Shown here: positions 1 to 64,000 of the stretch, in pieces | How positions within the stretch are numbered: the first letter of the stretch is position 1 | Layout of the letters: each line of letters begins with the position of its first letter | Source of the DNA: Terrabacter sp. Root181 | GTDB taxonomy: Bacteria > Actinomycetota > Actinomycetes > Actinomycetales > Dermatophilaceae | NCBI RefSeq assembly: GCF_001428505.1 | Contig: NZ_LMHU01000001.1 | Coordinates: 16,273 to 80,272, forward strand | DNA: 64,000 nucleotides | Direction of reading: 5' to 3' | Position numbers and translations under genes: made by a program | Notes under the pieces: model-generated | Database searches by the model: none | Told to the model about the DNA's origin: nothing | Seen by the model: the letters and a program-made list of their open reading frames with translations, nothing else

Positions 1-1
1 C

Positions 2-457
2 CTGCCGAACCTCGCCCGCTTCCAGTTCCTCGACCCGGCCTCGCACGACTTCTACCCGGACTGGGAGCTCTTCGCCGGGATGTGCGTCGGCATCATGCGC
101 ACCGAGGCCGGCCGCGACCCGCACGACCGTGGCCTGCAGGACCTCGTCGGCGAGCTCTCCACGCAGAGCGAGGTCTTCGGCCGCCTCTGGAGCGCCCACG
201 ACGTGCGCACCCACGGCACTGGCACCAAGCGCTTCACCCACCCCGTCGTGGGCGAGCTGACCCTCGCCTACGAGGAGCTCGCCATCACGGCCGAGCCCGG
301 CCTCGTCCTCATGGTCTACACCGCCGAGCCCGGCTCGCCCTCGGCCGAGCGCCTCCAGCTGCTCGCCTCCTGGGCCGCCGACACCGCGAGCCCCACCGCG
401 ACCACCGACACCGCGATCCACAACAGTCAGAAGGAAACCCATGCAGATCACCCGTAG
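2..457 (+). CDS. MmyB-like helix-turn-helix regulator, C-terminal part
   Basis: This is the 3' end of a gene that begins before the window; the frame is open from base 2. The visible part is the ligand-binding half of the MmyB family of Xre-type regulators. It starts with the family signature LPNLARFQFLDP followed by DFYPDWE and RTEAGRDPHD, and ends with the typical LVLMVYTAEPGSPSAERL segment. In this family an N-terminal HTH, here missing, binds DNA and the C-terminal PAS-like domain is thought to bind a small ligand. The stop overlaps the next gene by 17 bp, so the cupin downstream is probably cotranscribed. Family call is firm; ligand and targets cannot be read from sequence. Confidence 0.85.
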   Translation: MPNLARFQFLDPASHDFYPDWELFAGMCVGIMRTEAGRDPHDRGLQDLVGELSTQSEVFGRLWSAHDVRTHGTGTKRFTHPVVGELTLAYEELAITAEPGLVLMVYTAEPGSPSAERLQLLASWAADTASPTATTDTAIHNSQKETHADHP

Positions 458-854
458 CTCCGTCGACACCGTCAAGGGCCCGAGCGACTGGTTCACCGGC
501 GACGTCTACATCGACGCGGTCGCCGCCGCGCCCAGCCCGTCGCGCGTCTCGGCCAACCTCGTGCACTTCATGCCCGGAGCCCGCACCCACTGGCACCGCC
601 ACCCCTTGAGCCAGACCGTCTTCGTTACCGAGGGCGTCGGCCTCTGCCAGCGCCGCGGCGGACCGATCGAGGTCATCCGTCCCGGCGACCGCGTCCTCTT
701 CGAGGCCGACGAGGACCACTGGCACGGCGCAGCGCCCACCCGGCTCATGGTGCACGTCGCCATCAACGAAGGAGACGCGGACCACGACGTCGTGCACTGG
801 CTGACCCCCGTCTCCGACGAGGAGTATGCCGCCGCCCCCTCCCTCTCCGACTGA
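441..854 (+). CDS. cupin-domain protein
   Basis: A 137-residue single-domain cupin. The first motif appears as GARTHWHRHPLSQTVFV and the second as DRVLFEADEDHWHGA, which supply the usual His metal ligands of the beta-barrel. The protein resembles the small cupins annotated as carboxymuconolactone-decarboxylase-associated or mandelonitrile-lyase-like, but the reaction cannot be assigned. The ATG at 441 is preceded by an AGAAGGA ribosome site and lies inside the end of the regulator gene, so translational coupling is likely. A metal-binding enzyme or small-molecule sensor acting with the MmyB regulator would fit the context. Confidence 0.85.
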   Translation: MQITRSSVDTVKGPSDWFTGDVYIDAVAAAPSPSRVSANLVHFMPGARTHWHRHPLSQTVFVTEGVGLCQRRGGPIEVIRPGDRVLFEADEDHWHGAAPTRLMVHVAINEGDADHDVVHWLTPVSDEEYAAAPSLSD

Positions 855-923
855 CCGACCCAGACCTGCCGCCGACACCGGCCGCCCCGAAAGGAAAGCA
901 GCCAGGCCCGCGGAGGCGACCGG

Positions 924-1394
924 CTACTCGGTCTCGGGAGAGGGCTCGAAGGAGCGCTTGAGGGAGGCAAGGGTGTGTGACCGCTCCCGCGTCACCATCC
1001 GCGCCGCGAGGGGCTTGAACACGCGAGCGAAGCCGTAGAGCTCTGCCTCGGCGGTGTGGTGGACGACCGTGGAGTCGCCGTCGACCTCGAGCACGTAGCT
1101 CGGACGCGCCTGCGTCAGCGGGTGGCCGAACATACTGAACGTCTCGCTGAACGCGAGGCGCGTCGACGGCACGTGCTCGGTCACCTCCCCGACGAAGCGA
1201 CCCATCCGCGTACGGTCCACGTACGTCGTGCCGGACCGCACCGGCAGCGCCGATGTCAGCTCGGTGCCACCGAACACACCGTCACGGTGCATCCACTGCC
1301 GATAGCCGGGCAGGTCGGCCAGCCGCTCGAACACCTCACTCGCCGACCGACGGATCACCGTCTGCGCTTCGAACCGAAGCACGCTCCCAGCCAT
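924..1394 (-). CDS. SRPBCC-family polyketide cyclase/dehydrase-like protein
   Basis: A 156-residue protein of the START/SRPBCC fold. It opens with the typical VLRFEAQTVIRRSASEVFERLAD pattern, in which the first strand is followed by a helix starting with xxEVFExLxD, and ends in a long helix with paired basic residues. Such proteins bind hydrophobic ligands in a helix-grip cavity; no catalytic residues can be assigned. The start at 1394 was chosen because a GAGGAGG site lies six bases upstream and because homology-like sequence begins there. It converges on the cupin gene and diverges from the membrane protein at 1651. Substrate unknown. Confidence 0.8.
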   Translation of the reverse strand: MAGSVLRFEAQTVIRRSASEVFERLADLPGYRQWMHRDGVFGGTELTSALPVRSGTTYVDRTRMGRFVGEVTEHVPSTRLAFSETFSMFGHPLTQARPSYVLEVDGDSTVVHHTAEAELYGFARVFKPLAARMVTRERSHTLASLKRSFEPSPETE

Positions 1395-1650
1395 GACGCC
1401 TCCTCGCTCGGTGCGGCAACCACTCCGGAGCCTAGGCAGGTCAGGGGTGATCCGCACGCATCGTCGCGAAGGGCGCGGACGACCACACATCCCCGGCTCC
1501 GCGGCGGCTGCCGAGCAGGGTCGCCGGCCGGCGCCGCGACGGGGAGTCTGCTGGGAAGTCGCTGGGCAGACCACGAAGACGCCCGGTTCGCGCCCCGAGC
1601 CTGCGTACCGTGGAGGCACCGCTCCTCCCTCCCGTGAACGGGTCCGCACC

Positions 1651-3078
1651 ATGACGGCACCGACCGCGGTAGCCACCGGCACCGCACGCACCACCCGCCC
1701 GGGCTGGCCTCCGCCCCGGTGGCTCGTCGTCACAGCGGTGCTCGTCCTCGCACTCGTGCTGACCGACGCGGTGTCCCAGGCCATCGCGCCGTTCATCCGC
1801 CGCGACGACTGGCCCTACCTGCTGCCTCCGGACACGCCCACCGCGGCCGGGGTCGTGGCCAAGAACCTCAACGAGGGACGGTGGCTGAACTCGGCGTGGT
1901 GGTATGTCGTCGGCCAGCACAGCACGGCGACGTCGGCCTCTCTGACGTACGTGGCGGCATACGTCGTCTTCGTCGCGGGTCTGTGGCGCCTGCTGCGGCT
2001 GCGGCTCCCGCGTCTTCACTGGGCGGTCGACGCGCTCCTGGGCCTGACCCTCTTCGTCTCGGTCATCTGGGTGCGCCTCTTCTACTGGCCGGGAACACTG
2101 ACCCCGTCGATGCTCGTCGCTGCCACCGGGGTATGGACGCTGCCGCACGTGGCCAGCAGCCGGTTGCGGTTGGGGACGTGGCTGCTCGTCGTCACCGTCC
2201 TGTCGGTGCTGAGCTACCCTCCCGTCGGGGTCGTGCTCTTCGTCTGTGCCGTGGTGCACGTGGGGGTGCGACCGTGGCGAGAGCTCGTCCTTCTGGCGAT
2301 CGGCTTCATCGTGTCCTACGCGGTCGGCGTCGCCGTCATGTACGCCCTCAACAAGGCCGCGTTCGACCACTTCGGGCTTCGCATCGCCGCCTGGCGGCAC
2401 CCGAACCCTCTGGTGAGCCTCTACGACGCCAAGGTGAACACCCTTCGCGCGGTGCGCGCCCTCTACCGACTCTCGGCCATCGTCTGGGCCGGCGGTCTCG
2501 TGGCCGTCGCGGCCTCCGCGGTCGCCTACCTCGACCTTCGGCTCCGTCCCGCGCTGGTGCGGTTGTGGTTCGCCATCGCGGTCGTCATCGGCCTCGACTC
2601 CGCGCAGACTCTCGTGACCGGAATCGACACCGACCCGCGCGGTGAGCTCTGGGCGTGGCTGGCGATCGTCCTGCCCGCGGTGCTGCTGCTGGCCGGTTCG
2701 GCGCGATCGCGACGGGTCGGCGTCGCGTGCCTGGCCGTCCTGACCGTGGTCGGTGTCCTCACCTGGCGCTCCGACGTCGGTGAACACCAAGGCAGCCGGC
2801 GCGAGTACTCCGCCCTCGTGGAGCAGGCCACGCAGCCGCGATCCGACGGACTGCGACCGCAGGTGGTGCTCTATCAGCCGAAGAAGGAGCAGAACACGAC
2901 GAGGGGCCGGATCACGGCCGGCACCGTTCGGATGATGGTGCGTGCCGCCCAGGACGGCGTGGTGCCGCGGTGGTGTACCCCCGCGGAGTGCGCACGCATC
3001 GCGGCCGCAGGGGCGCCGGTCGTCGACCTCGGGACGGTGGTCGGCGTCGTCGTCCCGCCCCCTCCCGACCGGCTTTGA
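1651..3078 (+). CDS. polytopic membrane protein of unknown function
   Basis: A 475-residue protein with about ten hydrophobic helices, the first (WLVVTAVLVLALVLTDAV) near residue 25, and a soluble tail of about 120 residues after the last one. The layout, an N-terminal helix, an extracytoplasmic FIRRDDWPYLLP loop and many later helices, recalls undecaprenyl-sugar glycosyltransferase-type or other envelope membrane proteins. I see no diagnostic motif and do not assign a function. ATG 1651 is chosen because the hydrophobic core starts shortly after it. There is no obvious strong ribosome site. The gene stands alone and converges with the sugar ABC operon, ending 7 bp from it. Confidence 0.7.
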   Translation: MTAPTAVATGTARTTRPGWPPPRWLVVTAVLVLALVLTDAVSQAIAPFIRRDDWPYLLPPDTPTAAGVVAKNLNEGRWLNSAWWYVVGQHSTATSASLTYVAAYVVFVAGLWRLLRLRLPRLHWAVDALLGLTLFVSVIWVRLFYWPGTLTPSMLVAATGVWTLPHVASSRLRLGTWLLVVTVLSVLSYPPVGVVLFVCAVVHVGVRPWRELVLLAIGFIVSYAVGVAVMYALNKAAFDHFGLRIAAWRHPNPLVSLYDAKVNTLRAVRALYRLSAIVWAGGLVAVAASAVAYLDLRLRPALVRLWFAIAVVIGLDSAQTLVTGIDTDPRGELWAWLAIVLPAVLLLAGSARSRRVGVACLAVLTVVGVLTWRSDVGEHQGSRREYSALVEQATQPRSDGLRPQVVLYQPKKEQNTTRGRITAGTVRMMVRAAQDGVVPRWCTPAECARIAAAGAPVVDLGTVVGVVVPPPPDRL

Positions 3079-3085
3079 GTGCCGA

Positions 3086-3988
3086 CTACTTCACGGAACC
3101 GGCCGTGAGGCCGCCGACGAGGTGCTTCTCGATGATCGCGAAGAGGATGACGACCGGCACGACGGCGATGACCGACGCCGCGAAGAGCTGGTCCCAGTGC
3201 TGCTCGTAGCCGGTGATGTAGGCACGCATGCCGACCGTCAGGGGCTTCTTGTCGTCGTCGATCATCAGGGTCAGGGCCACGACGTACTCGTTCCACGCGG
3301 CGATGAAGGTGAAGATCGTCGCCGTGACGAGCCCCGGCAGCGTCAGTGGGAGCATCACCCGGCGCAGGATCTGCCAGCGGCTCGCCCCGTCGAGCGCGGC
3401 GGCCTCCTCGACCTCGAGCGGGATGGAGGAGAAGAAGCCGTGCAGGATCCAGATCGCGAAGGCTAGGTTGAACGCCGCGTTGGTGAGGATGAGCGCGCCG
3501 TAGGTGTTGATCATGTTGAGCTCGAAGAACTGCCGGTAGAGGCCGACGACGAGCGAGGTGGGCGCGAACATCTGCGTCACGAGCACGACGAGCAGGAAGA
3601 GGCCCCGACCGGGGAAGCGGTGCCGGGCCGTCATGAAGGCCGCGGGGATCGCGACGAGGATGACGATCACCGTCGAGCCGGTCGCGATGATGAGCGAGGT
3701 CTTGAGCCAGTTGAGGAAGCGCTCGTCGCCGAGGATCTGGGCGTAGGTGTCCCACTGCCAGACCTTCGGCAGAAAGCTCGGCGGCGTGCTCTTGACGTCG
3801 CTGCTCGTGCGCAGCGAGTCGAGCACCATGACGAGATAGGGCGCGACGAAGACGAACGCGACGAGCGCGCCACCGATCGCCATGAGGATCCGCTTGCGGC
3901 GCTTGGGATCCCGCGGCGTCGCGGTCGGGCCTCCCTGCGGTGCGGGCGCGCCCGCAGACGGCGGCGCAGAGACCGTGGTCGAGGTCAT
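3086..3988 (-). CDS. carbohydrate ABC transporter permease (MalG type)
   Basis: A 300-residue inner-membrane permease of the CUT1 sugar ABC family. It has six predicted helices, starting with ILMAIGGALVAFVFVAPYLV near residue 35, and the cytoplasmic EAA loop EAAALDGASRWQILRR followed by LPLTLPG, which docks the ATPase. It is the last gene of the solute-binding protein, permease, permease operon, and its ATG overlaps the stop of the preceding permease by 4 bp. No ATPase gene is present, so a shared MsiK-like ATPase encoded elsewhere is expected, as is common for CUT1 systems in actinobacteria. The substrate is inferred only from the neighbouring sugar genes. Confidence 0.93.
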   Translation of the reverse strand: MTSTTVSAPPSAGAPAPQGGPTATPRDPKRRKRILMAIGGALVAFVFVAPYLVMVLDSLRTSSDVKSTPPSFLPKVWQWDTYAQILGDERFLNWLKTSLIIATGSTVIVILVAIPAAFMTARHRFPGRGLFLLVVLVTQMFAPTSLVVGLYRQFFELNMINTYGALILTNAAFNLAFAIWILHGFFSSIPLEVEEAAALDGASRWQILRRVMLPLTLPGLVTATIFTFIAAWNEYVVALTLMIDDDKKPLTVGMRAYITGYEQHWDQLFAASVIAVVPVVILFAIIEKHLVGGLTAGSVK

Positions 3989-4980
3989 CGGCTCGTCTCC
4001 TCTCGCCAGTTGATGATCTTGAGGTAGATGCCGACGACGACGAGGATGAGCAGCACGTTGAAGATGCCCGCGGCCGCCGACATGCCCACGTCGTGCTCCT
4101 GGCTCTTGAAGGCCAGCTTGTACATGAACGTGATCGTCGTGTCGTGCGCGTAGCCGGGGTTGCGGTCGTTGAGGGTGTAGATGATCGGGAAGCTGTTGAA
4201 GACGTAGATGACGTTGAGCACCGTCGCGATCATGAGCGCGGGACGCATGAGCGGGAGCGTGATGTTCCAGTAGCGCTGCCACGGGCTCGCGCCGTCGACG
4301 GTCGCCGCCTCCATGACGTCGTCCGGGATCGCGCCGAGACCGGCGATGAAGACGAAGATCGTGAACGGCAGCGACACGAAGACACCGACGACGACCATCG
4401 AGAACATCGTCCAGCTGTCGTCGCCGAGGAAGTCGATCGGCGTGCCGATGACGTGCAGGCTCAGCAGGACGTGGTTGATGATCCCGTAGTTGTAGTCGTA
4501 GAGCAGGACGAAGAGCTGGCTCGTGATGACGAGCGACGCGGCCCACGGGATGATGACGGCCCAGCGGACGAACCGTCGCCCCGGGAAGCTCTTCACGAGG
4601 AACTGGGCGAGGGCCAGGCTGAGGACGATCGTGATGGCCACCACCGCGACGACCCACACGACCGTGTTGCGCAACACCGTGCCGAGGTCGGGGTGCTGGA
4701 GCACGTTGACGTAGTTGTCCCAGCCGGCGTCACCCTTGCGCAGGCCCGTGATGGAGTACTCGCCGCGCGATGCGTCGAAGAGCTTGATCGCCGGGTAGAG
4801 CACGACCCCGAGGATGAGGGCGAGCGCCGGCGCGAGCCACAGCAGCGCGACGAGCGGGTGGACCTGGCCGATGCGGCCGGCGCGTCGACGACGGCGCGTG
4901 CGGGACGGCATACGCGAGGGGTGGTCCCCCGACCCCGCCGCGGGGGCGGGGTCGGGGGTCACGGTGGTGCTGTCACTCAT
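3985..4980 (-). CDS. carbohydrate ABC transporter permease (MalF type)
   Basis: A 331-residue permease, partner of the next gene. It has an extended cytoplasmic N-terminus rich in Pro, Ala and Arg (RTRRRRRAGR), then helices from about residue 43 (ALLWLAPALALILGVVLYPA). The EAA loop is present as EAATVDGASPWQRYWNITLPLMRP. Residues 8-19 are encoded by a perfect GC-rich hairpin at 4926-4958, so the odd N-terminus may be shaped by an RNA element. The start lies 14 bp after the stop of the binding-protein gene. It should form a heterodimer with the MalG-type permease to carry a sugar across the membrane. Confidence 0.93.
   Translation of the reverse strand: MSDSTTVTPDPAPAAGSGDHPSRMPSRTRRRRRAGRIGQVHPLVALLWLAPALALILGVVLYPAIKLFDASRGEYSITGLRKGDAGWDNYVNVLQHPDLGTVLRNTVVWVVAVVAITIVLSLALAQFLVKSFPGRRFVRWAVIIPWAASLVITSQLFVLLYDYNYGIINHVLLSLHVIGTPIDFLGDDSWTMFSMVVVGVFVSLPFTIFVFIAGLGAIPDDVMEAATVDGASPWQRYWNITLPLMRPALMIATVLNVIYVFNSFPIIYTLNDRNPGYAHDTTITFMYKLAFKSQEHDVGMSAAAGIFNVLLILVVVGIYLKIINWREETSR
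4926..4958 (-). promoter_or_regulatory. strong hairpin at the start of the permease reading frame
   Basis: A perfect 14-bp GC-rich stem (4926-4939 with 4945-4958) closed by a 5-base loop. In the operon mRNA it begins about 20 bases after the permease start codon. Hairpins just after a solute-binding-protein gene are known to protect upstream mRNA and reduce downstream expression, so that binding protein exceeds permease. Here the element sits inside the next coding region rather than between genes. The role is inferred; the stem is seen directly. Confidence 0.5.
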
Positions 4981-4994
4981 CGGGGGCGGATGCC

Positions 4995-6260
4995 TCAGCC
5001 GACGCTCTCGGCGGTCCGCTGGAGGCCGTCGAGGGTGGCCTTCGGCGAGCCGTTCATGGCCCCGCCGAGGTTCTGCTGGACGGCGAGCTTGACCTTGTCC
5101 CAGGCGGGATCGTCGGTCGGCGTGAGCTTCGCGTTCGGGAGGGTGTTGAGGTAGACGGTGAGCGCCTTCTCGTTGGAGAAGTACTTGACGCCCGACTCCG
5201 TGACCGGCAGGAAGCCCTCGGCCTTGATGAAGGTGTTGACCTGGTCAGGGGTGTAGTAGAGGTTGTAGAAGGCCTTGACCGCCTTCTCGTTGCCCGGCTT
5301 CTTGAAGGCCATGAGGTAGTCGGTGACGCCGAGCGTCTTGCTCTCGGACCCGTCCATCGTCGGGAACGGCGCGACGCCGTAGTCGACCTTCTTGTCCTTG
5401 TCGAGGTCAGCAGCGAGGGGGCTGAATCCGACGACCATGCCGGCCGCGCCGGACTTGAAGAGGTCGAAGGCGTCGGCACGGTTCGTGCGAGCCGGGTTGT
5501 TCTGCGTGACCTTCTCGTCGGCGAGCTTCTTGAGGAAGTCGAGGGTCTGGACGTTCTTGTCCGAGTTGATGACCCAGTTGCCGTCGGTCTTCCAGTCGCC
5601 GCCGTTGTTGAACATCCACATCGAGAACTCGCCCTGCGCCTCCTCGGGGCCGAGCGGAAGGGCGTAGCCGACCTTGCCGCCGCCGAGGGCGGTGATCTTC
5701 TGGGCGTCTGCCTCGAGCTCGGCCCACGTCTTCGGCGGCGCGGTGATGCCGGCCTGCTTGAAGATCGTCTTGTTGTAGAAGAAGGCACGGGCCGACGAGA
5801 GGTCGGGGAAGCCGTAGAACTTGCCCTGGTAGGTGCCGTACTTGACGAACGTGTCGAGGATGTCGTCCTTCGCAACCGCCGGGAGCACCGCGTCCGAGTC
5901 GTAGAGCAGGCCGTCCTTGGCGTAGCTGGCGTACGCGTTGAGGTTGAGGATGTCGGGGGCCTGGTTGTTCTGGATCATCGTCGAGGACTGCTGGTCGATG
6001 TTGTCCCAGCTGACGACCTGCACCTCGAGCGTGTAGCCGGTCTTCTCGTTGTACGTCTTGGCGAAGGCGTCCCAGAACGCCTTCGTGTGGTCCTTGGAGT
6101 ACTCGGCCGCCACGAGCTTGATCGTCTTGGCCTCCTCGCCGGTGGCACCGGCCGTGCCTCCCGGCGCCGTTCCGGCACCGGTTCCTCCGCCACAGGCGCC
6201 GAGGGCGAGGCCTGCGATGGCCAACCCCGCGACGACCACAGACTTCTTCGTCGACCTCAT
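4995..6260 (-). CDS. sugar ABC transporter solute-binding lipoprotein
   Basis: A 421-residue extracellular binding protein of the CUT1 family (type 1 SBP). A lipoprotein signal is clear: MRSTKKSVVVAGLAIAGLAL followed by the lipobox LGAC, so the mature protein is anchored at Cys near residue 23. The body has family features such as VQVVSWDNIDQQSSTMI, PDILNLN and AAGMVVGFSPLAAD. ATG 6260 is chosen over an upstream in-frame start because AAGGAGAGAC precedes it and the signal peptide starts there. It is the first gene of the three-gene import operon, behind a candidate promoter at 6332-6361. The sugar is not readable from the sequence; an amino sugar is inferred from the locus. Confidence 0.92.
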   Translation of the reverse strand: MRSTKKSVVVAGLAIAGLALGACGGGTGAGTAPGGTAGATGEEAKTIKLVAAEYSKDHTKAFWDAFAKTYNEKTGYTLEVQVVSWDNIDQQSSTMIQNNQAPDILNLNAYASYAKDGLLYDSDAVLPAVAKDDILDTFVKYGTYQGKFYGFPDLSSARAFFYNKTIFKQAGITAPPKTWAELEADAQKITALGGGKVGYALPLGPEEAQGEFSMWMFNNGGDWKTDGNWVINSDKNVQTLDFLKKLADEKVTQNNPARTNRADAFDLFKSGAAGMVVGFSPLAADLDKDKKVDYGVAPFPTMDGSESKTLGVTDYLMAFKKPGNEKAVKAFYNLYYTPDQVNTFIKAEGFLPVTESGVKYFSNEKALTVYLNTLPNAKLTPTDDPAWDKVKLAVQQNLGGAMNGSPKATLDGLQRTAESVG

Positions 6261-6331
6261 GTCTCTCCTTGGTTCGGTGTCGGGCGAGGTGGCAGCGTGA
6301 TCACGCGCCGTCCCGGCCACACGGTGAGGCC

Positions 6332-6361
6332 AACCTAGAGGGGCGTGTTTGCCATTCGCAA
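6332..6361 (-). promoter_or_regulatory. candidate promoter of the sugar import operon
   Basis: Read on the minus strand, TTGCGA (6356-6361) and TAGGTT (6332-6337) are spaced by 18 bases, a plausible sigma-70-like pair 70 bases upstream of the lipoprotein gene. The spacer holds GTGTTTGCC on the plus strand, partly like the arms of the inverted repeat in front of the DeoR gene, so it may be a repressor site. Weak consensus; not tested. Confidence 0.4.
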
Positions 6362-6424
6362 GAGCAATTCTGACTGAATGTTCATCGATTCGATCACAAT
6401 CACGCAGGGAGGCATCGAGCCCGG

Positions 6425-7261
6425 TCAGACCTGGTGGATCACGACGCCGGCCTCGCGCAGCGCCTCGACCTCGTCGCGATCTGCTCCCACGGTAGTGACG
6501 AGATGGTCGATCCGCCCGGCGGGACAGATCGACGCGAAGGTGCGCACCCCGAGTTTGTCACCCGTGGCGACGCAGATGACCTGTTTCGACCGTTCGATCA
6601 TCGTGCGGATGATGGCGGCCTCCTCCTCGTGGCGGCAGGTCGCGCCCTCGCGCGCCGAGAGGCCGTTGACGCCGACGATGGCGACGTCGAGCCAGAGCTG
6701 GTGAAGCACGAGCGTCGCGAGCGGTCCGGTGACCTCGTAGGACTCGGGCCGGGCGACGCCGCCGAGCGAGACGCACTGGACGTGGGGTCGCAGCACCGCC
6801 TCGGTCGCGATGTTGAGGGCGTTGGTGACGATGGTGATCTCACCGTCGGCCGCGAGGTCCTCGCGCGCCGTGATGGCCCGCGACGTCGCGGTGGTCGTGG
6901 TGCCGCCGTTGAGGCCGATGACCTGGCCCGGCTGCACGAGCGCGGCAGCCGCCTCGGCGACTCGCGTCCGGTCGTCGTCGGCCATGCTGCTGCGGTAGCG
7001 GTAGGGCAGCTCGTAGGCGACGGACGTCGCGACGACCCCACCGTGGTTGCGGGCCACGAGCTGGCGCTTGGCGAGCTCGGAGAAGTCACGACGGATGGTG
7101 GCCTCGCTGACGCCGAGCAGCTCGGCCGCCTCGCCGACGCCCAGACGGCCGGTCGTCGCGAGACGGTCGAGCATGATCGACCAGCGGCTGGCGCGGTTGC
7201 GGGCGAGATCGCTCTCTTCGGTCACGCGCTGACGATACCGCGCAGTTCGAGCAATGGACAT
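6425..7261 (-). CDS. DeoR-family sugar-operon repressor (AgaR-like)
   Basis: A 278-residue regulator. The N-terminal DeoR winged helix reads MLDRLATTGRLGVGEAAELL followed by GVSEATIRRDFSEL, the family's recognition-helix signature. The C-terminal half is the sugar-phosphate-sensing DeoRC domain (GLNGGTTTTATSRAI, TIVTNALNIA, VGVNGLS). It should repress the neighbouring transport and catabolic genes until a sugar phosphate binds. Start choice is uncertain: ATG 7261 has a weak GCAGAG upstream, ATG 7267 is two codons earlier, and GTG 7225 would give the shortest typical N-terminus. The gene is divergent from the SIS isomerase across an inverted repeat at 7284-7302, a likely shared operator. Confidence 0.9.
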   Translation of the reverse strand: MSIARTARYRQRVTEESDLARNRASRWSIMLDRLATTGRLGVGEAAELLGVSEATIRRDFSELAKRQLVARNHGGVVATSVAYELPYRYRSSMADDDRTRVAEAAAALVQPGQVIGLNGGTTTTATSRAITAREDLAADGEITIVTNALNIATEAVLRPHVQCVSLGGVARPESYEVTGPLATLVLHQLWLDVAIVGVNGLSAREGATCRHEEEAAIIRTMIERSKQVICVATGDKLGVRTFASICPAGRIDHLVTTVGADRDEVEALREAGVVIHQV

Positions 7262-7283
7262 GTGCATCTCTGCGCGTTTAGGC

Positions 7284-7302
7284 TGTGTTTCGCGCAAACA
7301 CA
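7284..7302. promoter_or_regulatory. inverted-repeat operator candidate between deoR-type and agaS-type genes
   Basis: TGTGTTT-CGCGC-AAACACA: two perfect 7-base arms around a 5-base centre, in the short divergent region between the repressor and the SIS isomerase. Position and symmetry fit autoregulation by the DeoR-type protein plus control of the isomerase. A related GTGTTTGCC...TCGCAA string lies at the import-operon promoter. Binding is inferred. Confidence 0.5.
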
Positions 7303-7354
7303 ATCACCACCGCCACGGCCCAGCCGTGTGACCGTCGAACCGTCGGGAGCCACC

Positions 7355-8254
7355 ATGCCGCAGACCACGCACCTCGCCCAGGAGATCGCCACGCAGCCGG
7401 ACGACTGGGAGCGCGTCGTCACGCGCCTCGACGACGTGGCGCGGCACCTCCCGCGCCCCGGCGAGCGGGTCGCGACGATCGGGTGCGGCACGTCGTGGTT
7501 CATGGGACAGGCGTATGCCGTCCGCCGCGAGGAGCTCGGTCAGGGCCCCACCGACGCGTATGCCGCCTCCGAGCACCAGCTCGCGCGCGGCTACGACCGC
7601 GTCGTCCTGATCAGCCGCTCCGGCACGACGAGCGAGGTCATGGCCGTCGTCGAGGAGCTGCGCGCCTCGGGTACGCCGCACGTGTCGATCGTCGCGACGG
7701 CCGGCACCCCGGTGGCCGAGCGCTCCGACGCGACAGTGCTGCTCGACGACGTGGACGAGCAGAGCGTTGTGCAGACCCGCTTCGCCACGACGACCCTGGC
7801 CCTGCTCCGCGCCTCGCTCGGCGACGACATGCGGCCGGTGGCCGAGCAGGCCCGCGCCGTCCTCGCCGAGGACACCTCGGCGGCATACGGCCATCTCGCT
7901 CTGGCCGAGCAGGTCACCTTCCTCGGTCGCGGCTGGTCCAACGGCATCGCCAACGAGGCCGCGCTCAAGCTGCGCGAGTCGGCCCAGTTCTGGTCCGAGT
8001 CCTACCCCGCCATGGAGTACCGCCATGGTCCGATCAGCATCGCGGCTCCGGGCCGGGCCGTGTGGGCCTTCGGCGAGGTGCCCCAGGGGCTGCCCGAGCA
8101 GGTGCGCGCGACCGGTGCCCACTTCGAGCACCGTGACATCGACCCGCTCGCCGACCTCGTGCGCCTGCACCGCCTCTGCCTCGGCAAGGCCGACGCCGCC
8201 GGCCTCGACCCCGACGCCCCGCGCAACCTCACCCGCAGCATCGTCCTCACCTGA
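7355..8254 (+). CDS. SIS-domain sugar isomerase/deaminase (AgaS-like)
   Basis: A 299-residue protein with two SIS domains. The first phosphosugar site reads IGCGTSWFMG and SRSGTTSE (about residues 44-95), and the second GRGWSNGIANEAALKLRES (about 187-205) followed by EYRHGP. This is the architecture of AgaS and GlmS-isomerase-type enzymes, which act on aldo/ketose 6-phosphates, usually removing ammonia from an amino sugar phosphate. With the kinase and aldolase genes nearby, conversion of galactosamine-6-phosphate to tagatose-6-phosphate is the favoured role. A fructosamine-6-phosphate deglycase (FrlB type) is an alternative. ATG 7355 follows a GGGAG site. Transcription is divergent from the repressor and ends in the 8257-8490 repeat array. 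Confidence 0.85.
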   Translation: MPQTTHLAQEIATQPDDWERVVTRLDDVARHLPRPGERVATIGCGTSWFMGQAYAVRREELGQGPTDAYAASEHQLARGYDRVVLISRSGTTSEVMAVVEELRASGTPHVSIVATAGTPVAERSDATVLLDDVDEQSVVQTRFATTTLALLRASLGDDMRPVAEQARAVLAEDTSAAYGHLALAEQVTFLGRGWSNGIANEAALKLRESAQFWSESYPAMEYRHGPISIAAPGRAVWAFGEVPQGLPEQVRATGAHFEHRDIDPLADLVRLHRLCLGKADAAGLDPDAPRNLTRSIVLT

Positions 8255-8256
8255 CC

Positions 8257-8490
8257 CCGTCGAAAGGCCACCTCGGGCCCACCCCCGACCGTCGAAAGGC
8301 CACCTCTGGCCCACCCCCGACCGTCGAGAGGCCACCTCGGGCCCACCCCCGACCGTCGAAAGGCCACCTCTGGCCCACCCATCCCGTCAGGAGAGGTGGG
8401 CGACACCTGGCCTCTCGACGGTTGCGGCGGGGCAACACGTGGCCTCTCGACGGTTGCGGCGGGGCAACACGTGGCCCTTCGACGGTTGAA
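8257..8490. repeat. 32-bp-period array of direct and inverted repeats
   Basis: Four head-to-tail 32-base units start at 8257, 8289, 8321 and 8353, each beginning CCGTCGARAGGCCACCTC. They are followed, after a 23-base centre, by three units in the opposite orientation starting at 8408, 8440 and 8472, each beginning TGGCCTCTCGACGG or a one-base variant. The core is identical in both arms, but the linker sequences differ (C-rich in the forward units, GTTGCGGCGGGGCAAC in the reverse units). Period is exactly 32 bases throughout. It fills the gap between two convergent genes, so it can fold as a long RNA hairpin and act as a two-way terminator. No open reading frame is supported. Confidence 0.9.
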
Positions 8491-8510
8491 GCGGGTGGCT
8501 GGTGGAGGGG

Positions 8511-9344
8511 TCAGCGGAGGGCCAGGAGAGTCATCAGGCGGGCGGCCTCGTCGGTGACGGCGTCACGAGCCGCCCCGAGGTACTTCCTCGTGTCGACCGT
8601 CGGCGACGCCTCGAGGCGCGCCGTCATCGCGCGGGTGAACACCTGGTTGAGGTGCGTCGCGATGTTGACCTTGGTCATGCCGGCCCGCACTGCCGCGACG
8701 AGACCATCGTCGGGCACGCCGGACGAGCCATGCAGCACCAGGGGCACCGGCACCGAGTCCCTCAGTGCCGCAATGAGATCCGTGTCCAGCTCGGCGGTGC
8801 GGTCGGTCATCGCGTGGCTGCTGCCGACGGCCACGGCCAGGGCGTCGACGCCCGTGTCGGCGACGAAGCGCGCCGCGTCGTCGGGGTCGGTGCGCACGCC
8901 GGGCGCGTGGACGCCGTCCTTGCCGCCGACCTCGCCCAGCTCGGCCTCGACGCTGACCCCCGCGGCGCGGCACAGCCCGACGACCCGACGGGTCACGGCG
9001 CGGTTCTCGTCGTCGGCCAGCGTCGAGCCGTCGAACATCACCGACGTGAGCCCGAGCCGGACCGCCTCTCTGACGAGCGCGACGTCCTCGGCGTGGTCGA
9101 GGTGCACGACGACCGGCTGGGCACACGCGTCCGCGATGGCGAGCGTCGCTGCCGCGATCGGGGCGAGCGAACCGTGGTAGCGCACGCAGTTCTCCGAGAT
9201 CTGCATGACGACGGGCAGGCCGACCCGCTCGGCCGCGGCGGCATACGCCTCCGCGTGCTCGAGCTGGATGACGTTGAAGGCCGCCACGGCGCGGCCGGCG
9301 GCTGACGCCTCGGCGAGCAGGGGCGTCAGGGCGGAGCGGGTCAC
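8511..9344 (-). CDS. class II fructose/tagatose-bisphosphate aldolase (GatY/KbaY type)
   Basis: A 277-residue zinc-dependent aldolase. Visible motifs are AAFNVIQLEHAEA near the N-terminus, VVVHLDHAED (metal-binding His), AELGEVGGKDG, AVAVGSSHAMT and LVLHGSSGVPDDG (second His and substrate loop). Such enzymes cleave ketose-1,6-bisphosphates to dihydroxyacetone phosphate and glyceraldehyde-3-phosphate. Being the last gene of the ROK kinase, PfkB kinase, aldolase operon points to tagatose- rather than fructose-bisphosphate. The GTG start at 9344 overlaps the stop of the kinase by 4 bp (GTGA), supporting both the start and cotranscription. Its 3' end abuts the 32-bp repeat array. Confidence 0.9.
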   Translation of the reverse strand: MTRSALTPLLAEASAAGRAVAAFNVIQLEHAEAYAAAAERVGLPVVMQISENCVRYHGSLAPIAAATLAIADACAQPVVVHLDHAEDVALVREAVRLGLTSVMFDGSTLADDENRAVTRRVVGLCRAAGVSVEAELGEVGGKDGVHAPGVRTDPDDAARFVADTGVDALAVAVGSSHAMTDRTAELDTDLIAALRDSVPVPLVLHGSSGVPDDGLVAAVRAGMTKVNIATHLNQVFTRAMTARLEASPTVDTRKYLGAARDAVTDEAARLMTLLALR

Positions 9345-10297
9345 GGACGGATCTCCTCGATCTCGACGGTGGGGAGCAGGCGGCCGACGTCGGCGGGGTC
9401 GACGGCGCCCGCGACGGGCTGGAGCACAGCGGCGGCCGACCACGCGACCCCGCGACGCAGCACGGAGGCCCAGGCCTCCGCCCCCTGCGGGAGGTCGCCG
9501 TCGCCGTCGAGGTCGGCGGCGAGCGAGGCCGTGAGGGCGTCGCCGGCACCGGTCGGGTTGCCCGAGAGCGGGCGCGGGAGGTGGGCGCGCAGGGCGACGT
9601 CCTCGTGGACGAGGACGAGGCCGTTGGTGCCGTCGCTGATGAGGGCGGCCTGGGCCCCGGCGGCCACGAGTGCCCGGGCCGCGTCCGGGACCGACGGCAC
9701 CTCCCCGCGTCCGAGTCCGGTCAGGGTCTGTGCGGCCTCGACGCGGTTGGGCTTGACGAGCTCCGGGCCGAGACCGAGCGCGCGCAACAGGTGGACGCCG
9801 CTGACGTCGAGGACGACGCGCAGACCGGACTCGTGGGCCAGTCGGGTCACCCGGCGCACGAGGTCGGGGTCGGTGCCCGGCGGGAAGCTGCCCGACACCG
9901 TCAGCGTCGACGCGTCCGGGGCCAGCGCCGCGATCTCGTCGGCGATGCGGTCCCAGACCCGCTGCGACTGCCCGATACCGGGCTCGTTGAGCAGGGTCAC
10001 CCGTCCGCTCGCCTCGACGACGGCCACGGACCGACGGGTCGGGCACGGCGAGGGGACGAGACGGTGCGGCACCCGCCGGGCGCCGAGGTCGGACGCGAAG
10101 AGGTCGAGGTCCATCTCGCCGACGGGTGCGACCGCGACGGCCCGGCCGCCCATCGACGTCAGCACCGACGCGACGTTGAGCCCCTTGCCGCCGGCACGCT
10201 CGCTCACCGACGCGACGCGGTGGGACTCGCCGAGCGCGACGTGGGGGACGGCGTACGTGATGTCGAGGGCCGGGTTCGGCGTGAACGTGACGATCAT
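9341..10297 (-). CDS. PfkB-family hexose-phosphate kinase (1-phosphofructokinase/tagatose-6-phosphate kinase)
   Basis: A 318-residue ribokinase-fold sugar kinase of the LacC/FruK branch. It begins MIVTFTPNPALDITYAVP, holds the GGKGLNVASVL substrate loop near residue 37, and the catalytic GNPTGAGDALTASL anion-hole motif, with Asp as base, near residue 250. These enzymes phosphorylate a ketose monophosphate to a bisphosphate. Its place between the ROK kinase and the class II aldolase, with 4-bp overlaps on both sides, fits tagatose-6-phosphate kinase. Fructose-1-phosphate kinase is the main alternative, but no fructose PTS is present here. Confidence 0.9.
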   Translation of the reverse strand: MIVTFTPNPALDITYAVPHVALGESHRVASVSERAGGKGLNVASVLTSMGGRAVAVAPVGEMDLDLFASDLGARRVPHRLVPSPCPTRRSVAVVEASGRVTLLNEPGIGQSQRVWDRIADEIAALAPDASTLTVSGSFPPGTDPDLVRRVTRLAHESGLRVVLDVSGVHLLRALGLGPELVKPNRVEAAQTLTGLGRGEVPSVPDAARALVAAGAQAALISDGTNGLVLVHEDVALRAHLPRPLSGNPTGAGDALTASLAADLDGDGDLPQGAEAWASVLRRGVAWSAAAVLQPVAGAVDPADVGRLLPTVEIEEIRP

Positions 10298-11199
10298 CGA
10301 CCGACGAGGTCCAGGGCGATGGTCGCGGCGCCGAGCGATCCGGCGCGGTCGCCGAGCGCCGCGGCCCGGACGGCGACATCGTCACGACCGCCGAGGCGGG
10401 CGGTGAGCGCGGTGCGCAGCGGCTCGAGCAGGGTGTCGCCGGCGTGGACGAGGCCACCGCCGATGAGGACGAGCTCGGTGCCGGCGGCCGCGACGACGGG
10501 CGCGACCATGATGGCGAGCGCGTCGATGGCCTCCTGCCAGATGCGGCGGGCCTCGGGCTCACCGGCCTCGGCGCGGCGGGCCACCTCCTCGGCGTCGCCG
10601 ACGAGGCCGGTCGCCTCGGACCAACGGCGGCCGATCGCACCCGCGCTCGACAGGGCCTCGAGACACCCGCGCTGACCACAGGCGCAGAGCGGGCCGTCGG
10701 GCACGACCACGATGTGGCCGATCTCGCCGGTCCAGAGCGACCCAGTGACGAGCTGGCCGCGGCAGAGGATGGCACTGGCGAGGCCGGTGCCGAGGGGCAC
10801 GAAAAGGACGTTGTCTGCCTCGCGCGCGGCGCCGAGGCGGTGCTCGGCGAGCAGTCCGGACCGCACGTCGTGGCCGATCGCGACGGGCACGTCGACGTGG
10901 GCCGCGATGCCGCCGCGCAGGTCGAGGTCGCGCCAGCCGAGGTTGGCCGACCACACGCCGATGCCGGTCACGTCGTCGACGAGGCCGGGCACCGCGACGC
11001 CGACCGCGAGCAGGTCGACCGCGTCCCCGACGCGGGCCGTCAGCTCGACGACGGCCTTGGCGGCGACCTCGCCGAGCTGGTCGCCGACCTTCTCGGGGGT
11101 GGGTCGCACGGCCTCGGCGAGGACCTGGCCGTCGGGCGTCACGAGGGCCGACTTGATCCGGGTGCCGCCGACGTCGATCCCTACCACTGCTTCGCGCAT
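10294..11199 (-). CDS. ROK-family sugar kinase
   Basis: A 301-residue ROK protein without an N-terminal HTH, hence a kinase rather than a repressor. ATP phosphate-binding motif GIDVGGTRIK lies at residues 7-16. The zinc-binding ROK signature is present as CACGQRGCLEALSS (around residue 173), and an adenosine motif as LIGGGLVHAG. It is the first gene of the three-gene catabolic operon and would phosphorylate the imported sugar at C6. ATG 11199 is chosen to begin the ROK fold; a GTG two codons upstream is possible and neither has a strong ribosome site. Substrate (galactosamine, GalNAc or another hexose) is inferred from the locus. Confidence 0.88.
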   Translation of the reverse strand: MREAVVGIDVGGTRIKSALVTPDGQVLAEAVRPTPEKVGDQLGEVAAKAVVELTARVGDAVDLLAVGVAVPGLVDDVTGIGVWSANLGWRDLDLRGGIAAHVDVPVAIGHDVRSGLLAEHRLGAAREADNVLFVPLGTGLASAILCRGQLVTGSLWTGEIGHIVVVPDGPLCACGQRGCLEALSSAGAIGRRWSEATGLVGDAEEVARRAEAGEPEARRIWQEAIDALAIMVAPVVAAAGTELVLIGGGLVHAGDTLLEPLRTALTARLGGRDDVAVRAAALGDRAGSLGAATIALDLVGR

Positions 11200-11218
11200 C
11201 ACGACGCGCAGTCTATGA

Positions 11219-11249
11219 GCATTAATGCGCGGTTGCACACTCGATCGAG
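11219..11249. promoter_or_regulatory. paired palindromes upstream of the kinase-aldolase operon
   Basis: Two perfect 10-base palindromes, GCATTAATGC (11219-11228) and CTCGATCGAG (11240-11249), lie 20-50 bases upstream of the ROK kinase start, their centres 21 bases (two helical turns) apart. They sit where an operon operator would be expected. They do not match the 7284-7302 inverted repeat, so a second regulator is possible. Function inferred. Confidence 0.4.
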
Positions 11250-11338
11250 CACATTTGGACACATTGACCGGCAGATGGGCACGTTGGCCAGCCTGCCACC
11301 CCGGGCAGCGCGCCGCTCGCGAAGTGGCGGCCCGAGCG

Positions 11339-12451
11339 TCAGCGCAGGTAGAGGGCCCGCGCCGGGCACAACCGCACGGCTGTGTTGGCCAGGTCGCGCC
11401 CCTCGCCCGCCTCGACGCGGTCGTCGGTGACCACCGGATCGCCCCACTCGTCCAGCGTCACCCCGGCCAGCAGCTGGGCGCACACCCTGTGCCCGCTGCA
11501 CGCGACGCGGTCGACGGCGAGGTGCCGGTCGCGGACGAGTCCGAGGCGGCGGCGCGTGTGGTCGTCACCGTCCGCACGGTCGGCGGCGTCGCACCGGCCG
11601 GCGCGGTGCTGCTCGAGGTGGTCGGCGAGGACGCGGAGCGCCGACCCGGCGAAACCCGCGACCCCGTCGGGGAAGCGGCACGCGCCACGCCCCGGCAGCA
11701 GCCCGACCCGCGAGCGGACGCGGTCGTATGCCGCCCGGTCCCCTCCCGCGGCCAGCGCGCGCCAGTCGGTGGCGAGGGCAGGCCGTCCGAACATGCACGG
11801 GCCGCACTGTCCCGCCGACTCGCCCGCAGCCCAGGTGAGGCAGCGGTCGACGAACTCGAGCGGGCAGTCGCGCGGGTCGAGCGCCTCGACGACGCCGGGT
11901 CCGGTGCGGGCCCCGACCCGGGCGAGGTCGGCGTCGGACCACAGCAGTCCGGAGAGGTTCTCGACGGCGACGAAAGTGCCGCCGAGGCCTCCGACGAGAA
12001 CGACGCGCGAACCGGCGGCGAGACCTCCGGCGAGGTCGAGCAGGTCGGTGAGCGGAGCACCGGCCGCCGTCCCGACGACGACGCCCCGGGCCGCCGGCGT
12101 GCTGACGGAGACGAGCCGCGGTCCGGGCTGGGCGGGCGTGCCGAACGACCGGAACCAGGCGGGGCCGAGGCGCGAGATCTGCGCCGCCCGCCAGACCGTC
12201 TCGGCGTTGAGCACGACGGCCGGGCTGATCCGGCGACCCTCGGAGTCCCGACCACCGCGCACGAACGGCTGCCGCTTCGTCATGGGACGCGCGAGCCCAT
12301 CCTGCGCGAGCGAGATGATCGCCGACTCCTCCGACGAGCCGTAGCGCGGTGGCACGTGGAGCACGCGCAGCCCGGCCTCCCGCAGACGGAGGGCGGTCCC
12401 GGAGCCGCGGTGGGCGGCATACGTGACCGGAGCGCCGGCGGCACACGGCAT
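11339..12451 (-). CDS. NuoF-like iron-sulfur flavoprotein, N-terminally truncated, with C-terminal ferredoxin
   Basis: About 370 residues. From near residue 35 it follows NuoF: PPRYGSSEESAIISLA (the GEESAL motif), VVLNAETVWRAA (NNVET-like), an SLBB-type region, then ESAGQCGPCMFG and GRGACRFPDG, the cysteines for the NuoF [4Fe-4S] cluster. The last 60 residues add a small ferredoxin with CSGHRVC and AVRLCPARAL. What is missing is the NuoF N-terminal half with the GRGGAGFP and glycine-rich FMN/NADH-binding segments; upstream sequence to 12523 shows no likeness. It is either a remnant or a reduced electron-transfer protein. ATG 12451 is a provisional start without a good ribosome site. It diverges from the VOC gene 46 bases away. 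Confidence 0.65.
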   Translation of the reverse strand: MPCAAGAPVTYAAHRGSGTALRLREAGLRVLHVPPRYGSSEESAIISLAQDGLARPMTKRQPFVRGGRDSEGRRISPAVVLNAETVWRAAQISRLGPAWFRSFGTPAQPGPRLVSVSTPAARGVVVGTAAGAPLTDLLDLAGGLAAGSRVVLVGGLGGTFVAVENLSGLLWSDADLARVGARTGPGVVEALDPRDCPLEFVDRCLTWAAGESAGQCGPCMFGRPALATDWRALAAGGDRAAYDRVRSRVGLLPGRGACRFPDGVAGFAGSALRVLADHLEQHRAGRCDAADRADGDDHTRRRLGLVRDRHLAVDRVACSGHRVCAQLLAGVTLDEWGDPVVTDDRVEAGEGRDLANTAVRLCPARALYLR

Positions 12452-12497
12452 ACGCAAACGGCTTGCGGCCGAACGCGATCGGGACGACGCTGCGCTC

Positions 12498-12902
12498 ATG
12501 GCACTGGGAATCCACAGCATCACGTTCGACTGCGCCGACTCGCGCTCCCTCGCGACGTTCTGGGCGGGCCTGCTCGGCTGGAACGTCTTCTACGACGACG
12601 ACCCGGAGGTGGTCGTTGCCCCCTCCTTCCCCAATCCCGGCATGGGGCTGCTCTTCATCCCGGTGCCAGAGGGCAAGACGGCGAAGAACCGCGTCCACTT
12701 CGACGTCGCACCCGACGTGGGCACCCGCGACGAGGCCGTCGAGCGGGCCCTCGCCGCGGGTGCCGCCATCCTCGGGGACCACCGCAAGGAGGACGGCACC
12801 GGCTGGGTGACGCTGACCGACCCCGAGGGCAACGAGTTCTGCATCGAGCGCGGGGAGGCGGAGCGGGGTCCGCGCGCGTCCGCGGCCTACCGGATCGGCT
12901 GA
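12498..12902 (+). CDS. VOC-superfamily glyoxalase-like protein
   Basis: A 134-residue protein of the vicinal oxygen chelate fold with paired beta-alpha-beta-beta-beta modules. It begins GIHSITFDCADSRSLATFWA with the typical GLLGW motif, and ends in TLTDPEGNEFCIERG, the standard VOC C-terminal signature. A second strand pair reads KNRVHFDVAPDVG. Family members include glyoxalases, dioxygenases and drug-binding proteins; this subgroup is usually annotated only as VOC family. ATG 12498 is chosen at the start of the fold. It converges with the hydrolase gene, leaving an 11-base gap. Confidence 0.85.
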   Translation: MALGIHSITFDCADSRSLATFWAGLLGWNVFYDDDPEVVVAPSFPNPGMGLLFIPVPEGKTAKNRVHFDVAPDVGTRDEAVERALAAGAAILGDHRKEDGTGWVTLTDPEGNEFCIERGEAERGPRASAAYRIG

Positions 12903-12913
12903 CGCGCGGGGCC

Positions 12914-13798
12914 TCAGGCGTCCGGGGACACTCCGTGTCGGGTGAGGAAGGCGGCTGCGGTGTCGGCGACCTCGCGCCATCCGCTGTCGACGACGAGCGA
13001 GTGCCCGCGGCCCGGGATCTCGATGATCTCGGTGGGCCCGGCGTTCTTCTGCTGGCGCTTGTAGGACGCGTGGGCGATGGCCCAGGGCACGATGTGGTCC
13101 TTCTCGCCGCTGATGACGAGGAGCGGGCCGCGGTCGGGGTTGGCCGTGTCGACGCTCGCCTCGGTGCGCGGGTTGACGTTCGCCGTGGCGGCCTGGAAGA
13201 GCGGGCGTCCTGGCGCCGCAACGGGATACGTGCGGTAGAGGTCAGCGGCCTCTTCGGCGCTCACGGCGTTGGCGAAGGCGTAGCGGTACTGGTCGAAGGT
13301 CAGTGACACGTGCCGGTTGAAGTTGGCCGGGTTGGACAGGACGGGCGAGCTCGCACGGAGGGCCGACACCGGCAGGGGAAGCACCCCGCGGAAGGGCGCG
13401 GGGTCGATGGCGACGGAGGCCCGGGCGAGGCCGAGGCCGGCGAGCTTCTGCGTGATGAGGCCGCCGAAGGAGTGCCCGATGACGACCGGGGCCCGGTCGA
13501 GCAGCCGGATGACGTCGGCGACGTGGTCGGTGACCTGACCGACGGTCTTGCCGGCGAAGACCTCCGGGTGGGCGCGTGCCTCCTCGACGGTCTCGGGGTC
13601 GTCGGGCCAGCCGGGCGCGAGCGTCGCGTAGCCGAGGGACTCGAAGTGCTCGCGCCAGGCGTCCCAGCTGCTGGGGAGCAGCCACAGGCCGTGCACGAAG
13701 ACGACGGGCTGGCGACCGCTCGCGTTGGCGGCCTCGACCTGGGCGCGCTCGGTGGCGGTGATGACGGACGTGGTGGTGGCGGCCGGCGAAGAGCTCAT
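12914..13798 (-). CDS. alpha/beta hydrolase
   Basis: A 294-residue hydrolase. The oxyanion HG motif is VVFVHGLWLLPSSW, the nucleophile elbow GHSFGG (Ser) is near residue 122, the acid lies in the ISGEKDH region and the catalytic His in GRGHSLVVDSGW. It is a clear paralogue of the hydrolase at 19821-20621, sharing WPxxPETVxEARxHPE and the RGPLLxISGxxDH block, but has an extra 28-residue N-terminal segment. GGGAGAA precedes ATG 13798. It is divergent from a TetR regulator, with a perfect operator-like palindrome between them, so induction by the hydrolase's substrate or a related compound is likely. Substrate unknown. Confidence 0.88.
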   Translation of the reverse strand: MSSSPAATTTSVITATERAQVEAANASGRQPVVFVHGLWLLPSSWDAWREHFESLGYATLAPGWPDDPETVEEARAHPEVFAGKTVGQVTDHVADVIRLLDRAPVVIGHSFGGLITQKLAGLGLARASVAIDPAPFRGVLPLPVSALRASSPVLSNPANFNRHVSLTFDQYRYAFANAVSAEEAADLYRTYPVAAPGRPLFQAATANVNPRTEASVDTANPDRGPLLVISGEKDHIVPWAIAHASYKRQQKNAGPTEIIEIPGRGHSLVVDSGWREVADTAAAFLTRHGVSPDA

Positions 13799-13839
13799 GG
13801 TGTTCTCCCGTGCAGTGAGGGGGCGGGCGGGTCCAGCAG

Positions 13840-13857
13840 GTAGAACGATCGTTCTAC
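13840..13857. promoter_or_regulatory. TetR-type operator, perfect 18-bp palindrome
   Basis: GTAGAACGATCGTTCTAC is a perfect palindrome in the 183-base gap between the hydrolase and the TetR gene, 42 bases upstream of the hydrolase start. Size, AT-richer core and position are typical of TetR-family operators controlling a divergent pair. Confidence 0.75.
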
Positions 13858-13981
13858 GATATCCATTCCCGACCCGCCGCGCCAGAGGGCCGGGTCGGAG
13901 GTTCGTCGCCGCCGCCGTCGCCACCGCCGTCCCCGCCGCAGCCGTCTCGGTCGCGCGGCCGCCCTGCGTTAGCGTGGCGAT

Positions 13982-14557
13982 GTGGACGAGCCGACGACGA
14001 CGCGGACCCCCGGCCGCGAGCGGCTCCTGGCCGCCGCGTCACGCCTCTTCTACCGCGAGGGCATCAACGGCGTCGGCGTCGACCGCATCCTCGAGGAGGC
14101 CGGCGTCACGCGCGCCACGATGTACCGCCACTTCGCCGGCAAGGAGGCACTCGTCGCGGCCTACCTCGAGTCCGAGGACGCCACGCTGCGCGGCTACTTC
14201 GCCGACGCGGAGGCCGAGGGCGGCACGCCGACCGAGCTGCTCGGCCGGGTCATCGACACCATCGCGATCGACATCACGAGCTACCACACGCGCGGCTGCC
14301 CCTTCATCAACGCGGCCGCGGAGTTCCCCGACGCCGACAGCCCGGTGCGGCGCATCGTCACCGCGCACCGGACGTGGTTCCGGCAGGCCCTGGCCGAGCT
14401 GGCCCGTGCCGCAGGGCTGCCCGATCCCGATGCCGCGGCCGCATCGCTCGTCCTCCTCCGTGACGCCGCCCTCGTGGGGGGCTACCTCGACGGGGTCGAG
14501 GTCACCGCCCCGGCCTTCGTCGCGACGGCACGGCAGGTCGCCGGGCTCGACGTGTAG
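13982..14557 (+). CDS. TetR/AcrR-family transcriptional regulator
   Basis: A 191-residue repressor. The N-terminal HTH is clear: RERLLAAASRLFYREGINGV, then VDRILEEAGVTRATMYRHFA with KEALVAAYL following. The C-terminal ligand domain contains RGCPFINAAAEFPDADSPVR, a block seen in the TetR subgroup that also has a Cys in the ligand pocket. It starts at GTG 13982; the overlapping ATG two bases earlier is in another frame. It should bind the palindrome at 13840-13857 and repress both itself and the divergent alpha/beta hydrolase. Confidence 0.9.
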   Translation: MDEPTTTRTPGRERLLAAASRLFYREGINGVGVDRILEEAGVTRATMYRHFAGKEALVAAYLESEDATLRGYFADAEAEGGTPTELLGRVIDTIAIDITSYHTRGCPFINAAAEFPDADSPVRRIVTAHRTWFRQALAELARAAGLPDPDAAAASLVLLRDAALVGGYLDGVEVTAPAFVATARQVAGLDV

Positions 14558-14583
14558 TCGACCACCGGATCACTCCCGACAGG

Positions 14584-14922
14584 TCAGTCGCCGGCCCTCG
14601 CGAGCGCCACGCTCTTCGGCACGACGAGGCGCCAGGCGTCGATGACGATCTCGCGCATCCGGTCGACGTCGAGCGCGTCGAGCCGCACCTCGACCCAGTT
14701 GAAGCGGAGGTCGGACCGGCGGGGCATGAGGAAGACGTCGGGCTCGCTCGCGACGAGCACGTCGCGCTCCTCCTTGGGGAAGGCGAATCCCAGCTGCGTC
14801 TCGTCGGCGGAGAACGCCAGCCACACGATCTTGCCGACACGGAACTTCACGCGGTCGCGGACGAGCACCTCGTACGAACGGGGAAGCTGCTCGGCCACGC
14901 GCCGCACGTCGTCGATGGTCAC
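14584..14922 (-). CDS. MmcQ/YjbR-family protein
   Basis: A 112-residue single-domain protein of the YjbR (CyaY-like fold) family. Typical segments are TIDDVRRVAEQLPRSYEVLV, VGKIVWLAFSADETQLGFAF, and LRFNWVEVRLDALD followed by an AWRLVVPK tail. Members are described as DNA-binding-like, but no function has been established for most. GTG 14922 is chosen because GGAGGGG lies six bases upstream; a second GTG two codons earlier is too close to that site. It stands alone and converges on the TetR gene. Confidence 0.8.
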   Translation of the reverse strand: MTIDDVRRVAEQLPRSYEVLVRDRVKFRVGKIVWLAFSADETQLGFAFPKEERDVLVASEPDVFLMPRRSDLRFNWVEVRLDALDVDRMREIVIDAWRLVVPKSVALARAGD

Positions 14923-15151
14923 GGGCACCCCTCCACCCTGGCACGCACGGCCGGCCGACACGCCGTCCGATGCCTCTGAGTGCGAGGGACCGCTCCACAT
15001 CCCCGCTGCGAACGGAGCCGGCCCGGCACCCGCGAAAGCAGTTCCGCTGACGTGCGCGACGGCATACCCTGCCTCTGTCGCGACCTCGACGGCCTCCGGG
15101 CCGGGCGGGCTGAAACGTCGACTCCCTGACACGACGACAAGGAGACGACGT

Positions 15152-15991
15152 ATGCCGTCCAGCCCCGCCCCGCCCACCGTCCCGAGCGTGCCCACCGTCC
15201 CGGCGCGCCTGTTCGCCTTCCTCGACCGCCTCGCCGCCGAGCTCGACCGGCGCGGCGACGCCGTCGCCCTGCTCGGCCTCGGGTCGGTCGGGCGCGACCT
15301 GCACCGCCTCGACGAGCACTCCGACGCGGACTTCTTCGTCGTCGTCGACGACGCGGCGACCCGTGACCGCTACATCGCCGACATCGACTGGCTCGAGGCG
15401 GCCCACCCCGTCGTGTGGTCGTTCGAGAACAGCGACCTCGGCCGCAAGGCGCTCCTCGAGGGCGACCTCTTCGCGGAGTACGCCGTCCTCGCCCTCGCCG
15501 ACATGGCGACCGCCGGCTACCCGCCGGGGCGCATCCACTGGAGCCGCGGCGACGCGCCCGTCGGCCTCGAGGTGCCGACGACGCCTGTGCCGCAACCGCC
15601 CTCGCTCGAGCACGAGGTCGGCGAGGCGATCACGAACCTCTACGTCGGGCTGCACCGCGACCTGCGCGGCGAGCGCCTCACGGCGACCCGCTTCATCCAG
15701 GGGTATGCCGTCGACCGCTGGGTCACGGTGCTCGACCACCTGGGGCTCGGTCGCGGTGCCCGTCAGGACGTCTTCGTCGTCGACCGTGGCGTCGAGCGGC
15801 GTTTCGGGCCCGAGCTGCTGCCGCTCGCCGACCTCGTGCCGGGCTACGAGCGCAACGCGCACGCGGCGGCGACCCTGCTCGGGCTGCTCGAGGCGCACGT
15901 CGAGCTCGACCCGACGATCGTCGCGGCGGTGCGCGACCTCGTCGCCCGCTCGGCCGCCGAGGCTCAGTCGCGGGCGAGCTCGAGCTCGTAG
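15152..15991 (+). CDS. nucleotidyltransferase-fold protein
   Basis: A 279-residue protein whose first 60 residues form a minimal nucleotidyltransferase core: LLGLGSVGRDLHRLDEHSDADFFVVVDD, which matches the GSxxRG...S.D.D pattern with the metal-binding Asp residues near positions 52-54. The rest is helical and resembles aminoglycoside-adenylyltransferase-like or MNT-domain proteins. The substrate is not known. AAGGAGACGACGT precedes ATG 15152. The 3' end overlaps the convergent GNAT gene by 28 bases. Confidence 0.7.
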   Translation: MPSSPAPPTVPSVPTVPARLFAFLDRLAAELDRRGDAVALLGLGSVGRDLHRLDEHSDADFFVVVDDAATRDRYIADIDWLEAAHPVVWSFENSDLGRKALLEGDLFAEYAVLALADMATAGYPPGRIHWSRGDAPVGLEVPTTPVPQPPSLEHEVGEAITNLYVGLHRDLRGERLTATRFIQGYAVDRWVTVLDHLGLGRGARQDVFVVDRGVERRFGPELLPLADLVPGYERNAHAAATLLGLLEAHVELDPTIVAAVRDLVARSAAEAQSRASSSS

Positions 15992-16473
15992 ACGAGCAGG
16001 GTCAGGGTCGCGATCGGCGACCAGTCGCGCTCGGGGGCGCGGGTGAAGCCGAAGCGCTCGTAGACGCGGTGCGCCGCGTGCATCATCGGCTGCGTCGAGA
16101 GCACGACGCGGGTGCGGCCGAGGGCCCGGGCGCGGTCGACGCACTCGCGGACGAGGGCCGTCCCGACGCCGCGACCGCGACCGGCGGGGGCGACAGCCAG
16201 GGTCCGGAACTCGGCCTCGCCCTCGCGGGCGACGTCGGCGAACGGGCCCGGGGCCCCGACGAACGCGACCCCACCGAGCACCGTGTCGTCGGCGTCGACC
16301 GCGACGAGCACCTCGGCGTGCTCGGCCCGGCGGCCGACGTCGCGGAGCACGGCAAGGTAGGGGTCATCGGTGCCGAAGTCGAGCAGCCCGTCGTCGAGGT
16401 AGGCCGCGGCCGTCAGCTCACCGAGCCGTTCGTAGTCGCCCGGGTGCGCCGCGCGGATCGTGAAGCCGTCCAT
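15964..16473 (-). CDS. GNAT-family N-acetyltransferase
   Basis: A 169-residue acetyltransferase. It begins FTIRAAHPGDYERLGELTAA and has the acetyl-CoA pyrophosphate-binding motif A, EFRTLAVAPAGRGRGVGTAL (RGRGVG, about residues 95-114), followed by VLSTQPMMHAAHRVYERFGF (motif B). The acceptor is unknown. ATG 16473 starts the fold; the ribosome site is weak. It overlaps the 3' end of the nucleotidyltransferase gene on the opposite strand, and its upstream region carries a decaying 9-bp tandem repeat. Confidence 0.88.
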   Translation of the reverse strand: MDGFTIRAAHPGDYERLGELTAAAYLDDGLLDFGTDDPYLAVLRDVGRRAEHAEVLVAVDADDTVLGGVAFVGAPGPFADVAREGEAEFRTLAVAPAGRGRGVGTALVRECVDRARALGRTRVVLSTQPMMHAAHRVYERFGFTRAPERDWSPIATLTLLVYELELARD

Positions 16474-16516
16474 GCGCGCCAGTGTCGCAGCCGGCCATGG
16501 TCGGCCGTGCCGGCCG

Positions 16517-16579
16517 TCCGGATCGTTCGGATCGTCCGGATCGTTCGGATGGTTCGGAGCGCCCGGGTCGTCACGATCG
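16517..16579. repeat. decaying 9-bp tandem repeat
   Basis: Seven consecutive 9-base units: TCCGGATCG, TTCGGATCG, TCCGGATCG, TTCGGATGG, TTCGGAGCG, CCCGGGTCG, TCACGATCG. The first three differ by one base; later ones drift. It lies in the region between the divergent GNAT and S53 peptidase genes. Confidence 0.75.
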
Positions 16580-16696
16580 CCCGGAGATGGCCTCCCATGC
16601 GACCAGCAGACTCCACCCAGCCGGTTCGCAGAAACCGCACCTACGTTCCGAGACGGCTCGAGCGAGCCGCCTCGGGGGCTACAGGGAAGGGGCAGC

Positions 16697-18064
16697 ATGC
16701 GCACACTCAGCAGACGCACACACACCCGGCGGGCGAGGACCGTCGTGGGCGTGGGGCTCGCGTCGACCGCCCTCGCGCTCGGCACGACCTTCGCCGCGGG
16801 CTCCGCGGCGACGGCGGCCGGCTCGGACAGCGGTGACATCGTCTACACCGTCCACCCGCCGACGAAGCAGTTCTCGACGGGCAGCCGGCCCGGCGCGCTC
16901 CCGACGCCGTCGCAGTGCGTCGCCCGGATCGGGCTGGCCTGCTACACGCCCGCGCTCATCCGCAAGGCGTACGACATCCCCGACGGCTGGACCGGCAAGG
17001 GTCAGCGCATCGTCGTCGTCGACGCGTACGGCAGCCCCACGGTGCGCCAGGACCTCGACGTCTTCAGCCAGACCTTCGGCCTGCCCGGGGCCGACCTCAA
17101 CGTCTATTACCCGGGCGGTCAGCCGCAGACGAGCACGGCGCACCAGGGCCAGCCGCTCGGCTGGGCCGGCGAGACGAGCCTCGACGTCCAGTGGGCGCAC
17201 GCCATCGCGCCCGACGCGACGATCAACCTCGTCGTCGCGCCGAACAACTACGGCAACGCGCTCAACGTGGCCGTGCGCTACGCCGTCGACCACGACCTCG
17301 GCGACGTCCTGTCGATGAGCTACGGCGCCGACGAGGCTGCGATCAAGGGCAAGGGCAACAACCTGCAGCTCCAGCAGTCGCACGCGAACTTCGCGGCGGC
17401 GGCCGCCAAGGGGATCTCCCTGTTCGCCTCGTCGGGCGACGACGGCGCCTCGAACGGCGGCCCTGCCCTCGCGGCCGGCTACCCGGCATCCGACCCGCTC
17501 GTCACCGCGGTCGGCGGCACGAACCTCTTCGCGAGCGACTCGGGCGACTACCAGGGCGAGACGGTCTGGGGCGACGAGGCATCGTGCGCCGTGCACCAGC
17601 CGTTCGGCTGCACCCTCGGACCGATCGGCGCGACGGGCGGAGCCCCGAGCACGATCTTCCGCGCGCCCGCCTACCAGGCCGGCGTCTCCGGCAACCCGAT
17701 GCGCACGACGTCCGACGTGTGCTACGACGCGTCGGTCTACACGTCGGTCTTCGTCTACGAGGGCTTCAACGCCAACCCGGACGACAACGGCTTCTACTTC
17801 TACGGCGGCACGAGCTCCGGCTCCCCGCAGTGGGCCGCGATCGGGGCCCTCGCCGACCAGCAGGCGGGCCACCGCCTGGGCGCGCTCAACCCGGCGCTCT
17901 ACACGATCGGCACGGGGGCGACGCACGCCCTCGCCTTCCACGACGTCACGTCGGGCAACAACGCCTGGCACGGGCCCGGCCTCGACGCGAAGGCCGGCTA
18001 CGACGACCCCACCGGGCTCGGCTCGCCGGACGTCTCGAACCTCGTGGGCCAGCTCGTCCACTGA
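16697..18064 (+). CDS. secreted S53-family (sedolisin) serine peptidase
   Basis: A 455-residue exported protein with a long signal peptide (RRAR, then a hydrophobic stretch ending GSAATAAG). The sedolisin triad is visible: Glu159 and Asp163 in GETSLDVQWAHAIAP and Ser373 in GGTSSGSPQW. AYGSPTV and SSGDDGAS blocks are typical, and a C-terminal D-G-rich Ca site appears as FHDVTSG...AGYDDPTGLGSP. The usual Pro-kumamolisin activation domain of roughly 150 residues is missing: the peptidase fold starts about 80 residues from Met1. GGGAAGGGG precedes ATG 16697. It probably degrades proteins outside the cell at acid pH; a terminator hairpin follows at 18088. Confidence 0.9.
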   Translation: MRTLSRRTHTRRARTVVGVGLASTALALGTTFAAGSAATAAGSDSGDIVYTVHPPTKQFSTGSRPGALPTPSQCVARIGLACYTPALIRKAYDIPDGWTGKGQRIVVVDAYGSPTVRQDLDVFSQTFGLPGADLNVYYPGGQPQTSTAHQGQPLGWAGETSLDVQWAHAIAPDATINLVVAPNNYGNALNVAVRYAVDHDLGDVLSMSYGADEAAIKGKGNNLQLQQSHANFAAAAAKGISLFASSGDDGASNGGPALAAGYPASDPLVTAVGGTNLFASDSGDYQGETVWGDEASCAVHQPFGCTLGPIGATGGAPSTIFRAPAYQAGVSGNPMRTTSDVCYDASVYTSVFVYEGFNANPDDNGFYFYGGTSSGSPQWAAIGALADQQAGHRLGALNPALYTIGTGATHALAFHDVTSGNNAWHGPGLDAKAGYDDPTGLGSPDVSNLVGQLVH

Positions 18065-19008
18065 CCCATCGCGTATGCCGTGTCGTGGCCACCCAGCGCT
18101 CCGCTGGGTGGCTGCTCCACGAGCTTGGTGAAGCGGGCCGAGTAGTGCGTGAACCCGCCTGCGTGACTCGCGTCGTCGAAGGTGACCGTGGTCGCGCCGG
18201 CCCGGGCCGCCATGTACCGCTGCAGGGCCGGGTCGATGACCCGGTCGGCGCCGGAGACGGCGTACCAGGACGGGATGGCGGGCCAGGCGACGTCGGCCGA
18301 CGGCGCGAACAGGATGCTGAGGTCCGTGGGCGTCTGGGCACGATCGAGCGTGGCCGCGAGCCGAGGGCTCAGGTCCTGCGCGAAGTCGTCGCGGAAGTTC
18401 GTCGACGTGATGGTGGCGCGACCTGCGCTGTCGAAGGTGATGTGACCGGGCGCGAGGAAGGCGGCTGGCGCGTAACCCGCGCCCAGCCCAATGATGCTCT
18501 CCCCGGCTGCCGGGACGAAGGCGGCTGTGTAGACGAGCGCCGACACGTCGCTCCGCCCGGCGGCCGCGTCGGAGATGACGAAGCCGCCGTAGGAGTGCCC
18601 GACCACGACCTTGGGGCCGGCTACCGCGTCCAAGGTCGCCCTGACCGTCGCGATGTCGTCGACCGTCCCGGACAGCGGCAGCGGAACGGCGACCGAGGTG
18701 TAGCCGTCCTTGCGCAGCGCCGCGGAGACCTCGTCCCACGACGAGGGACCGGCGAACGCGCCGTGCACGAGCACGATGGTGGGGCGCGCCGCAACGGAGG
18801 TCAGTGCCCCGGACGAGGCGGGTCCGGCCTGGGCCGGGGCCCCGGCCATGAGGGCGACGAGCGCGGCGAGCACCACGCCGGCCAGCCACGTCGAACGTCT
18901 CCGGACGCTCGAGGCACCGCGTCCGTTCCTCATCCGGCCGGGACCTGGAACGAGGTCCGGCGACGTGGGCGGTGGGGTGGTCACGATGCCGGACCGGTTG
19001 CTGGACAT
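17998..19008 (-). CDS. secreted alpha/beta hydrolase (EstC-like)
   Basis: A 336-residue hydrolase with an N-terminal signal region (a long basic n-region, RRRSTWLAGVVLAALVALMA, cleavage near APAQA). Motifs are VLVHGAFAGPSSW (oxyanion), VVGHSYGG (nucleophile Ser), and DDASHAGGF near the C-terminus (catalytic His). GAGGAGAACCAC before ATG 19008 supports the long N-terminus. The frame does not stop where family members usually end (after FTKLVEQ) but reads through the hairpin at 18088-18112 and 67 bases antisense into the S53 gene, adding about 35 residues. It is the third gene of an operon with the SDR and the other hydrolase. Confidence 0.85.
   Translation of the reverse strand: MSSNRSGIVTTPPPTSPDLVPGPGRMRNGRGASSVRRRSTWLAGVVLAALVALMAGAPAQAGPASSGALTSVAARPTIVLVHGAFAGPSSWDEVSAALRKDGYTSVAVPLPLSGTVDDIATVRATLDAVAGPKVVVGHSYGGFVISDAAAGRSDVSALVYTAAFVPAAGESIIGLGAGYAPAAFLAPGHITFDSAGRATITSTNFRDDFAQDLSPRLAATLDRAQTPTDLSILFAPSADVAWPAIPSWYAVSGADRVIDPALQRYMAARAGATTVTFDDASHAGGFTHYSARFTKLVEQPPSGALGGHDTAYAMGQWTSWPTRFETSGEPSPVGSS
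18088..18112. terminator. bidirectional terminator hairpin
   Basis: GCCACCCAGCG-CTC-CGCTGGGTGGC, a perfect 11-bp stem with a 3-base loop, 24 bases after the S53 peptidase stop. It lies within the end of the convergent hydrolase frame. Confidence 0.75.
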
Positions 19009-19032
19009 GTGGTTCTCCTCGTGCTCGGGAGG

Positions 19033-19818
19033 TCAGGTGGTGGTGATGAGGCCGCCGTCGATGGCGACGTCGGCTCCGGTGATGTTTCCTGCGACGTCGC
19101 TGGCCAGGAAGGCGACCAGGTTGGCCACCTCACTGGGCCGGGTGAAGCGGCCCGTGGCGGATTCCCGAGCCGCTGCGGCGGCGACGGCGGAGGGGTCCGT
19201 CCCCTGCCGTGCGGACACCGCGGCGGCAACCCCGCCGGCGCCCAGCCACAGGTCGGTGGAGACCGGCCCCGGGCTCACGGTGTTGACGCGAATCCCCTTC
19301 GGGCCCAGTTCCTTCGAGAGGGACTTGCAGAAGCTCCGCAACGCCGCCTTGGCCGCGCTGTAGTCGATGACGCCCGGGTCGGCCAGGACGGCGTTGACCG
19401 AGCTCGTGCAGACGATGACTCCCCGGCCACGAGCCAGCATCATCGGCAGGGCGGCGCGGGTGGTGCGCACGGCGGCCATGAGGTTGAGCGTGTACGTCGT
19501 CGCCCACTGCTCGTCTGTCACGGCCACGAAGCCGTCCAGTCGCGGGGTCACCGCTCCGACGTTGTTGACGAGGATGTCGAGACGCCCGCGCCCGGCAGCG
19601 GCGTCGACGAGGTGGGCCACCCCGTCGGGCTGACCGAGGTCGGCGGCGACGTACGTCACCGTCCCGGTACGGGTCAAGGCCTCCAGCTCTGCCGAGGTCT
19701 CGCGTGCGCCGGCCACCACCGTGACCCCCTCGTCAGCCAAGACCCTCGTGATGGCGAGACCGATCCCCTTGCTCGCACTGGTGACGATCGCGACCTGCCC
19801 CGCCAGCCCGAGGTCCAC
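19033..19818 (-). CDS. short-chain dehydrogenase/reductase
   Basis: A 261-residue classical SDR. The cofactor motif is TSASKGIG (TGxxxGxG-type with Thr-Ser variation) at about residues 13-20, NNVG follows, and the catalytic set is Ser in CTSSVNAV plus YSAAK (YxxxK). The C-terminal GNITGADVAIDGG segment is typical of the FabG-like group. It would oxidise or reduce an alcohol/ketone using NAD(P)H. The GTG start at 19818 lies 2 bp after the stop of the upstream hydrolase; AAGGACT precedes it. The operon order hydrolase, SDR, secreted hydrolase suggests breakdown of an ester or lactone compound. Confidence 0.88.
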   Translation of the reverse strand: MDLGLAGQVAIVTSASKGIGLAITRVLADEGVTVVAGARETSAELEALTRTGTVTYVAADLGQPDGVAHLVDAAAGRGRLDILVNNVGAVTPRLDGFVAVTDEQWATTYTLNLMAAVRTTRAALPMMLARGRGVIVCTSSVNAVLADPGVIDYSAAKAALRSFCKSLSKELGPKGIRVNTVSPGPVSTDLWLGAGGVAAAVSARQGTDPSAVAAAAARESATGRFTRPSEVANLVAFLASDVAGNITGADVAIDGGLITTT

Positions 19819-19820
19819 GC

Positions 19821-20621
19821 TCAGAGTCCTTGCTCGTGCAGCCAGGCCAGCACGGCCTCGGCGATCTCGTTCCAGCCACTGTCGATCGTCAGCGAGTGAC
19901 CCCGACCCTCGAACTGACGCAGCTCGGTGACCGCGGTCGAGTGGCGGTACTGCTTGAGCGTCGACCGGGTGACGGCGTCGGGAACCGTGTGGTCCTCCAG
20001 GCCGGAGATCAGCAGGAGCGGGCCACGGGTCGTGTTGCGCGTATCGACCGCCGCCTCCGAGTGGAGCGAGAAGTTGGCGGCTGCGGCCTGGAACAAGGGC
20101 TTCGCGGGTGACGGGATGCTCCACTTCTCGTAGAGGGCGTCCGACTCCTCCTCACTCACCGCGTTGCCGAAGCCGAAGCGGAACTCCTTGGCCGTCAGCG
20201 AGACCGCCTTGCTGCGGTTGGCGGGGTTGCCCAGGGCCGGCAGTCCGGCGCGCAGCTGGGCGAGCGGTAGCGGCAGGACGCCCTTGATCTGCGCCGGGTC
20301 GATGGCAACCGCCGCGGCTGCTTTCCCCTGCCCCAGCAGCTTCTCGGCGATGAGCCCGCCGAACGAGTGACCGATGATGACCGGCGGCTCCGACGACCCG
20401 TCGATCAGTGACGCGTAGTGGTTGGTCACGTCGTCGATGCCCAGGCCCGCGACGGCCTCCGGGTGCTGACGGGCCTCGGCCACGGTCTCGGGCTCGTGGG
20501 GCCACCCGGGCGCGGTGGGCGAGTAGCCCGACCGAGCGAAGGCCTCGACCCACGGGGCCCAGCTGGTGCTGTGGAGCCACAGTCCGTGGATGAAGATGAC
20601 GGGTCGTTGGGCTGGCTGCAT
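19821..20621 (-). CDS. alpha/beta hydrolase, paralogue of the 12914-13798 gene
   Basis: A 266-residue hydrolase with FIHGLWLHSTSW (oxyanion), IGHSFGGLIAEK (nucleophile Ser), LISGLEDH (acid region) and GRGHSLTIDSGW (catalytic His). It shares long blocks with the hydrolase at 12914-13798 (for example APGWPHEPETVAEARQHPE), so the two arose by duplication. It lacks that protein's extra N-terminal segment. GGAGG precedes ATG 20621. It is the first gene of a three-gene operon divergent from a LysR regulator, the expected activator. Substrate unknown. Confidence 0.88.
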   Translation of the reverse strand: MQPAQRPVIFIHGLWLHSTSWAPWVEAFARSGYSPTAPGWPHEPETVAEARQHPEAVAGLGIDDVTNHYASLIDGSSEPPVIIGHSFGGLIAEKLLGQGKAAAAVAIDPAQIKGVLPLPLAQLRAGLPALGNPANRSKAVSLTAKEFRFGFGNAVSEEESDALYEKWSIPSPAKPLFQAAAANFSLHSEAAVDTRNTTRGPLLLISGLEDHTVPDAVTRSTLKQYRHSTAVTELRQFEGRGHSLTIDSGWNEIAEAVLAWLHEQGL

Positions 20622-20855
20622 GACGGTGCCTCCGGAGCGGATGCTGGCGGGGCGACCTCCTGGCCGTCCACGTTGTCGCGCTGCACGGCGACGGTTCCGA
20701 GTCTTGCCGCACCCTCGTCGCGCGTCCAAGACCCGTTCCGGACCGATCGATAACCGCGAGCGCCCCTCCCGCAGCGGCCGGCTCGGTAGCGTGGGCGACG
20801 GAGACCGGCAACCAGCTACGCCCGTCCAGTCCACGGCCTCCACGGAGGCGTCGGC

Positions 20856-21896
20856 ATGGACCTGGAGCTTCGACTGGTGCGCTACTTCGTGGCGGTCGCC
20901 GACGAGCTGCACTTCGGTCGTGCCGCGGCACGCCTCTACGTGAGCCAGCCGGCGCTCTCCAAGCAGATCCGCAAGCTCGAGGACCAGCTCGGCGAACCCC
21001 TCTTCGTGCGGGACAGCCGGCACGTGACCCTGACGACGCGAGGGGAGCGCTTCCTCGTGGACGCCCGTCGCCTACTGGCGCTGGCGGACTCGATGTCCGA
21101 ACGGACCCGATCGGCGGGGGTGCGCATCGCCCATGTGTTCGAGCTGTCCACGAGCCAGGTCGTCGCCGACGCCTTCAGGGTGGCCGAGCCGGGGATCCCG
21201 CTGCGAGAGCATGCCATGGACAGCGTCACGCAGCTCAACGCGCTCCTGCAGGGCCGCCTCGATGTCGCCATCCTGCGCGTCACGCCGCGGATGAAGGTCG
21301 CGCACCCCACCGGCTGGCGCCACCGGCTCCTGCGCCTCGAGCCCCTCGTACTCGTGGGGCGACACGAGGATGGGCACCAGGGGAGGGTGTCGTTCGGCGC
21401 ACGGCCGTTGCACGTCTTCGGGGACCCGCCCAGTTCCGGTACCTACAACGCGCACGGACAGTACCTGACCGCCCTGGAGCAACGACTCGGGCACACGATG
21501 CAGTGGCTCGGTACACCGGGGGCCTTCAGTCACTGCCTCTCGCATGTTAGATGGGCACCTGACAGCGTCCACTACCTCGAGTTCCTCAGCTACGCGGAGA
21601 AGTACGTCGCCGAGGGGCTCCACATGTCCTGGCCCGACGAGATCCAGCCGTACTACCCGTGGTCGCTCGCCTGGCGCGCAGACGACGTCGACGCGACGAC
21701 GACTCGACTCATCGAGGTCTCGGTCGGCGTGGCCGACGAGCTCGGCTGGCTGGACTCGGGGCGGGACGGCAGACACGCCCCCGCCTGGCTGCCGGATGAC
21801 GACCCGGCCTGGCAGGAGGTCCACACAGCCGACCCGGGCGCCCACGAGACGGCTCAGGCGACGGGCACTGCGCCAGAGAGTGCAACGGGCGCCTGA
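20856..21896 (+). CDS. LysR-family transcriptional regulator
   Basis: A 346-residue regulator. The N-terminal winged HTH is textbook: LRYFVAVADELHFGRAAARL, SQPALSKQIRKLEDQLG, LFVRDSRHVTLTTRG. The C-terminal domain is less typical: it has a WRLxxLEPLVLVGR-like strand pair but ends in a Pro/Asp-rich tail of about 40 residues (DDDPAWQEVHTADPG). It is divergent from the hydrolase-SDR-hydrolase operon across a 234-base gap, in which no obvious palindrome longer than 10 bases was seen. As for most LysR proteins, it likely activates the divergent operon on binding a pathway compound and represses itself. Confidence 0.9.
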   Translation: MDLELRLVRYFVAVADELHFGRAAARLYVSQPALSKQIRKLEDQLGEPLFVRDSRHVTLTTRGERFLVDARRLLALADSMSERTRSAGVRIAHVFELSTSQVVADAFRVAEPGIPLREHAMDSVTQLNALLQGRLDVAILRVTPRMKVAHPTGWRHRLLRLEPLVLVGRHEDGHQGRVSFGARPLHVFGDPPSSGTYNAHGQYLTALEQRLGHTMQWLGTPGAFSHCLSHVRWAPDSVHYLEFLSYAEKYVAEGLHMSWPDEIQPYYPWSLAWRADDVDATTTRLIEVSVGVADELGWLDSGRDGRHAPAWLPDDDPAWQEVHTADPGAHETAQATGTAPESATGA

Positions 21897-22016
21897 CAGG
21901 TCGCCTGTCACGCGCGCACGTGCAACCTCACTCGTCGCCGCTGGGGCAGGCGCCGGCGTCTGGGTCCCGCGCGATGGCCGCAGGTCGGGCCCGAACGGAT
22001 CAGGCAGACAGCCAGG

Positions 22017-22853
22017 TCAGGCCGCGAGGCGCCAGGCGAGGACGCCGAAGAGCACGCCGAGCGAGTTCGTGGCCCAGTGCATGCCGACGCTCGCGAAGAG
22101 GCTGCCGCTGCGACGGCGCAGCTCACCGGCGAGCACGCCACCGAGCGCGGTGAAGAGCACGGTGCCGCCGACGACGGCGGCCTTGGCGAAGGGGCCCAGC
22201 CCGGCGACGGCGGAGCCGATCGCCTCGTTGCCGGTGGCCGAGGCCATGGCGGGGAAGACGTGCCAGAGGCCGAAGAGCAGGGACGACCCCGCGAGGACCT
22301 GCCACATCCGGGCGTGCCGGGAGAGGAAGCCCCAGAGCACGGAGCGGAAGGCGACCTCCTCGAGCAGGATCGTGCCGACGGGGATCATGACGAACGCCGT
22401 GAGCAGCGCACCCGCCGGGGGCAGGTGGTAGCGGACGTCGAGGAACGCGGTGCGCGTCGACGGGAGCAGGATGCCGACGAGGTAGACGAGCCCGACGACG
22501 GCGATGACGCCGAGCCCCCACCGGATGCCGCGGGCATGGGTGTGCCGGGCGAGCCCCAGCTGGTGCCACGACAGGCCCTGCCAGCGGGCGAAGCCGAGGA
22601 GGGCGACGGCCCCGACCGGGCCGAGCCACATGGTGTCCCAGCCCAGCACGTGGTTGGCGACGTTGACGCCGGCGAGGGCGAAGACGACGACCACGGTGGC
22701 GGCCATCCGGGCCCGCCGTCCGCGGGCGATGAGTGCCAGACGGCGTCGACGCACCGGGTCGTGGGCCGTGGCCACGGAGACCATGGGGATGCCGTCGGTC
22801 GGGGACGCGACGGCGACAACGGGGCTCACGGCTGGGCTGTTCATTGCCACCAT
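22017..22853 (-). CDS. CPBP-family intramembrane metalloprotease
   Basis: A 278-residue membrane protein with about seven helices. The three Abi/CPBP motifs are in order: EEVAFRSVLWG (EExxxR), LFGLWHVFPA (FxxxH) and MHWATNSLG (HxxxN), forming the intramembrane zinc site known from Rce1-like proteases. Bacterial members are linked to bacteriocin self-immunity or processing of membrane peptides, but the target here is unknown. Two in-frame ATGs (22853, 22844) are both possible; the second has GGTGG four bases upstream. It stands alone between unrelated genes. Confidence 0.88.
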   Translation of the reverse strand: MVAMNSPAVSPVVAVASPTDGIPMVSVATAHDPVRRRRLALIARGRRARMAATVVVVFALAGVNVANHVLGWDTMWLGPVGAVALLGFARWQGLSWHQLGLARHTHARGIRWGLGVIAVVGLVYLVGILLPSTRTAFLDVRYHLPPAGALLTAFVMIPVGTILLEEVAFRSVLWGFLSRHARMWQVLAGSSLLFGLWHVFPAMASATGNEAIGSAVAGLGPFAKAAVVGGTVLFTALGGVLAGELRRRSGSLFASVGMHWATNSLGVLFGVLAWRLAA

Positions 22854-23017
22854 TTTCGCACGTCAACCTGTGCGCGACCTGTGCTGGAACCGCCCGGCGA
22901 TCCCGCCTGCCACCCCGGTCACAAGCGCCTCAACCCACCCCGAAGGCCACGCCGCCACAGCAGACATCTCCGGCGATTCCGGGGCGACGCCGAGGCCGGT
23001 CGCCCTAGGGTCTTCCC

Positions 23018-23737
23018 ATGGCGACATCTCCGGTGCCGGCACCGGTGCTGGCGAGGGTCCACCCAGACGCGTGGCGACGCTTCCGCTACGGACTGGTCGT
23101 GGCCTGCTTCGTCCTCCTCGGGTGCGGCCTGGTGCTGGGCTCGGCTCCCGCGACCTTCGCCGACCTCAGAGCAGGCGTCAGCGCCGGCCGTGTCGACGAG
23201 GTGCACGTGTCCGGGGCGCTGCCCCCCGGGGCGACGGGCTTGGTGACCGTGTCCCTCGCGTGGCGCGACGGCGGCCGCAACCGGTTCGCCGAGGTGGTCC
23301 AGGTGAGCGATCCTGCGGTCTCGTCGCCGGGCGACATCGGCGCCCGCGAGATCGTGACCGAGAACCTCGAGGAGTCGCTCCGCGCGCTGCAACCGGGCGT
23401 GCGCATCGTGGCGGACACGTGGCGCGACCCCGGTCACGAGCTCGCCGGCTGGCGCGTGCCGGGGTGGTTCGCCGCTGCGGCGCTCGTGCTCTGGTTCGCG
23501 ACCGTGGCGCTGCTCTTCAACGGCGCTCAGCCGTGGTGGGCCACCCGCTGGGCCTGGTTCTGGGCGCTCTTCTCCCCGGCCGCGGTCGTGGCCGTGCCAC
23601 TGTTCCTGCTCGTCTCCGGCCCGCCGCCCGGGGTGCCCGACACGGGGCGGTCCGGGCGTCGCCTCACCGGCGGCTGGGCCTTCATCCTGTTCTACCTCGT
23701 GGCACCGGCCGCCTACGGAGCCCTCACCCGCTCCTGA
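23018..23737 (+). CDS. hypothetical membrane protein
   Basis: A 239-residue protein with four predicted helices: one at residues 23-44 (YGLVVACFVLLGCGLVLGSA), then an extracytoplasmic domain of about 100 residues with a beta-rich look, and three helices from residue 150 on, containing a Trp-rich stretch (PWWATRWAWFWALF). I do not recognise the family and see no catalytic motif. ATG 23018 has no strong ribosome site. The last 14 bases overlap the convergent DinB-like gene. Confidence 0.6.
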   Translation: MATSPVPAPVLARVHPDAWRRFRYGLVVACFVLLGCGLVLGSAPATFADLRAGVSAGRVDEVHVSGALPPGATGLVTVSLAWRDGGRNRFAEVVQVSDPAVSSPGDIGAREIVTENLEESLRALQPGVRIVADTWRDPGHELAGWRVPGWFAAAALVLWFATVALLFNGAQPWWATRWAWFWALFSPAAVVAVPLFLLVSGPPPGVPDTGRSGRRLTGGWAFILFYLVAPAAYGALTRS

Positions 23738-24272
23738 GCCGACGGCCTCGGCGGCGCCGCTCGACGAGCCCGCGGACGTACTCGGCCTGGCCGAGGTGCT
23801 TCGCCCCGTCGTCGAGGACGGAGACGAGACGCACCGCCACGGTGACGGGCGGGTCCCAGCGCTCGTCGACGACCCGGGCGTATGCCGTGTCGTCGAGCTC
23901 CTCGACGAGCTCGACCGTCCGCTCGTGGACCGCCGCGTGGTATGCCGCGAAGAGGGCCGGGTCGGCGACGGTGAAGCGTCCGACGTCTGCCGACGTCATG
24001 CTCCAGCCGTGCGCGTCCGCCCGGTAGGGCAGCCCGAACCGTTCGACCCAGCCGTCGCCGCGCCACACCGAGTCGTCGGCGTCGGCCAGCTGGGCCACCT
24101 GGTCGTCCTGCTGCCGGGCGAGGTGCCAGACGAGCCATGCGATGTGGTTCGCGTCCGGGTCGGGGCGCCAGAGCAGCTCCTCGACGGAGAGACCGTCGAC
24201 GACCTCCGGCAGGCCGTCACGGATGCGGCCGAAGCCGTCGAGCATCAGGTCGCGTGCGATGTCGGTCGTCAT
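23724..24272 (-). CDS. DinB-family protein (DUF664-like)
   Basis: A 182-residue four-helix-bundle protein of the DinB/mycothiol-transferase-like superfamily. Helix one carries LMLDGFGRIRDGLPEVVDGL, then VEELLWRPDPDANHIAWLVWHLAR, the DUF664 signature with the first metal-binding His, and the last metal His lies in DGAKHLGQAEYVRGL. In actinobacteria such proteins are thought to use mycothiol or another thiol in transfer reactions; the substrate is unknown. GGGGAGG precedes ATG 24272 with 8-base spacing. It is divergent from the BBE-type oxidase. Confidence 0.85.
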   Translation of the reverse strand: MTTDIARDLMLDGFGRIRDGLPEVVDGLSVEELLWRPDPDANHIAWLVWHLARQQDDQVAQLADADDSVWRGDGWVERFGLPYRADAHGWSMTSADVGRFTVADPALFAAYHAAVHERTVELVEELDDTAYARVVDERWDPPVTVAVRLVSVLDDGAKHLGQAEYVRGLVERRRRGRRLRSG

Positions 24273-24479
24273 GTCGTCCACCTCCCCAGCATGCACCCGG
24301 GCGCGGACCTCCCACGCCGTGCCCCTACTGCATCCCGACCCGCAGTGCGGCGGATCACCTTGCGCCCGTGTGACTCCGGACGAATCAGACCTTTGCCGCG
24401 CGATGTATCTGCAGGGCCCGCCCGGTCTCTGAACCCCCGCGCCCACCACGAGGGCCGACCCCGACACAGGAGACCAGCA

Positions 24480-25895
24480 ATGACGACCATCCTCACCCCC
24501 ACCGCCCGACGGGCCACGAGCCTCGCCGGACTCTGCGACGGTGCGGTCCACCTCCCCGGCGACCCCGGCTACGACGCGGCACGCCTGCCCTGGAACGTCG
24601 CCCTCGACCAGCGCCCGGCCGCCGTCGCCCTGCCTCGCACCGTCGCGGACGTCCAGGCGGTCGTCCGCGCGGCCGCCGCCGACGGGCTGAAGGTCGCGCC
24701 GCAGAGCACGGGCCACAACGCCGGGCCGCTCGTCGGGCGGGGCCTCGACGACGTCGTCCTCGTGCGCACCCAGCGGATGCGCGGTGTCGGCATCGACGCG
24801 ACCCGCCGGGTCGCCCGGGTCGAGGGCGGGGCGCTCTGGATCGACGCGACCGAGCCCGCAGCCGACCACCGGCTCGCGGCCCTGCACGGCAGCTCGCCCG
24901 ACGTCGGCATCGCCGGCTACAGCCTCGGCGGTGGCATCGGCTGGTACGCCCGCAAGCTCGGTCTCGCCTCCAACAGCCTCACGGCCGTCGAGCTCGTCAC
25001 GGCCGACGGTGAGCACGTGCGCGCCGACGCGACGCAGAACGTCGAGCTCTTCTGGGCCCTGCGCGGGGGTGGCGGCAACTTCGGGGTCGTCACGGCTCTC
25101 GAGTTCCGCCTCTACCCGATCGAGGCGGCGTATGCCGGCATGCTCGTCTGGGACCGCGACCACGCCGAGCGTGTGCTGCGTCGCTGGGCCGACTGGGCTC
25201 CCGAGGCCCCCGACGCCGTCTCGACGTCGTTCCGCTTCCTCGACCTGCCGCCGCTGCCGACGATCCCCGAGCCGCTGCGTGGGCGGTCGCTCGTCGTCAT
25301 CGACGGCGCGGTGCTCGGCTGCGACGCCGAGGCCCGCTCGATCCTCGGGATGCTCCGCGGCCTCGGACCCGAGATCGACACCTTCGACCGCGTGCCGGCC
25401 CGGTCGCTGACCCGGCTGCACATGGACCCGGAGGGCCCGACACCCGCCGTCTCGGACGGGACCCTCATCGGCGAGCTCGGCGACGCGACCGTCGACACGC
25501 TCCTCGAGCAGGTGGGCCCGGGCTCGACGTCGTCGCTGCTGTCGACCGAGCTGCGCCAGCTCGGCGGGGCCCTCGGCCGGGCACCCGAGGGCCACGGCGC
25601 CCTCGCGACGATCGATGCGGCATACGCCGTCTTCGCCGTCGCGGTCGCCGCGACCCCCGAGATGGCGATGCAGGGGCAGCTCGACGCGCACCGGCTCACG
25701 GGCTCGCTCGAGCCGTGGTCGACCGGCCGCAGCTACCTCAACTTCGCCGAGAACGAGGTCGACGTGCGCACCGGCTACACCGAGTCGGCGTGGCTGCAGC
25801 TCAAGGGGATCCGGTCGGCGTACGACCTCGACGACCGCTTCCTCGCCAACCACCGCGTCCCCCGGCTCTTCGAGGACGGCGCGGTCACCGAGTGA
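24480..25895 (+). CDS. FAD-linked oxidase, berberine-bridge-enzyme (BBE) type
   Basis: A 471-residue flavoprotein of the VAO/PCMH family. The FAD domain begins with ALPRTVADVQAVVRAA; the QSTGHNAGP segment (about residue 79) carries the His that commonly attaches FAD covalently, and YSLGGGIGWYARKLGL is the second FAD loop. The BBE C-terminal signature appears as SYLNFAENE. Bacterial members oxidise sugars, alcohols or secondary metabolites with oxygen. CAGGAGA precedes ATG 24480. The gene is followed by a strong terminator (25905-25946). Substrate not readable. Confidence 0.88.
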   Translation: MTTILTPTARRATSLAGLCDGAVHLPGDPGYDAARLPWNVALDQRPAAVALPRTVADVQAVVRAAAADGLKVAPQSTGHNAGPLVGRGLDDVVLVRTQRMRGVGIDATRRVARVEGGALWIDATEPAADHRLAALHGSSPDVGIAGYSLGGGIGWYARKLGLASNSLTAVELVTADGEHVRADATQNVELFWALRGGGGNFGVVTALEFRLYPIEAAYAGMLVWDRDHAERVLRRWADWAPEAPDAVSTSFRFLDLPPLPTIPEPLRGRSLVVIDGAVLGCDAEARSILGMLRGLGPEIDTFDRVPARSLTRLHMDPEGPTPAVSDGTLIGELGDATVDTLLEQVGPGSTSSLLSTELRQLGGALGRAPEGHGALATIDAAYAVFAVAVAATPEMAMQGQLDAHRLTGSLEPWSTGRSYLNFAENEVDVRTGYTESAWLQLKGIRSAYDLDDRFLANHRVPRLFEDGAVTE

Positions 25896-25904
25896 CGGCT
25901 CGCT

Positions 25905-25946
25905 CGAGGTGATCCCGTGGGCCACGTGCCTCACGGGATCACCTCG
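25905..25946. terminator. bidirectional terminator hairpin
   Basis: A perfect 15-bp stem (CGAGGTGATCCCGTG, 25905-25919, with its complement at 25932-25946) and a 12-base loop, between the convergent oxidase and adenylate cyclase genes. Confidence 0.8.
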
Positions 25947-25953
25947 ACCGGCG

Positions 25954-27369
25954 TCAGAGCGTCACGAGGACGAAGGCCTCCACCGGCTCGCCCTTGCCCT
26001 TGAGCTCGAGCGGACCCAGCGGCTCGGTGGTCGCGCCGGGCAGCATCGCCAGGGTGTCGGCCGTGACCGCGACGCGGCCGACCGGCGCCTGGCCCTCGAT
26101 CCGCGAGGCCACGTTGACGGCGTCGCCGATGACGGTGTGGGTGCGGCCGCCCTCGCTGCCGAGCACGCTGACGAGCACCTCGCCGCTGTTGATCCCGACC
26201 CGGAAGCGCGGCCAGCCGGGGTGCTGGTCGGCGATGCGCGCCGTCTCGACCTGGAGGTCCAGACCGGCCCGAGCCGCTCGGTGTGCATGGTCGGGCTGGT
26301 CGCCGAGACGGTTGAACGTCGCCATGATCGCGTCGCCGATGAGGCGGTCGATCGTGCCCCCGTGCCGCTTGACGACGGCCGGGATCGCCACCGTGAAGTA
26401 GGCGTTGAGCATCTCGGTGACCTCGCTCGGGTCATGGCCCTCGGAGAAGGTCGTGAAGCCCTTGAGGTCGGCGAAGAGGATCGACATCTCGCGGCGGCCG
26501 GCCAGGGTGTCGGCCGTGTAGAGGCTGGCGTAGCGCTCCTCGTGCCAGGACTGCTGCGCGCCCCAGGCGACGAGGACGAACGCCGCGAGCATGAGCAGGT
26601 GCCACTCCCACCACGAGTAGTGCCAGTTGGGGGCGAACACGATGGCGACCATCGCCTCGGCGAGCAGGACCATCGCCGACGCCATCGCCGCGGGGAGCAG
26701 CCCACCACGCCGCCACCACAGCCGCGCGTACGTCACCGCCGTCACCGCGAAGAGGACGACCGACACCACGGCCGCGCCCACCATCGGCGGCGATCCCCTC
26801 TCGAGCCCGGGCCCCACGTCGAACGGCGGCACCCGCAGCAGCGACGCGAAGCCCCAGACGACCATCGTGATCAGCAGGGCCAGGCGCAGCATCCGCGCCC
26901 TCCGCATCTCGGCGGCCGCCCGGTCGGCAGCCACCTCGCGCACCGACGCGACGGCGAAGAGCGAGCCGATGGCGATGCCGACGGGGGTGGAGATGTTGAA
27001 CCCGGCCGTGGCGGTCTCCAGGAGCATGTGCGGGGTCGCGAGCGCGTGCAGCCCGAGGAAGCCCGAGGCGGAGAGGAAGGCGAGCGACACGTACATGACG
27101 CGCACGTCGCCGCGCCGGACCGCAGCCGCGCCCGTGCCGTATGCCGTCAGCGCGCTGAGCAGGGCCGCGCCGAGGACGATCCAGAAGTGCGTCGGGTCGT
27201 GCTGCCACTGCCGGTCGAGGGGCTCGGAGAGCCGAAGCACGACGAGGCCGAGCAGCGGCAGCGCGAGCGCGACGGCGCCGACGACACCGCGTCGGCGGGC
27301 CCCGGGGCGTGACTCGCCCGGGCTGGTCGCGGGCGCGGCCAGCGGGGTGACGGCCGGGTCGTCAGCCAT
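25954..27369 (-). CDS. membrane-bound class III adenylate/guanylate cyclase
   Basis: A 471-residue protein. The first 270 residues contain about seven to eight helices. The rest is a class III cyclase catalytic domain: MSILFADLKGFTTFSE (first metal Asp), LIGDAIMATFNRLGDQPDH (second metal Asp in GDAIMA), RVGINSGEVLVSVLGSEGGR, and TVIGDAVNVASRIE (Asn/Arg transition-state residues). It should make cAMP or cGMP in response to a membrane or redox signal. Start 27369 overlaps the preceding fusion-protein gene by 8 bp, pointing to cotranscription and a shared pathway. cAMP is more likely than cGMP but this cannot be settled by eye. Confidence 0.9.
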   Translation of the reverse strand: MADDPAVTPLAAPATSPGESRPGARRRGVVGAVALALPLLGLVVLRLSEPLDRQWQHDPTHFWIVLGAALLSALTAYGTGAAAVRRGDVRVMYVSLAFLSASGFLGLHALATPHMLLETATAGFNISTPVGIAIGSLFAVASVREVAADRAAAEMRRARMLRLALLITMVVWGFASLLRVPPFDVGPGLERGSPPMVGAAVVSVVLFAVTAVTYARLWWRRGGLLPAAMASAMVLLAEAMVAIVFAPNWHYSWWEWHLLMLAAFVLVAWGAQQSWHEERYASLYTADTLAGRREMSILFADLKGFTTFSEGHDPSEVTEMLNAYFTVAIPAVVKRHGGTIDRLIGDAIMATFNRLGDQPDHAHRAARAGLDLQVETARIADQHPGWPRFRVGINSGEVLVSVLGSEGGRTHTVIGDAVNVASRIEGQAPVGRVAVTADTLAMLPGATTEPLGPLELKGKGEPVEAFVLVTL

Positions 27370-29143
27370 GGGGGTGGGCCTGCCCGTCCGTCTCCGTCTC
27401 CTTCTCGGTCGACCGGGACATCGACTCGACGAGCGAGAGGTACTGGTGCACCTCGGACACCACGACCGAGCCCTCGCCGACCGCCGACGCGACCCGCTTG
27501 ACGGACCCCGCTCGCACGTCCCCGACCGCGAAGAGTCCCGGCACCGACGTCTCGTGCGCGCACGGAGGTCGCTCGAGGCTCCAGGCGCCGGCCTCGCGCA
27601 CGTCGGCGCCGGTGAGCAGGAAGCCCCACCCGTCGCGGACCACGGCCTCGGGCAGCCACGCGGTGTGCGGCTGCGCGCCGATCATGACGAAGAGACCGTC
27701 GGCCGGGATGGAGCGCCGCTCGCCGGTCGTCCGGTCCGCCACCACGATCTCGGACAGCCATCCGTCGCCGCCCCCGTCGACGACGTCGGCGTTCGGGACG
27801 ACGGTGATCCTCGGCGAGGCCTCGATCTCGTCGATGAGGTAGCGCGACATGGTCGTCGAGAGGTCCGGCGTGCGGATGACGACGGTCACGTCCGCGGCAT
27901 ACCGCTGCAGGTGCAGGGCCGCCTGGCCGGCGGAGTTGCCGCCGCCGACGATGACCGTGTGCGCCCCGGTGAGCCCATGGGCCTCGGAGACGTTCGCGCC
28001 GTAGTAGACGCCGGACCCGCTCAACGCCTCGAGCGACGGCACCCCGAGGCGCCGGTAGGCGACGCCGGTCGCGAGCAGCACCGCCCGCGCCCGCACGTCG
28101 CCGACGTCGGAGACCGTGGCGACGAACCACGGGGCCCCGTGCGCGTCCGGGGTCGGGTCGATCGCCGTGACCCGCCGGGTCAGGACGAACCGCGCGCCGA
28201 AGACCCACGCCTGCTGGAAGCCCCGCTGGGCGAGCTCGGCGCCCGAGACCCCGCGCGAGAAGCCGAGGTAGTTGCGGATGAGCGAGCTCGTGCCGGCCTG
28301 ACCGCCGAGCGCCTGCTCCTCGACGCAGAGCACCGACAGTCCCTCGGACGAGCCGTAGACCGCAGCCGCGAGCCCGGCCGGTCCGGCCCCGACGACGAGC
28401 AGGTCCACGTCGCGCACCTCCGGCCCGCCCCCGGGCACGGTGAGGTCGGTGCCGATGCCCCAGGCCTGGCAGATCTCGACGTCGGTCGGGTCGAGCAGGA
28501 CCCGGCCGCCCAGCGCCGCGAGCCAGATGACGAGCGGACCCTCCGGGTCGGTCGGGCGCGGGGCCTCGATCGTCAGGAGCAGGTCCACCGCCTCCGCCGT
28601 GCCCCGGTCGAGGTAGGCGTGCGGGATCCCGTTGCGAGTCAACAGGGTTCGCACGGCGTGGCCGCGCGGGTCGCGGGCCGCGCCGACGACGACCACCTCG
28701 CGCCGGCGGTTCGCCACCGTCCGGGACCACACCTGGACGAACTCCGAGACGGTGCGACAGAAGAGCTCGTCCGGTGACGTCCACGGCTCGAGGACGTAGT
28801 AGTCGATGTCGCCGAGCGACATGCCTCGCAGGATCGCGTGGGCGGTGCGACCGTCGGCCCACGCGCCCCAGGGCACGAGCAGGGCCCGGGCGGCGTCGGG
28901 GTGCAGGGTGCGCACCGACCGCAGCAGCTCGGCGCCCCCGAGTCCGGGCAGCCACGGGTCGGCGAGGACGAGCGCGACCGGGTCGCCGCGCTCGGCCGCG
29001 AGCTGGAGGTGCTGGAGGGCGACGGCGCTGTCGGACTCGCCGCGCACGCGGAAGTCGGCGCCGAAGCGCCGCGCGAGCTCGGCCTCGGTCCGGGCGAGCC
29101 CGTCGAGGTCATGGTCGACGACGAGCAGGAGAGGACGGGTCAT
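27362..29143 (-). CDS. receiver-like domain fused to a thioredoxin-reductase-like flavoprotein lacking CxxC
   Basis: A 593-residue fusion. Residues 1-135 look like a response-regulator receiver (PLLLVVDHDLDGLARTEAEL, then VLADPWLPGLGGAELL with the expected phospho-Asp, and DYYVLEPWTSPDELF with Glu-Pro where Lys-Pro is usual). A small alpha/beta segment follows (about 145-215), then a pyridine-nucleotide oxidoreductase: LLVVGAGPAGLAAAV (FAD), VIVGGGNSAGQAALHL (NAD(P)H) and PGLFAVGDVRAGSVKR. Where thioredoxin reductases carry the redox CxxC this protein has YYGANVSEA, so it cannot reduce thioredoxin in the usual way. It overlaps the adenylate cyclase gene by 8 bp and may feed a redox or phosphorylation signal to it. 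Confidence 0.85.
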   Translation of the reverse strand: MTRPLLLVVDHDLDGLARTEAELARRFGADFRVRGESDSAVALQHLQLAAERGDPVALVLADPWLPGLGGAELLRSVRTLHPDAARALLVPWGAWADGRTAHAILRGMSLGDIDYYVLEPWTSPDELFCRTVSEFVQVWSRTVANRRREVVVVGAARDPRGHAVRTLLTRNGIPHAYLDRGTAEAVDLLLTIEAPRPTDPEGPLVIWLAALGGRVLLDPTDVEICQAWGIGTDLTVPGGGPEVRDVDLLVVGAGPAGLAAAVYGSSEGLSVLCVEEQALGGQAGTSSLIRNYLGFSRGVSGAELAQRGFQQAWVFGARFVLTRRVTAIDPTPDAHGAPWFVATVSDVGDVRARAVLLATGVAYRRLGVPSLEALSGSGVYYGANVSEAHGLTGAHTVIVGGGNSAGQAALHLQRYAADVTVVIRTPDLSTTMSRYLIDEIEASPRITVVPNADVVDGGGDGWLSEIVVADRTTGERRSIPADGLFVMIGAQPHTAWLPEAVVRDGWGFLLTGADVREAGAWSLERPPCAHETSVPGLFAVGDVRAGSVKRVASAVGEGSVVVSEVHQYLSLVESMSRSTEKETETDGQAHPHG

Positions 29144-29270
29144 GGAACCCCCTCACGCAGTGGTGCGGGCAGGACGATGGACGACCACCCCTCACACCGA
29201 CGGTAGGCCGCATCAGGACCCCGCGGGTCCCGAACGGACGATCTCGTGGTCCCTCGGCGAAGATGGGGCC

Positions 29271-30503
29271 ATGGCACCCCTGGCACCCTCCGCGTACGAC
29301 GTCGACCGGATCCGCTGGCACTTCCCCGCCCTCCACGAGGGGGCGGCGCACTTCGACGGCCCCGGTGGGTCGCAGGTGCCCGACACCGTCGCCACGGCTG
29401 TCGTCGAGACGCTGACCTCCGCCATCTCGAACCGCGGCTCCGTGACCGCGGCCGAGCGCCGCGCCGACCGCGTCGTCGTCGAGGCGCGCGCCGCGATGGG
29501 CGACCTGCTGTCGGTCGAGCCGGGCGGCGTCGTCTTCGGCCGGTCGGCCACGGAGCTGACCTTCCACCTCGCGCGCACGCTCTCGTCGGACTGGGGTCCC
29601 GGCGACGAGGTCGTCGTCAGCCGCCTCGACCACGACGCCAACGTCCGTCCGTGGGTCCTCGCTGCCGAGGCTCGGGGCGCCACCGTCCGGTGGGCCGAGT
29701 TCGACCCGAGCACCGGCGAGCTCGCACCCGAGGCCGTCGCCGCCGTCGTCGGCGAGCGCACCCGCCTCGTCGCCGTGACCGCCGCGTCCAACCTCATCGG
29801 CACCCGCCCCGACCTGCCCGCCATCGCCGAGATCGTCCACGCGGCCGGGGCGCTGTTCTGGGTCGACGGCGTGCACGCGACCGCGCACGTGCTCACCGAC
29901 GTGCCGGCGAGCGGCGCCGACTTCTGGGTCTGCTCGCCCTACAAGTTCCTCGGCCCGCACCTCGGCGTCCTCGGCGCCTCGTCCGCGCTGCTCGAGACGC
30001 TGCACCCCGCCAAGCTCGTGCCCTCGTCGGACGCCGTGCCCGAGCGCTTCGAGCTCGGCACGCTGCCCTACGAGCTGCTCGCCGGCACGACGGCGGCCGT
30101 CGACTTCCTCGCCGACCTCGCCCTCACCGACCCCTCGCGGCCGCGCCGGGAGCGACTCGTCGCCTCGTTCGCCGCCCTCGAGGCGCACGAGGACGCCCTC
30201 CTCACCACGCTGGAGGCGCGGCTTCGCGCGATCCCGGGGCTGACGGCATACAGCAACGCGCAGCGTCGGACGCCGACCGTGCTCGTCACGGTCGAGGGGC
30301 ACGACCCGCAGGACCTGCGCACGGCGCTGGCCGAGCGCGGTGTCAACGCCCCAGCCGGCAGCTTCTACGCGTGGGAGTGCAGCCACCACCTCGGGCTCGG
30401 CGCCAGCGGCGGGCTGCGGATGGGCCTCGCGCCCTACACGAACGCTGACGACGTCGACCGGCTCGCGACCGGGCTCGAGGAGATCTGCGGGGTGTCCCGG
30501 TGA
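29271..30503 (+). CDS. cysteine-desulfurase-like class V aminotransferase
   Basis: A 410-residue PLP enzyme of the NifS/SufS-like group annotated as cysteine desulfurase-like. It has FDGPGGSQVPDTVA near the N-terminus, a PLP-phosphate region (RSATELTFHLART), the cofactor Asp and His in LFWVDGVHATAHV, and the Schiff-base Lys in WVCSPYKFLGPHLG. The active-site Cys loop of true desulfurases is not evident, so the sulfur function is doubtful. ATG 29271 is preceded by AAGATGGGG. The stop overlaps the GTG of the DUF427 gene by 4 bp, so the two are translationally coupled. Confidence 0.85.
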   Translation: MAPLAPSAYDVDRIRWHFPALHEGAAHFDGPGGSQVPDTVATAVVETLTSAISNRGSVTAAERRADRVVVEARAAMGDLLSVEPGGVVFGRSATELTFHLARTLSSDWGPGDEVVVSRLDHDANVRPWVLAAEARGATVRWAEFDPSTGELAPEAVAAVVGERTRLVAVTAASNLIGTRPDLPAIAEIVHAAGALFWVDGVHATAHVLTDVPASGADFWVCSPYKFLGPHLGVLGASSALLETLHPAKLVPSSDAVPERFELGTLPYELLAGTTAAVDFLADLALTDPSRPRRERLVASFAALEAHEDALLTTLEARLRAIPGLTAYSNAQRRTPTVLVTVEGHDPQDLRTALAERGVNAPAGSFYAWECSHHLGLGASGGLRMGLAPYTNADDVDRLATGLEEICGVSR

Positions 30504-30997
30504 GCCGAGCGGTGCCCCTCCCGGCCGGCCCGGGCCAGGAGTCGGTGTGGGACTACCCGCGTCCGCCGGCGGTCGACCCGAGCGACGAGCTGGTCGAGGT
30601 GCACCTCGGCGGCGAGGTCGTGGCCCGCACCCGCTCCTCGCTCCGCGTCCTCGAGACGAGCCACCCGCCGACCTACTACCTGCCGCTCGACGCGTTCGTC
30701 GACGGCGCGCTCGTGCCCGTCCAGGGCAGCACCGTGTGCGAGTGGAAGGGTCGCGCCGCCTACTTCGACGTCGTCGGTGGCGGGCTGCGCGCGGCCCGCG
30801 CCGCGTGGACCTACCCCGAGCCCGTGGCCACGTATGCCGTCCTGGCCGGTCACGTCGCCGTCATGCCGGGACTCGTCGACGCGTGCCTCGTGGACGGCGA
30901 GAGGGTGCGGGCGCAGGAGGGCGGCTTCTACGGCGGCTGGATCACCGACCGGGTCGTCGGCCCCTTCAAGGGCGGCCCCGGCTCCTGGGGCTGGTGA
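30500..30997 (+). CDS. DUF427-domain protein
   Basis: A 165-residue protein of the DUF427 family. The family core is visible: VVARTRSSLRVLETSHPPTY, YLPLDAF, STVCEWKGRAAYFDV and AAWTYPEP, a small beta-barrel with conserved Trp, Lys and Tyr residues. The C-terminal PGLVDACLVDGERVRAQEGGFYGGW stretch is also typical of longer members. Function is not established. GTG 30500 overlaps the aminotransferase stop (GTGA), so the two proteins are made together and may act on one substrate. Confidence 0.85.
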   Translation: MSRAVPLPAGPGQESVWDYPRPPAVDPSDELVEVHLGGEVVARTRSSLRVLETSHPPTYYLPLDAFVDGALVPVQGSTVCEWKGRAAYFDVVGGGLRAARAAWTYPEPVATYAVLAGHVAVMPGLVDACLVDGERVRAQEGGFYGGWITDRVVGPFKGGPGSWGW

Positions 30998-31170
30998 CGG
31001 CGCGGAGGCGCCAGACCTCACCCTGAGAGGGGGAGGATCACGGCGGCCGGGAGCGGCAGGGTGGTCCATGGGGAGACGTGCGTCCGGCGACGCACGTGGA
31101 CCCGACGACACCACTCGCACCCACCGCCGGACGGCCGGGCCCGCCACGGCGCCACGCAAAGGAGCAGGAC

Positions 31171-31659
31171 ATGGCTGCCTTCACGGTATGGAAGTTCGAC
31201 GACCTCGACGGCGCAGACCACGCCGAGTCCGTCCTCGAGGACTGTCAGGCGGAGGGTTTCCTCAAGGTCGTCGACCACGCCGTCGTCACGTGGCCCGAGG
31301 GCGACGAGCATCCCAGCATGAGCCACGGGAACGACGAGAAGTGGCGTGGCACGGGCTGGGGCGCGCTCTGGGGAGTGCTGGTCGGCGCGCTCTTCTTCGT
31401 CCCGGTCGTCGGGGGCGTCGTCGGAGCGGCCATCGGGGCCATCAGCAAGATGACGGAGGACGCCGGCATCACCAAGGAGCAGCTCGAGACGATCCGCACC
31501 GAGCTGACCCCGGGCACGTCGGCGCTCTTCGTCGTCACCGAGCAGGGCGACCTCGACCGCGTCGGCGAGCGCCTCCGGGGGATCCACAGCAAGCTCGTCG
31601 CCACCAACCTCACGGACGGCGAGCGCCAGATCCTCCTGGAGACCTTCGGCGGTCGCTGA
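31171..31659 (+). CDS. DUF1269 family protein with a glycine-rich membrane hairpin
   Basis: A 162-residue protein. It begins AAFTVWKFDDLDGADHAESV, has a central hydrophobic hairpin of glycine-zipper character (WGALWGVLVGALFFVPVVGG then VVGAAIGAI) near residues 65-92, and ends in an alpha/beta domain with GTSALFVVTEQGDLDRV. This is the DUF1269 pattern, annotated as membrane or stress-associated; function unknown. AAAGGAGCAGGAC precedes ATG 31171, a strong site. It stands alone, converging with the molybdenum-enzyme operon. Confidence 0.85.
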   Translation: MAAFTVWKFDDLDGADHAESVLEDCQAEGFLKVVDHAVVTWPEGDEHPSMSHGNDEKWRGTGWGALWGVLVGALFFVPVVGGVVGAAIGAISKMTEDAGITKEQLETIRTELTPGTSALFVVTEQGDLDRVGERLRGIHSKLVATNLTDGERQILLETFGGR

Positions 31660-31676
31660 GCCCTGCCGGGAGCGGT

Positions 31677-32171
31677 TCAGCGCGGAAGCGGCACGATCCG
31701 CGCCTCGACGAGCGTCCGGTCGCGCACGTCGAGGGTCGCGAAGGTCCCGGCCGGCTGGCGCCGTCGGTCGGTGGGCGAGCCCGGGTTGAGGATGCGCACG
31801 CCGTCGCCGGTCTCGTCGAGCGGGATGTGCGAGTGCCCGAACACGACGAGGTCGGCGGTGGGGAAGCGCCGCCGCATCCGCGCGGTGCGCCCCTGTCGCT
31901 GCCCGCTGTCGTGGACCATCCCGATGCGCAGGCCCTCGAGCTCGATCTCCATCGTCTCGGGGGCGCCCCACGCGGCGACCTCGGGCACGTCGTTGTTGCC
32001 CATGACGACGTGCACCGGCGCGAAGGTCGCCAGCAGGTCGAGCACGTCGGGGGTGCAGACGTCACCGGCGTGGAGGATGACGTCGGCCGACTCGAGGTGC
32101 GGGAGCAGCGCCGGCGGGCAGGCCTTCCAGTGGCGGGGCGCGTGGGTGTCGGAGACGACGAGGACCCTCAC
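31677..32171 (-). CDS. YfcE/MJ0936-type metallophosphoesterase
   Basis: A 164-residue phosphoesterase with the calcineurin-like motifs in order: VVSDTHAPRH (DxH), HAGDVC (GDxx), GNNDVPE (GNxD), HDSGQRQ and FGHSHIPL (GHxH), which bind two metals. Small members hydrolyse phosphodiesters such as bis-p-nitrophenyl phosphate or cyclic nucleotides; the natural substrate is unknown. GTG 32171 overlaps the FAD-subunit stop by 4 bp (GTGA), so it is the last gene of the molybdenum-enzyme operon although no link in function is known. Confidence 0.88.
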   Translation of the reverse strand: MRVLVVSDTHAPRHWKACPPALLPHLESADVILHAGDVCTPDVLDLLATFAPVHVVMGNNDVPEVAAWGAPETMEIELEGLRIGMVHDSGQRQGRTARMRRRFPTADLVVFGHSHIPLDETGDGVRILNPGSPTDRRRQPAGTFATLDVRDRTLVEARIVPLPR

Positions 32172-33106
32172 GACCGCACGCGCTCGAGCACCTCGCGGAC
32201 CGTGGCCTCGACGAGCTGCACCTTGTAGCCGGTCTCGGGGAGCGGGCGGGCACCGCGCGTCGCCTCCTCAGCCGCCGCGGAAACGGTGTCGTCATTGAGC
32301 GACGTCCCGGTCAGCAGCTCCTCGACCGCACCGAGCCGCAAGGGAACCGGCGCGACCCCGCCGATCGCGACCCCGCACGACGTGACGGTCCCGGCGTCGT
32401 CGCGCACGACGCGGACGACCGCCTCGACGAGCGGCCACTCCGCCTCGAACCGGCTGATCGAGCGGAAGTAGGCCGCCCGCTCGCCCGCCGCGGGGGGTGG
32501 CAGCGTCACCCGGGTCAGCACCTCGTCGTCGGCGAGCAGGTGGTCACGGCTCGGGTCGGACCCGTCGCCGAGCACGTCGCCCACCCCGAGACCGTCACGC
32601 TGCGTCGTGTCGATGGTGGCGGCATACGTCATCAGGGCCATGGCGAGGGACGACGGGTGCGGGTGGACGCACGGGGCGGTGTCGAAGACGACGCCGTAGA
32701 GGTGGCGCCCGTCGCGCGCGGGACAGCCCTCGCCGCCCGACTTGAAGCACGACGTGTGCGGGTGGCGGAAGTACCAGCAGCGGGTGCGCTGGAGCAGGTT
32801 GCCGCCGATCGTCGCCGCGGTGCGCACCTGGGGGGTCGCCAGGCCCGCGGCCGTGAGCGCGAGCGCCGGGTAGTCGGCAGCCAGGTCGTGAGCGATGGTG
32901 GCGACGGTGACGCCCGCGCCGAGGGTCGTGGCGGCGTCGGTGCGCTCGACCGCGGCGAAGCCGGGCACCCCCGTCAGGTCGAGGACGTGCGGCGTCGCGC
33001 CGGTCGTGCGCAGCCGCTCCTGCAGGTCGGTGCCGCCGGCGCGATAGACGAGCTCGCCTGCGCCGTCGGGCCGCTCGTCGTATGCCGTGAGGATCGTGAT
33101 GCTCAT
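32168..33106 (-). CDS. FAD subunit of a PaoABC/xanthine-dehydrogenase-type molybdoenzyme
   Basis: A 312-residue FAD-binding subunit. FAD motifs are YRAGGTDLQERL and ATIGGNLLQRTRCWYF. After these comes RHPHTSCFKSGGEGCPARDG, a Cys-containing insertion like the one that holds an extra [4Fe-4S] cluster in PaoB (YagS) and 4-hydroxybenzoyl-CoA reductase. The C-terminal CO-dehydrogenase flavoprotein domain is present (CGVAIGGVAPVPLRL). It takes electrons from the [2Fe-2S] part of the large fused subunit, whose gene it overlaps by 4 bp. Substrate class is probably aldehydes, judging by the PaoB-like loop; purine or other substrates are not excluded. Confidence 0.88.
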   Translation of the reverse strand: MSITILTAYDERPDGAGELVYRAGGTDLQERLRTTGATPHVLDLTGVPGFAAVERTDAATTLGAGVTVATIAHDLAADYPALALTAAGLATPQVRTAATIGGNLLQRTRCWYFRHPHTSCFKSGGEGCPARDGRHLYGVVFDTAPCVHPHPSSLAMALMTYAATIDTTQRDGLGVGDVLGDGSDPSRDHLLADDEVLTRVTLPPPAAGERAAYFRSISRFEAEWPLVEAVVRVVRDDAGTVTSCGVAIGGVAPVPLRLGAVEELLTGTSLNDDTVSAAAEEATRGARPLPETGYKVQLVEATVREVLERVRS

Positions 33107-35727
33107 CGCGTGACCTCCGTGCGCAGTCCCTCGAGGAGCCGGTCTGGACGCACCGGCAGTGACAGGGGTCGCCAGCCCGTGGCGTTGAAGATGGCGTTCC
33201 CCACGGAGGCCGCGGGACTGACGGTGGCGACCTCGCCCAGCCCGACGCCACCGCCCGGCACGCGGTCCCACCCCTCCTCGTGGAAGTGGATGTCGATCTC
33301 GGGGGTGTCTCCCAGCTGCGGGATGCGGTAGTCCTCGAGGTTGGCCGTGAGGGTGAGTCCGGTGTGCGGGTCGAGGACCTGGTTCTCGTAGAGCGCGAGC
33401 CCGACGCCCTGGATGATCGAGCCCTCGCACTGGCTGCGGGCGAGGACCGGGGCGTGGATGCGGCCGACGGCGATGCCGCCGTGGACGCGGAGAACCCGGG
33501 TCTTCCCGGTGCGGGTGTCGACCTCGACCTCGGTGACGTGCAGGGCCGCCGAGAAGCCGCGGCCGACCTGGATGCCGTTCATCGTCATCGGGACGGCTCG
33601 GAGACCGCGGTCGCCGCCGCGCTTCGCCGTCGCCGACGCGCCGGCCGGGGCACGGTCGAGGTCGGTGCCGACCCGATCACGGAGGCTGGTCGCCGCCTCG
33701 ACGGCGGTCGACCACAGCGACACCGTCGTGCGGCTGCCCCCGGACGCCGGGCCGTGGGACGTGCCGCCGTGGGAGCGACCGAGCCGGACCTCGACGGCGG
33801 ACGGGTCGACGTCAAAGACACCCGCCACCGCCCGGGCGACGACCGTGCGGCTCCCGGTCCCCATGTCCTGCGCAGCCGTCGACGCGACCAGGTGACCGGC
33901 CTCGACGGACACGACGACCTCGCAGTCGGGGTCGACGAGGTAGATCCAGTTGCCGGCAGCCACACCGACGCCGCGCCGGAAGCGCCCGGACTGGCTGCCG
34001 GTGGCGGGTCGCCGCTCCCACGTCGGGAGCGCACTCGCCCAGCGGTAGAGCGCCTGACGCTTCTGGTTGCCGTCCCACTGGGCGCGCAGCCCGATCGGGT
34101 CGCGGTTGAAGCGGTGGGCGACCTCGTCGACGGTCTGCTCGAGCGACCAGGCGCTCGTCGGGCCGCCGGGTCCCCGGAACGGCGCTCCGGGAGGCGCGTT
34201 CGTCACGACGTCGACGTCGCGGGCCAGGCGCGGCGTGCGCTCGTAGAGCAGCATCGACAGGGCGGCCACGCTGTTGCCGATCGCGACCCCCGCGTGGCTG
34301 TCGGTGTCGACGACGAGCGCCCTGACGGCCTGCGTGTCGTCGTCGACGAGCATCGAGACGCGCGACCGGCTGCCCGGGCGGTTGCCGGTGCCGGTCAGCT
34401 CCTCGTGCCGGTCGAGCACGAGCCGCACCGGTCGACGCGCGAGACGGCTCAGGGAGATCGCGCTCGTGGCCTCCGTCGTGAGTGAGAGCTTGGCCCCGAA
34501 CCCGCCGCCGACGTGCTCGGCGACGACCTCCACCTGCGTGGGGTCGAGGTCGAAGCGGTCGGCGATGGCGTGCCGCATGAGGTCCACGCCCTGGGTGCTG
34601 AGCCAGACCCGCAGATGCTGCGGGTCGGTCCAGTCGGCGACGCAGGCGTGCGGCTCGAAGGCCGTGTGCAGCTGGGCCGCGGTGTGGAACTCCAGCTCGA
34701 CGAGGCCCGGTCTCCCGGCGGCGCGCGCGGCACCGACGCGGCGTTTGGCGAGGGTGCCCAGGAAGGGGCTGCGCGAGGGCCCGTGGCGGTTGCCGTCCCA
34801 TGGCGCCGGCATCGACCCACCCTCACCGGCGGACGGCGCGGCCTTGCGCTCGCCCCGCGTCGGGTAGACGAGCGGGGCACCCGGGCGCACGGCCGCCTCG
34901 GGATCGAGCACGAAGTCGAGGGGCGTCACGGGCACGACGAGCTCGCGCGCGACCCGGCGCGCCTCGGCGAGGGACTCTGCCGCGACGACGGCGATCGGCT
35001 GACCGGCCCAGCGCACGCGTCGGTCGTCGCCGAGGACGTCGAGGCCGACGACGCCGTCCGGGAAGCGGATCGGACCGACGGTCCCGGCCGCCACGTCGGA
35101 CCGGCGGATCGCGGCGTGCAGCATGCCGGGCAGGACGACGTCCGTCGTGTAGACGGCGGCCCCGGTGACCTTGGCAGGGGCGTCGACGCGCTCGACGTGG
35201 CCGGCCCCGTCGTCGTGCTCGCCGCGGCACGCGGCGGCGACCGCGCGGTAGATCCCCTCGTACGAGCCGCAGCGGCACAGGTGGCCGGCGAGGGCCTCGG
35301 CGATCGTCTCGCGGTCGGGCCCGTCGGCACCGGCTTTTCCGACCTCCCCGGCGGCACCGGCGGCACCGCGCTCGGCCCGCCACCGGTCGTGGAAGGCGAC
35401 TGCGTCGACGACGAATCCCGGTGTGCAGTAGCCGCACTGGAGCCCGTCGTGGTGGGCGAAGGCGCGCTGCACGGGATGGAGGTCGTCGCCGTCGGCCAGG
35501 CCCTCGACGGTCGTCACGCTCGCGTCGCGCAGCCGGGTCGCCGGGGTGAGGCAGCCGAGCACCGGCTCGCCGTCGACGAGCATCGTGCACGCGCCGCAGA
35601 CGCCGCTGCCGCAGACGAGCTTGGTGCCGGTCAGGCCGAGGCGGTCGCGCACGACGTCGACGGCCGACTCGGTGCCCTCGACCTCGACGACCCGCGCCTC
35701 GTCGTTGACCGTGGTGGTGAGCTCCAT
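33103..35727 (-). CDS. fused [2Fe-2S] and molybdopterin subunit of a PaoABC/xanthine-dehydrogenase-type enzyme
   Basis: An 874-residue fusion. Residues 1-170 are a two-cluster iron-sulfur subunit: CGSGVCGACTMLVDG with a later GC (plant-type cluster) and CGYCTPGFV plus LCRCGSYEGI (alpha-helical cluster). The molybdopterin part starts near residue 175 (RVDAPAKVTGAAVYTTD) and contains GGGFGAK, PFRGPG and the catalytic Glu region GGGVGLGEVAT. In most relatives these are two genes (PaoA and PaoC); here they are joined by a short linker. GGGAGG precedes ATG 35727. Likely an oxidoreductase that hydroxylates aldehydes or heterocycles. No XdhC/MocA cofactor-maturation gene is in the window. Confidence 0.9.
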   Translation of the reverse strand: MELTTTVNDEARVVEVEGTESAVDVVRDRLGLTGTKLVCGSGVCGACTMLVDGEPVLGCLTPATRLRDASVTTVEGLADGDDLHPVQRAFAHHDGLQCGYCTPGFVVDAVAFHDRWRAERGAAGAAGEVGKAGADGPDRETIAEALAGHLCRCGSYEGIYRAVAAACRGEHDDGAGHVERVDAPAKVTGAAVYTTDVVLPGMLHAAIRRSDVAAGTVGPIRFPDGVVGLDVLGDDRRVRWAGQPIAVVAAESLAEARRVARELVVPVTPLDFVLDPEAAVRPGAPLVYPTRGERKAAPSAGEGGSMPAPWDGNRHGPSRSPFLGTLAKRRVGAARAAGRPGLVELEFHTAAQLHTAFEPHACVADWTDPQHLRVWLSTQGVDLMRHAIADRFDLDPTQVEVVAEHVGGGFGAKLSLTTEATSAISLSRLARRPVRLVLDRHEELTGTGNRPGSRSRVSMLVDDDTQAVRALVVDTDSHAGVAIGNSVAALSMLLYERTPRLARDVDVVTNAPPGAPFRGPGGPTSAWSLEQTVDEVAHRFNRDPIGLRAQWDGNQKRQALYRWASALPTWERRPATGSQSGRFRRGVGVAAGNWIYLVDPDCEVVVSVEAGHLVASTAAQDMGTGSRTVVARAVAGVFDVDPSAVEVRLGRSHGGTSHGPASGGSRTTVSLWSTAVEAATSLRDRVGTDLDRAPAGASATAKRGGDRGLRAVPMTMNGIQVGRGFSAALHVTEVEVDTRTGKTRVLRVHGGIAVGRIHAPVLARSQCEGSIIQGVGLALYENQVLDPHTGLTLTANLEDYRIPQLGDTPEIDIHFHEEGWDRVPGGGVGLGEVATVSPAASVGNAIFNATGWRPLSLPVRPDRLLEGLRTEVTR

Positions 35728-35875
35728 GAGGCCTCCCTGCGGCTGCGTCTCGACGAGACGGTGCGAACCGACGCTACCTCCGGATCGGCCGCGGCGCGAT
35801 GATGGTGTGGAGGGCTCTCGTCCGCGCCGACCCACGGCCGGAACGGCGACCCGCAGCGACGAGGAGGACACGGTC

Positions 35876-36808
35876 ATGCGCATCGCGGTGCTCGGCACGG
35901 GCGGGATCGGCGGCTACTTCGGCGGGCGGCTCGCGGCGTCCGGGCACGACGTCACGTTCGTGGCGCGGGGCGACCACCTCGAGGCGATCCGCGACAGCGG
36001 TCTCGTCGTGACGAGCGTCGCCGGCGACTTCACGGTCGAGCCCGCGCACGCCACCGACGACGTGACGTCGATCGGCGTCGTCGACGCGGTCCTGCTCGCG
36101 GTCAAGACGTGGCAGCTGCCACCCGTCCTCGAGTCGCTGCGCTCGCTCGTCGGACCCGGCACGGCCGTCGTCACCACCCAGAACGGGGTCGAGGCGCCCG
36201 ACCAGGTGGCCGCCGTCGTCGGGCGCTCCGCGGTGCTGCCCGGCATCGCCAAGATCTTCGCCTACATCGACGGTCCCGGCCGCATCACGCACGCGGGCGG
36301 CCCCGCCTCCTTGGCCTTCGACGAGTGGTCGGCCGCTCCCGCGCCGTCCGACCGGGTCGCCCGGCTCCGCGAGGCGGTGACGGCCTCGGGTGCGGTGTCG
36401 CCCGTGCCCGACGACATCTGGGCCGAGCTGTGGTCGAAGATGCTCTTCGTCGTGCCCTTCGGCGGGCTCGGCGCCGCCCTCGACTCGACCATCGGCGAGC
36501 TGCGCACGAAGCCGTCGAGCCGGGCGCTCCTTCAGGAAGCGATGCGGGAGGTGGAGACGCTGGCCCGGGCACGCGGCACACACCTGCCCGAGCGCGTGGT
36601 CGCGGGCACGATGGCCTTCGTCGACGACCAGCCCGCCGACGCGACGACGTCGCTGCAGCGGGACCTGCTCGAGGGCAGGCCGTCCGAGCTCGACGCGTGG
36701 ACGGGCGCCGTCGTGCGCCTCGCGAGCGAGTCCGGCGTGGACGTGCCGCTGCACCGCCTGCTGCTCGAGGTGCTCACCTCACGCCACCCAGGGGCGCTGC
36801 TCGGCTGA
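35876..36808 (+). CDS. ketopantoate reductase family (2-dehydropantoate 2-reductase)
   Basis: A 310-residue NADPH-dependent reductase of the PanE/ApbA family. The N-terminal Rossmann motif is MRIAVLGTGGIGGYFGGRLA; LLAVKTWQL and TTQNGVEAPDQVA (with the conserved Asn) follow; the catalytic Lys region is ELWSKMLFVVPFGGLGA, then SxxxD-type residues near PSELDAW. The reaction in true PanE is reduction of ketopantoate to pantoate for coenzyme A. Many genomes hold several paralogues of unknown substrate, so I do not assign panE. GAGGAGGACACGGTC precedes ATG 35876. Confidence 0.88.
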   Translation: MRIAVLGTGGIGGYFGGRLAASGHDVTFVARGDHLEAIRDSGLVVTSVAGDFTVEPAHATDDVTSIGVVDAVLLAVKTWQLPPVLESLRSLVGPGTAVVTTQNGVEAPDQVAAVVGRSAVLPGIAKIFAYIDGPGRITHAGGPASLAFDEWSAAPAPSDRVARLREAVTASGAVSPVPDDIWAELWSKMLFVVPFGGLGAALDSTIGELRTKPSSRALLQEAMREVETLARARGTHLPERVVAGTMAFVDDQPADATTSLQRDLLEGRPSELDAWTGAVVRLASESGVDVPLHRLLLEVLTSRHPGALLG

Positions 36809-36863
36809 CCGGTGACCGCGCTGATGGCGTACGCCCTCGGCGGCGTCCGAGCCCGGGTGACGC

Positions 36864-37718
36864 TCAGAGGTCGGGGCGGCACACCCCACGACCGAGGATC
36901 GAGAGCCCGCGCCGGTCGCCGTCGGCGGGGCCGGCCCCCGTGCCGCCCGTCTGCGACATGAGCTGCGAGCCGTCGGACACGTGGTTGAGCCCGAGCACGT
37001 GCCCGATCTCGTGCTCGACGACGGCGCGGGCGGAGTCGCGTCGGCCCGCGGCGAGCAGGTCGTGCATCGCCTTCGCGTCGAGCCAGACCGACCCGGTGAC
37101 GTAGACGAGGACCCCGTCACCGGCAGCCCGCGGCGTGCTGCCGCCGAGTCCGACGGTGCCGCCCGCGAGCCTCGGGATCTGCTCGGGCGTCGCGAAGGCG
37201 ACGTAGACCGGCGCCCAGCGGTCGCCGTAGCGGTCGGGCTGGTACGGGTCGCGCTCGGGGGTAGGCCCCTCGTCGGTCAGGCCGTCGTCGACGAAGCGCA
37301 GCCCGCTCGCCTCGGACATCGTCGCGACGGCCTCGCGCACGAGGGCGTCGCCACCGGGCGGCAGGCGGACCGTGCTCGTCGTGAAGTGGATCGGCCGGCA
37401 GGGGTCGTAGGCCACCGGGTCCAGGCCGTCGGCCTGCATCCGCATGAACGTGTAGCCGCCGTGGCCGCCCGGCATCGACGGGGGGTCACCGAGCGGGGCC
37501 TGGGCCGCGCCGATGCCGGCCGGCGGGGAGTCGACCCCGATGCCGTGCCTCGAGTCGAACGGCCGCGCCTGCCACAGCCACAGCGGGACCGTGATCGCGA
37601 GCACGGCGAGGATCACGGTGCCGAGCCACACGGGCCGGCGCCCGCGGGACGCACTCGCGCCGGTGGCTCGGTGCCGACCGGGTGCGCGAACGAGGGACCC
37701 CTGACGCATGTCCTGCAT
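36864..37718 (-). CDS. membrane-anchored matrixin-like zinc metalloprotease
   Basis: A 284-residue protein with a single N-terminal anchor helix (WLGTVILAVLAITVPLWLWQ, about residues 31-50) and an extracytoplasmic M10/M12-like domain. The extended zinc motif is HEIGHVLGLNH (HExxHxxGxxH) near residue 236, followed by SQLMSQ in place of the usual Met-turn region. A conserved block MxSEASGLRFVDDG is typical of these bacterial matrixin-like proteins. Start is uncertain between ATG 37718 and 37709. It is divergent from another metalloprotease. Target unknown. Confidence 0.85.
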   Translation of the reverse strand: MQDMRQGSLVRAPGRHRATGASASRGRRPVWLGTVILAVLAITVPLWLWQARPFDSRHGIGVDSPPAGIGAAQAPLGDPPSMPGGHGGYTFMRMQADGLDPVAYDPCRPIHFTTSTVRLPPGGDALVREAVATMSEASGLRFVDDGLTDEGPTPERDPYQPDRYGDRWAPVYVAFATPEQIPRLAGGTVGLGGSTPRAAGDGVLVYVTGSVWLDAKAMHDLLAAGRRDSARAVVEHEIGHVLGLNHVSDGSQLMSQTGGTGAGPADGDRRGLSILGRGVCRPDL

Positions 37719-37840
37719 GGTGCCGTGAACCGCCCGTCCTGTCGCATCGAGAGCCTGCGCCTCGCGCGCGACTCCTCTTTCCGTACCCAACGGGGGTCCA
37801 CCTCGGGCACCCACAACCGTGTCGGCTAGGTTCTGCGTCC

Positions 37841-38548
37841 GTGGACTGGTTCGAGGCGGTGCGCGACCGGGTGGTCCCGGCGACCGGTGACGTCGCCCTG
37901 GCCGCCCCCCGGCTGCTGATCGTCCTCGGCATCGCGCTCGTCCTCGTTGCCGTCGAGCCGCTGTGGAAGGTCGTACGCCTCGCCGTCACCCTCGTGCACG
38001 AGCTCGGTCACGCCGTGGTCGGGGTGCTCGTCGGGCGGCAGTTCACGGGTTTCGTGCTCCGCGGTGACATGTCCGGCCACGCCGTGACCCGTGGCCCGGT
38101 GCGCGGCCCCGGCCGCATGGCCTCGACGTGGTCGGGATACCCGATGCCGGCGCTGCTCGGCGCCGCGATGGTGTGGGCGGCCGAGCGCGGCTGGGCGGCC
38201 CCCGTCATCACGGCCGGTCTCGCCGTCCTCCTCTTCGCCCTCGTCCGGGTGCGGTCGGCGCTCACGGTCGTCGTCATGCTCGTCGCCATCGCCGGATCGG
38301 CCGCCCTCTGGTGGTGGCGCGACGACGCGCTGCAGACGCAGGTGCTCGTCGGCCTGGGCGTCGTGCTCGTCGTCGGGGCCTGGCGCCATCTGCTCGCGGT
38401 GCTGGGCGACCGCAGCAGCGGCAGCGACCCGGGCGTCCTCGCCTCGCTGACGCACCTGCCACGTGCCGCCTGGAACCTCTCGTTCGTCGTCGTGTGCGCC
38501 CTCGCGACGTGGGTCGTCGCGGCCGAGGTCGTCGCCACCCTGCACTGA
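37841..38548 (+). CDS. M50B-like membrane metallopeptidase
   Basis: A 235-residue membrane protein with about six helices and the zinc motif VHELGHAVVG (HExxH) inside the second helix near residues 53-57. This fits the peptidase M50B-like family of actinobacteria, related to site-2 proteases, though the second motif (NxxPxxxxDGG) of true site-2 proteases is not evident, so peptidase activity is uncertain. GTG 37841 is chosen because no ATG lies near and the fold starts there. It is divergent from the matrixin-like gene with about 120 bases between. A terminator hairpin follows at 38683-38723. Confidence 0.8.
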   Translation: MDWFEAVRDRVVPATGDVALAAPRLLIVLGIALVLVAVEPLWKVVRLAVTLVHELGHAVVGVLVGRQFTGFVLRGDMSGHAVTRGPVRGPGRMASTWSGYPMPALLGAAMVWAAERGWAAPVITAGLAVLLFALVRVRSALTVVVMLVAIAGSAALWWWRDDALQTQVLVGLGVVLVVGAWRHLLAVLGDRSSGSDPGVLASLTHLPRAAWNLSFVVVCALATWVVAAEVVATLH

Positions 38549-38682
38549 CCGGCACGAAGGCCGGCTGTCGGTGGTCGACGCGCCGGGAAAATGGGTAAGC
38601 GAAGATCGGGTGGAGGCAGGGGGACCACCCTGCACCACACCTCGGGGACGCCGCATCCGGTGCACGGATGACCACGGCGACG

Positions 38683-38723
38683 GCCCGGCGGCATGCAGGG
38701 AGATCACTGGCATGCCGCCGGGC
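38683..38723. terminator. bidirectional terminator hairpin
   Basis: GCCCGGCGGCATGC (38683-38696) pairs perfectly with GCATGCCGCCGGGC (38710-38723) around a 13-base loop, in the 213-base gap between the convergent M50-like and Lon-domain genes. Confidence 0.75.
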
Positions 38724-38761
38724 TGGGCCCCGCCTGCAGGCGGTCGGCCTTCGCGATGAGG

Positions 38762-39412
38762 TCAGTTGAGGCTGAAGGGCGGGATCGGCGGCCGGGCGAC
38801 CGCGCCGAGGGCAGCGGCGAACTCGCGCTCACGCCTGACCAGCTCGAGGCCGAGCCGCAGGCGCGACTCCGTGTCGCTGCTCGCGAGGAGGCGCTGGCGG
38901 TCGGCCACGTCCAGACTCACGGCGTCGGACACGGCATACGCGAGGGCACGGTCGTCGGCCGGGAGCTCGGGGTCGGTGCCCGTCACCGCGGCGAAGACGG
39001 CGAGCTCGGCGCGGAGGCGGGCCGCGAGGAGGGTGACGGTCGCGGCGTCGCCGTCGGGCTCGGTCAGCCAGGTGACGCGGGCCGTGGTGTACGGCGTGCC
39101 GGCGGACTCGTCGATGGCGTCGAGCCGGAAGCGGTCCGTGCCCTCCGAGACGACGAGGAACCGCTCGCCCTCGAGCGCAGCGGCCTGGGTGAGCAGGGCG
39201 CCGCAGCCGATGGGGTGCAGGGCGCGCACGCCCTCCTCGCCGACCTCGTAGCCCTCCCGGATCGCGACGACCCCGAAGACGGGGGAGCGCTCGTCCTGCC
39301 CGTCGAGCAGGTCCCGGAGCAGCCGGACGTAGCGCGGTTCGAAGATCTGCAGGGGCAACCGCCCACCGGGCATGAGCACGGTGCCGAGCGGGAAGAGCGG
39401 CAGGGTCGCCAT
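38762..39412 (-). CDS. LON peptidase substrate-binding-domain protein
   Basis: A 216-residue protein made only of the Lon N-terminal (LAN) domain: it begins MATLPLFPLGTVLMPGGRLP followed by LQIFEPRY, the family hallmark, with GCGALL and VSEGTDRFRL later. It has no AAA or protease domain. Such free-standing proteins are widespread in actinobacteria and may bind unfolded polypeptides or adapt substrates; the true role is unknown. The gene precedes a Ser/Thr kinase in the same orientation with a 99-base gap, so cotranscription is possible but not shown. Confidence 0.9.
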   Translation of the reverse strand: MATLPLFPLGTVLMPGGRLPLQIFEPRYVRLLRDLLDGQDERSPVFGVVAIREGYEVGEEGVRALHPIGCGALLTQAAALEGERFLVVSEGTDRFRLDAIDESAGTPYTTARVTWLTEPDGDAATVTLLAARLRAELAVFAAVTGTDPELPADDRALAYAVSDAVSLDVADRQRLLASSDTESRLRLGLELVRREREFAAALGAVARPPIPPFSLN

Positions 39413-39511
39413 GGAGTCAGCCTAGGTCGGATCGACAGCAGCGGCAGGAACGCTGTCGAGCCCCGGGGGACCACGTGTGGCCGGTGCCGACCCGGAGTGG
39501 ACCCGGCGCGG

Positions 39512-40513
39512 TCAGTCGCGGGCGCCGGACGGCATCGCCTGCGTGGCGCCGAGCTGGTCGGCCGTCACGGCGGGGTTGGAGCCGGTGCGCTGCGCCGGGT
39601 CCCGGACTTCGCCGTGGAGCTCCTCAACCTCGTCAAGCATCTCGGCGGGCGAGCCGTTGATGGCCGTCGCGAGGCCGAGCGCGAGACCGCGCAGCTCCTG
39701 GTCGCCCAGGCCGAGGCGGACGGCGACAGCGGCCGCGTTGGCCGGACGCTTCTCGGGGTCCTTCTCGAGGCACTCGGCGATGAGGTCGCGCAGGTCCTCC
39801 GGCACGTCGTCGGGCAGCGGCGGGGGTGGCTCGTTGACGTGGCTGAGGGCCGTGGCGATGGGGGTGCCGCGGTCGAAGGGACGCTTGCCCACGAGCATCT
39901 CGTGGCCGACGACGCCGAGGGCGTAGAGGTCGCTCGCGCCCGTGGCGGCGTGGCCGAGCGCCTGCTCGGGACTGATGTAGTTGGGCGTGCCGAGCATCTC
40001 GCCGTGCTGCGTGTGACCGGACGCGTCGAGAGCGCGCGCGATGCCGAAGTCGGTGAGCTTCACGAGCCCGTCCTCGCGCACCATGATGTTGGCCGGCTTG
40101 ATGTCGCGGTGCACGACGCGCGCCTCGTGGGCGACGCCGAGCGCGAGCGCGGCCTGACCCATGATCGAGCGGACCTCGCTCGGTACCAGCGGCCCGCGTC
40201 GGGTGAGGACAGCGGAGAGCGGCTCGCCGGAGACGAGCTCCATGACGAGGAACGCGAGGCCCTGGTCCTCGCCGTAGTCGAAGACCGTCGCGATGTTGGT
40301 GTGCAGCAGCGCCGCCGAGTGCACCGCCTCGTCGCGGAAGCGGAGGGCGAAGAGCCGCTCGTGGTCGGCGTCGGGGCGCATGACCTTGACCGCGACCTCG
40401 CGCCGCAGCACGAAGTCGGTGCCGGCCCAGACATCGGCCATCCCCCCGGAGGCGATGCGGCTCTCCAGCTGATAGCGGTCGCCGAGGACGAACCCTTCCT
40501 GCAGGCGGTTCAT
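39512..40513 (-). CDS. soluble serine/threonine protein kinase (PknA-like)
   Basis: A 333-residue Hanks-type kinase. Motifs are in order: ASGGMADVWAG (glycine loop), EVAVKVM (ATP-binding Lys), VVHRDIKPANIM (catalytic loop), LTDFGIARA (DFG), GTPNYISPEQALG (APE-equivalent) and ALGVVGHEM. It has no membrane helix and no PASTA repeats; the tail of about 60 residues is polar. It is close in sequence to the PknA-type kinase at 50223, sharing VFDYGE and ISPEQALG blocks, so it may be a duplicate freed from the membrane. Its substrates are unknown; the MinD-like and FHA proteins in this region are natural candidates. Confidence 0.92.
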   Translation of the reverse strand: MNRLQEGFVLGDRYQLESRIASGGMADVWAGTDFVLRREVAVKVMRPDADHERLFALRFRDEAVHSAALLHTNIATVFDYGEDQGLAFLVMELVSGEPLSAVLTRRGPLVPSEVRSIMGQAALALGVAHEARVVHRDIKPANIMVREDGLVKLTDFGIARALDASGHTQHGEMLGTPNYISPEQALGHAATGASDLYALGVVGHEMLVGKRPFDRGTPIATALSHVNEPPPPLPDDVPEDLRDLIAECLEKDPEKRPANAAAVAVRLGLGDQELRGLALGLATAINGSPAEMLDEVEELHGEVRDPAQRTGSNPAVTADQLGATQAMPSGARD

Positions 40514-40828
40514 GTCAGTGGCACCGGGGCCTTTCGGTCTGAAGGTGCACGTCAGTTGACATCTCAGGGGCCTTCGTCAGCGGTCATGGTACGGGACCCC
40601 GCAATGAATGAACATTCACGGGCTGGGGCTCTGCAGAACCGTCCCCCCGGTCGCACGGCTCCCGCCTACATACCCCTCGCATCACTGCCTCGAACCGTCG
40701 ATGTGGTCCGCTTCGCGCCACGAGCCCGACGGCACACGATGGTCGTGTGCCGTCGGGCCGGGTGACGCGTCCGGGGCCCCGGTCGGGGGTCCTGGGGCGA
40801 GATCGCAGGCGCGATCTCAGGCGGGATC
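40514..40828. other. intergenic region with kinase leader and an 11-12 bp tandem repeat
   Basis: This 315-base gap holds the upstream region of the kinase gene and, at the other end, the 3' region of the anchored exported protein. At 40802-40832 there are three imperfect 11-12 base units resembling GCGATCTCAGGC, running into the end of the next gene. A strong hairpin lies at 40724-40758. No gene is supported here. Confidence 0.6.
40724..40758 (-). terminator. terminator hairpin
   Basis: GCCCGACGGCACACGA (40724-40739) and its perfect complement (40743-40758) form a 16-bp stem with a 3-base loop, about 70 bases downstream of the exported-protein gene on the minus strand. Confidence 0.75.
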
Positions 40829-41239
40829 TCAAGCGGCGCGTCGGCGGTTCGTCGACGCGATCATGAGCCCACCCGCGATGACGACCGCAGCGGCGACCCC
40901 GATGCCGATCGCCGGCAGGTCGGACGGCTCGGGCGAGGGCAGGACGACGCGGGGCGACACGGGCGTGGCCACCTCGGGCGTACCCTGCTCGGCCGCGGAG
41001 GCCGACCCCGCGCCGGAGCCCGGGGACGCCGACGACTGGTCGCGGCAGGACACGGCCGAGGCACCGCCGACGTAGACGCAGTCCGACGGGGCGGACGAGG
41101 CCTGCGGGACGGGAATCGGGTCGGGCAGCTTCATGGCGAGCGCCGGACCGGCGAGAGCCAGGCAGAGGACTGCCGAGGTGCCGAGCGCTGCGGCCGAGCG
41201 ACGCGCGAGGGTGGTGGTGGTGGAGGACTGACTGGACAT
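40829..41239 (-). CDS. small exported protein with C-terminal membrane anchor
   Basis: A 136-residue protein with a signal peptide (a SAAALGTSAVLCLALAGPAL-type core, cleavage near ALA), a Pro/Ser/Ala-rich extracellular segment of about 70 residues holding two cysteines (SDCVYVGGASAVSCRDQ), and a C-terminal helix (IGVAAAVVIAGGLMIA) ending in basic NRRR. The layout is that of a sortase or tail-anchored surface protein, but no LPxTG or LAxTG motif is present (the sequence is LPSPEPSD). AAAGGAG precedes ATG 41239. I do not recognise the family. Confidence 0.7.
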   Translation of the reverse strand: MSSQSSTTTTLARRSAAALGTSAVLCLALAGPALAMKLPDPIPVPQASSAPSDCVYVGGASAVSCRDQSSASPGSGAGSASAAEQGTPEVATPVSPRVVLPSPEPSDLPAIGIGVAAAVVIAGGLMIASTNRRRAA

Positions 41240-41517
41240 GTGGCGCTCCTTTCGGGTGGAGAGTCGACCCCGCACGGCCGCGCCTGGACCGCGATCATTC
41301 CCGGGGGCGTCGCGCCGTCCGGGGTTCCGTGTGGCGCGACTGGAGCTGATCTAGCTGGGTAGCGGACAGACGCCCGATCCGGGCTCCAGATACCGAACGG
41401 CGTGCTGCTTCGACGAATTCGCGGACGAAGCCACCTCAGAACGGACGGATCGGTCCTGGTACGCGAGGGGGGAACCGTCGCCTCCGCTTCGCTCCGGCTC
41501 CTCCCAAATCCCGGGCG

Positions 41518-41596
41518 GCGCACGCGATGACGAAGGGCCCGCACACGCGGAAGGGCCCCAGTTCCGAGAACTGGGGCCCTTCGTCATCGCGTGCGC
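41518..41596 (-). terminator. tRNA terminator with two competing hairpins
   Basis: Downstream of the tRNA, GAAGGGCCCCAGTTC (41550-41564) pairs perfectly with 41568-41582: a 15-bp stem and 3-base loop, a good intrinsic terminator. Overlapping it, 41518-41540 is a perfect 23-bp inverted copy of 41574-41596, which includes the last five bases of the tRNA. The two stems use the same central arm, so they cannot form together. The region 41240-41517 upstream of it holds no gene that I can support. Confidence 0.7.
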
Positions 41597-41674
41597 GAGG
41601 GGGGATTTGAACCCCCACGCCCTTTCGGACACTGGCACCTGAAGCCAGCGCGTCTGCCATTCCGCCACTCGCGC
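41592..41674 (-). tRNA. tRNA-Leu (anticodon CAG)
   Basis: A class II tRNA of 83 bases on the minus strand. The acceptor stem GCGCGAG pairs with CTCGCGC before the discriminator A. The anticodon stem CTGGC/GCCAG encloses the loop TTCAGGT, giving anticodon CAG for CTG codons. A variable arm and GGGGGTTCAAATCCCCC T-arm are present. CCA is not encoded. A tRNA-Leu beside fhaA is also found in Mycobacterium tuberculosis, supporting synteny with the pknB region. Confidence 0.95.
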
Positions 41675-41841
41675 GTGACAAGGAGACAGTGTGCTGTATC
41701 AGGCCCGCTATCGCCAAACCGGGTCCCCCGGCGTGGGCTCGTCAGCCCATTCCGGCTCGCCGTGACACGTCGGATGGTCCGCCGTCCGGTGGGGTGATCA
41801 CCACACCAGGGCGCAGACCATCGGCCGATCGACCAGCCGGG

Positions 41842-42666
41842 TCAGAGTCGGTCGCGCGCACCGCCGTGCGGCTCGCCCAGCCGGTAGTCCGGAGTCGCGA
41901 ACCCGCCTCCGAGCACTCCGGGCGGGCTGCTCGGGTCCCGCTGCTCGACGCCCCAGGCATACGCCTCCGCGTCGTCCTGCGGGTCGAAGCCGATCGCGAG
42001 CCCCGGCGCCAGGTCGACCCGGCGCCGCGTGTTGCGCGAGACGCCCCACACGACGTGGTGACCGCCGGCGTCCGTGGTCAGCGCCGCCAGCACGAGCCGC
42101 GTCATGTCGTCGGGGGAGAGCCACGACTGCAGCGAGCGCGGGCCACCCGGCGCGTCGTCGAAGGTCATGATCCGGGCGCTGACGACCGTCATGGCGAAGC
42201 GGCCGGCATACAACCCGCCGAGCGCCTCGAGCGCCGCCTTGCTGACGCCGTAGTACGTGTCGGGCGCCGGCAGCGGCATCCCCTCGCGGGCGAGCGGGGA
42301 GTCCACCGGCACGTAGCCCGCCGCGTGCACCGAGCTCGCGAGCAGCATCCGACCCACACCGGCGAGCCGGGCCGCCTCGCAGACGGCGTGCGTGCCGTCG
42401 ATGTTGACGGCGAGGATGTCGGACCAGGACCGCTCGTCGGAGTGGGCGCCGAGGTGCACGACGAGGTCGGCGCCCGCGAACGCCTCGGCCTGGGCCGCGA
42501 CGTCACGCAGGTCGCACGCGAGCACCCGCTCGGTCGCCGGGTCGACGCCGGGCACGACCACCCCGGCGCCGTCGCAGAGGACGACCCGATGGCCCGCCGC
42601 GCGCAGACGGGGGCGCACCGCGGTCGCGATGCGCCCTGCGGCGCCGGTCAGCGCGATGACGGCCAC
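41842..42666 (-). CDS. NAD-dependent epimerase/dehydratase (uronate-dehydrogenase-like)
   Basis: A 274-residue extended SDR. It has the NAD-binding motif LTGAAGRIA near the N-terminus, VHLGAHSDERSWSDIL followed by VNIDGTHAVCEAAR, a Ser in LASSVHAAGY and the catalytic YYGVSKAALE (YxxxK). The pattern resembles uronate dehydrogenases, which oxidise galacturonate or glucuronate to a lactone, but other nucleotide-sugar or unknown substrates are possible. The start is GTG 42666. It lies between the tRNA and the MinD-like gene without overlap to either. Confidence 0.8.
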   Translation of the reverse strand: MAVIALTGAAGRIATAVRPRLRAAGHRVVLCDGAGVVVPGVDPATERVLACDLRDVAAQAEAFAGADLVVHLGAHSDERSWSDILAVNIDGTHAVCEAARLAGVGRMLLASSVHAAGYVPVDSPLAREGMPLPAPDTYYGVSKAALEALGGLYAGRFAMTVVSARIMTFDDAPGGPRSLQSWLSPDDMTRLVLAALTTDAGGHHVVWGVSRNTRRRVDLAPGLAIGFDPQDDAEAYAWGVEQRDPSSPPGVLGGGFATPDYRLGEPHGGARDRL

Positions 42667-42696
42667 GTCAGCAGCCTCGCCGCTCGGGTTCCGGGA

Positions 42697-44280
42697 TCAG
42701 AGGCCGTCGACGACGACGGCAGCCATCTCCATGCAGCACTCGTGCGTCTTGCGGCTGATCTTGAGCGGGTCGAGGTGCAGGCCCGGCGCGAGCATCGGGT
42801 CGTAGGGGATGTCGACGACGGCGCGCACCCACTGCTCGAAGTGCTCGCGCGTGTGGACGCCGGCTCCGACGTCGTTGCCCTTGGCCGAGGTGTGCGAGAT
42901 GACGCAGACCGCGTTGCGCACGAGGTCGCCCCGGCCCATCGCGACGAGCGCGTCGAGGTTCTTGGCCGCGACGACGGACGTGTCGTCCTTGAGCGACGTG
43001 GCGAAGACGAGGATGTCGGCGCGGGCAGCCGCCGCGAGCCAGTTCGGCGACAGACGGTTGTTGCCCGTGTCGACGACGATCATCCGGTAGAAGCGCGAGA
43101 GCTGCGTGTGGAGGTTCTCGAACTCCGACTCGCCGATGATGCGCATCGCCTCGTCGTCGTCGGCCGAGGCGAGCACGTCGAACGACAGGCCCCGCTGCTC
43201 GCGCACCCAGTGCTCGAGCTCGGACGTGCCGGCAGTGGGGTCGTTGGCGATCGTCGGCAGGGCACCGAGCAGGTCGACGACCGTGCGGTGGTGGCTCTGC
43301 GACGGCGCGCGCATGCCCAGCGTGCCCTCGGTCTCGTTGTTGTCCCACGCGAGCACGGAACCCGAGCGGTAGCGCCCCAGGTAGCTGGCGAGCATGAGGG
43401 TGACGAGCGTCTTGCCACCGCCACCCTTGGTGTTGATGACCATGATCGTCTTGCGGCCGTTGAGCGGGCGCGCGATGCGGTCGATGCGGTCGCGCTCGAG
43501 CATCTCCTTGACGCTCGGACCGAGGCCGAACGCCTTGCGCAGACCCGAGTTGGCCTTGACCTTCTGGCGCTCCCCCTTCGAGCGGGCCGTGATGAGGTCC
43601 TCGGCGCTCGGGCGGTCGGAGTTGCCGGTGCGCGGCGCGGGGGTCAGGTCGTAGGACGGGTCCGCCGAGGTGTCGATGTCGTAGCCCAGCTCGGCGGCCG
43701 CGGCGGCCACGTCGGGGTCGACGGCCGGCCGGGCGGCATACGCCTGCTGCGCGGCGGAGTGGTCGGCCGTATTGGCCGAGGGCTCGTCCGCCGCGGTGGA
43801 ACCGGCGGGCGTCCACCCGGAGTACGTCTCCTCAGCGTAGGTCTCGTCGGAGGCGACGGTGCCGCTCGCCGACCAGTCGGCCGTTCCCGGGTCGGAGGGC
43901 TCCCAGTCGGTCCACGAGCTCGTCGAGGACGAGGCGTCCGAGGTGTCCGCCCCGTTGACCGCACTGCCGTTCTGGGCGTGGCCGTTGCGCTCGGAGGTGT
44001 CGTGGGCGGCGGTCTCGCCGCCGTACTCATAGGAGTCGGTCCACTGGTTGGTGGAGGAGTCGGCGTCGTCGGCGCCCGTCGGGATCTCACCGGTGTCGCC
44101 CGACTGCCAGGAGGTGTCCTCCCACGTCGAGCTCCACGGGTCGGCCGGGGCCTCGTCGGGCTGGGCAGCACCGCCGGTCGCCGTCGGGATGGGAAGGGCG
44201 AAACCACCCGGGATGGAGTTGTTCGCCGAGAAGCCGGGGATGCCCTGGCTCTCGGTGTTTCCGGTGTCGTCCTTGCTCAT
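42697..44280 (-). CDS. MinD/ParA-like ATPase with long acidic N-terminal region
   Basis: A 527-residue protein. Residues 1-235 are low-complexity, rich in Asp, Glu, Ser, Thr and Trp (for example SSTSSWTDWEPSDPG), likely disordered. The C-terminal half is a ParA/MinD ATPase: VINTKGGGGKTLVTLMLASY (deviant Walker A, about residues 280-299), a LAWDNNETEGTLG switch region and VVDTGNNRLSPNW (Walker B-like). It resembles the MinD-like proteins of actinobacterial type VII secretion and FHA/kinase neighbourhoods (EspI-like). The many Thr/Ser residues make it a possible kinase target. AAGGAG precedes ATG 44280. It is divergent from the fhaA operon. Confidence 0.85.
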   Translation of the reverse strand: MSKDDTGNTESQGIPGFSANNSIPGGFALPIPTATGGAAQPDEAPADPWSSTWEDTSWQSGDTGEIPTGADDADSSTNQWTDSYEYGGETAAHDTSERNGHAQNGSAVNGADTSDASSSTSSWTDWEPSDPGTADWSASGTVASDETYAEETYSGWTPAGSTAADEPSANTADHSAAQQAYAARPAVDPDVAAAAAELGYDIDTSADPSYDLTPAPRTGNSDRPSAEDLITARSKGERQKVKANSGLRKAFGLGPSVKEMLERDRIDRIARPLNGRKTIMVINTKGGGGKTLVTLMLASYLGRYRSGSVLAWDNNETEGTLGMRAPSQSHHRTVVDLLGALPTIANDPTAGTSELEHWVREQRGLSFDVLASADDDEAMRIIGESEFENLHTQLSRFYRMIVVDTGNNRLSPNWLAAAARADILVFATSLKDDTSVVAAKNLDALVAMGRGDLVRNAVCVISHTSAKGNDVGAGVHTREHFEQWVRAVVDIPYDPMLAPGLHLDPLKISRKTHECCMEMAAVVVDGL

Positions 44281-44428
44281 CGAGCACTCCTTGCTGGCCT
44301 AACCACGTGCGGGACCCCGCCGCGGGACCCCGTGTGATAGTCCCATGCTTCCGCCACACATCAAACCCGCCGGCCATGCCCCAGCGGGCGCAAACGGACG
44401 TTTCGTGGCACCCCGCGCCGACTGTCGG

Positions 44429-44460
44429 TTGGAGGCTCGGGGTGCTGACCCGGTTACGAT
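44429..44460 (+). promoter_or_regulatory. weak promoter candidate for the fhaA operon
   Basis: TACGAT at 44455-44460 fits a -10 element 43 bases before the fhaA start; TTGGAG at 44429-44434 is the only -35-like string, with a long 20-base spacing. The rest of the 222-base divergent gap holds two GCGGGACCCCG direct repeats (44309 and 44322, 13 bases apart). Low confidence. Confidence 0.3.
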
Positions 44461-44502
44461 GAAGCGCCCGACAGGAGCGCTCACCAAGGAGGAGGAGACG
44501 GC

Positions 44503-45300
44503 GTGGGAATCATCAACCGTGTCGAGCACGGTCTCGCCAAGGCTGTCCACGGTGCCTTCGCCAAGGCGTTCAAGTCCGAGGTGCAGCCTGTCGAGATCGC
44601 CTCGGCCATCCGCCGCGCCATGGACGACCGGGCGGCGCTCCTCGGTCACGGCCGGGCCATGGTGCCCAACCTCTACACGATCGAGCTGAGCCAGACCGAC
44701 TACGAGCGGCTCGGCGACTACGAGGACGACCTGTCCGACGACCTCGTCGCCGCGGCCCAGGAGCACGCCGACTCGCAGGGCTACCAGCCCGGCGGCCCCC
44801 TCGAGGTCGCGCTCGTCGAGGGCGAGGGCCTCGAGACGGGTGTCTTCCGCGTGCGCCCCGCCACCGCCAAGCAGGCCGGGCGCGAGCCCGCCGCTCGCGA
44901 GCCCGCCGCTCGCGAGCCGGCCCCTGCGGCGCGGCCGCAGACCTACAACGGCACGGCCATCGACGAGGCGCCGGTGCACCGCCCGGCCCCCCGGTCCAAC
45001 CCGTCGGCCCGCCCGTGGCTCGACATCGGGGGCGACCGCTACCCCCTCCTCGGCAGCCTCACGACGCTCGGCCGCGACGAGACGGCCGACATCGTCATCG
45101 ACGACCCCGGGGTGTCCCGCCGCCACAGCGAGATCCGCGTCACCACCGACGGTCCCCACCTCGTGACCTCGATCCGCGACCTCAACTCCACCAACGGCAC
45201 CTTCGTCAACGGCGAGCGCGTCTCGAGCCAGCGGCTCCAGGACGGCGACCGCCTCACGATCGGCCGGACGTCGGCGACCTTCCGAGCCGGACGCCGGTGA
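44503..45300 (+). CDS. fhaA: FhaA-like protein (DUF3662 and FHA domains)
   Basis: A 265-residue protein. Residues 1-115 are the DUF3662 domain (GIINRVEHGLAKAVHGAFAK, VQPVEIASAIRRAMDD, VPNLYTIELS), then a linker with REPAAREPAAREPA repeats, then an FHA domain from about 165: LLGSLTTLGRDETADIVIDD, GVSRRHSEIR and LNSTNGTFVNGERV, the phosphothreonine-binding loops. In mycobacteria FhaA binds phosphorylated MviN/Wag31-type partners and controls wall synthesis. GTG 44503 follows AGGAGGAGACGGC. It is the first gene of a seven-gene operon ending with pknB. Confidence 0.93.
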   Translation: MGIINRVEHGLAKAVHGAFAKAFKSEVQPVEIASAIRRAMDDRAALLGHGRAMVPNLYTIELSQTDYERLGDYEDDLSDDLVAAAQEHADSQGYQPGGPLEVALVEGEGLETGVFRVRPATAKQAGREPAAREPAAREPAPAARPQTYNGTAIDEAPVHRPAPRSNPSARPWLDIGGDRYPLLGSLTTLGRDETADIVIDDPGVSRRHSEIRVTTDGPHLVTSIRDLNSTNGTFVNGERVSSQRLQDGDRLTIGRTSATFRAGRR

Positions 45301-45349
45301 GCCCGATGACCCCCTTGGACGGCCCTCCGGTGATGACATCTGGTGACGC

Positions 45350-45943
45350 ATGAGTGAACTCACCCTCACCCTGCTGCGGCTGGGTCTGCTCGCGCTGCTG
45401 TGGATCTTCATCTTCAGCGTCGTCGGCGTGCTCCGCACCGACATCTACGGCACCGCCGTGAGCCGCCGCGGGCAGCGCAAGGCGCTGAAGCAGGCCGAGA
45501 AGCAGGACCGCAAGGCCACCTCCCGTCGCACGCCGGTGCCCGCCGCGGGTGCCGCGGGTGCCGCCGGTGCCGCCGGCGCCGCCGGTGCCGCTGCCACCAC
45601 CCCCGAGGCAGCCGCCCGCAAGGGCCGGGGGCGCGGCAAGGGCAGCCCGACGACGCTCGTCGTCACCGAGGGCCCGCTGACCGGCACGTCACTGCCCCTG
45701 CGCAGCGGCGGCATCCTCATCGGCCGCAACCCCGAGTGCGCGCTCGTCCTCGACGACGACTACGCGTCGGGCCGCCACTGCCGCATCCATCCCGACCCTT
45801 CGGGCCGCGACGGCTGGGTCGTCGAGGACCTCGGCTCGACCAACGGCACCTTCATGGGCCGCGACCGGCTGACGGGGTCGCGACCGGTCGAGATCGGCAC
45901 CACCCTGCGGATCGGCAAGACCGTCCTCGAACTGCGAGGCTGA
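45350..45943 (+). CDS. fhaB: FhaB-like FHA protein with N-terminal membrane helix
   Basis: A 197-residue protein. One helix (LTLLRLGLLALLWIFIFSVV, residues 5-24) anchors it; a basic stretch follows, then a GAAGAAGAA-type linker made by a 9-base DNA repeat (45541-45592). The FHA domain starts near residue 105: GGILIGRNPECALVLDDD, YASGRHCRI and DLGSTNGTFMG. Homologues (FipA/FhaB) are phosphorylated by PknA/PknB and recruit division proteins. It lies between fhaA and the PP2C phosphatase, 4 bases before the latter. Confidence 0.93.
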   Translation: MSELTLTLLRLGLLALLWIFIFSVVGVLRTDIYGTAVSRRGQRKALKQAEKQDRKATSRRTPVPAAGAAGAAGAAGAAGAAATTPEAAARKGRGRGKGSPTTLVVTEGPLTGTSLPLRSGGILIGRNPECALVLDDDYASGRHCRIHPDPSGRDGWVVEDLGSTNGTFMGRDRLTGSRPVEIGTTLRIGKTVLELRG

Positions 45944-45947
45944 CCGG

Positions 45948-47375
45948 ATGGCCATCGCCCTGCGCTATGCCGCGCGCTCCGACCTCGGGCTGGGCCCCAA
46001 GTCCCGCAACGAGGACTCGGGGTATGCCGGGCCCAACCTGCTCGTTCTCGCCGACGGCATGGGCGGCCACGCCGCAGGCGACGTCGCCAGCTCGATGATC
46101 GTCGGAGAGCTCGCCCCGCTCGACGAGGAGGACGTCACCGCCGACCAGGCGATCCCGCTCCTCGAGGAGGCGCTCCACGCCGCGAACGCCAGGCTGACCA
46201 AGGCGATGCGCGAGAACTCCGACCTCGCCGGCATGGGCAGCACGACGATCGTCATGCTGCGCACCGGCAACAAGCTGGCGATGGCCCACATCGGCGACTC
46301 GCGCGCCTTCATGCTGCGCGGCGACACGTTCTCGCAGATCACGAAGGACCACTCCTTCGTCCAGCAGCTGATCGACGAGGGCCGCATCTCCAAGGAGGAC
46401 GCCGGCCACCACCCGCAGCGCTCCGTCGTGACTCGCGTCATGACCGGCCAGCCCGACGACGAGCCCGACACGTCGCTGCGCGAGGCGAAGATCGGTGACC
46501 GCTTCCTGCTGTGCTCCGACGGCCTGTCCGACTTCGTCGGCGCCGACGTCATCGAGGAGATCGTCCGCGAGGCGCGCACGCCCGACGAGGCCGCCGACCG
46601 GTGCATCGAGGTCGCCCTCAAGGCGAGCACCCGCGACAACGTCACGGTCATCGTGGCCGAGGTCGTCGACGCCGACGGCGACGACCTGCCCACCACGGTG
46701 CCCCAGGTCGTGGGCGCCGCGGGCAAGCGCATGCGCGGCCGCACGCGTGCCATCCCGACCAGCCCCGCCGAGAAGGCCGCGGCCCTGTCACGCGAGGCCA
46801 CCGGCCGCGCCGAGCCCGACGACGACTCCCTCGAGCTCGCCGAGGATCCCACCCGCTCGCGCCGCTCGAAGATCGCGCTGCGCACCATCAGCGTCGTCGT
46901 CGTCGCGGCCATCCTCGCCGCCGGCGGGTATGCCGCGTGGGCCTGGTCGCAGAAGCAGTACTTCGTCGCGACCGACGCCGGGCACGTCGCGATCTTCCGA
47001 GGTGTCTCCCAGGACCTCGGCCCGATCAGCCTCTCCCACGTCGAGTCGCCGTCCGACGTCCTCGTCTCCGACCTGCCGAGCGACGTCCAGGCGGCCGTCG
47101 GCAACACGATCCCCGCCCGTGACCTCGCCGACGCGCTGGTCAAGGTCACGGCCCTGCGCGCCGAGGCGGTGCGCTGCCAGCACCTCGCCGCGACCGGCAC
47201 CCCGTGCGGCACGACCCCGACGCCGGCGCAGTCGACCGTCCCGACCACGCCTCCGACGACGAACCCCACCTCCCCGCTGCCGTCGACGCCGCGCCTGAGC
47301 CCGTCGATCACGACGCCTCCGGCCGTCGCGCTGCCCACCGACGGTCTCGTGACGCTCCCCGGGGTCGTGGCGTGA
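45948..47375 (+). CDS. pstP: PP2C-type serine/threonine phosphatase
   Basis: A 475-residue phosphatase. The catalytic domain (residues 1-240) has all metal-binding motifs: RNEDSG, LADGMGGHAAGD, LLCSDGLSD and STRDNVTVIV. After a polar linker there is one membrane helix (TISVVVVAAILAAGGYAAWA, about 308-327) and an extracytoplasmic domain of about 100 residues with two Cys, ending in a Pro/Thr-rich tail. In relatives PstP removes phosphate from PknA, PknB and their targets. Its stop overlaps the GTG of rodA by 4 bp. Confidence 0.95.
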   Translation: MAIALRYAARSDLGLGPKSRNEDSGYAGPNLLVLADGMGGHAAGDVASSMIVGELAPLDEEDVTADQAIPLLEEALHAANARLTKAMRENSDLAGMGSTTIVMLRTGNKLAMAHIGDSRAFMLRGDTFSQITKDHSFVQQLIDEGRISKEDAGHHPQRSVVTRVMTGQPDDEPDTSLREAKIGDRFLLCSDGLSDFVGADVIEEIVREARTPDEAADRCIEVALKASTRDNVTVIVAEVVDADGDDLPTTVPQVVGAAGKRMRGRTRAIPTSPAEKAAALSREATGRAEPDDDSLELAEDPTRSRRSKIALRTISVVVVAAILAAGGYAAWAWSQKQYFVATDAGHVAIFRGVSQDLGPISLSHVESPSDVLVSDLPSDVQAAVGNTIPARDLADALVKVTALRAEAVRCQHLAATGTPCGTTPTPAQSTVPTTPPTTNPTSPLPSTPRLSPSITTPPAVALPTDGLVTLPGVVA

Positions 47376-48769
47376 CGACGACCGTCGAGCCCCTGACCCC
47401 CCGGACCCGCCGTGGCGCCGAGCTGATGCTCCTGGTCCTCGCCATCGCGATCGTGCTGCTCGCGTGGGTCACGACCGACCTCAACCGCAACGGCACGGTG
47501 CCGGCCAACATCATCCCGATCGCCGGTGGCTTCACCGCCCTCGTGCTCTCGGTCCACCTCGTGCTCCGGTGGAAGGCGGCGTACGCCGACCCCGTGCTCC
47601 TGCCGATCACCACCGTGCTCAACGGGCTCGGTCTCGTCATGATCCACCGGCTCGACCTCGCCCGCGGCAAGCTCGGCACCGACGGCGACGCCTACCGGCA
47701 GATCATCTGGACGACGCTCGCCGTGGTCCTCGCCATCGCCGTCCTCTTCCTGCTGCGCGACCACCGCCTGCTGCGCCGCTACACCTATGTGACCATGGCC
47801 TTCGGCTTCGCGCTGCTCCTGCTGCCGCTCGTGCCCGGCATCGGACGCACCATCAACGGCTCGCAGATCTGGATCTCCATCGGCCCGATGAACTTCCAGC
47901 CCGGAGAGTTCGCCAAGATCGCCCTCGCGATCTTCTTCGCCGGCTACCTCGTGCAGACCCGCGACGTGCTCTCGCTCGCCGGCAAGAAGGTGCTCGGCTT
48001 CACGTTCCCGCGCGGGCGCGACCTCGGACCCATCCTCGTCGCCTGGGTCCTCGCCCTGCTCGTCCTCGTCTTCCAGAAGGACCTCGGCTCGGCCCTGCTC
48101 TTCTTCGGTCTCTTCGTCGCGATGCTCTACGTCGCCACCGAGCGCGTGTCCTGGATCGCGATCGGCCTGATCCTCTTCGCCGCGGCCGTCGCCTTCGCCC
48201 TGTCGGCCTTCACGCACTTCCAGAAGCGCGTCGACCTGTGGCTCGACCCGTTCTCGCAGGACAACCTCGAGCGGTCCAACCAGCTGGCCAACGGCCTGTG
48301 GGGCATGGCCTCGGGTGGTCTCACGGGCACCGGGCTCGGCGCCGGCCGCCCCTACCTGACGTCGTTCGCCGAGAGCGACTTCATCTTCACGAGCCTCGGT
48401 GAGGAGCTCGGCCTCTTCGGCTCCGTCGCGATCATCGTGCTCTACCTCATCTTCTGCGAGCGCGGCATCCGGACCGCCCTGGGCGTGCGTGACGGCTTCG
48501 GCAAGCTCCTCGCCATCGGCCTTTCCTTCTCCGTCGCCTTCCAGCTCTTCATCGTCATCGGCGGCGTCACGCGGGTCATCCCGCTGACCGGCCTCACGAC
48601 GCCCTTCATGTCGCTCGGTGGCTCGTCCCTGCTCGCGAACTGGGTGATCATGGCGCTGCTGCTGCGCATCTCCGACCAGGCCCGCCGACCGATGCCCGAG
48701 ATCCCGGTCGGTGTCGCCGCCGACGAGCCGGCCCCGGCAGAGGTCACCCAGGTGGTGAGGCTGACGTGA
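47372..48769 (+). CDS. rodA: SEDS-family peptidoglycan glycosyltransferase (RodA/FtsW)
   Basis: A 465-residue polytopic protein of the SEDS family with about twelve helices. Family signatures are visible: NGSQIWISIGPMNFQPGEFAK (WxxxGxxxxQPSE-like, slightly changed), VFQKDLGSALLFFG (with the catalytic Asp), and SDFIFTSLGEELGLFG plus TTPFMSLGGSSLL near the C-terminus. It polymerises lipid II glycan strands together with its partner penicillin-binding protein encoded just downstream. The GTG start overlaps pstP by 4 bp and its stop overlaps pbpA by 4 bp, so the block is translationally coupled. Confidence 0.95.
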   Translation: MTTTVEPLTPRTRRGAELMLLVLAIAIVLLAWVTTDLNRNGTVPANIIPIAGGFTALVLSVHLVLRWKAAYADPVLLPITTVLNGLGLVMIHRLDLARGKLGTDGDAYRQIIWTTLAVVLAIAVLFLLRDHRLLRRYTYVTMAFGFALLLLPLVPGIGRTINGSQIWISIGPMNFQPGEFAKIALAIFFAGYLVQTRDVLSLAGKKVLGFTFPRGRDLGPILVAWVLALLVLVFQKDLGSALLFFGLFVAMLYVATERVSWIAIGLILFAAAVAFALSAFTHFQKRVDLWLDPFSQDNLERSNQLANGLWGMASGGLTGTGLGAGRPYLTSFAESDFIFTSLGEELGLFGSVAIIVLYLIFCERGIRTALGVRDGFGKLLAIGLSFSVAFQLFIVIGGVTRVIPLTGLTTPFMSLGGSSLLANWVIMALLLRISDQARRPMPEIPVGVAADEPAPAEVTQVVRLT

Positions 48770-50226
48770 ACACCCCGATCCGCCGCCTGTCGGTCGTCAT
48801 CGCAGCGCTCTTCACCGCGCTGCTCGTCGCGTCGACGGTCGTCCAGTTCACGCAGGCCAAGTCGCTGGGCGCGATGGCGTCCAACAAGCGCACCCTGCTC
48901 GACAGCTACTCCCGCGAACGCGGTTCGATCATCGTCGGCGGCCAGGCCGTGGCGAAGTCGGTGCCCGTCCAGGACCAGTACCGCTTCCTGCGCACCTACC
49001 CCCAGGACCAGCTGTACGCGCAGACGACCGGCTTCTACTCGTATGCCGTGGGCGCCCCCTACGGTCTGGAGCACGCCTCCGACGACCTGCTCTCCGGCGA
49101 CGCCGACACGCTGTTCGTCCGGCGGGTGACCGACCTCATCACGGGCCGCAAGACCTCGGGCGCGACGATCGAGCTGACGATCGACCCCAAGGCGCAGGCC
49201 GCTGCCGACAAGGCCCTCGGCGACAACAAGGGGGCCGTGGTGGCGCTGGACCCGAAGACCGGCGCGATCCTCGCGATGGTGAGCCACCCCTCCTACGACC
49301 CCAACCCGCTCTCGAGCCACGACCTCAACAAGGCGTCGAAGGCGTGGCAGGCCCTGTCCACCGACAAGGACAAGGCCTACCTCAACCGCACCATCAACGG
49401 CGTCTACCCGCCCGGGTCGACCTTCAAGGTGGTCACGGCGGCCGCGGCCCTCGAGAGCGGCGTCGTCAGCGACGAGAACTCCACCGTCCCCGGGCCGCCC
49501 GAGCTCGACCTGCCGCTGACGAGCACCAACCTGCCCAACGAGGACGGCCGGGCCTGCGGGCCGGGCAACGAGACGACGCTCATCCACGCGCTCGAGATCT
49601 CGTGCAACACCGCGTTCGGCTCGCTCGGCCTCGAGCTCGGCGGCGAGAAGATCCGTGCCCAGGCCGCGAAGTTCGGATTCGGTGACGCCCTGCAGATCCC
49701 GATGCGCGTGTCGGTGAGCTCGGTGCCGGCCGACCTCAACGCCCCGCAGGCCGCGCAGGCCGCGATCGGCCAGTACGACGTGCGCGCGACGCCGCTCCAG
49801 ATGGCCATGGTCGCGGCCGGCATCGCCAACCAGGGCCGGGTCATGACTCCCTATCTCATCCAGTCGGTGCGCAGCGCGAACCTCGACATCATCGAGTCGA
49901 CCCCCGATCCGGTGGAGCTCTCCCAGGCCGTCTCGGAGCAGACCGCCTCGACGCTCACCAAGATGATGGTCTCGGTCGTCGACCACGGAAGCGGGGCCCG
50001 GGCGCAGATCGACGGCGTCGAGGTCGCGGGCAAGACCGGCACGGCGCAGCACGACCCCGGCAAGCCACCGCACGCGTGGTTCATCTCGTTCGCGCCGGCC
50101 ACCGACCCCAAGGTCGCTGTCGCCGTCGTCGTCGAGGACGGCGGCGTCACGGGCAGCGAGATCGGCGGCGGCCGCGTCGCCGCCCCGATCGCCCGCGACG
50201 TCATGGAGGCGGTGCTGAGCCGATGA
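48766..50226 (+). CDS. pbpA: class B penicillin-binding protein (transpeptidase)
   Basis: A 486-residue protein with an N-terminal anchor helix (SVVIAALFTALLVASTVVQF) and a transpeptidase domain. Active-site motifs are PPGSTFKVV (SxxK), EISCNTAFG (SxN) and VAGKTGTAQ (KTG). The N-terminal part is short compared with elongation PBP2 proteins, as in mycobacterial PbpA. It cross-links peptidoglycan as the partner of the SEDS protein encoded upstream. The GTG start overlaps rodA by 4 bp, and the stop overlaps pknA by 4 bp (ATGA). Confidence 0.95.
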   Translation: MNTPIRRLSVVIAALFTALLVASTVVQFTQAKSLGAMASNKRTLLDSYSRERGSIIVGGQAVAKSVPVQDQYRFLRTYPQDQLYAQTTGFYSYAVGAPYGLEHASDDLLSGDADTLFVRRVTDLITGRKTSGATIELTIDPKAQAAADKALGDNKGAVVALDPKTGAILAMVSHPSYDPNPLSSHDLNKASKAWQALSTDKDKAYLNRTINGVYPPGSTFKVVTAAAALESGVVSDENSTVPGPPELDLPLTSTNLPNEDGRACGPGNETTLIHALEISCNTAFGSLGLELGGEKIRAQAAKFGFGDALQIPMRVSVSSVPADLNAPQAAQAAIGQYDVRATPLQMAMVAAGIANQGRVMTPYLIQSVRSANLDIIESTPDPVELSQAVSEQTASTLTKMMVSVVDHGSGARAQIDGVEVAGKTGTAQHDPGKPPHAWFISFAPATDPKVAVAVVVEDGGVTGSEIGGGRVAAPIARDVMEAVLSR

Positions 50227-51572
50227 GTCTCGCGAGCCTCACGACCGGTGCGACCCTCGGCGGCCGCTACACCCTGGGCACGGCCATCGCGTCCGGCGGG
50301 ATGGGCGACGTCTGGGAGGCCACCGACGAGGTGCTCCAGCGTCCCGTCGCCGTCAAGGTCATGCGGCCGCAGGGTCCCGAGGCCGACGCCTTCCTCGAGC
50401 GCTTCCGCGACGAGGCCCGGGGCAGCGCCTCGCTGCACCACCCCAACATCGCGTCCGTCTTCGACTACGGCGAGGAGCACGGCACGGCCTACCTCGTCAT
50501 GGAGCTCGTCCCCGGACGCACGCTGGGCGACCTCATCCGCGACAGCGACGGCGGTATGCCGGCCGAGGAGGTGCGCTCGCTGCTCGGCCAGGCGGCCCTG
50601 GCGTTGTCCGCGGCCCACGAGGCCGGCGTCGTGCACCGCGACGTCAAGCCCGCCAACATCATCGTGACGCCCGAGGGGCAGGCCAAGCTCACCGACTTCG
50701 GGATCGCCCGGGTCGGCGACGGCTCGGGGCACACCCTCACCGGCGAGGTGCTCGGCACGCCCGACTACATCAGCCCGGAGCAGGCTCTCGGCGAGCCGGC
50801 GACCGCGGCGAGTGACATCTACTCGCTCGGCGTCGTGGCGCACGAGATGATCACCGGCCGCAAGCCGTTCGACATGGGCACGCCCGTCGCGACGGCCATC
50901 GCGCAGGTCAACGACCCTCCGCCCGAGCTGCCCTCGACCGTGCCCCTCGACCTGCGGGAGGTCGTCGACGCGTGCCTGGCCAAGGCAGCATCCGACCGTC
51001 CGGCCGACGCGCGCACCGTCGCCGACGCCGCCGGCGTGCCCCTGGGGTCGCTCCCGGGCGTCACACCGCCGCCCGTCGCCGCCGACACCACCGCGATCGT
51101 CCCGGCCGCCGTCGCGACGCGAGCCCTTCCGCTGGCCCATGCCGACACGACCGGCCGCGCTGCGCCCGCCGCGGCCGGACTCGCTTCCGCCACAGAGGGA
51201 CTCGCCTCGCGCGCCGACCGTCATCGCCTGACCGGGAGCCCCTCGGAGCACCCGGCCGCACGCCGGTGGGCCTGGCTGGCCGTCCCGGCCGTCGCTCTCG
51301 TGGCCTGGGGTGCTTTCGCGCTCGGCAGCGTCATGAGCGGACCGGACGCGAGCCCGGCGGCCCGACCGACGCCGCCCGCGGCCACCGCCCCGGCAACCAC
51401 GCCGACCGCCACGCCGACCGCCACGCCGACCGCCACGCCGACCGCCATGCGGACGACCACCACGGCGGCCCCGAGCCGCACCGTGACCCAGGCCCCCGTC
51501 CCCATCACGACGAGCACGATGCAGCAGCCCGCCCATGCCGGCAAGGGCAAGGGAAAGGGCAAGGCGAACTGA
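50223..51572 (+). CDS. pknA: membrane serine/threonine protein kinase PknA
   Basis: A 449-residue kinase. Motifs are IASGGMGDVWEA (glycine loop), VAVKVM (Lys), VVHRDVKPANII, LTDFGIAR and GTPDYISPEQALG. A membrane helix (WLAVPAVALVAWGAFALGSV) lies near residue 345, followed by a Thr/Pro-rich extracellular tail. Part of the tail is TPTATPTATPTA, encoded by a 12-base unit repeated four times at 51399-51446, and the protein ends in a GKGKGKGK basic run. There are no PASTA repeats. PknA with PknB controls division and wall growth in relatives. It overlaps pbpA by 4 bp and is one base from pknB. Confidence 0.95.
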   Translation: MSLASLTTGATLGGRYTLGTAIASGGMGDVWEATDEVLQRPVAVKVMRPQGPEADAFLERFRDEARGSASLHHPNIASVFDYGEEHGTAYLVMELVPGRTLGDLIRDSDGGMPAEEVRSLLGQAALALSAAHEAGVVHRDVKPANIIVTPEGQAKLTDFGIARVGDGSGHTLTGEVLGTPDYISPEQALGEPATAASDIYSLGVVAHEMITGRKPFDMGTPVATAIAQVNDPPPELPSTVPLDLREVVDACLAKAASDRPADARTVADAAGVPLGSLPGVTPPPVAADTTAIVPAAVATRALPLAHADTTGRAAPAAAGLASATEGLASRADRHRLTGSPSEHPAARRWAWLAVPAVALVAWGAFALGSVMSGPDASPAARPTPPAATAPATTPTATPTATPTATPTAMRTTTTAAPSRTVTQAPVPITTSTMQQPAHAGKGKGKGKAN

Positions 51573-51573
51573 C

Positions 51574-53511
<1,938 letters not shown>

Positions 53512-53536
53512 GGGTCAGCACACGGCATACGGCCGA

Positions 53537-53562
53537 GGGCCCCTCCCGAGCGGGAGGGGCCC
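53537..53562. terminator. intrinsic terminator after pknB, flanked by a second inverted repeat
   Basis: GGGCCCCTCCC pairs with GGGAGGGGCCC around GAGC and is followed by TT. Outside it, ACACGGCATACG (53520-53531) and CGTATGCCGTGT (53580-53591) are a further perfect 12-bp inverted repeat. It separates the convergent pknB and amidotransferase genes. Confidence 0.85.
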
Positions 53563-53602
53563 TTCGTCGTGTGAGGTCGCGTATGCCGTGTCGACCGTCG
53601 CG

Positions 53603-54241
53603 TCAGACGGCGGCGGTCACGAGGGGGCTCAGCCCGACCGAGCGCTCGACCGCGTCGGTGTCGCCGCACAGGGCCAGGAAGTTGGCGAGCATGCGGTGGC
53701 CGCCCTCGGTCAGGACGCTCTCGGGGTGGAACTGCACCCCGTGCAGCGGCAGGTCGCGGTGGCGCACCGCCATGACCAGGCCCGAGTCGGTGCTGCCGGT
53801 CGCGACGAGCTCGTCGGGCAGGGTCGCCGGGTCGATGGTCAGCGAGTGGTAGCGGGTCGCGGTGAACGGGCTGGGCAGGCCCTCGAGGACCCCGGTGCCG
53901 TCGTGGTGCACGAGCGAGGTCTTGCCGTGGAGCAGCTCGGGCGCGCGCCCGACGACCGCGCCGGCGACGACGCCGAGCGCCTGGTGGCCGAGGCACACGC
54001 CGAACATCGGCTTCGCGAGGCGGGCGCACTCGCGGATGATCTCCATCGACACCCCTGCGGCCTCGGGCGTGCCGGGTCCCGGGGAGACGAGCACGCCGTC
54101 GTAGGCGGCCGCGTCAGACGCGGGGACGGCGTCGTTGCGCACGACGGTGCAGTCGGCGCCGAGCTGCTCGAGGTAGCCGACGATCGTGTAGACGAAGCTG
54201 TCGTAGTTGTCGACGACGAGGATGCGGGTGGGGCTGGTCAT
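53603..54241 (-). CDS. class I glutamine amidotransferase, anthranilate/aminodeoxychorismate synthase component II
   Basis: A 212-residue glutaminase subunit of the TrpG/PabA type. It begins ILVVDNYDSFVYTIVGYLEQ, with SPGPGTPE, the nucleophile Cys in GVCLGHQALG, and the His/Glu pair in GVQFHPESVLTEGG. It supplies ammonia to the chorismate-using partner for tryptophan or folate synthesis; the partner is not in the window, so trpG and pabA cannot be told apart. In mycobacteria the same gene lies convergent to pknB, which fits here. ATG 54241 is the first residue of the conserved start. Confidence 0.92.
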   Translation of the reverse strand: MTSPTRILVVDNYDSFVYTIVGYLEQLGADCTVVRNDAVPASDAAAYDGVLVSPGPGTPEAAGVSMEIIRECARLAKPMFGVCLGHQALGVVAGAVVGRAPELLHGKTSLVHHDGTGVLEGLPSPFTATRYHSLTIDPATLPDELVATGSTDSGLVMAVRHRDLPLHGVQFHPESVLTEGGHRMLANFLALCGDTDAVERSVGLSPLVTAAV

Positions 54242-54272
54242 GCGGGGGCCTCAGAGGGGTGGTGGGGCGCGC

Positions 54273-55073
54273 TCAGCGGATCGGCGACGCGTACTGGAAG
54301 TCGACCGAGCCCGAGTATGCCGGGAACTCGATCGAGCCGTGCGTGTGCAGGGCGTAGCCGAGACCGACGGCATCGACGTACTGCTTGTAGATGTTGACCG
54401 ACGCGTCGGCGTCGAGCCCCTGCTGCATCCGGTCGACGTCGCCGATGGCGCTGATCCGGTAGGGCGGGGCGTAGACGCGACCCTGGAGGATGAGGGTGTT
54501 GCCGACGCAGCGGACGGCGCTCGTCGAGATGACCCGCTGGTCCTGGATCATCATCGCCTCGGCGCCCGAGGTCCAGAGCGCGTTGACGACGGCCTGCACG
54601 TCCTGCTGGTGGACCACGATGTCGTCGGCGGTGAAGCCGTCGGGCAGGGAGTCGGCCGTGCGCTTCGCGTCGTCGAGGGTCACCTCGAGGGCGGAGCCCC
54701 GGACCGTGGTCGTCGCGGCCGACGCGGCGAGCTCGTCGGCGGTGCGGGTCAGGCTCGAGAGGTGGTCGTCGGTCGGGGCGTTCGACTTCGACAGCGCCTC
54801 GACCTCCTTCTGGAGCCCGTCGAGGACGCCGGCCTTCTCGGCCACCCGCGAGTCACCCTCCATGATCAGCTGCGGCAGGTCCCGGTCGGCCCGGAGGTCG
54901 CGTCCCTGCGCGGTCTGGAAGCTCATCGCGAACATCACGCCGGCCGCCGCCATGACGACCGGGACGAGCAGCCCCCACGTCAGACGGAGTCGCCGCCGGG
55001 CGGTCGAGGGGGACGCCGCCGGCTCGGCAGCGTGCTCGACCGTCGCCGACTCGGGCGGCTCGACGTCGTTCAT
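54273..55073 (-). CDS. DUF881-family membrane protein
   Basis: A 266-residue protein with one N-terminal helix (LLVPVVMAAAGVMFAMSF, about residues 34-51), a coiled-coil-like stretch (GDSRVAEKAGVLDGLQKEVE) and the DUF881 domain: SALEVTLDDAKRT, VVHQQDVQAVVNALWTSGAEAM, RVISTSAVRCVGNTLI. The same family sits next to crgA and the pknB locus across actinobacteria; function is unknown but a role near the division site or envelope is assumed from context. It is upstream of the amidotransferase on the same strand, 31 bases away. A class E sortase gene often found here in relatives is absent. Confidence 0.9.
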   Translation of the reverse strand: MNDVEPPESATVEHAAEPAASPSTARRRLRLTWGLLVPVVMAAAGVMFAMSFQTAQGRDLRADRDLPQLIMEGDSRVAEKAGVLDGLQKEVEALSKSNAPTDDHLSSLTRTADELAASAATTTVRGSALEVTLDDAKRTADSLPDGFTADDIVVHQQDVQAVVNALWTSGAEAMMIQDQRVISTSAVRCVGNTLILQGRVYAPPYRISAIGDVDRMQQGLDADASVNIYKQYVDAVGLGYALHTHGSIEFPAYSGSVDFQYASPIR

Positions 55074-55454
55074 GACAGGTGTCCTCGCTCGCGCGGACCG
55101 TCCGCGCCGCCTCCATTGTGCCTCGTCACGGCGCGTGGACCGACCGGAGGTAGGGGACGACCGACGCCGCCTCGCTCATCTGGGTGCCGCCGCGCAGGGC
55201 GAGGCCGGCCGCGGCGCGGTTGGTCGCCCCGAGCTGCGTGACGAGGCCGCGTGGGGCTGCGTGTTCGTGCAACGGAGGAACTACGGACGCGACATCGAGG
55301 CATCCGGGTGTCATCCTCGTCCCGTCACCGTGTAGGGACCGGCGGCGGGCGGGGCGCAGACAGGGGGCGCATCCGCCCGCTCGCCGTCGGGACACGCGGA
55401 CGCCGGGCGTGTCATTGGTTACCCTTGCCTCAACTCAGACCCAAGGAGAACGCA
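55074..55454. other. 381-base gap upstream of crgA without a convincing gene
   Basis: The region between the divergent DUF881 and crgA genes. A frame on the minus strand (55126-55395) could encode 89 residues, but it has a poor start, an Arg/Pro-rich composition and no recognisable motif. No strong hairpin or palindrome was seen. It should hold both promoters. Confidence 0.5.
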
Positions 55455-55706
55455 GTGCCCGAGTCCAAAGGCCGCGACCACAAGGCGACGGCCTACACCC
55501 CGCCCCGCACGAGCAAGGCCGCCGAGCCCAACCCCACCTGGTGGGCGCCCGTCTTCATCACGCTGCTCGTCCTCGGGCTGCTGTGGATCGTCGTCTACTA
55601 CGTGACCGAGTACAAGTACCCGATCGGGTCCATCGGGGTCTGGAACCTCGGGGTGGGCTTCGTCCTGCTCATGGGCGGGTTCATCATGACGATGCGCTGG
55701 CGCTGA
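55455..55706 (+). CDS. crgA: cell division protein CrgA
   Basis: An 83-residue protein of the CrgA family: a polar N-terminus (SKGRDHKATAYTPPRT), then PNPTWWAPVFITLLVLGLLW (first helix), VYYVTEYKYPIGSIGVWNLG, and a second helix ending TMRWR. CrgA is a small septal membrane protein that links FtsZ, PBPs and other division proteins in actinobacteria and coordinates septation. GTG 55455 has AAGGAGAACGCA upstream. Its place beside DUF881 and near the pknB operon matches other actinobacteria. A terminator with a T-run follows at 55735. Confidence 0.95.
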   Translation: MPESKGRDHKATAYTPPRTSKAAEPNPTWWAPVFITLLVLGLLWIVVYYVTEYKYPIGSIGVWNLGVGFVLLMGGFIMTMRWR

Positions 55707-55734
55707 CGCACCAGGCATCACCCAGAGCACACAG

Positions 55735-55770
55735 GGGCCGCTTCCGTCGACGCGACGGAGCGGCCCTTTT
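55735..55770 (+). terminator. intrinsic terminator after crgA
   Basis: A stem of about 14 bp (GGGCCGCT with a one-base bulge, then TCCGTCG pairing with CGACGGA and GCGGCCC), followed by TTTT, 28 bases after the crgA stop. Confidence 0.85.
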
Positions 55771-55793
55771 GCACACAAGCGTCCCGGTGCCGG

Positions 55794-55966
55794 CTGTCCA
55801 CACCTGTGGACAGCCGGCACGGTGGTTCCCGGTCCACAGCTGTGGATGACGCCCGTGCACAACCTCTGGCGCGGATGACGAGAGTTATCCACACCGTTGT
55901 CCCCAGCTGGGGATGAATGACAGGTGTGTAACTACATCCACAGGCTTATCCACACCCGGTGGACAA
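55794..55966. other. cluster of DnaA-box-like sequences
   Basis: Within 173 bases there are two perfect TTATCCACA boxes (55885-55893 and 55946-55954) and one-mismatch boxes of the TTRTCCACA type: CTGTCCACA (55794-55802), TGTGGACAG (55805-55813), TGTGGATGA (55841-55849), TTGTCCCCA (55897-55905) and GGTGGACAA (55958-55966). The stretch is less GC-rich than its surroundings. No dnaA or dnaN flanks it. It fills most of the 321-base gap between crgA and the convergent P-loop gene, in which no gene is supported. Confidence 0.75.
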
Positions 55967-56027
55967 CTCCACCCGTCGGCTGGGGACAGCAGCCACGACG
56001 ACCCGTGGGCGCCGGTTGTCGAGGACG

Positions 56028-56612
56028 TCAGAGCCGGGGCAGGCCGAGCTCGGTGACGACCCGCTCGGCCGTGGCGCGGGCATCGCCGTGGTCGTTGTCG
56101 AGGCGCAGGTGGCGGTGCCCGGGCAGCAGGCGCTCGCCGTCCCGGGCCGGGTCGGTGCTGAACCGCGCCCGCGACTCGAGGTCGACGACATGGGAACGGG
56201 CCCACTCGACGTCCCGCTTGCTGCGCTTGTGGTCCATCCGGTCGGTGCCGCCCTCGCGGGCCAGGCGCACGTCCTGGGGTGCATAGAGCTCGACGACGTC
56301 GACGGGAGCGCCGGCTCGCTCGACCGGCTCGACGAGCTCCCGCAGCTGCGCGAGGTCGGCCGGGTGGTCGAGGTCGATGGCGAAGGTGAAGACGAGGCCG
56401 GGCAGGTCGGCGACGACGGACTCGGCGATGACCTCCCGGCGAATCATGGCGTTGATCCGCTGGAACGAGGGGGTGCCGAAGTCGTAGACCCCGAGCAGCG
56501 GCTCGATCGACATGTGGTTGTGGAAGAGCCGGAAGCCCGTCAGGTCGCACACGGCCCGACCGACCGTCATCTTGCCGACGGCCGGCGGACCGGTGACGCA
56601 GACGAGGTGCAC
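56028..56612 (-). CDS. small P-loop nucleoside-triphosphatase (kinase-like)
   Basis: A 194-residue AAA-type P-loop protein. The Walker A motif GPPAVGKMT lies near residue 10, followed by VGRAVCDLTGFRLFHNHMSI, in which the FxNH segment is typical of shikimate/gluconate-kinase-like proteins; DVRLAREGGTDRMDHK resembles a lid with basic residues. It probably phosphorylates a small molecule, substrate unknown. GTG 56612 has GAGG upstream and starts 7 bases after the rhomboid stop, so the two are likely cotranscribed. It converges towards the DnaA-box cluster. Confidence 0.75.
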   Translation of the reverse strand: MHLVCVTGPPAVGKMTVGRAVCDLTGFRLFHNHMSIEPLLGVYDFGTPSFQRINAMIRREVIAESVVADLPGLVFTFAIDLDHPADLAQLRELVEPVERAGAPVDVVELYAPQDVRLAREGGTDRMDHKRSKRDVEWARSHVVDLESRARFSTDPARDGERLLPGHRHLRLDNDHGDARATAERVVTELGLPRL

Positions 56613-56619
56613 GACGACC

Positions 56620-57570
56620 TCAGCCGAAGATGCTGAGCTCGCGGATGACCTCGGGCACGGTGAGGTACTTGACGACGGTGACGGCCACGAGGAGCACGAG
56701 GACGGCTCCGAGCGCGGTCCACACGAGGTGGCGCACGCCCTGGCGGCGGAAGACGACGATGACACCGGCGCAGGCCATGCCGGTGACGAAGCCGCCGACG
56801 TGCGCATGCCACGAGATGCCGGGGTAGAAAAAGCCGAACGCGGCGTTGATCGCGATCGTCGCGTACATCGCGGCCGACGAGCGCCCGAGGTGCCGGTTGA
56901 GCACGAGGAGCGCGCCGAAGAGTCCGAAGATCGCGCCGGACGCGCCGACGACGGGAGTCAGCCAGGCATCATCCAGACCGGCGCGCAGGCCCGCGATCGT
57001 GGGCGAGCCCGCCAGGAGCGTCACGGCGACCTGACCGCCGATGCCGCTGATGAGGTAGAGCGCGGCGAACCGCGCGCGGCCGAGCATCGGCTCGAGGTAC
57101 TGACCGAGCGTCCACAGCGCGAACATGTTGAGCAGGATGTGGAAGATCGTCGACGGGGAGTGCAGGAAGGCCGCGGTGACGAAGCGCCACGGCTCGGTCC
57201 ACCCGAGGAACGGCGCGAACGCGAACTTCTCCGTGACACTCGGGTTGGCGCGCTGCGCGAGGTAGACGACGGCGCAGACCGCGATGATCGTGTAGGTGAC
57301 GACCGGGGTGCCGTCGGTCGCGCGACCACCGAAGACGGTGCGGGCGCTGGGCGTGGTCCGGGCGGCCTCACGCACGCAGTCGACGCACTGGATGCCGACG
57401 GCGGCGGGGCGCTGGCACTCCGGGCACGCCGGCCGGCCGCAGCGCTGGCAGCGGACGTAGGCCTCCCGGTCGGGGTGGCGCGGGCACACGGACGGACCGG
57501 CAGCGGGCTGCGGGACCCCCGACTCGGGCGGGGGTTGGCCGGGCTGGCCGCTGGGCGGGTTGTCAGACAA
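56620..57570 (-). CDS. rhomboid-family intramembrane serine protease with N-terminal zinc-binding domain
   Basis: A 316-residue membrane protease. The N-terminal 75 residues hold a B-box-like zinc site (VCPRHPDREAYVRCQRCGRP, ACPECQRP and CVDC). The rhomboid core follows with about seven helices: FHILLNMFALWTLG, the catalytic Ser in VVGASGAIFGLFGA and the catalytic His in SWHAHVGGFVTG. It cleaves membrane proteins inside the bilayer; substrate unknown. The likely start is TTG 57570 with AGGGGGAA upstream. It lies between ppiA and the P-loop gene on one strand; a rhomboid gene near ppiA is common in actinobacteria. Confidence 0.92.
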   Translation of the reverse strand: MSDNPPSGQPGQPPPESGVPQPAAGPSVCPRHPDREAYVRCQRCGRPACPECQRPAAVGIQCVDCVREAARTTPSARTVFGGRATDGTPVVTYTIIAVCAVVYLAQRANPSVTEKFAFAPFLGWTEPWRFVTAAFLHSPSTIFHILLNMFALWTLGQYLEPMLGRARFAALYLISGIGGQVAVTLLAGSPTIAGLRAGLDDAWLTPVVGASGAIFGLFGALLVLNRHLGRSSAAMYATIAINAAFGFFYPGISWHAHVGGFVTGMACAGVIVVFRRQGVRHLVWTALGAVLVLLVAVTVVKYLTVPEVIRELSIFG

Positions 57571-57600
57571 CGGGGTTCCCCCTGCCGGTCACGTCCGTGG

Positions 57601-57646
57601 GCGGTGGTGCGGTGGTGCGGGTGGTGCGGATGGTGCGGTCGTGCGA
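57601..57646. repeat. short 8-9 bp tandem repeat
   Basis: Six units of GCGGTGGT, GCGGTGGT, GCGGGTGGT, GCGGATGGT, GCGGTCGT, GCGATGG in the 89-base gap between ppiA and the rhomboid gene. Confidence 0.65.
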
Positions 57647-57659
57647 TGGACCCGGAGGG

Positions 57660-58178
57660 TCAGTCCTCGACGGTCACCGAGTTGATGACGATGTCCTCGA
57701 CGGGCTTGTCGTTGGCGCCCGTGGCGACCGCGCCGATCTTGTCGACGACGTCGCGCGAGGCCTGGTCGGCGACCTCACCGAAGATCGTGTGCTTGCCCTG
57801 GAGCCAGGTGGTCGCAGCGGTCGTGATGAAGAACTGCGAGCCGTTGGTGCCCTTGCCCATGCGCTTGCCGGCGTTGGCCATGGCGAGGATGTAGGGCTTG
57901 GTGAAGTCCTTGTCGGGGCTGATCTCGTCGTCGAACGCGTAGCCCGGACCGCCGAAGCCCTGACCGATCGGGCAGCCGCCCTGGATCATGAAGTTCGGGA
58001 TGATGCGGTGGAAGATCAGGCCGTCGTAGAACGGGGTCGGGTTGGTGCGGCCCGCGTCGTCCTTGTACTCCTTCTCGCCCTTGGCGAGACCGACGAAGTT
58101 CTCCACGGTCTTCGGGGCCTGGTGCTCGAAGAGGTCGATGACGATGTCACCGTGGTTCGTGTGCAGGGTTGCCTTCAT
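57660..58178 (-). CDS. ppiA: cyclophilin-type peptidyl-prolyl isomerase
   Basis: A 172-residue cyclophilin. It begins MKATLHTNHGDIVIDLFEHQ, with FHRIIPNFMIQGGCPIGQGF (catalytic Arg, Phe and Gln), AMANAGKRMGKGTNGSQFFI, the substrate Trp in TTWLQGKHTIFGEV. It catalyses cis-trans isomerisation of X-Pro bonds in the cytoplasm. Length and lack of a signal peptide match the single cytosolic cyclophilin near the origin of actinobacteria. The start at 58178 has no strong Shine-Dalgarno. It precedes the rhomboid gene by 89 bases. Confidence 0.95.
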   Translation of the reverse strand: MKATLHTNHGDIVIDLFEHQAPKTVENFVGLAKGEKEYKDDAGRTNPTPFYDGLIFHRIIPNFMIQGGCPIGQGFGGPGYAFDDEISPDKDFTKPYILAMANAGKRMGKGTNGSQFFITTAATTWLQGKHTIFGEVADQASRDVVDKIGAVATGANDKPVEDIVINSVTVED

Positions 58179-58352
58179 GGGCCCAATCCTCGCACGACCG
58201 AGCACGTATGCCGTCCGGGCGGGTATGCGCCATGGGTGGCGGAACGCTGGGGGTGGACCCACCGTTGGCCAAGGAGAAGGATCATCCTCACAGCAGTCGA
58301 GGACGCGACCCGATGAGCAGCCGGCCAGGAGCCGGCGCAGGACGGAGTGCCG

Positions 58353-58979
58353 ATGTCGTTCATGGACAAGCTGAAGAAGAAGGCCGAGGAGCTCGACCTC
58401 GAGACGAAAGCCAGACAGCTGCAGGAGTCCGCCACGCAGGCGGCCAAGCAGGCGCGGGAGAAGGCGGGCGACTACGCCGCCCAGAACCGCGAGAAGATCG
58501 ACGGCTACGTCGAGACGGCCACGACGAAGATCGACGAGAAGACCGAGGGCAAGTACGCCGACAAGGTGGCCAAGGTCCGCGGGCACGTCGACCGCGGCGT
58601 CGACAAGGTCGCCGAGGGCCGCACCTCGGGGCCGACCACCGCGACCGGTGCGGCGGCGGCCGCGGGCGCGACCGACGTGACGGGTGGCGAGCCCTTCCCG
58701 GTCGACCCCGAGGCTCCCGCCCCGGTGTCGGCCAGCCCCCTCGACGCCCCGTCCCCCCTCGACCGGCCGACGCCCGTGACGGAGGGCGGCTTCGACGCGG
58801 CCGCCGGCGACCTGCCGGTCCCGGCCCGCGAGTCGCTCACCGACACGACGCTCGAGGACACCGTGCTCGGTCTCGACCACCCGCCGACCGCACCGGCCGG
58901 GCACCCGGACGCGCCGGCCCCCGAGGACGCCGACGCGACCCCGCGCGGGCCTCGCCCGCCGCACGACGGCACGAGCTGA
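58353..58979 (+). CDS. MT0933-like antitoxin-type protein with extended tail
   Basis: A 208-residue protein. The first 95 residues form a charged amphipathic helix rich in Lys, Glu and Ala (FMDKLKKKAEELDLETKARQ, NREKIDGYVETATTKIDEKT), the pattern of the small proteins annotated as antitoxin (MT0933/Rv0909 family). The remaining 110 residues are Pro/Asp/Ala-rich and probably disordered, much longer than in known antitoxins. No toxin partner follows, so a toxin-antitoxin role is not supported. A GGAG lies six bases before ATG 58353. It may be a stress or surface-interacting helical protein. Confidence 0.7.
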   Translation: MSFMDKLKKKAEELDLETKARQLQESATQAAKQAREKAGDYAAQNREKIDGYVETATTKIDEKTEGKYADKVAKVRGHVDRGVDKVAEGRTSGPTTATGAAAAAGATDVTGGEPFPVDPEAPAPVSASPLDAPSPLDRPTPVTEGGFDAAAGDLPVPARESLTDTTLEDTVLGLDHPPTAPAGHPDAPAPEDADATPRGPRPPHDGTS

Positions 58980-59105
58980 ACGGCGGGGCGTGACGGCATA
59001 CGCGAGCGGCGCCGGTGACGGCGCCGTCCACGCATGGGCGGTGTCCGTGCAGTACGTGGCCGAACTTGGCAGGATGGGTAAGGACGAGTGGACTTAGGAG
59101 GACGT

Positions 59106-60323
59106 ATGTTCCGAACCAAGCAGTCCCGCACGGAGGCTGCAGTTGACCAGGCACGCTCCACGGCGGCCGATCTCGGGTCGGCGGCCGGTGACCGGATCGG
59201 CACGCTGAAGGACAGCGCTGCCGACACCGCGAGCGACGCCGCTGCAGCCGCGAAGGATCGCGCGTATGCCGCGAAGGACGCCGCGACGCCTGCGCTGCAG
59301 GACGCGGCTGGCGCGACGCGCGAGCGGCTCGTGGCGGCCAAGGACGCTGCGACGCCCGCACTGGCGGACGCGGCCGACACGGCTCGCGAGCGCTTCTACG
59401 ACGCCGCGGCGACCGCCAAGGACGCTGCGGGTGACGCGCTGCACGAGGCTGCCGACCGAGCCAAGCCGAAGGTGGAGGCCGCACAGTCGACGCTGGTCGA
59501 CACCGTGCTGCCGAAGGTCGGGGCCGCCATCGCCACGGCGGCCGCTGCGCTCGCCTCCGGTGCCGAGCAGGCTCGCGAGGCGGCCCAGCCGCACCTCGAG
59601 CAGGCTGCGGCGCAGGCCAAGGAGTCGGCGGCGGTCGGTGGCCATCGCGCCCAGGACGCCTACTCGGTGCTCAAGGGTGACGCGGTCGCCAAGAAGCGTG
59701 GCGGCAAGGGCAAGTGGCTCATCGCCATCGGCCTGACCGCTGCCGCTGTCGCCGCCGTCGCCGCCTTCCGCAAGCAGAAGCAGGCCGACGACCCGTGGGC
59801 CACGCCCCTCGACTCGCGCTCCGGTGCGGGCGCGGGTGGCTCGACGACCTCGGCGCTCGCGTCCGACGCCGCGACCCTCAAGGACAAGGCCGCCGAGCAG
59901 GTCGGCCACGCCAAGGAGGCCGTCGCCGACGCCGCGAGCAAGGCCAAGGAGAAGGGTTCCGAGCTCGCCGACGCGGCCAAGGACAAGGCCGGCGACCTCG
60001 CCGCCAAGGGCCAGGCCGCGATCGCCGACGCTAAGGACCGCTCCGGCGAGTCCGTCGACGCCGCGACCGACGCCGCAACGGATGCCGTCGACTCCGCGAC
60101 CGAGTCCGCAACGAATGCCGTGGACGACGCGACCGACGAGCTCGCCGGCGCTCCGGCGACCGCCGAGGGTGAGGTGACGGCGGTCGACGCCGCGCCCGAC
60201 TCCGACGCGATCACGTCCGAGGCGGTCGAGGGCGGCACGATCAACGGCGCCTCGACGAAGTCGTCCCCCCGGGGGTCGGCCAAGGCCAGGGTCGCCAAGG
60301 AGAACGGCGACAGCACGAGCTGA
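59106..60323 (+). CDS. Ala-rich LEA-like helical membrane protein
   Basis: A 405-residue protein of strongly biased composition (Ala, Asp, Lys, Glu). Two long helical regions carry 11-residue-like repeats such as AAKDAATPALQDAAGATRER and AAKDKAGDLAAKGQAAIADA, as in LEA and apolipoprotein-like stress proteins. Between them lies one membrane helix (WLIAIGLTAAAVAAVAAF, about residues 204-221) flanked by basic residues. The C-terminal part is acidic. It probably binds membranes or protects proteins under drying or osmotic stress, by analogy only. AGGAGGACGT precedes ATG 59106. A 20-bp terminator stem follows. Confidence 0.75.
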   Translation: MFRTKQSRTEAAVDQARSTAADLGSAAGDRIGTLKDSAADTASDAAAAAKDRAYAAKDAATPALQDAAGATRERLVAAKDAATPALADAADTARERFYDAAATAKDAAGDALHEAADRAKPKVEAAQSTLVDTVLPKVGAAIATAAAALASGAEQAREAAQPHLEQAAAQAKESAAVGGHRAQDAYSVLKGDAVAKKRGGKGKWLIAIGLTAAAVAAVAAFRKQKQADDPWATPLDSRSGAGAGGSTTSALASDAATLKDKAAEQVGHAKEAVADAASKAKEKGSELADAAKDKAGDLAAKGQAAIADAKDRSGESVDAATDAATDAVDSATESATNAVDDATDELAGAPATAEGEVTAVDAAPDSDAITSEAVEGGTINGASTKSSPRGSAKARVAKENGDSTS

Positions 60324-60377
60324 GTCCCCCTCTGGTGCCGGGCCCGTGCAGGGCTCGGCGCCGGAACCGGGAGTGGA

Positions 60378-60420
60378 CAGAGAAGGACCCGGATGCCCAT
60401 GGCATCCGGGTCCTTCTCTG
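60378..60420. terminator. very strong terminator hairpin
   Basis: CAGAGAAGGACCCGGATGCC (60378-60397) pairs without mismatch with 60401-60420 around a 3-base loop: a 20-bp perfect stem, 55 bases after the LEA-like gene. Confidence 0.85.
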
Positions 60421-60425
60421 CTTGA

Positions 60426-60506
60426 GCTGGCTCGCACCGACAGGGGGACAGTGCGAGCCAGCACATGCAGAAGGGCTGGGCGCGGTTCGTGCGGGCCCAA
60501 CCCTTC
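60426..60506. other. two further tandem hairpins
   Basis: GCTGGCTCGCAC (60426-60437) pairs with 60451-60462 (12 bp, 13-base loop). GAAGGGCTGGGC (60470-60481) pairs with 60495-60506 with one C/A mismatch that becomes a G-U pair in minus-strand RNA. Together with 60378-60420 this makes three hairpins in 130 bases. The following 60507-60764 holds no gene that I can support. Confidence 0.6.
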
Positions 60507-60764
60507 GCTACCACCAGTCTAGACCCTGTCCGGCTGGTTGCGCGAGGGGCTCGATGAAGATTGCATCACATCAAGCGCGTCAGTTCGGTTCCTTCCACGC
60601 ATCACACCCACGAGTTCCGGCGTCCCTGAAGAGGCGCGGAGATTGCTGCACCACTGAGCATGGCACCAGAGTCGAGGTTGCGCCAGAGGAAGATCCCGTG
60701 GATTGCCTGTAGGTCCTCGGGAGTGGTCGGGACACGCCGAGCACGACCGATTTGCCCCGACCTC

Positions 60765-60794
60765 TTGACGCCCCTTTCCGCCCACCCCTACGGT
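60765..60794 (+). promoter_or_regulatory. candidate promoter of the GH31 gene
   Basis: TTGACG (60765-60770) and TACGGT (60789-60794) with an 18-base spacer, 45 bases upstream of the glycosidase start. The -35 is near consensus; the -10 keeps TA and T. Confidence 0.5.
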
Positions 60795-60838
60795 CCTACC
60801 CACAGAGGGTGACTGATTGTGAGCGAAAGGATGCTTGA

Positions 60839-63800
60839 ATGAGCAGTTTCAAACACACAGTGCGGAGAGGGGTGGGTGCCCTCGCCGGCGCCGCCGTCAC
60901 CCTCTCCGGCCTGGTGCTCGTGTCCGGCCCCGCGCAGGCGGCCGACTCGCACCTCGGCGACGTGACGGCCTACAGCCGCAGCGGCGACACGTACACGTTC
61001 GGATCGGGCACGGCGAAGCTGCGCGTCGAGGTCGACGACACCGACCTGCTGCGCGTGCAGGTCGCCCCCGACGGCACGTTCACCGACCCCGCGAGCGCGG
61101 ACCCGGCAGACCCGTCGGCGCCCGACGCCGACATCGTCGTCAAGCGGGACTACCCGGGCGGTGCGTCGAGCGTGACCGACACCGGCACGGCATACGTCAT
61201 CTCGACGGCGAAGGCGCGGCTCACGGTGACGAAGGCACCGATCACCTTCCGGCTCGAGGACGCGAGCGGGGCCGAGCTGATGCGCGAGACCGCGCCGCTG
61301 GCCTGGAACGCGAGCGGCATGACCCAGACACTCGCCCAGGGCGCCCAGGAGCAGTTCTTCGGCGGGGGCATGCAGAACGGCCGCTTCAGCCACCGCGACA
61401 CCGCGATCACGATCAGCCGCGACTACAACTGGGACGACGGCGGCAACCCCAACGCCGCGCCCTTCTACCTCTCGAGCGCGGGCTACGGCGTGCTGCGCAA
61501 CACGTTCGCACCTGGCACCTACGACTTCCACTCGCCGGTGCGCACGACCCACCAGGAGCAGCGCTTCGACGCGTACTACTTCGTCGGCGACACCCGGCAG
61601 GTCCTCGACGGCTACACCGAGCTGACCGGCCGGCCCCTCATGCTGCCGATGTACGCGCTCGAGCTCGGGGACGCGGACTGCTACCTCCACAACGCGAACC
61701 GTGGCGAGCGCGAGACGCTGCGCGACACCACGGCGATCGCCGACGGCTACCGGGCCAGTGGCATGCCGCTCGGCTGGACGCTCGTCAACGACGGCTACGG
61801 CTGCGGCTACGAGGACCTCCCCGTGACCCACGAGATGCTCGTCGACCACGGGTCCGAGCTCGGCCTCTGGACCCAGTCCGACCTCACCAACCAGCCGTAC
61901 GAGGTCGCGAGCGGCGTGCGGGTGCGCAAGACCGACGTCGCCTGGGTCGGCCCGGGCTACCGCTTCGCGCTCGACGCCTGCGAGAAGGCCCGGGACGGCA
62001 TCCAGTCGGGCAGCACCGACCGCGCGACCGTCCTCACGATCGAGGGCTGGGCGGGCACGCAGCGCTGTGGCGCGATGTGGAGCGGCGACCAGTCGGGGTC
62101 GTGGGACTACATCAAGTGGCAGATCCCGACGTACGCCGGCTCGACGCTCTCGGGGCAGCCGGTGACGACGGGCGACATCGACGGCATCTTCGGCGGCAGC
62201 GCAGACACGTACACGCGCGACCTCCAGTGGAAGATGTTCCTGCCGATGACGTATGCCATGAGCGGGTGGGCGGCCAAGGACAAGCAGCCCTACCGCTACG
62301 GGGAGCCGTACACGACGATCAACCGGAGCTACCTCGAGCTGCACGAGCGGCTGCTGCCCTACCTCTACACGCACACGGTCAACGGGTCGAAGACCGGTCT
62401 GGGGCCGACGCGCCCGCTCTACGCCAACTACCCGAAGGACCCGGCGACGTGGGGCGACGCGGCGAAGTACGAGTTCCTCGCGGGTGACGACTTCCTCGTC
62501 GCGCCGGTCTACTCCGACACGACGGTGCGCGACGGCATCTACCTGCCCGAGGGGACGTGGGTCGACTACTGGACCGGCCGGCTCTACTCCGGCAAGCAGA
62601 CGGTCGACGGCTACAAGGCCCCGCTCGACCGGCTGCCGCTCTTCGTCCGGGCCGGTGCCGTGGTACCGATGTTCCCCGAGGGCACGCTCGACTGGAAGGC
62701 CGGCAAGGCCTCGGGTCGCCTCGACCTCGAGGTCTACCCGTCGGGCACGTCGACGTTCACGAACTACGAGGACGACGGCCGCTCGCAGGCGTGGGCGTCC
62801 GGCGCGAGTGCGACGCAGCGCTTCGACGTCGGGGCGCCGACGGTCGGCAAGGGTCCGGTGACCGTGACCCTCGGGTCGGTGAACGGCTCGTACGCCGGCA
62901 AGCCCGCCTCGCGCGGCTACGACCTCGCCGTGCACACGAACTCGGCCCCGTCGGCGGTCGCCGTCGACGGTGTCGACGTCGCCGAAGTGGGCTCGGAGGC
63001 GGCACTGGACGCCGCGGTGAGCGGGTGGTTCTACGACTCGGCCACCGGGGTCATCCACGTCCGGACGGCGTCGACGTCCACCGCGTCGGCGCACACCGTG
63101 AAGATCACCGGCGCCGGCGCCGTCGGTGGCGCCCAGCCGGGTGAGCTCGACGCGACCCTCGACGTCAAGGCACCCGTCATCTCGGTTCCCGGCGAGGCTC
63201 GCGAGGTCACGGCGACGTTCACGAACTCCACGGGCAAGCCGGTCCAGGTGACGTCCACGTCGGTGGGCGTGCCGACCGGCTGGACGTCGGTGGCCTCCGG
63301 GCCGACGACGGCCACCGACCTCAAGGACGGCGCCACCTTCACCGCCCGCTTCAGCGTGACACCCCCAGCCGGGGCGAAGCCCGGGTCGTATGCCGTGAGC
63401 GCGTCTGCGGCATACACCGCGCGGGACGTCTCGCGGACCGTCACCGACAGCACGAAGACCCGTCTGGCGTTCCCGTCGCTGGCGAGCGCCTTCAGCAACG
63501 TCGGCGTGACGGCGCTGGCGTCGCCCGCAGCAGGCGACATCGACGGCGGTGGGTCGAGCTTTATCGCCGAACGCCTTGCAGCGCAAGGCGTCTCGCCCGG
63601 GGCGAAGGTGACGGCGAACGGCTTCGACTTCACGTGGCCGTCGTCGCAGCCGGGCACGAAGGACAACGTCGCATCGGCCGGAGAGACGATCCAGGTGTCG
63701 GGCAGGGGGAACGCCCTGGCGTTCCTGGGCACCGGGACGAGCGGCTCGGCCGGCGGTGCGGCGACCGTGCACTACACGGACGGGTCGTCGGCCGCAGTGA

Positions 63801-64000
63801 CGGTCGGCTTCCCGAACTGGTGCTGCCTCGCGACCGACACCTACGGGGCGAGGACGGCGGTCACGACGATGGGCAAGAACACGCCCACCGGCGCGGCCTA
63901 CCCGACCGTCGCGTACCGCCTCTACACGAAGACGGTGCGGCTCGACCCGGCCAAGGAGGTGGCCGCGGTGACCCTGCCGGCCAACTCCGCGGTGCACGTC
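60839..64000 (+). CDS. secreted GH31-family glycosidase with NEW3-like domain, 3' end outside window
   Basis: At least 1054 residues, open to the window edge. A signal peptide (VRRGVGALAGAAVTL, cleavage near GPAQAADS) is followed by the GH31 N-terminal beta-domain, then the catalytic barrel: EQFFGGGMQNGRFSHRD, RKTDVAWVG with the likely nucleophile Asp366, WSGDQSGSW with the likely acid/base Asp417, GDIDGIFGG and FLVAPVYSDTTVRDG. From about residue 775 a NEW3/NPCBM-associated Ig-like domain is visible (VSVPGEAREVTATFTN), then a beta-rich module. GH31 enzymes release alpha-linked sugars; the group also includes alpha-N-acetylgalactosaminidases, so specificity is open. AAAGGA precedes ATG 60839. 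Confidence 0.88.
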   Translation, partial: MSSFKHTVRRGVGALAGAAVTLSGLVLVSGPAQAADSHLGDVTAYSRSGDTYTFGSGTAKLRVEVDDTDLLRVQVAPDGTFTDPASADPADPSAPDADIVVKRDYPGGASSVTDTGTAYVISTAKARLTVTKAPITFRLEDASGAELMRETAPLAWNASGMTQTLAQGAQEQFFGGGMQNGRFSHRDTAITISRDYNWDDGGNPNAAPFYLSSAGYGVLRNTFAPGTYDFHSPVRTTHQEQRFDAYYFVGDTRQVLDGYTELTGRPLMLPMYALELGDADCYLHNANRGERETLRDTTAIADGYRASGMPLGWTLVNDGYGCGYEDLPVTHEMLVDHGSELGLWTQSDLTNQPYEVASGVRVRKTDVAWVGPGYRFALDACEKARDGIQSGSTDRATVLTIEGWAGTQRCGAMWSGDQSGSWDYIKWQIPTYAGSTLSGQPVTTGDIDGIFGGSADTYTRDLQWKMFLPMTYAMSGWAAKDKQPYRYGEPYTTINRSYLELHERLLPYLYTHTVNGSKTGLGPTRPLYANYPKDPATWGDAAKYEFLAGDDFLVAPVYSDTTVRDGIYLPEGTWVDYWTGRLYSGKQTVDGYKAPLDRLPLFVRAGAVVPMFPEGTLDWKAGKASGRLDLEVYPSGTSTFTNYEDDGRSQAWASGASATQRFDVGAPTVGKGPVTVTLGSVNGSYAGKPASRGYDLAVHTNSAPSAVAVDGVDVAEVGSEAALDAAVSGWFYDSATGVIHVRTASTSTASAHTVKITGAGAVGGAQPGELDATLDVKAPVISVPGEAREVTATFTNSTGKPVQVTSTSVGVPTGWTSVASGPTTATDLKDGATFTARFSVTPPAGAKPGSYAVSASAAYTARDVSRTVTDSTKTRLAFPSLASAFSNVGVTALASPAAGDIDGGGSSFIAERLAAQGVSPGAKVTANGFDFTWPSSQPGTKDNVASAGETIQVSGRGNALAFLGTGTSGSAGGAATVHYTDGSSAAVTVGFPNWCCLATDTYGARTAVTTMGKNTPTGAAYPTVAYRLYTKTVRLDPAKEVAAVTLPANSAVHV

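What the first reader, a model, noticed from the sequence alone, without database searches (positions are those of the whole stretch)
8257..8490. Seven-copy 32-bp-period repeat array in head-to-tail and inverted halves
Four direct units and three inverted units share the core CCGTCGARAGGCCA, all with an exact 32-base period, which is close to three helical turns. That spacing is kept in both arms although the linkers differ in sequence, which suggests selection on phasing and not just recent duplication. It could be a multi-site binding platform for a DNA-bending or nucleoid protein, a large cruciform, a repressor sink for the flanking sugar genes, or an elaborate RNA terminator. It is not a CRISPR: linkers are short and repeated, and the array is inverted.
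Basis: partly seen in the sequence, partly recalled or inferred. Interest (0 to 1): 0.8.

Follow-up and report, generated by a model that had tools for sequence, protein, structure and literature searches.

The report
Phased repeat arrays at gene ends
The repeat array in the window is one copy of a large family of short, evenly spaced DNA repeats that a small group of soil bacteria carries just after the ends of its genes, probably acting as two-way stop or buffer zones between genes.

Summary
The array is real: four direct and three inverted units, 32-bp steps. It is not local: the genome (Terrabacter-like) holds 72 exact 14-mers against 0 reversed controls, and nearly all phased pairs found lie in a few Dermatophilaceae genera. 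In Terrabacter and Humibacillus 448 of 497 same-orientation steps are exactly 32 bp, and 140 of 181 with mutually unlike linkers. Another genus (G034) uses the core at 22, 30-34, 38-42 and 53-55 bp, roughly one DNA turn apart. Arrays start a median 15 bases after stop codons, face the gene that ends there (181 of 222), favour convergent junctions and rarely lie in divergent gaps (6 of 158). Where arms meet head to head (86 of 158 clusters) the centre is often a strongly covarying hairpin; outer linkers do not covary, so it is not one long cruciform. Orthologous sites gain, lose or replace arrays. Best reading: a lineage-specific REP/BIME-like 3'-end element in which sites for an unidentified DNA-binding protein, set on one helix face, flank a hairpin and end or insulate transcription from both sides. 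Geometry and location are shown; protein and termination are inferred.

The parts
7355..8254 (+). SIS-domain sugar isomerase gene whose stop codon lies just before the array
   Evidence: gene call; Pfam SIS PF01380, E 1.4e-20
8257..8270 (+). unit 1, CCGTCGAAAGGCCA
8289..8302 (+). unit 2, CCGTCGAAAGGCCA
8321..8334 (+). unit 3, CCGTCGAGAGGCCA
8353..8366 (+). unit 4, CCGTCGAAAGGCCA, innermost unit of the left arm
8367..8407 (.). head-to-head linker (53 bp start to start of the 12-mers); an uncommonly long centre with a short inner stem of its own in the predicted fold
8408..8421 (-). unit 5, inverted, CCGTCGAGAGGCCA
8440..8453 (-). unit 6, inverted, CCGTCGAGAGGCCA
8472..8485 (-). unit 7, inverted, one mismatch (CCGTCGAAGGGCCA)
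8511..9344 (-). class II aldolase gene, convergent; its stop codon lies just beyond the array
   Evidence: gene call; Pfam PF01116, E 3.4e-81

Best explanation
The array is one member of a lineage-restricted family of 3'-end elements, REP/BIME-like in habit. The unit is an asymmetric 12-bp site, GTCGARAGGCCA, with a weakly conserved extension. SHOWN: units follow stop codons, mostly point in the sense direction of the gene that ends there, are repeated head to tail at a fixed step (32 bp in Terrabacter and Humibacillus; mostly 22 bp, then about 33, 41 and 54 bp in G034), and where two gene ends meet the two arms usually face each other, often across a covarying hairpin. INFERRED: each unit is bound by an unidentified sequence-specific DNA-binding protein, neighbours contacting each other on one face of the helix; the bound array obstructs RNA polymerase from the gene on each side, and a hairpin formed in the nascent RNA helps to release it, so that the element ends transcription from both genes and insulates them. 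Arrays grow and shrink by tandem duplication inside an arm, which preserves the step.
For: Genome-wide family: 39+33 exact 14-mers, reversed control 0+0. 3'-end habit: 86 convergent, 66 codirectional, 6 divergent of 158 clusters; median 15 nt from stop codons; nearest unit sense in 181 of 222 at 3' ends but 18 of 35 at 5' ends; in G000 alone convergent junctions are enriched (20 of 39 against 30 of 227 other junctions, Fisher p 4.6e-7). Rigid step: 448 of 497 at 32 bp, 140 of 181 when linkers more than 70% alike are counted once, while head-to-head gaps are loose (15 of 68 at their mode of 29). Helical classes: G034 steps outside the 22-bp class lie within 2 bp of 22+k*10.5 in 19 of 29 cases (11.0 expected, p 5e-5); Terrabacter/Humibacillus head-to-head gaps outside the modal class in 19 of 33 (12.6 expected, p 0.016). 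Hairpin: 30 distinct 41-nt centres of gap 29, 93.5% of cells paired against 83.3% shuffled and 34-44% slid, covariation score 0.304 against 0.119, 0 of 500 shuffles; within-genome permutation of inner linkers 0.675 against 0.451, n 97. Two arms go with two gene ends: head-to-head pairs in 60 of 86 convergent but 25 of 66 codirectional clusters (head-to-head against single-orientation, Fisher p 7.9e-5).
Against: No binding protein is identified and no transcript data exist. Steps outside the 32-bp class in Terrabacter/Humibacillus are not phased beyond chance (4 of 8, 3.0 expected), and G034 head-to-head gaps fit 9 bp (R 0.78) better than 10.5 (R 0.70; phase test 4 of 6, p 0.08). 72 of 158 clusters have no head-to-head pair (65 of one orientation, 7 tail to tail), and thus no such hairpin. 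41 of 222 units at 3' ends are antisense. At the window's orthologous site one species has no array and two have another repeat. Palindrome covariation can also come from template switching rather than selection. No U-tract at this array. Orthologous arrays of related species were counted separately, so p-values are optimistic.
Confidence: 0.45

Rival explanations
1. Selfish REP- or MITE-like repeat with no host function: copies persist after stop codons because insertion there is harmless, amplify by tandem duplication, and their palindromic centres are kept perfect by template switching; the step is set by whatever enzyme once moved them.
For: Patchy distribution (11 of 186 family genomes with a 32-bp pair); copy number 6 to 122 in the genus members; empty, filled and replaced orthologous sites; near-identical linkers within an arm.
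Against: No Y1 (RAYT-type) transposase in 38 of 38 genomes searched, which include the 9 of the genus but not G034 or the Humibacillus genome G087; no copies found in viral contigs, plasmids or phages; sense polarity at 3' ends and the rigid step with unlike linkers are not expected of a tolerated passenger.
Confidence: 0.3
2. RNA-only element: a two-way terminator or mRNA 3'-end protecting hairpin, with the C-rich tandem units in the sense RNA serving as Rho loading sites.
For: Strongly covarying central hairpin; sense polarity and position after stop codons; linkers C-rich in the sense strand (position table); fold of the window array -165.1 kcal/mol, z -10.5.
Against: Outer linkers do not pair between arms beyond chance; a fixed 32-bp step and 22/33/41/54 classes are not needed by RNA; no U-tract at the window array; 72 of 158 clusters lack a head-to-head pair.
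Confidence: 0.15
3. Supercoiling buffer in the manner of BIME-2: the array recruits gyrase or a bending nucleoid protein where convergent transcription piles up positive supercoils.
For: Enrichment between convergent genes; steps of about whole helical turns.
Against: 66 of 158 clusters lie between codirectional genes; gyrase is universal while the repeat was found in few genera.
Confidence: 0.08
4. Chance local tandem expansion confined to this spot.
For: Near-identical linkers within each arm.
Against: 72 exact copies genome-wide against 0 in the reversed control, and 6 to 122 copies in the eight other genus members searched.
Confidence: 0.02

Closest known systems
REP / BIME elements (E. 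coli and others; GTAG- and CGTC-tagged REP superfamilies, PMC3733652; RAYT-linked REPs, PMC2817692)
   Same: Short, high-copy, extragenic, mostly between convergent or codirectional genes and near 3' ends, paired head to head, uneven between relatives; CGTC REPs are said to lack a dedicated transposase (passages and section 6 of PMC3733652; passages of PMC2817692).
   Different: Here the unit is an asymmetric 12-bp site, not a self-contained tagged palindrome; units run head to tail at a fixed 32-bp (or 22-bp) step in polar arms; only the innermost pair covaries as a hairpin. The main text of PMC3733652 has no occurrence of 'Actinobact', 'Streptomyces' or 'Mycobacter'.
RNA polymerase I terminators (roadblock protein plus RNA hairpin; PMC12366685, abstract and outline seen)
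   Same: Works like it in outline: protein sites after a gene combined with a hairpin. That some rDNA terminators carry tandem polar sites (Sal boxes) is recalled, not from a call.
   Different: Eukaryotic and rDNA-specific; here two-sided, genome-wide and with no known protein. An analogy, not a membership claim.
Intrinsic (rho-independent) terminators
   Same: Hairpin shortly after stop codons, shared by convergent genes.
   Different: No U-tract found at the window array (other arrays not scanned); tandem polar arms; many arrays of one orientation without a hairpin.
CRISPR arrays
   Same: Regular spacing of a short repeat.
   Different: Linkers within an arm are near copies of each other, arms are inverted, and arrays follow many unrelated genes. 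cas genes were not searched for.

Membership tests
REP/BIME | high-copy, extragenic, dispersed | tested here: met
   72 exact copies in G000; 39 of 41 clusters outside gene calls
REP/BIME | near 3' ends, between convergent or codirectional genes | tested here: met
   86 convergent, 66 codirectional, 6 divergent of 158
REP/BIME | each unit is itself a 20-40 bp imperfect palindrome with a GTAG or CGTC tag at one end | tested here: not met
   the core GTCGARAGGCCA is asymmetric and the covarying palindrome arises from a head-to-head pair. Some linkers add a short GGCCA...TGGCC stem, others do not. The core does begin with CGTC when the preceding C is counted
REP/BIME (RAYT-linked) | RAYT (Y1) transposase in the genome, flanked by the repeat | tested here: not met
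   PF01797: 0 of 38 genomes, the 9 of the genus included, G034 and G087 not included; the control search rings in 5 of 14 known genomes
REP/BIME | binds gyrase, IHF or DNA polymerase I | not testable with these tools
   no binding data
MITE | terminal inverted repeats with target-site duplications matching an IS | tested here: inconclusive
   arms face inward and one empty site looks clean; no duplication was seen by eye at the few sites read, and no parent IS was sought
intrinsic terminator | stable hairpin | tested here: met
   covariation in 30 head-to-head centres of gap 29; the window's own centre is of another type (53-bp gap) and 72 of 158 clusters have no head-to-head pair
intrinsic terminator | U-tract after the stem | tested here: not met
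   0 found on either strand at 8150-8600; other arrays not scanned
phased protein-binding array | steps of whole helical turns | tested here: met
   G034 same-orientation 19 of 29 outside the modal class, p 5e-5; Terrabacter/Humibacillus head-to-head 19 of 33, p 0.016; but Terrabacter/Humibacillus same-orientation 4 of 8 and G034 head-to-head 4 of 6 not significant
phased protein-binding array | a protein that binds the unit | not testable with these tools
   none identified
CRISPR | equal-length unique spacers and cas genes | tested here: not met
   linkers within an arm are near copies; cas genes not searched for

The most novel reading that the evidence does not exclude
A bacterial counterpart of roadblock terminators: polar tandem sites for a dedicated, lineage-specific protein, spaced by whole helical turns and set behind gene ends, stop RNA polymerase from either side and hand it to a central hairpin. 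The step can be re-set by one turn (32 to 22 bp) between genera while the core stays the same.
Probability: 0.25. Interest if true: 0.85.

Novelty: new variant of a known kind. Interest (0 to 1): 0.6.

Why it matters
How high-GC actinobacteria end transcription without U-tracts is not settled (background, recalled). This family offers many natural sites (171 clusters from Terrabacter and Humibacillus and 64 from G034 were read here) whose geometry varies between otherwise similar genomes: number of units, step, orientation, hairpin present or absent. The roles of protein sites and hairpin could be separated by comparing transcript ends. It also shows that a fixed spacing can be maintained while the sequence between sites turns over, and that the same core is used at two steps about one helical turn apart.

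Tried and rejected
Local chance expansion: rejected. One long cruciform or nested hairpin: rejected, because outer linkers are not mirrored beyond chance (positions 1-8: 0.594 against 0.608; 9-20: 0.405 against 0.449; n 49), although the whole array folds well as RNA. An earlier permutation across species had suggested mirroring at positions 1-10 (0.623 against 0.494); this was not seen when permuting within genomes (positions 1-8). In one search the purine position was read from the wrong index; one search corrects it. Searches used a set that still held two G034 loci (L020, L032) and a few loci of other genera; one search is the clean count. The purine-agreement figures (79 of 90 head to head, 51% expected; 77% of 488 tandem pairs, 58% expected) come only, and the linker profile (144 linkers) only.

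RAYT-type transposase: none in 38 of 38 genomes, G034 and G087 not among them. Viral contigs: 0 exact matches for steps of 30-34 and 20-24; plasmids and phages: no match to the window array at E 1e-5. Hits in two Myxococcus records are a 15-bp-period tandem repeat, taken as unrelated; a Glaciihabitans record has a doubtful 31-bp pair; a MAG labelled Nocardioides (L089) has three units at 32 bp and looks like a true member, wrong binning not excluded.

Genes bracketed by inward-facing arms were first read as mobile cassettes. Two of the three cases fit the plain rule that units follow 3' ends (a gene sits in the middle of a convergent array); in the third, two genomes that carry the gene (L336, L337) have units on one side only. 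Among consecutive clusters 400-2500 bp apart in the loci read, 15 pairs face inward, 4 outward and 3 are parallel, loci partly redundant. Left as a side observation. The bracketed gene of case 2 has no Pfam, NCBIfam or solved-structure match, only weak AbiEi matches in PADLOC. No structure prediction was run.

Paper searches listed no description of this repeat; one search covered the 12-mers as text and found three unrelated papers. Only open-licence PMC papers were searched, and most listed papers were seen as listings only.

Full report
OBSERVATION. The window holds four direct units starting at 8257, 8289, 8321 and 8353 and three inverted units at 8408-8421, 8440-8453 and 8472-8485, with exact 32-bp steps in each arm. 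Six match CCGTCGARAGGCCA; the last has one mismatch. In the window the 12-mer GTCGARAGGCCA with up to one mismatch occurs only here, 7 times against a shuffled mean of 1.21. Linkers within an arm are much alike, so the local array alone does not show selection on phasing. The array fills the gap between a SIS-domain gene (stop codon at 8252-8254) and a convergent class II aldolase gene (stop at 8511-8513).

DISTRIBUTION. The window's genome has 72 exact 14-mers (39 forward, 33 reverse) and none of the reversed control. Of 58 genomes searched (the window's own and relatives), 16 have at least one match: the 8 other members of the genus (G001-G008) have 6, 40, 8, 122, 21, 62, 70 and 35, one other genus (G034) has 125, and six more have 1 each; reversed controls are 0 to 2 per genome. 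A 32-bp-phased pair of 12-mers occurs in 11 of 186 family genomes (7 of 9 in the genus, plus one genome in each of four other genera) and, with a gap of 4-34, in 3 of 396 genomes drawn from the order: G000, G004 and a single match elsewhere taken as chance. No copy was found in viral contigs, plasmids or phages.

ANATOMY AND SPACING. Pooling fetched loci of Terrabacter and Humibacillus (171 clusters, 770 units; each cluster with at least one exact 12-mer, other units with up to two mismatches), 448 of 497 same-orientation steps are exactly 32 bp, 26 are 31 and 9 are 33. Counting linkers more than 70% alike once, 140 of 181 are 32. Among 144 such 20-nt linkers of a slightly wider set the last 10 positions are on average 36% identical between arrays (the 70% filter lowers this figure somewhat), so length is kept where sequence is not. 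Head-to-head gaps in the same arrays are loose: 15 of 68 independent ones at the mode of 29. In G034 (64 clusters, 164 units) the same core is spaced at 22 bp (40 of 77), 30-34 (23), 38-42 (7) and 53-55 (3), the other 4 elsewhere. The G034 linkers of the 38-42 and 53-55 classes hide no decayed unit better than random letters tend to give. Tested against phase 10.5 relative to the modal class, 19 of 29 G034 steps fall within 2 bp (11.0 expected, p 5e-5), as do 19 of 33 Terrabacter/Humibacillus head-to-head gaps (12.6 expected, p 0.016). Against: 4 of 8 Terrabacter/Humibacillus same-orientation steps outside the 32 class (3.0 expected, not significant), 4 of 6 G034 head-to-head gaps (p 0.08), and for the latter 9 bp fits better than 10.5.

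HAIRPIN. In 30 distinct head-to-head centres of 41 nt (gap 29), a 19-pair stem has 93.5% of cells paired, against 83.3% after shuffling partners and 34-44% after sliding; covariation score 0.304 against 0.119, 0 of 500 shuffles. Pair 6-36 is GC in 16 and AU in 13 of 30; pair 13-29 is GC 12, CG 9, AU 7. Permuting within genomes, the first six linker letters mirror each other at 0.675 against 0.451 (n 97, eight genomes); six of the seven genomes tested singly have p below 0.05 (Humibacillus 0.088). Outer linkers show no such mirroring (n 49). So a selected or mutationally maintained hairpin lies at many centres, and the outer units are a tandem array whose linkers do not pair. The window's own centre has a 53-bp gap and is not of this type; it has a short stem of its own in the predicted fold.

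PLACE AND POLARITY. In 32 G000 stretches plus the window, 41 clusters fall at 20 convergent, 17 codirectional and 2 divergent junctions and 2 within gene calls, against 30, 147 and 50 for other junctions (Fisher p 4.6e-7). Over the long loci, 158 clusters: 86, 66 and 6 (2 more inside gene calls); the distance to 3' ends has a median of 15 nt; the nearest unit is sense to the ending gene in 181 of 222 cases within 60 nt, against 18 of 35 at 5' ends. Head-to-head pairs are present in 60 of 86 convergent, 25 of 66 codirectional and 1 of 6 divergent clusters; 65 clusters have one orientation only and 7 are tail to tail. Genes were called with a simple codon model of my own, and related species are counted separately.

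TURNOVER. At the orthologue of the window's junction five genomes have a core array of 4 to 13 units with different linkers, two (G001, G003) have a different GCGCGC-type palindromic repeat, one (G005) has its stop codons about five bases apart with nothing between, and for the ninth, the incomplete G002, no such junction was among the listed matches. Elsewhere a gene sits between two inward-facing arms. Case 2: gene and arms are present in five genomes and both absent in three; G002 gave no such locus. Case 1: gene absent, with no units, in G001; present in the other eight, of which G003 and G008 have units on one side only. Case 3: gene present in all nine.

MECHANISM. A step fixed near whole turns, kept with unlike linkers and re-set by about one turn in another genus, is what a row of DNA-bound proteins touching on one face would demand. 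A sense-facing position right behind stop codons, with two arms where two genes end, points to the end of transcription. The covarying centre points to a hairpin in RNA or cruciform DNA. I therefore favour a two-sided end-of-transcription element made of polar protein sites plus a hairpin, at 0.45. The strongest rival is a selfish REP-like repeat (0.3): the distribution is patchy, empty sites exist, and template switching can perfect inverted repeats (starts of the abstracts of PMC7202029 and PMC8604942, seen in the listing only).

COMPARISON. By habit this is REP/BIME-like, but the unit fails the defining palindrome-with-tag feature and no RAYT was found in the 38 genomes searched. The CGTC superfamily is reported without a dedicated transposase and from five phyla, Actinobacteria not among them (PMC3733652, passages and section 6). 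RepRanger (PMC12306157) lists actinobacterial genomes, but its main text has no 'Terrabacter', 'tandem', 'convergent' or 'helical' (term search, one passage seen). As an analogy of action, Pol I termination combines a roadblock protein with an RNA hairpin (PMC12366685, abstract). I file it as a new variant of a known kind.

Noticed in passing
window 7510, 9240, 23877, 25127, 25619, 41956, 43735, 52593: GGCGTATGCC occurs 8 times in the window against 0.07 expected; all eight lie in called genes in the same codon frame (Ala-Tyr-Ala). In array-centred loci it is 28 in 242 kb of G000, 14 in 112 kb of URHB0013, 6 in 80 kb of Humibacillus, 0 in 40 kb of G034 and 0 in 32 kb of I. flavum. An iterated motif of unknown role, also seen beside several arrays.
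   Followed up: partly
L196 (G003) and L199 (G001), the orthologue of the window junction; also G004: A different palindromic repeat (CGCGCTC...GAGCGCG, about 70-bp period) fills the same junction; 34 sites in G004, 26 in G001 and 13 in G003, against 3, 6 and 4 for the reversed control; the window's genome has 5 against 5.
   Followed up: partly
L232:3492-4824; also L094, L319, L320, L321: A gene of about 330 codons (no Pfam match, weak AbiEi matches in PADLOC) sits between inward-facing arms in five genomes and is absent together with the arms in three.
   Followed up: partly
L207:3404-4480: An alpha/beta hydrolase gene with inward-facing units upstream and downstream; G001 lacks gene and units at a clean-looking junction, while G003 and G008 have the gene with units on one side only.
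   Followed up: partly
L247-L266, L277-L313 (G034): Two linker classes in one genome: a 22-bp unit, often with AATAGA-type linkers, and 30-42 bp units, often with CTTCCCGAC-type linkers.
   Followed up: partly
L089 (MAG labelled Nocardioides): Three units at 32 bp outside the family; horizontal transfer or wrong binning.
   Followed up: no
L073, L077 (Myxococcus): A 15-bp tandem repeat that contains the same 12-mer; the codon-multiple period suggests a protein repeat, unrelated.
   Followed up: no
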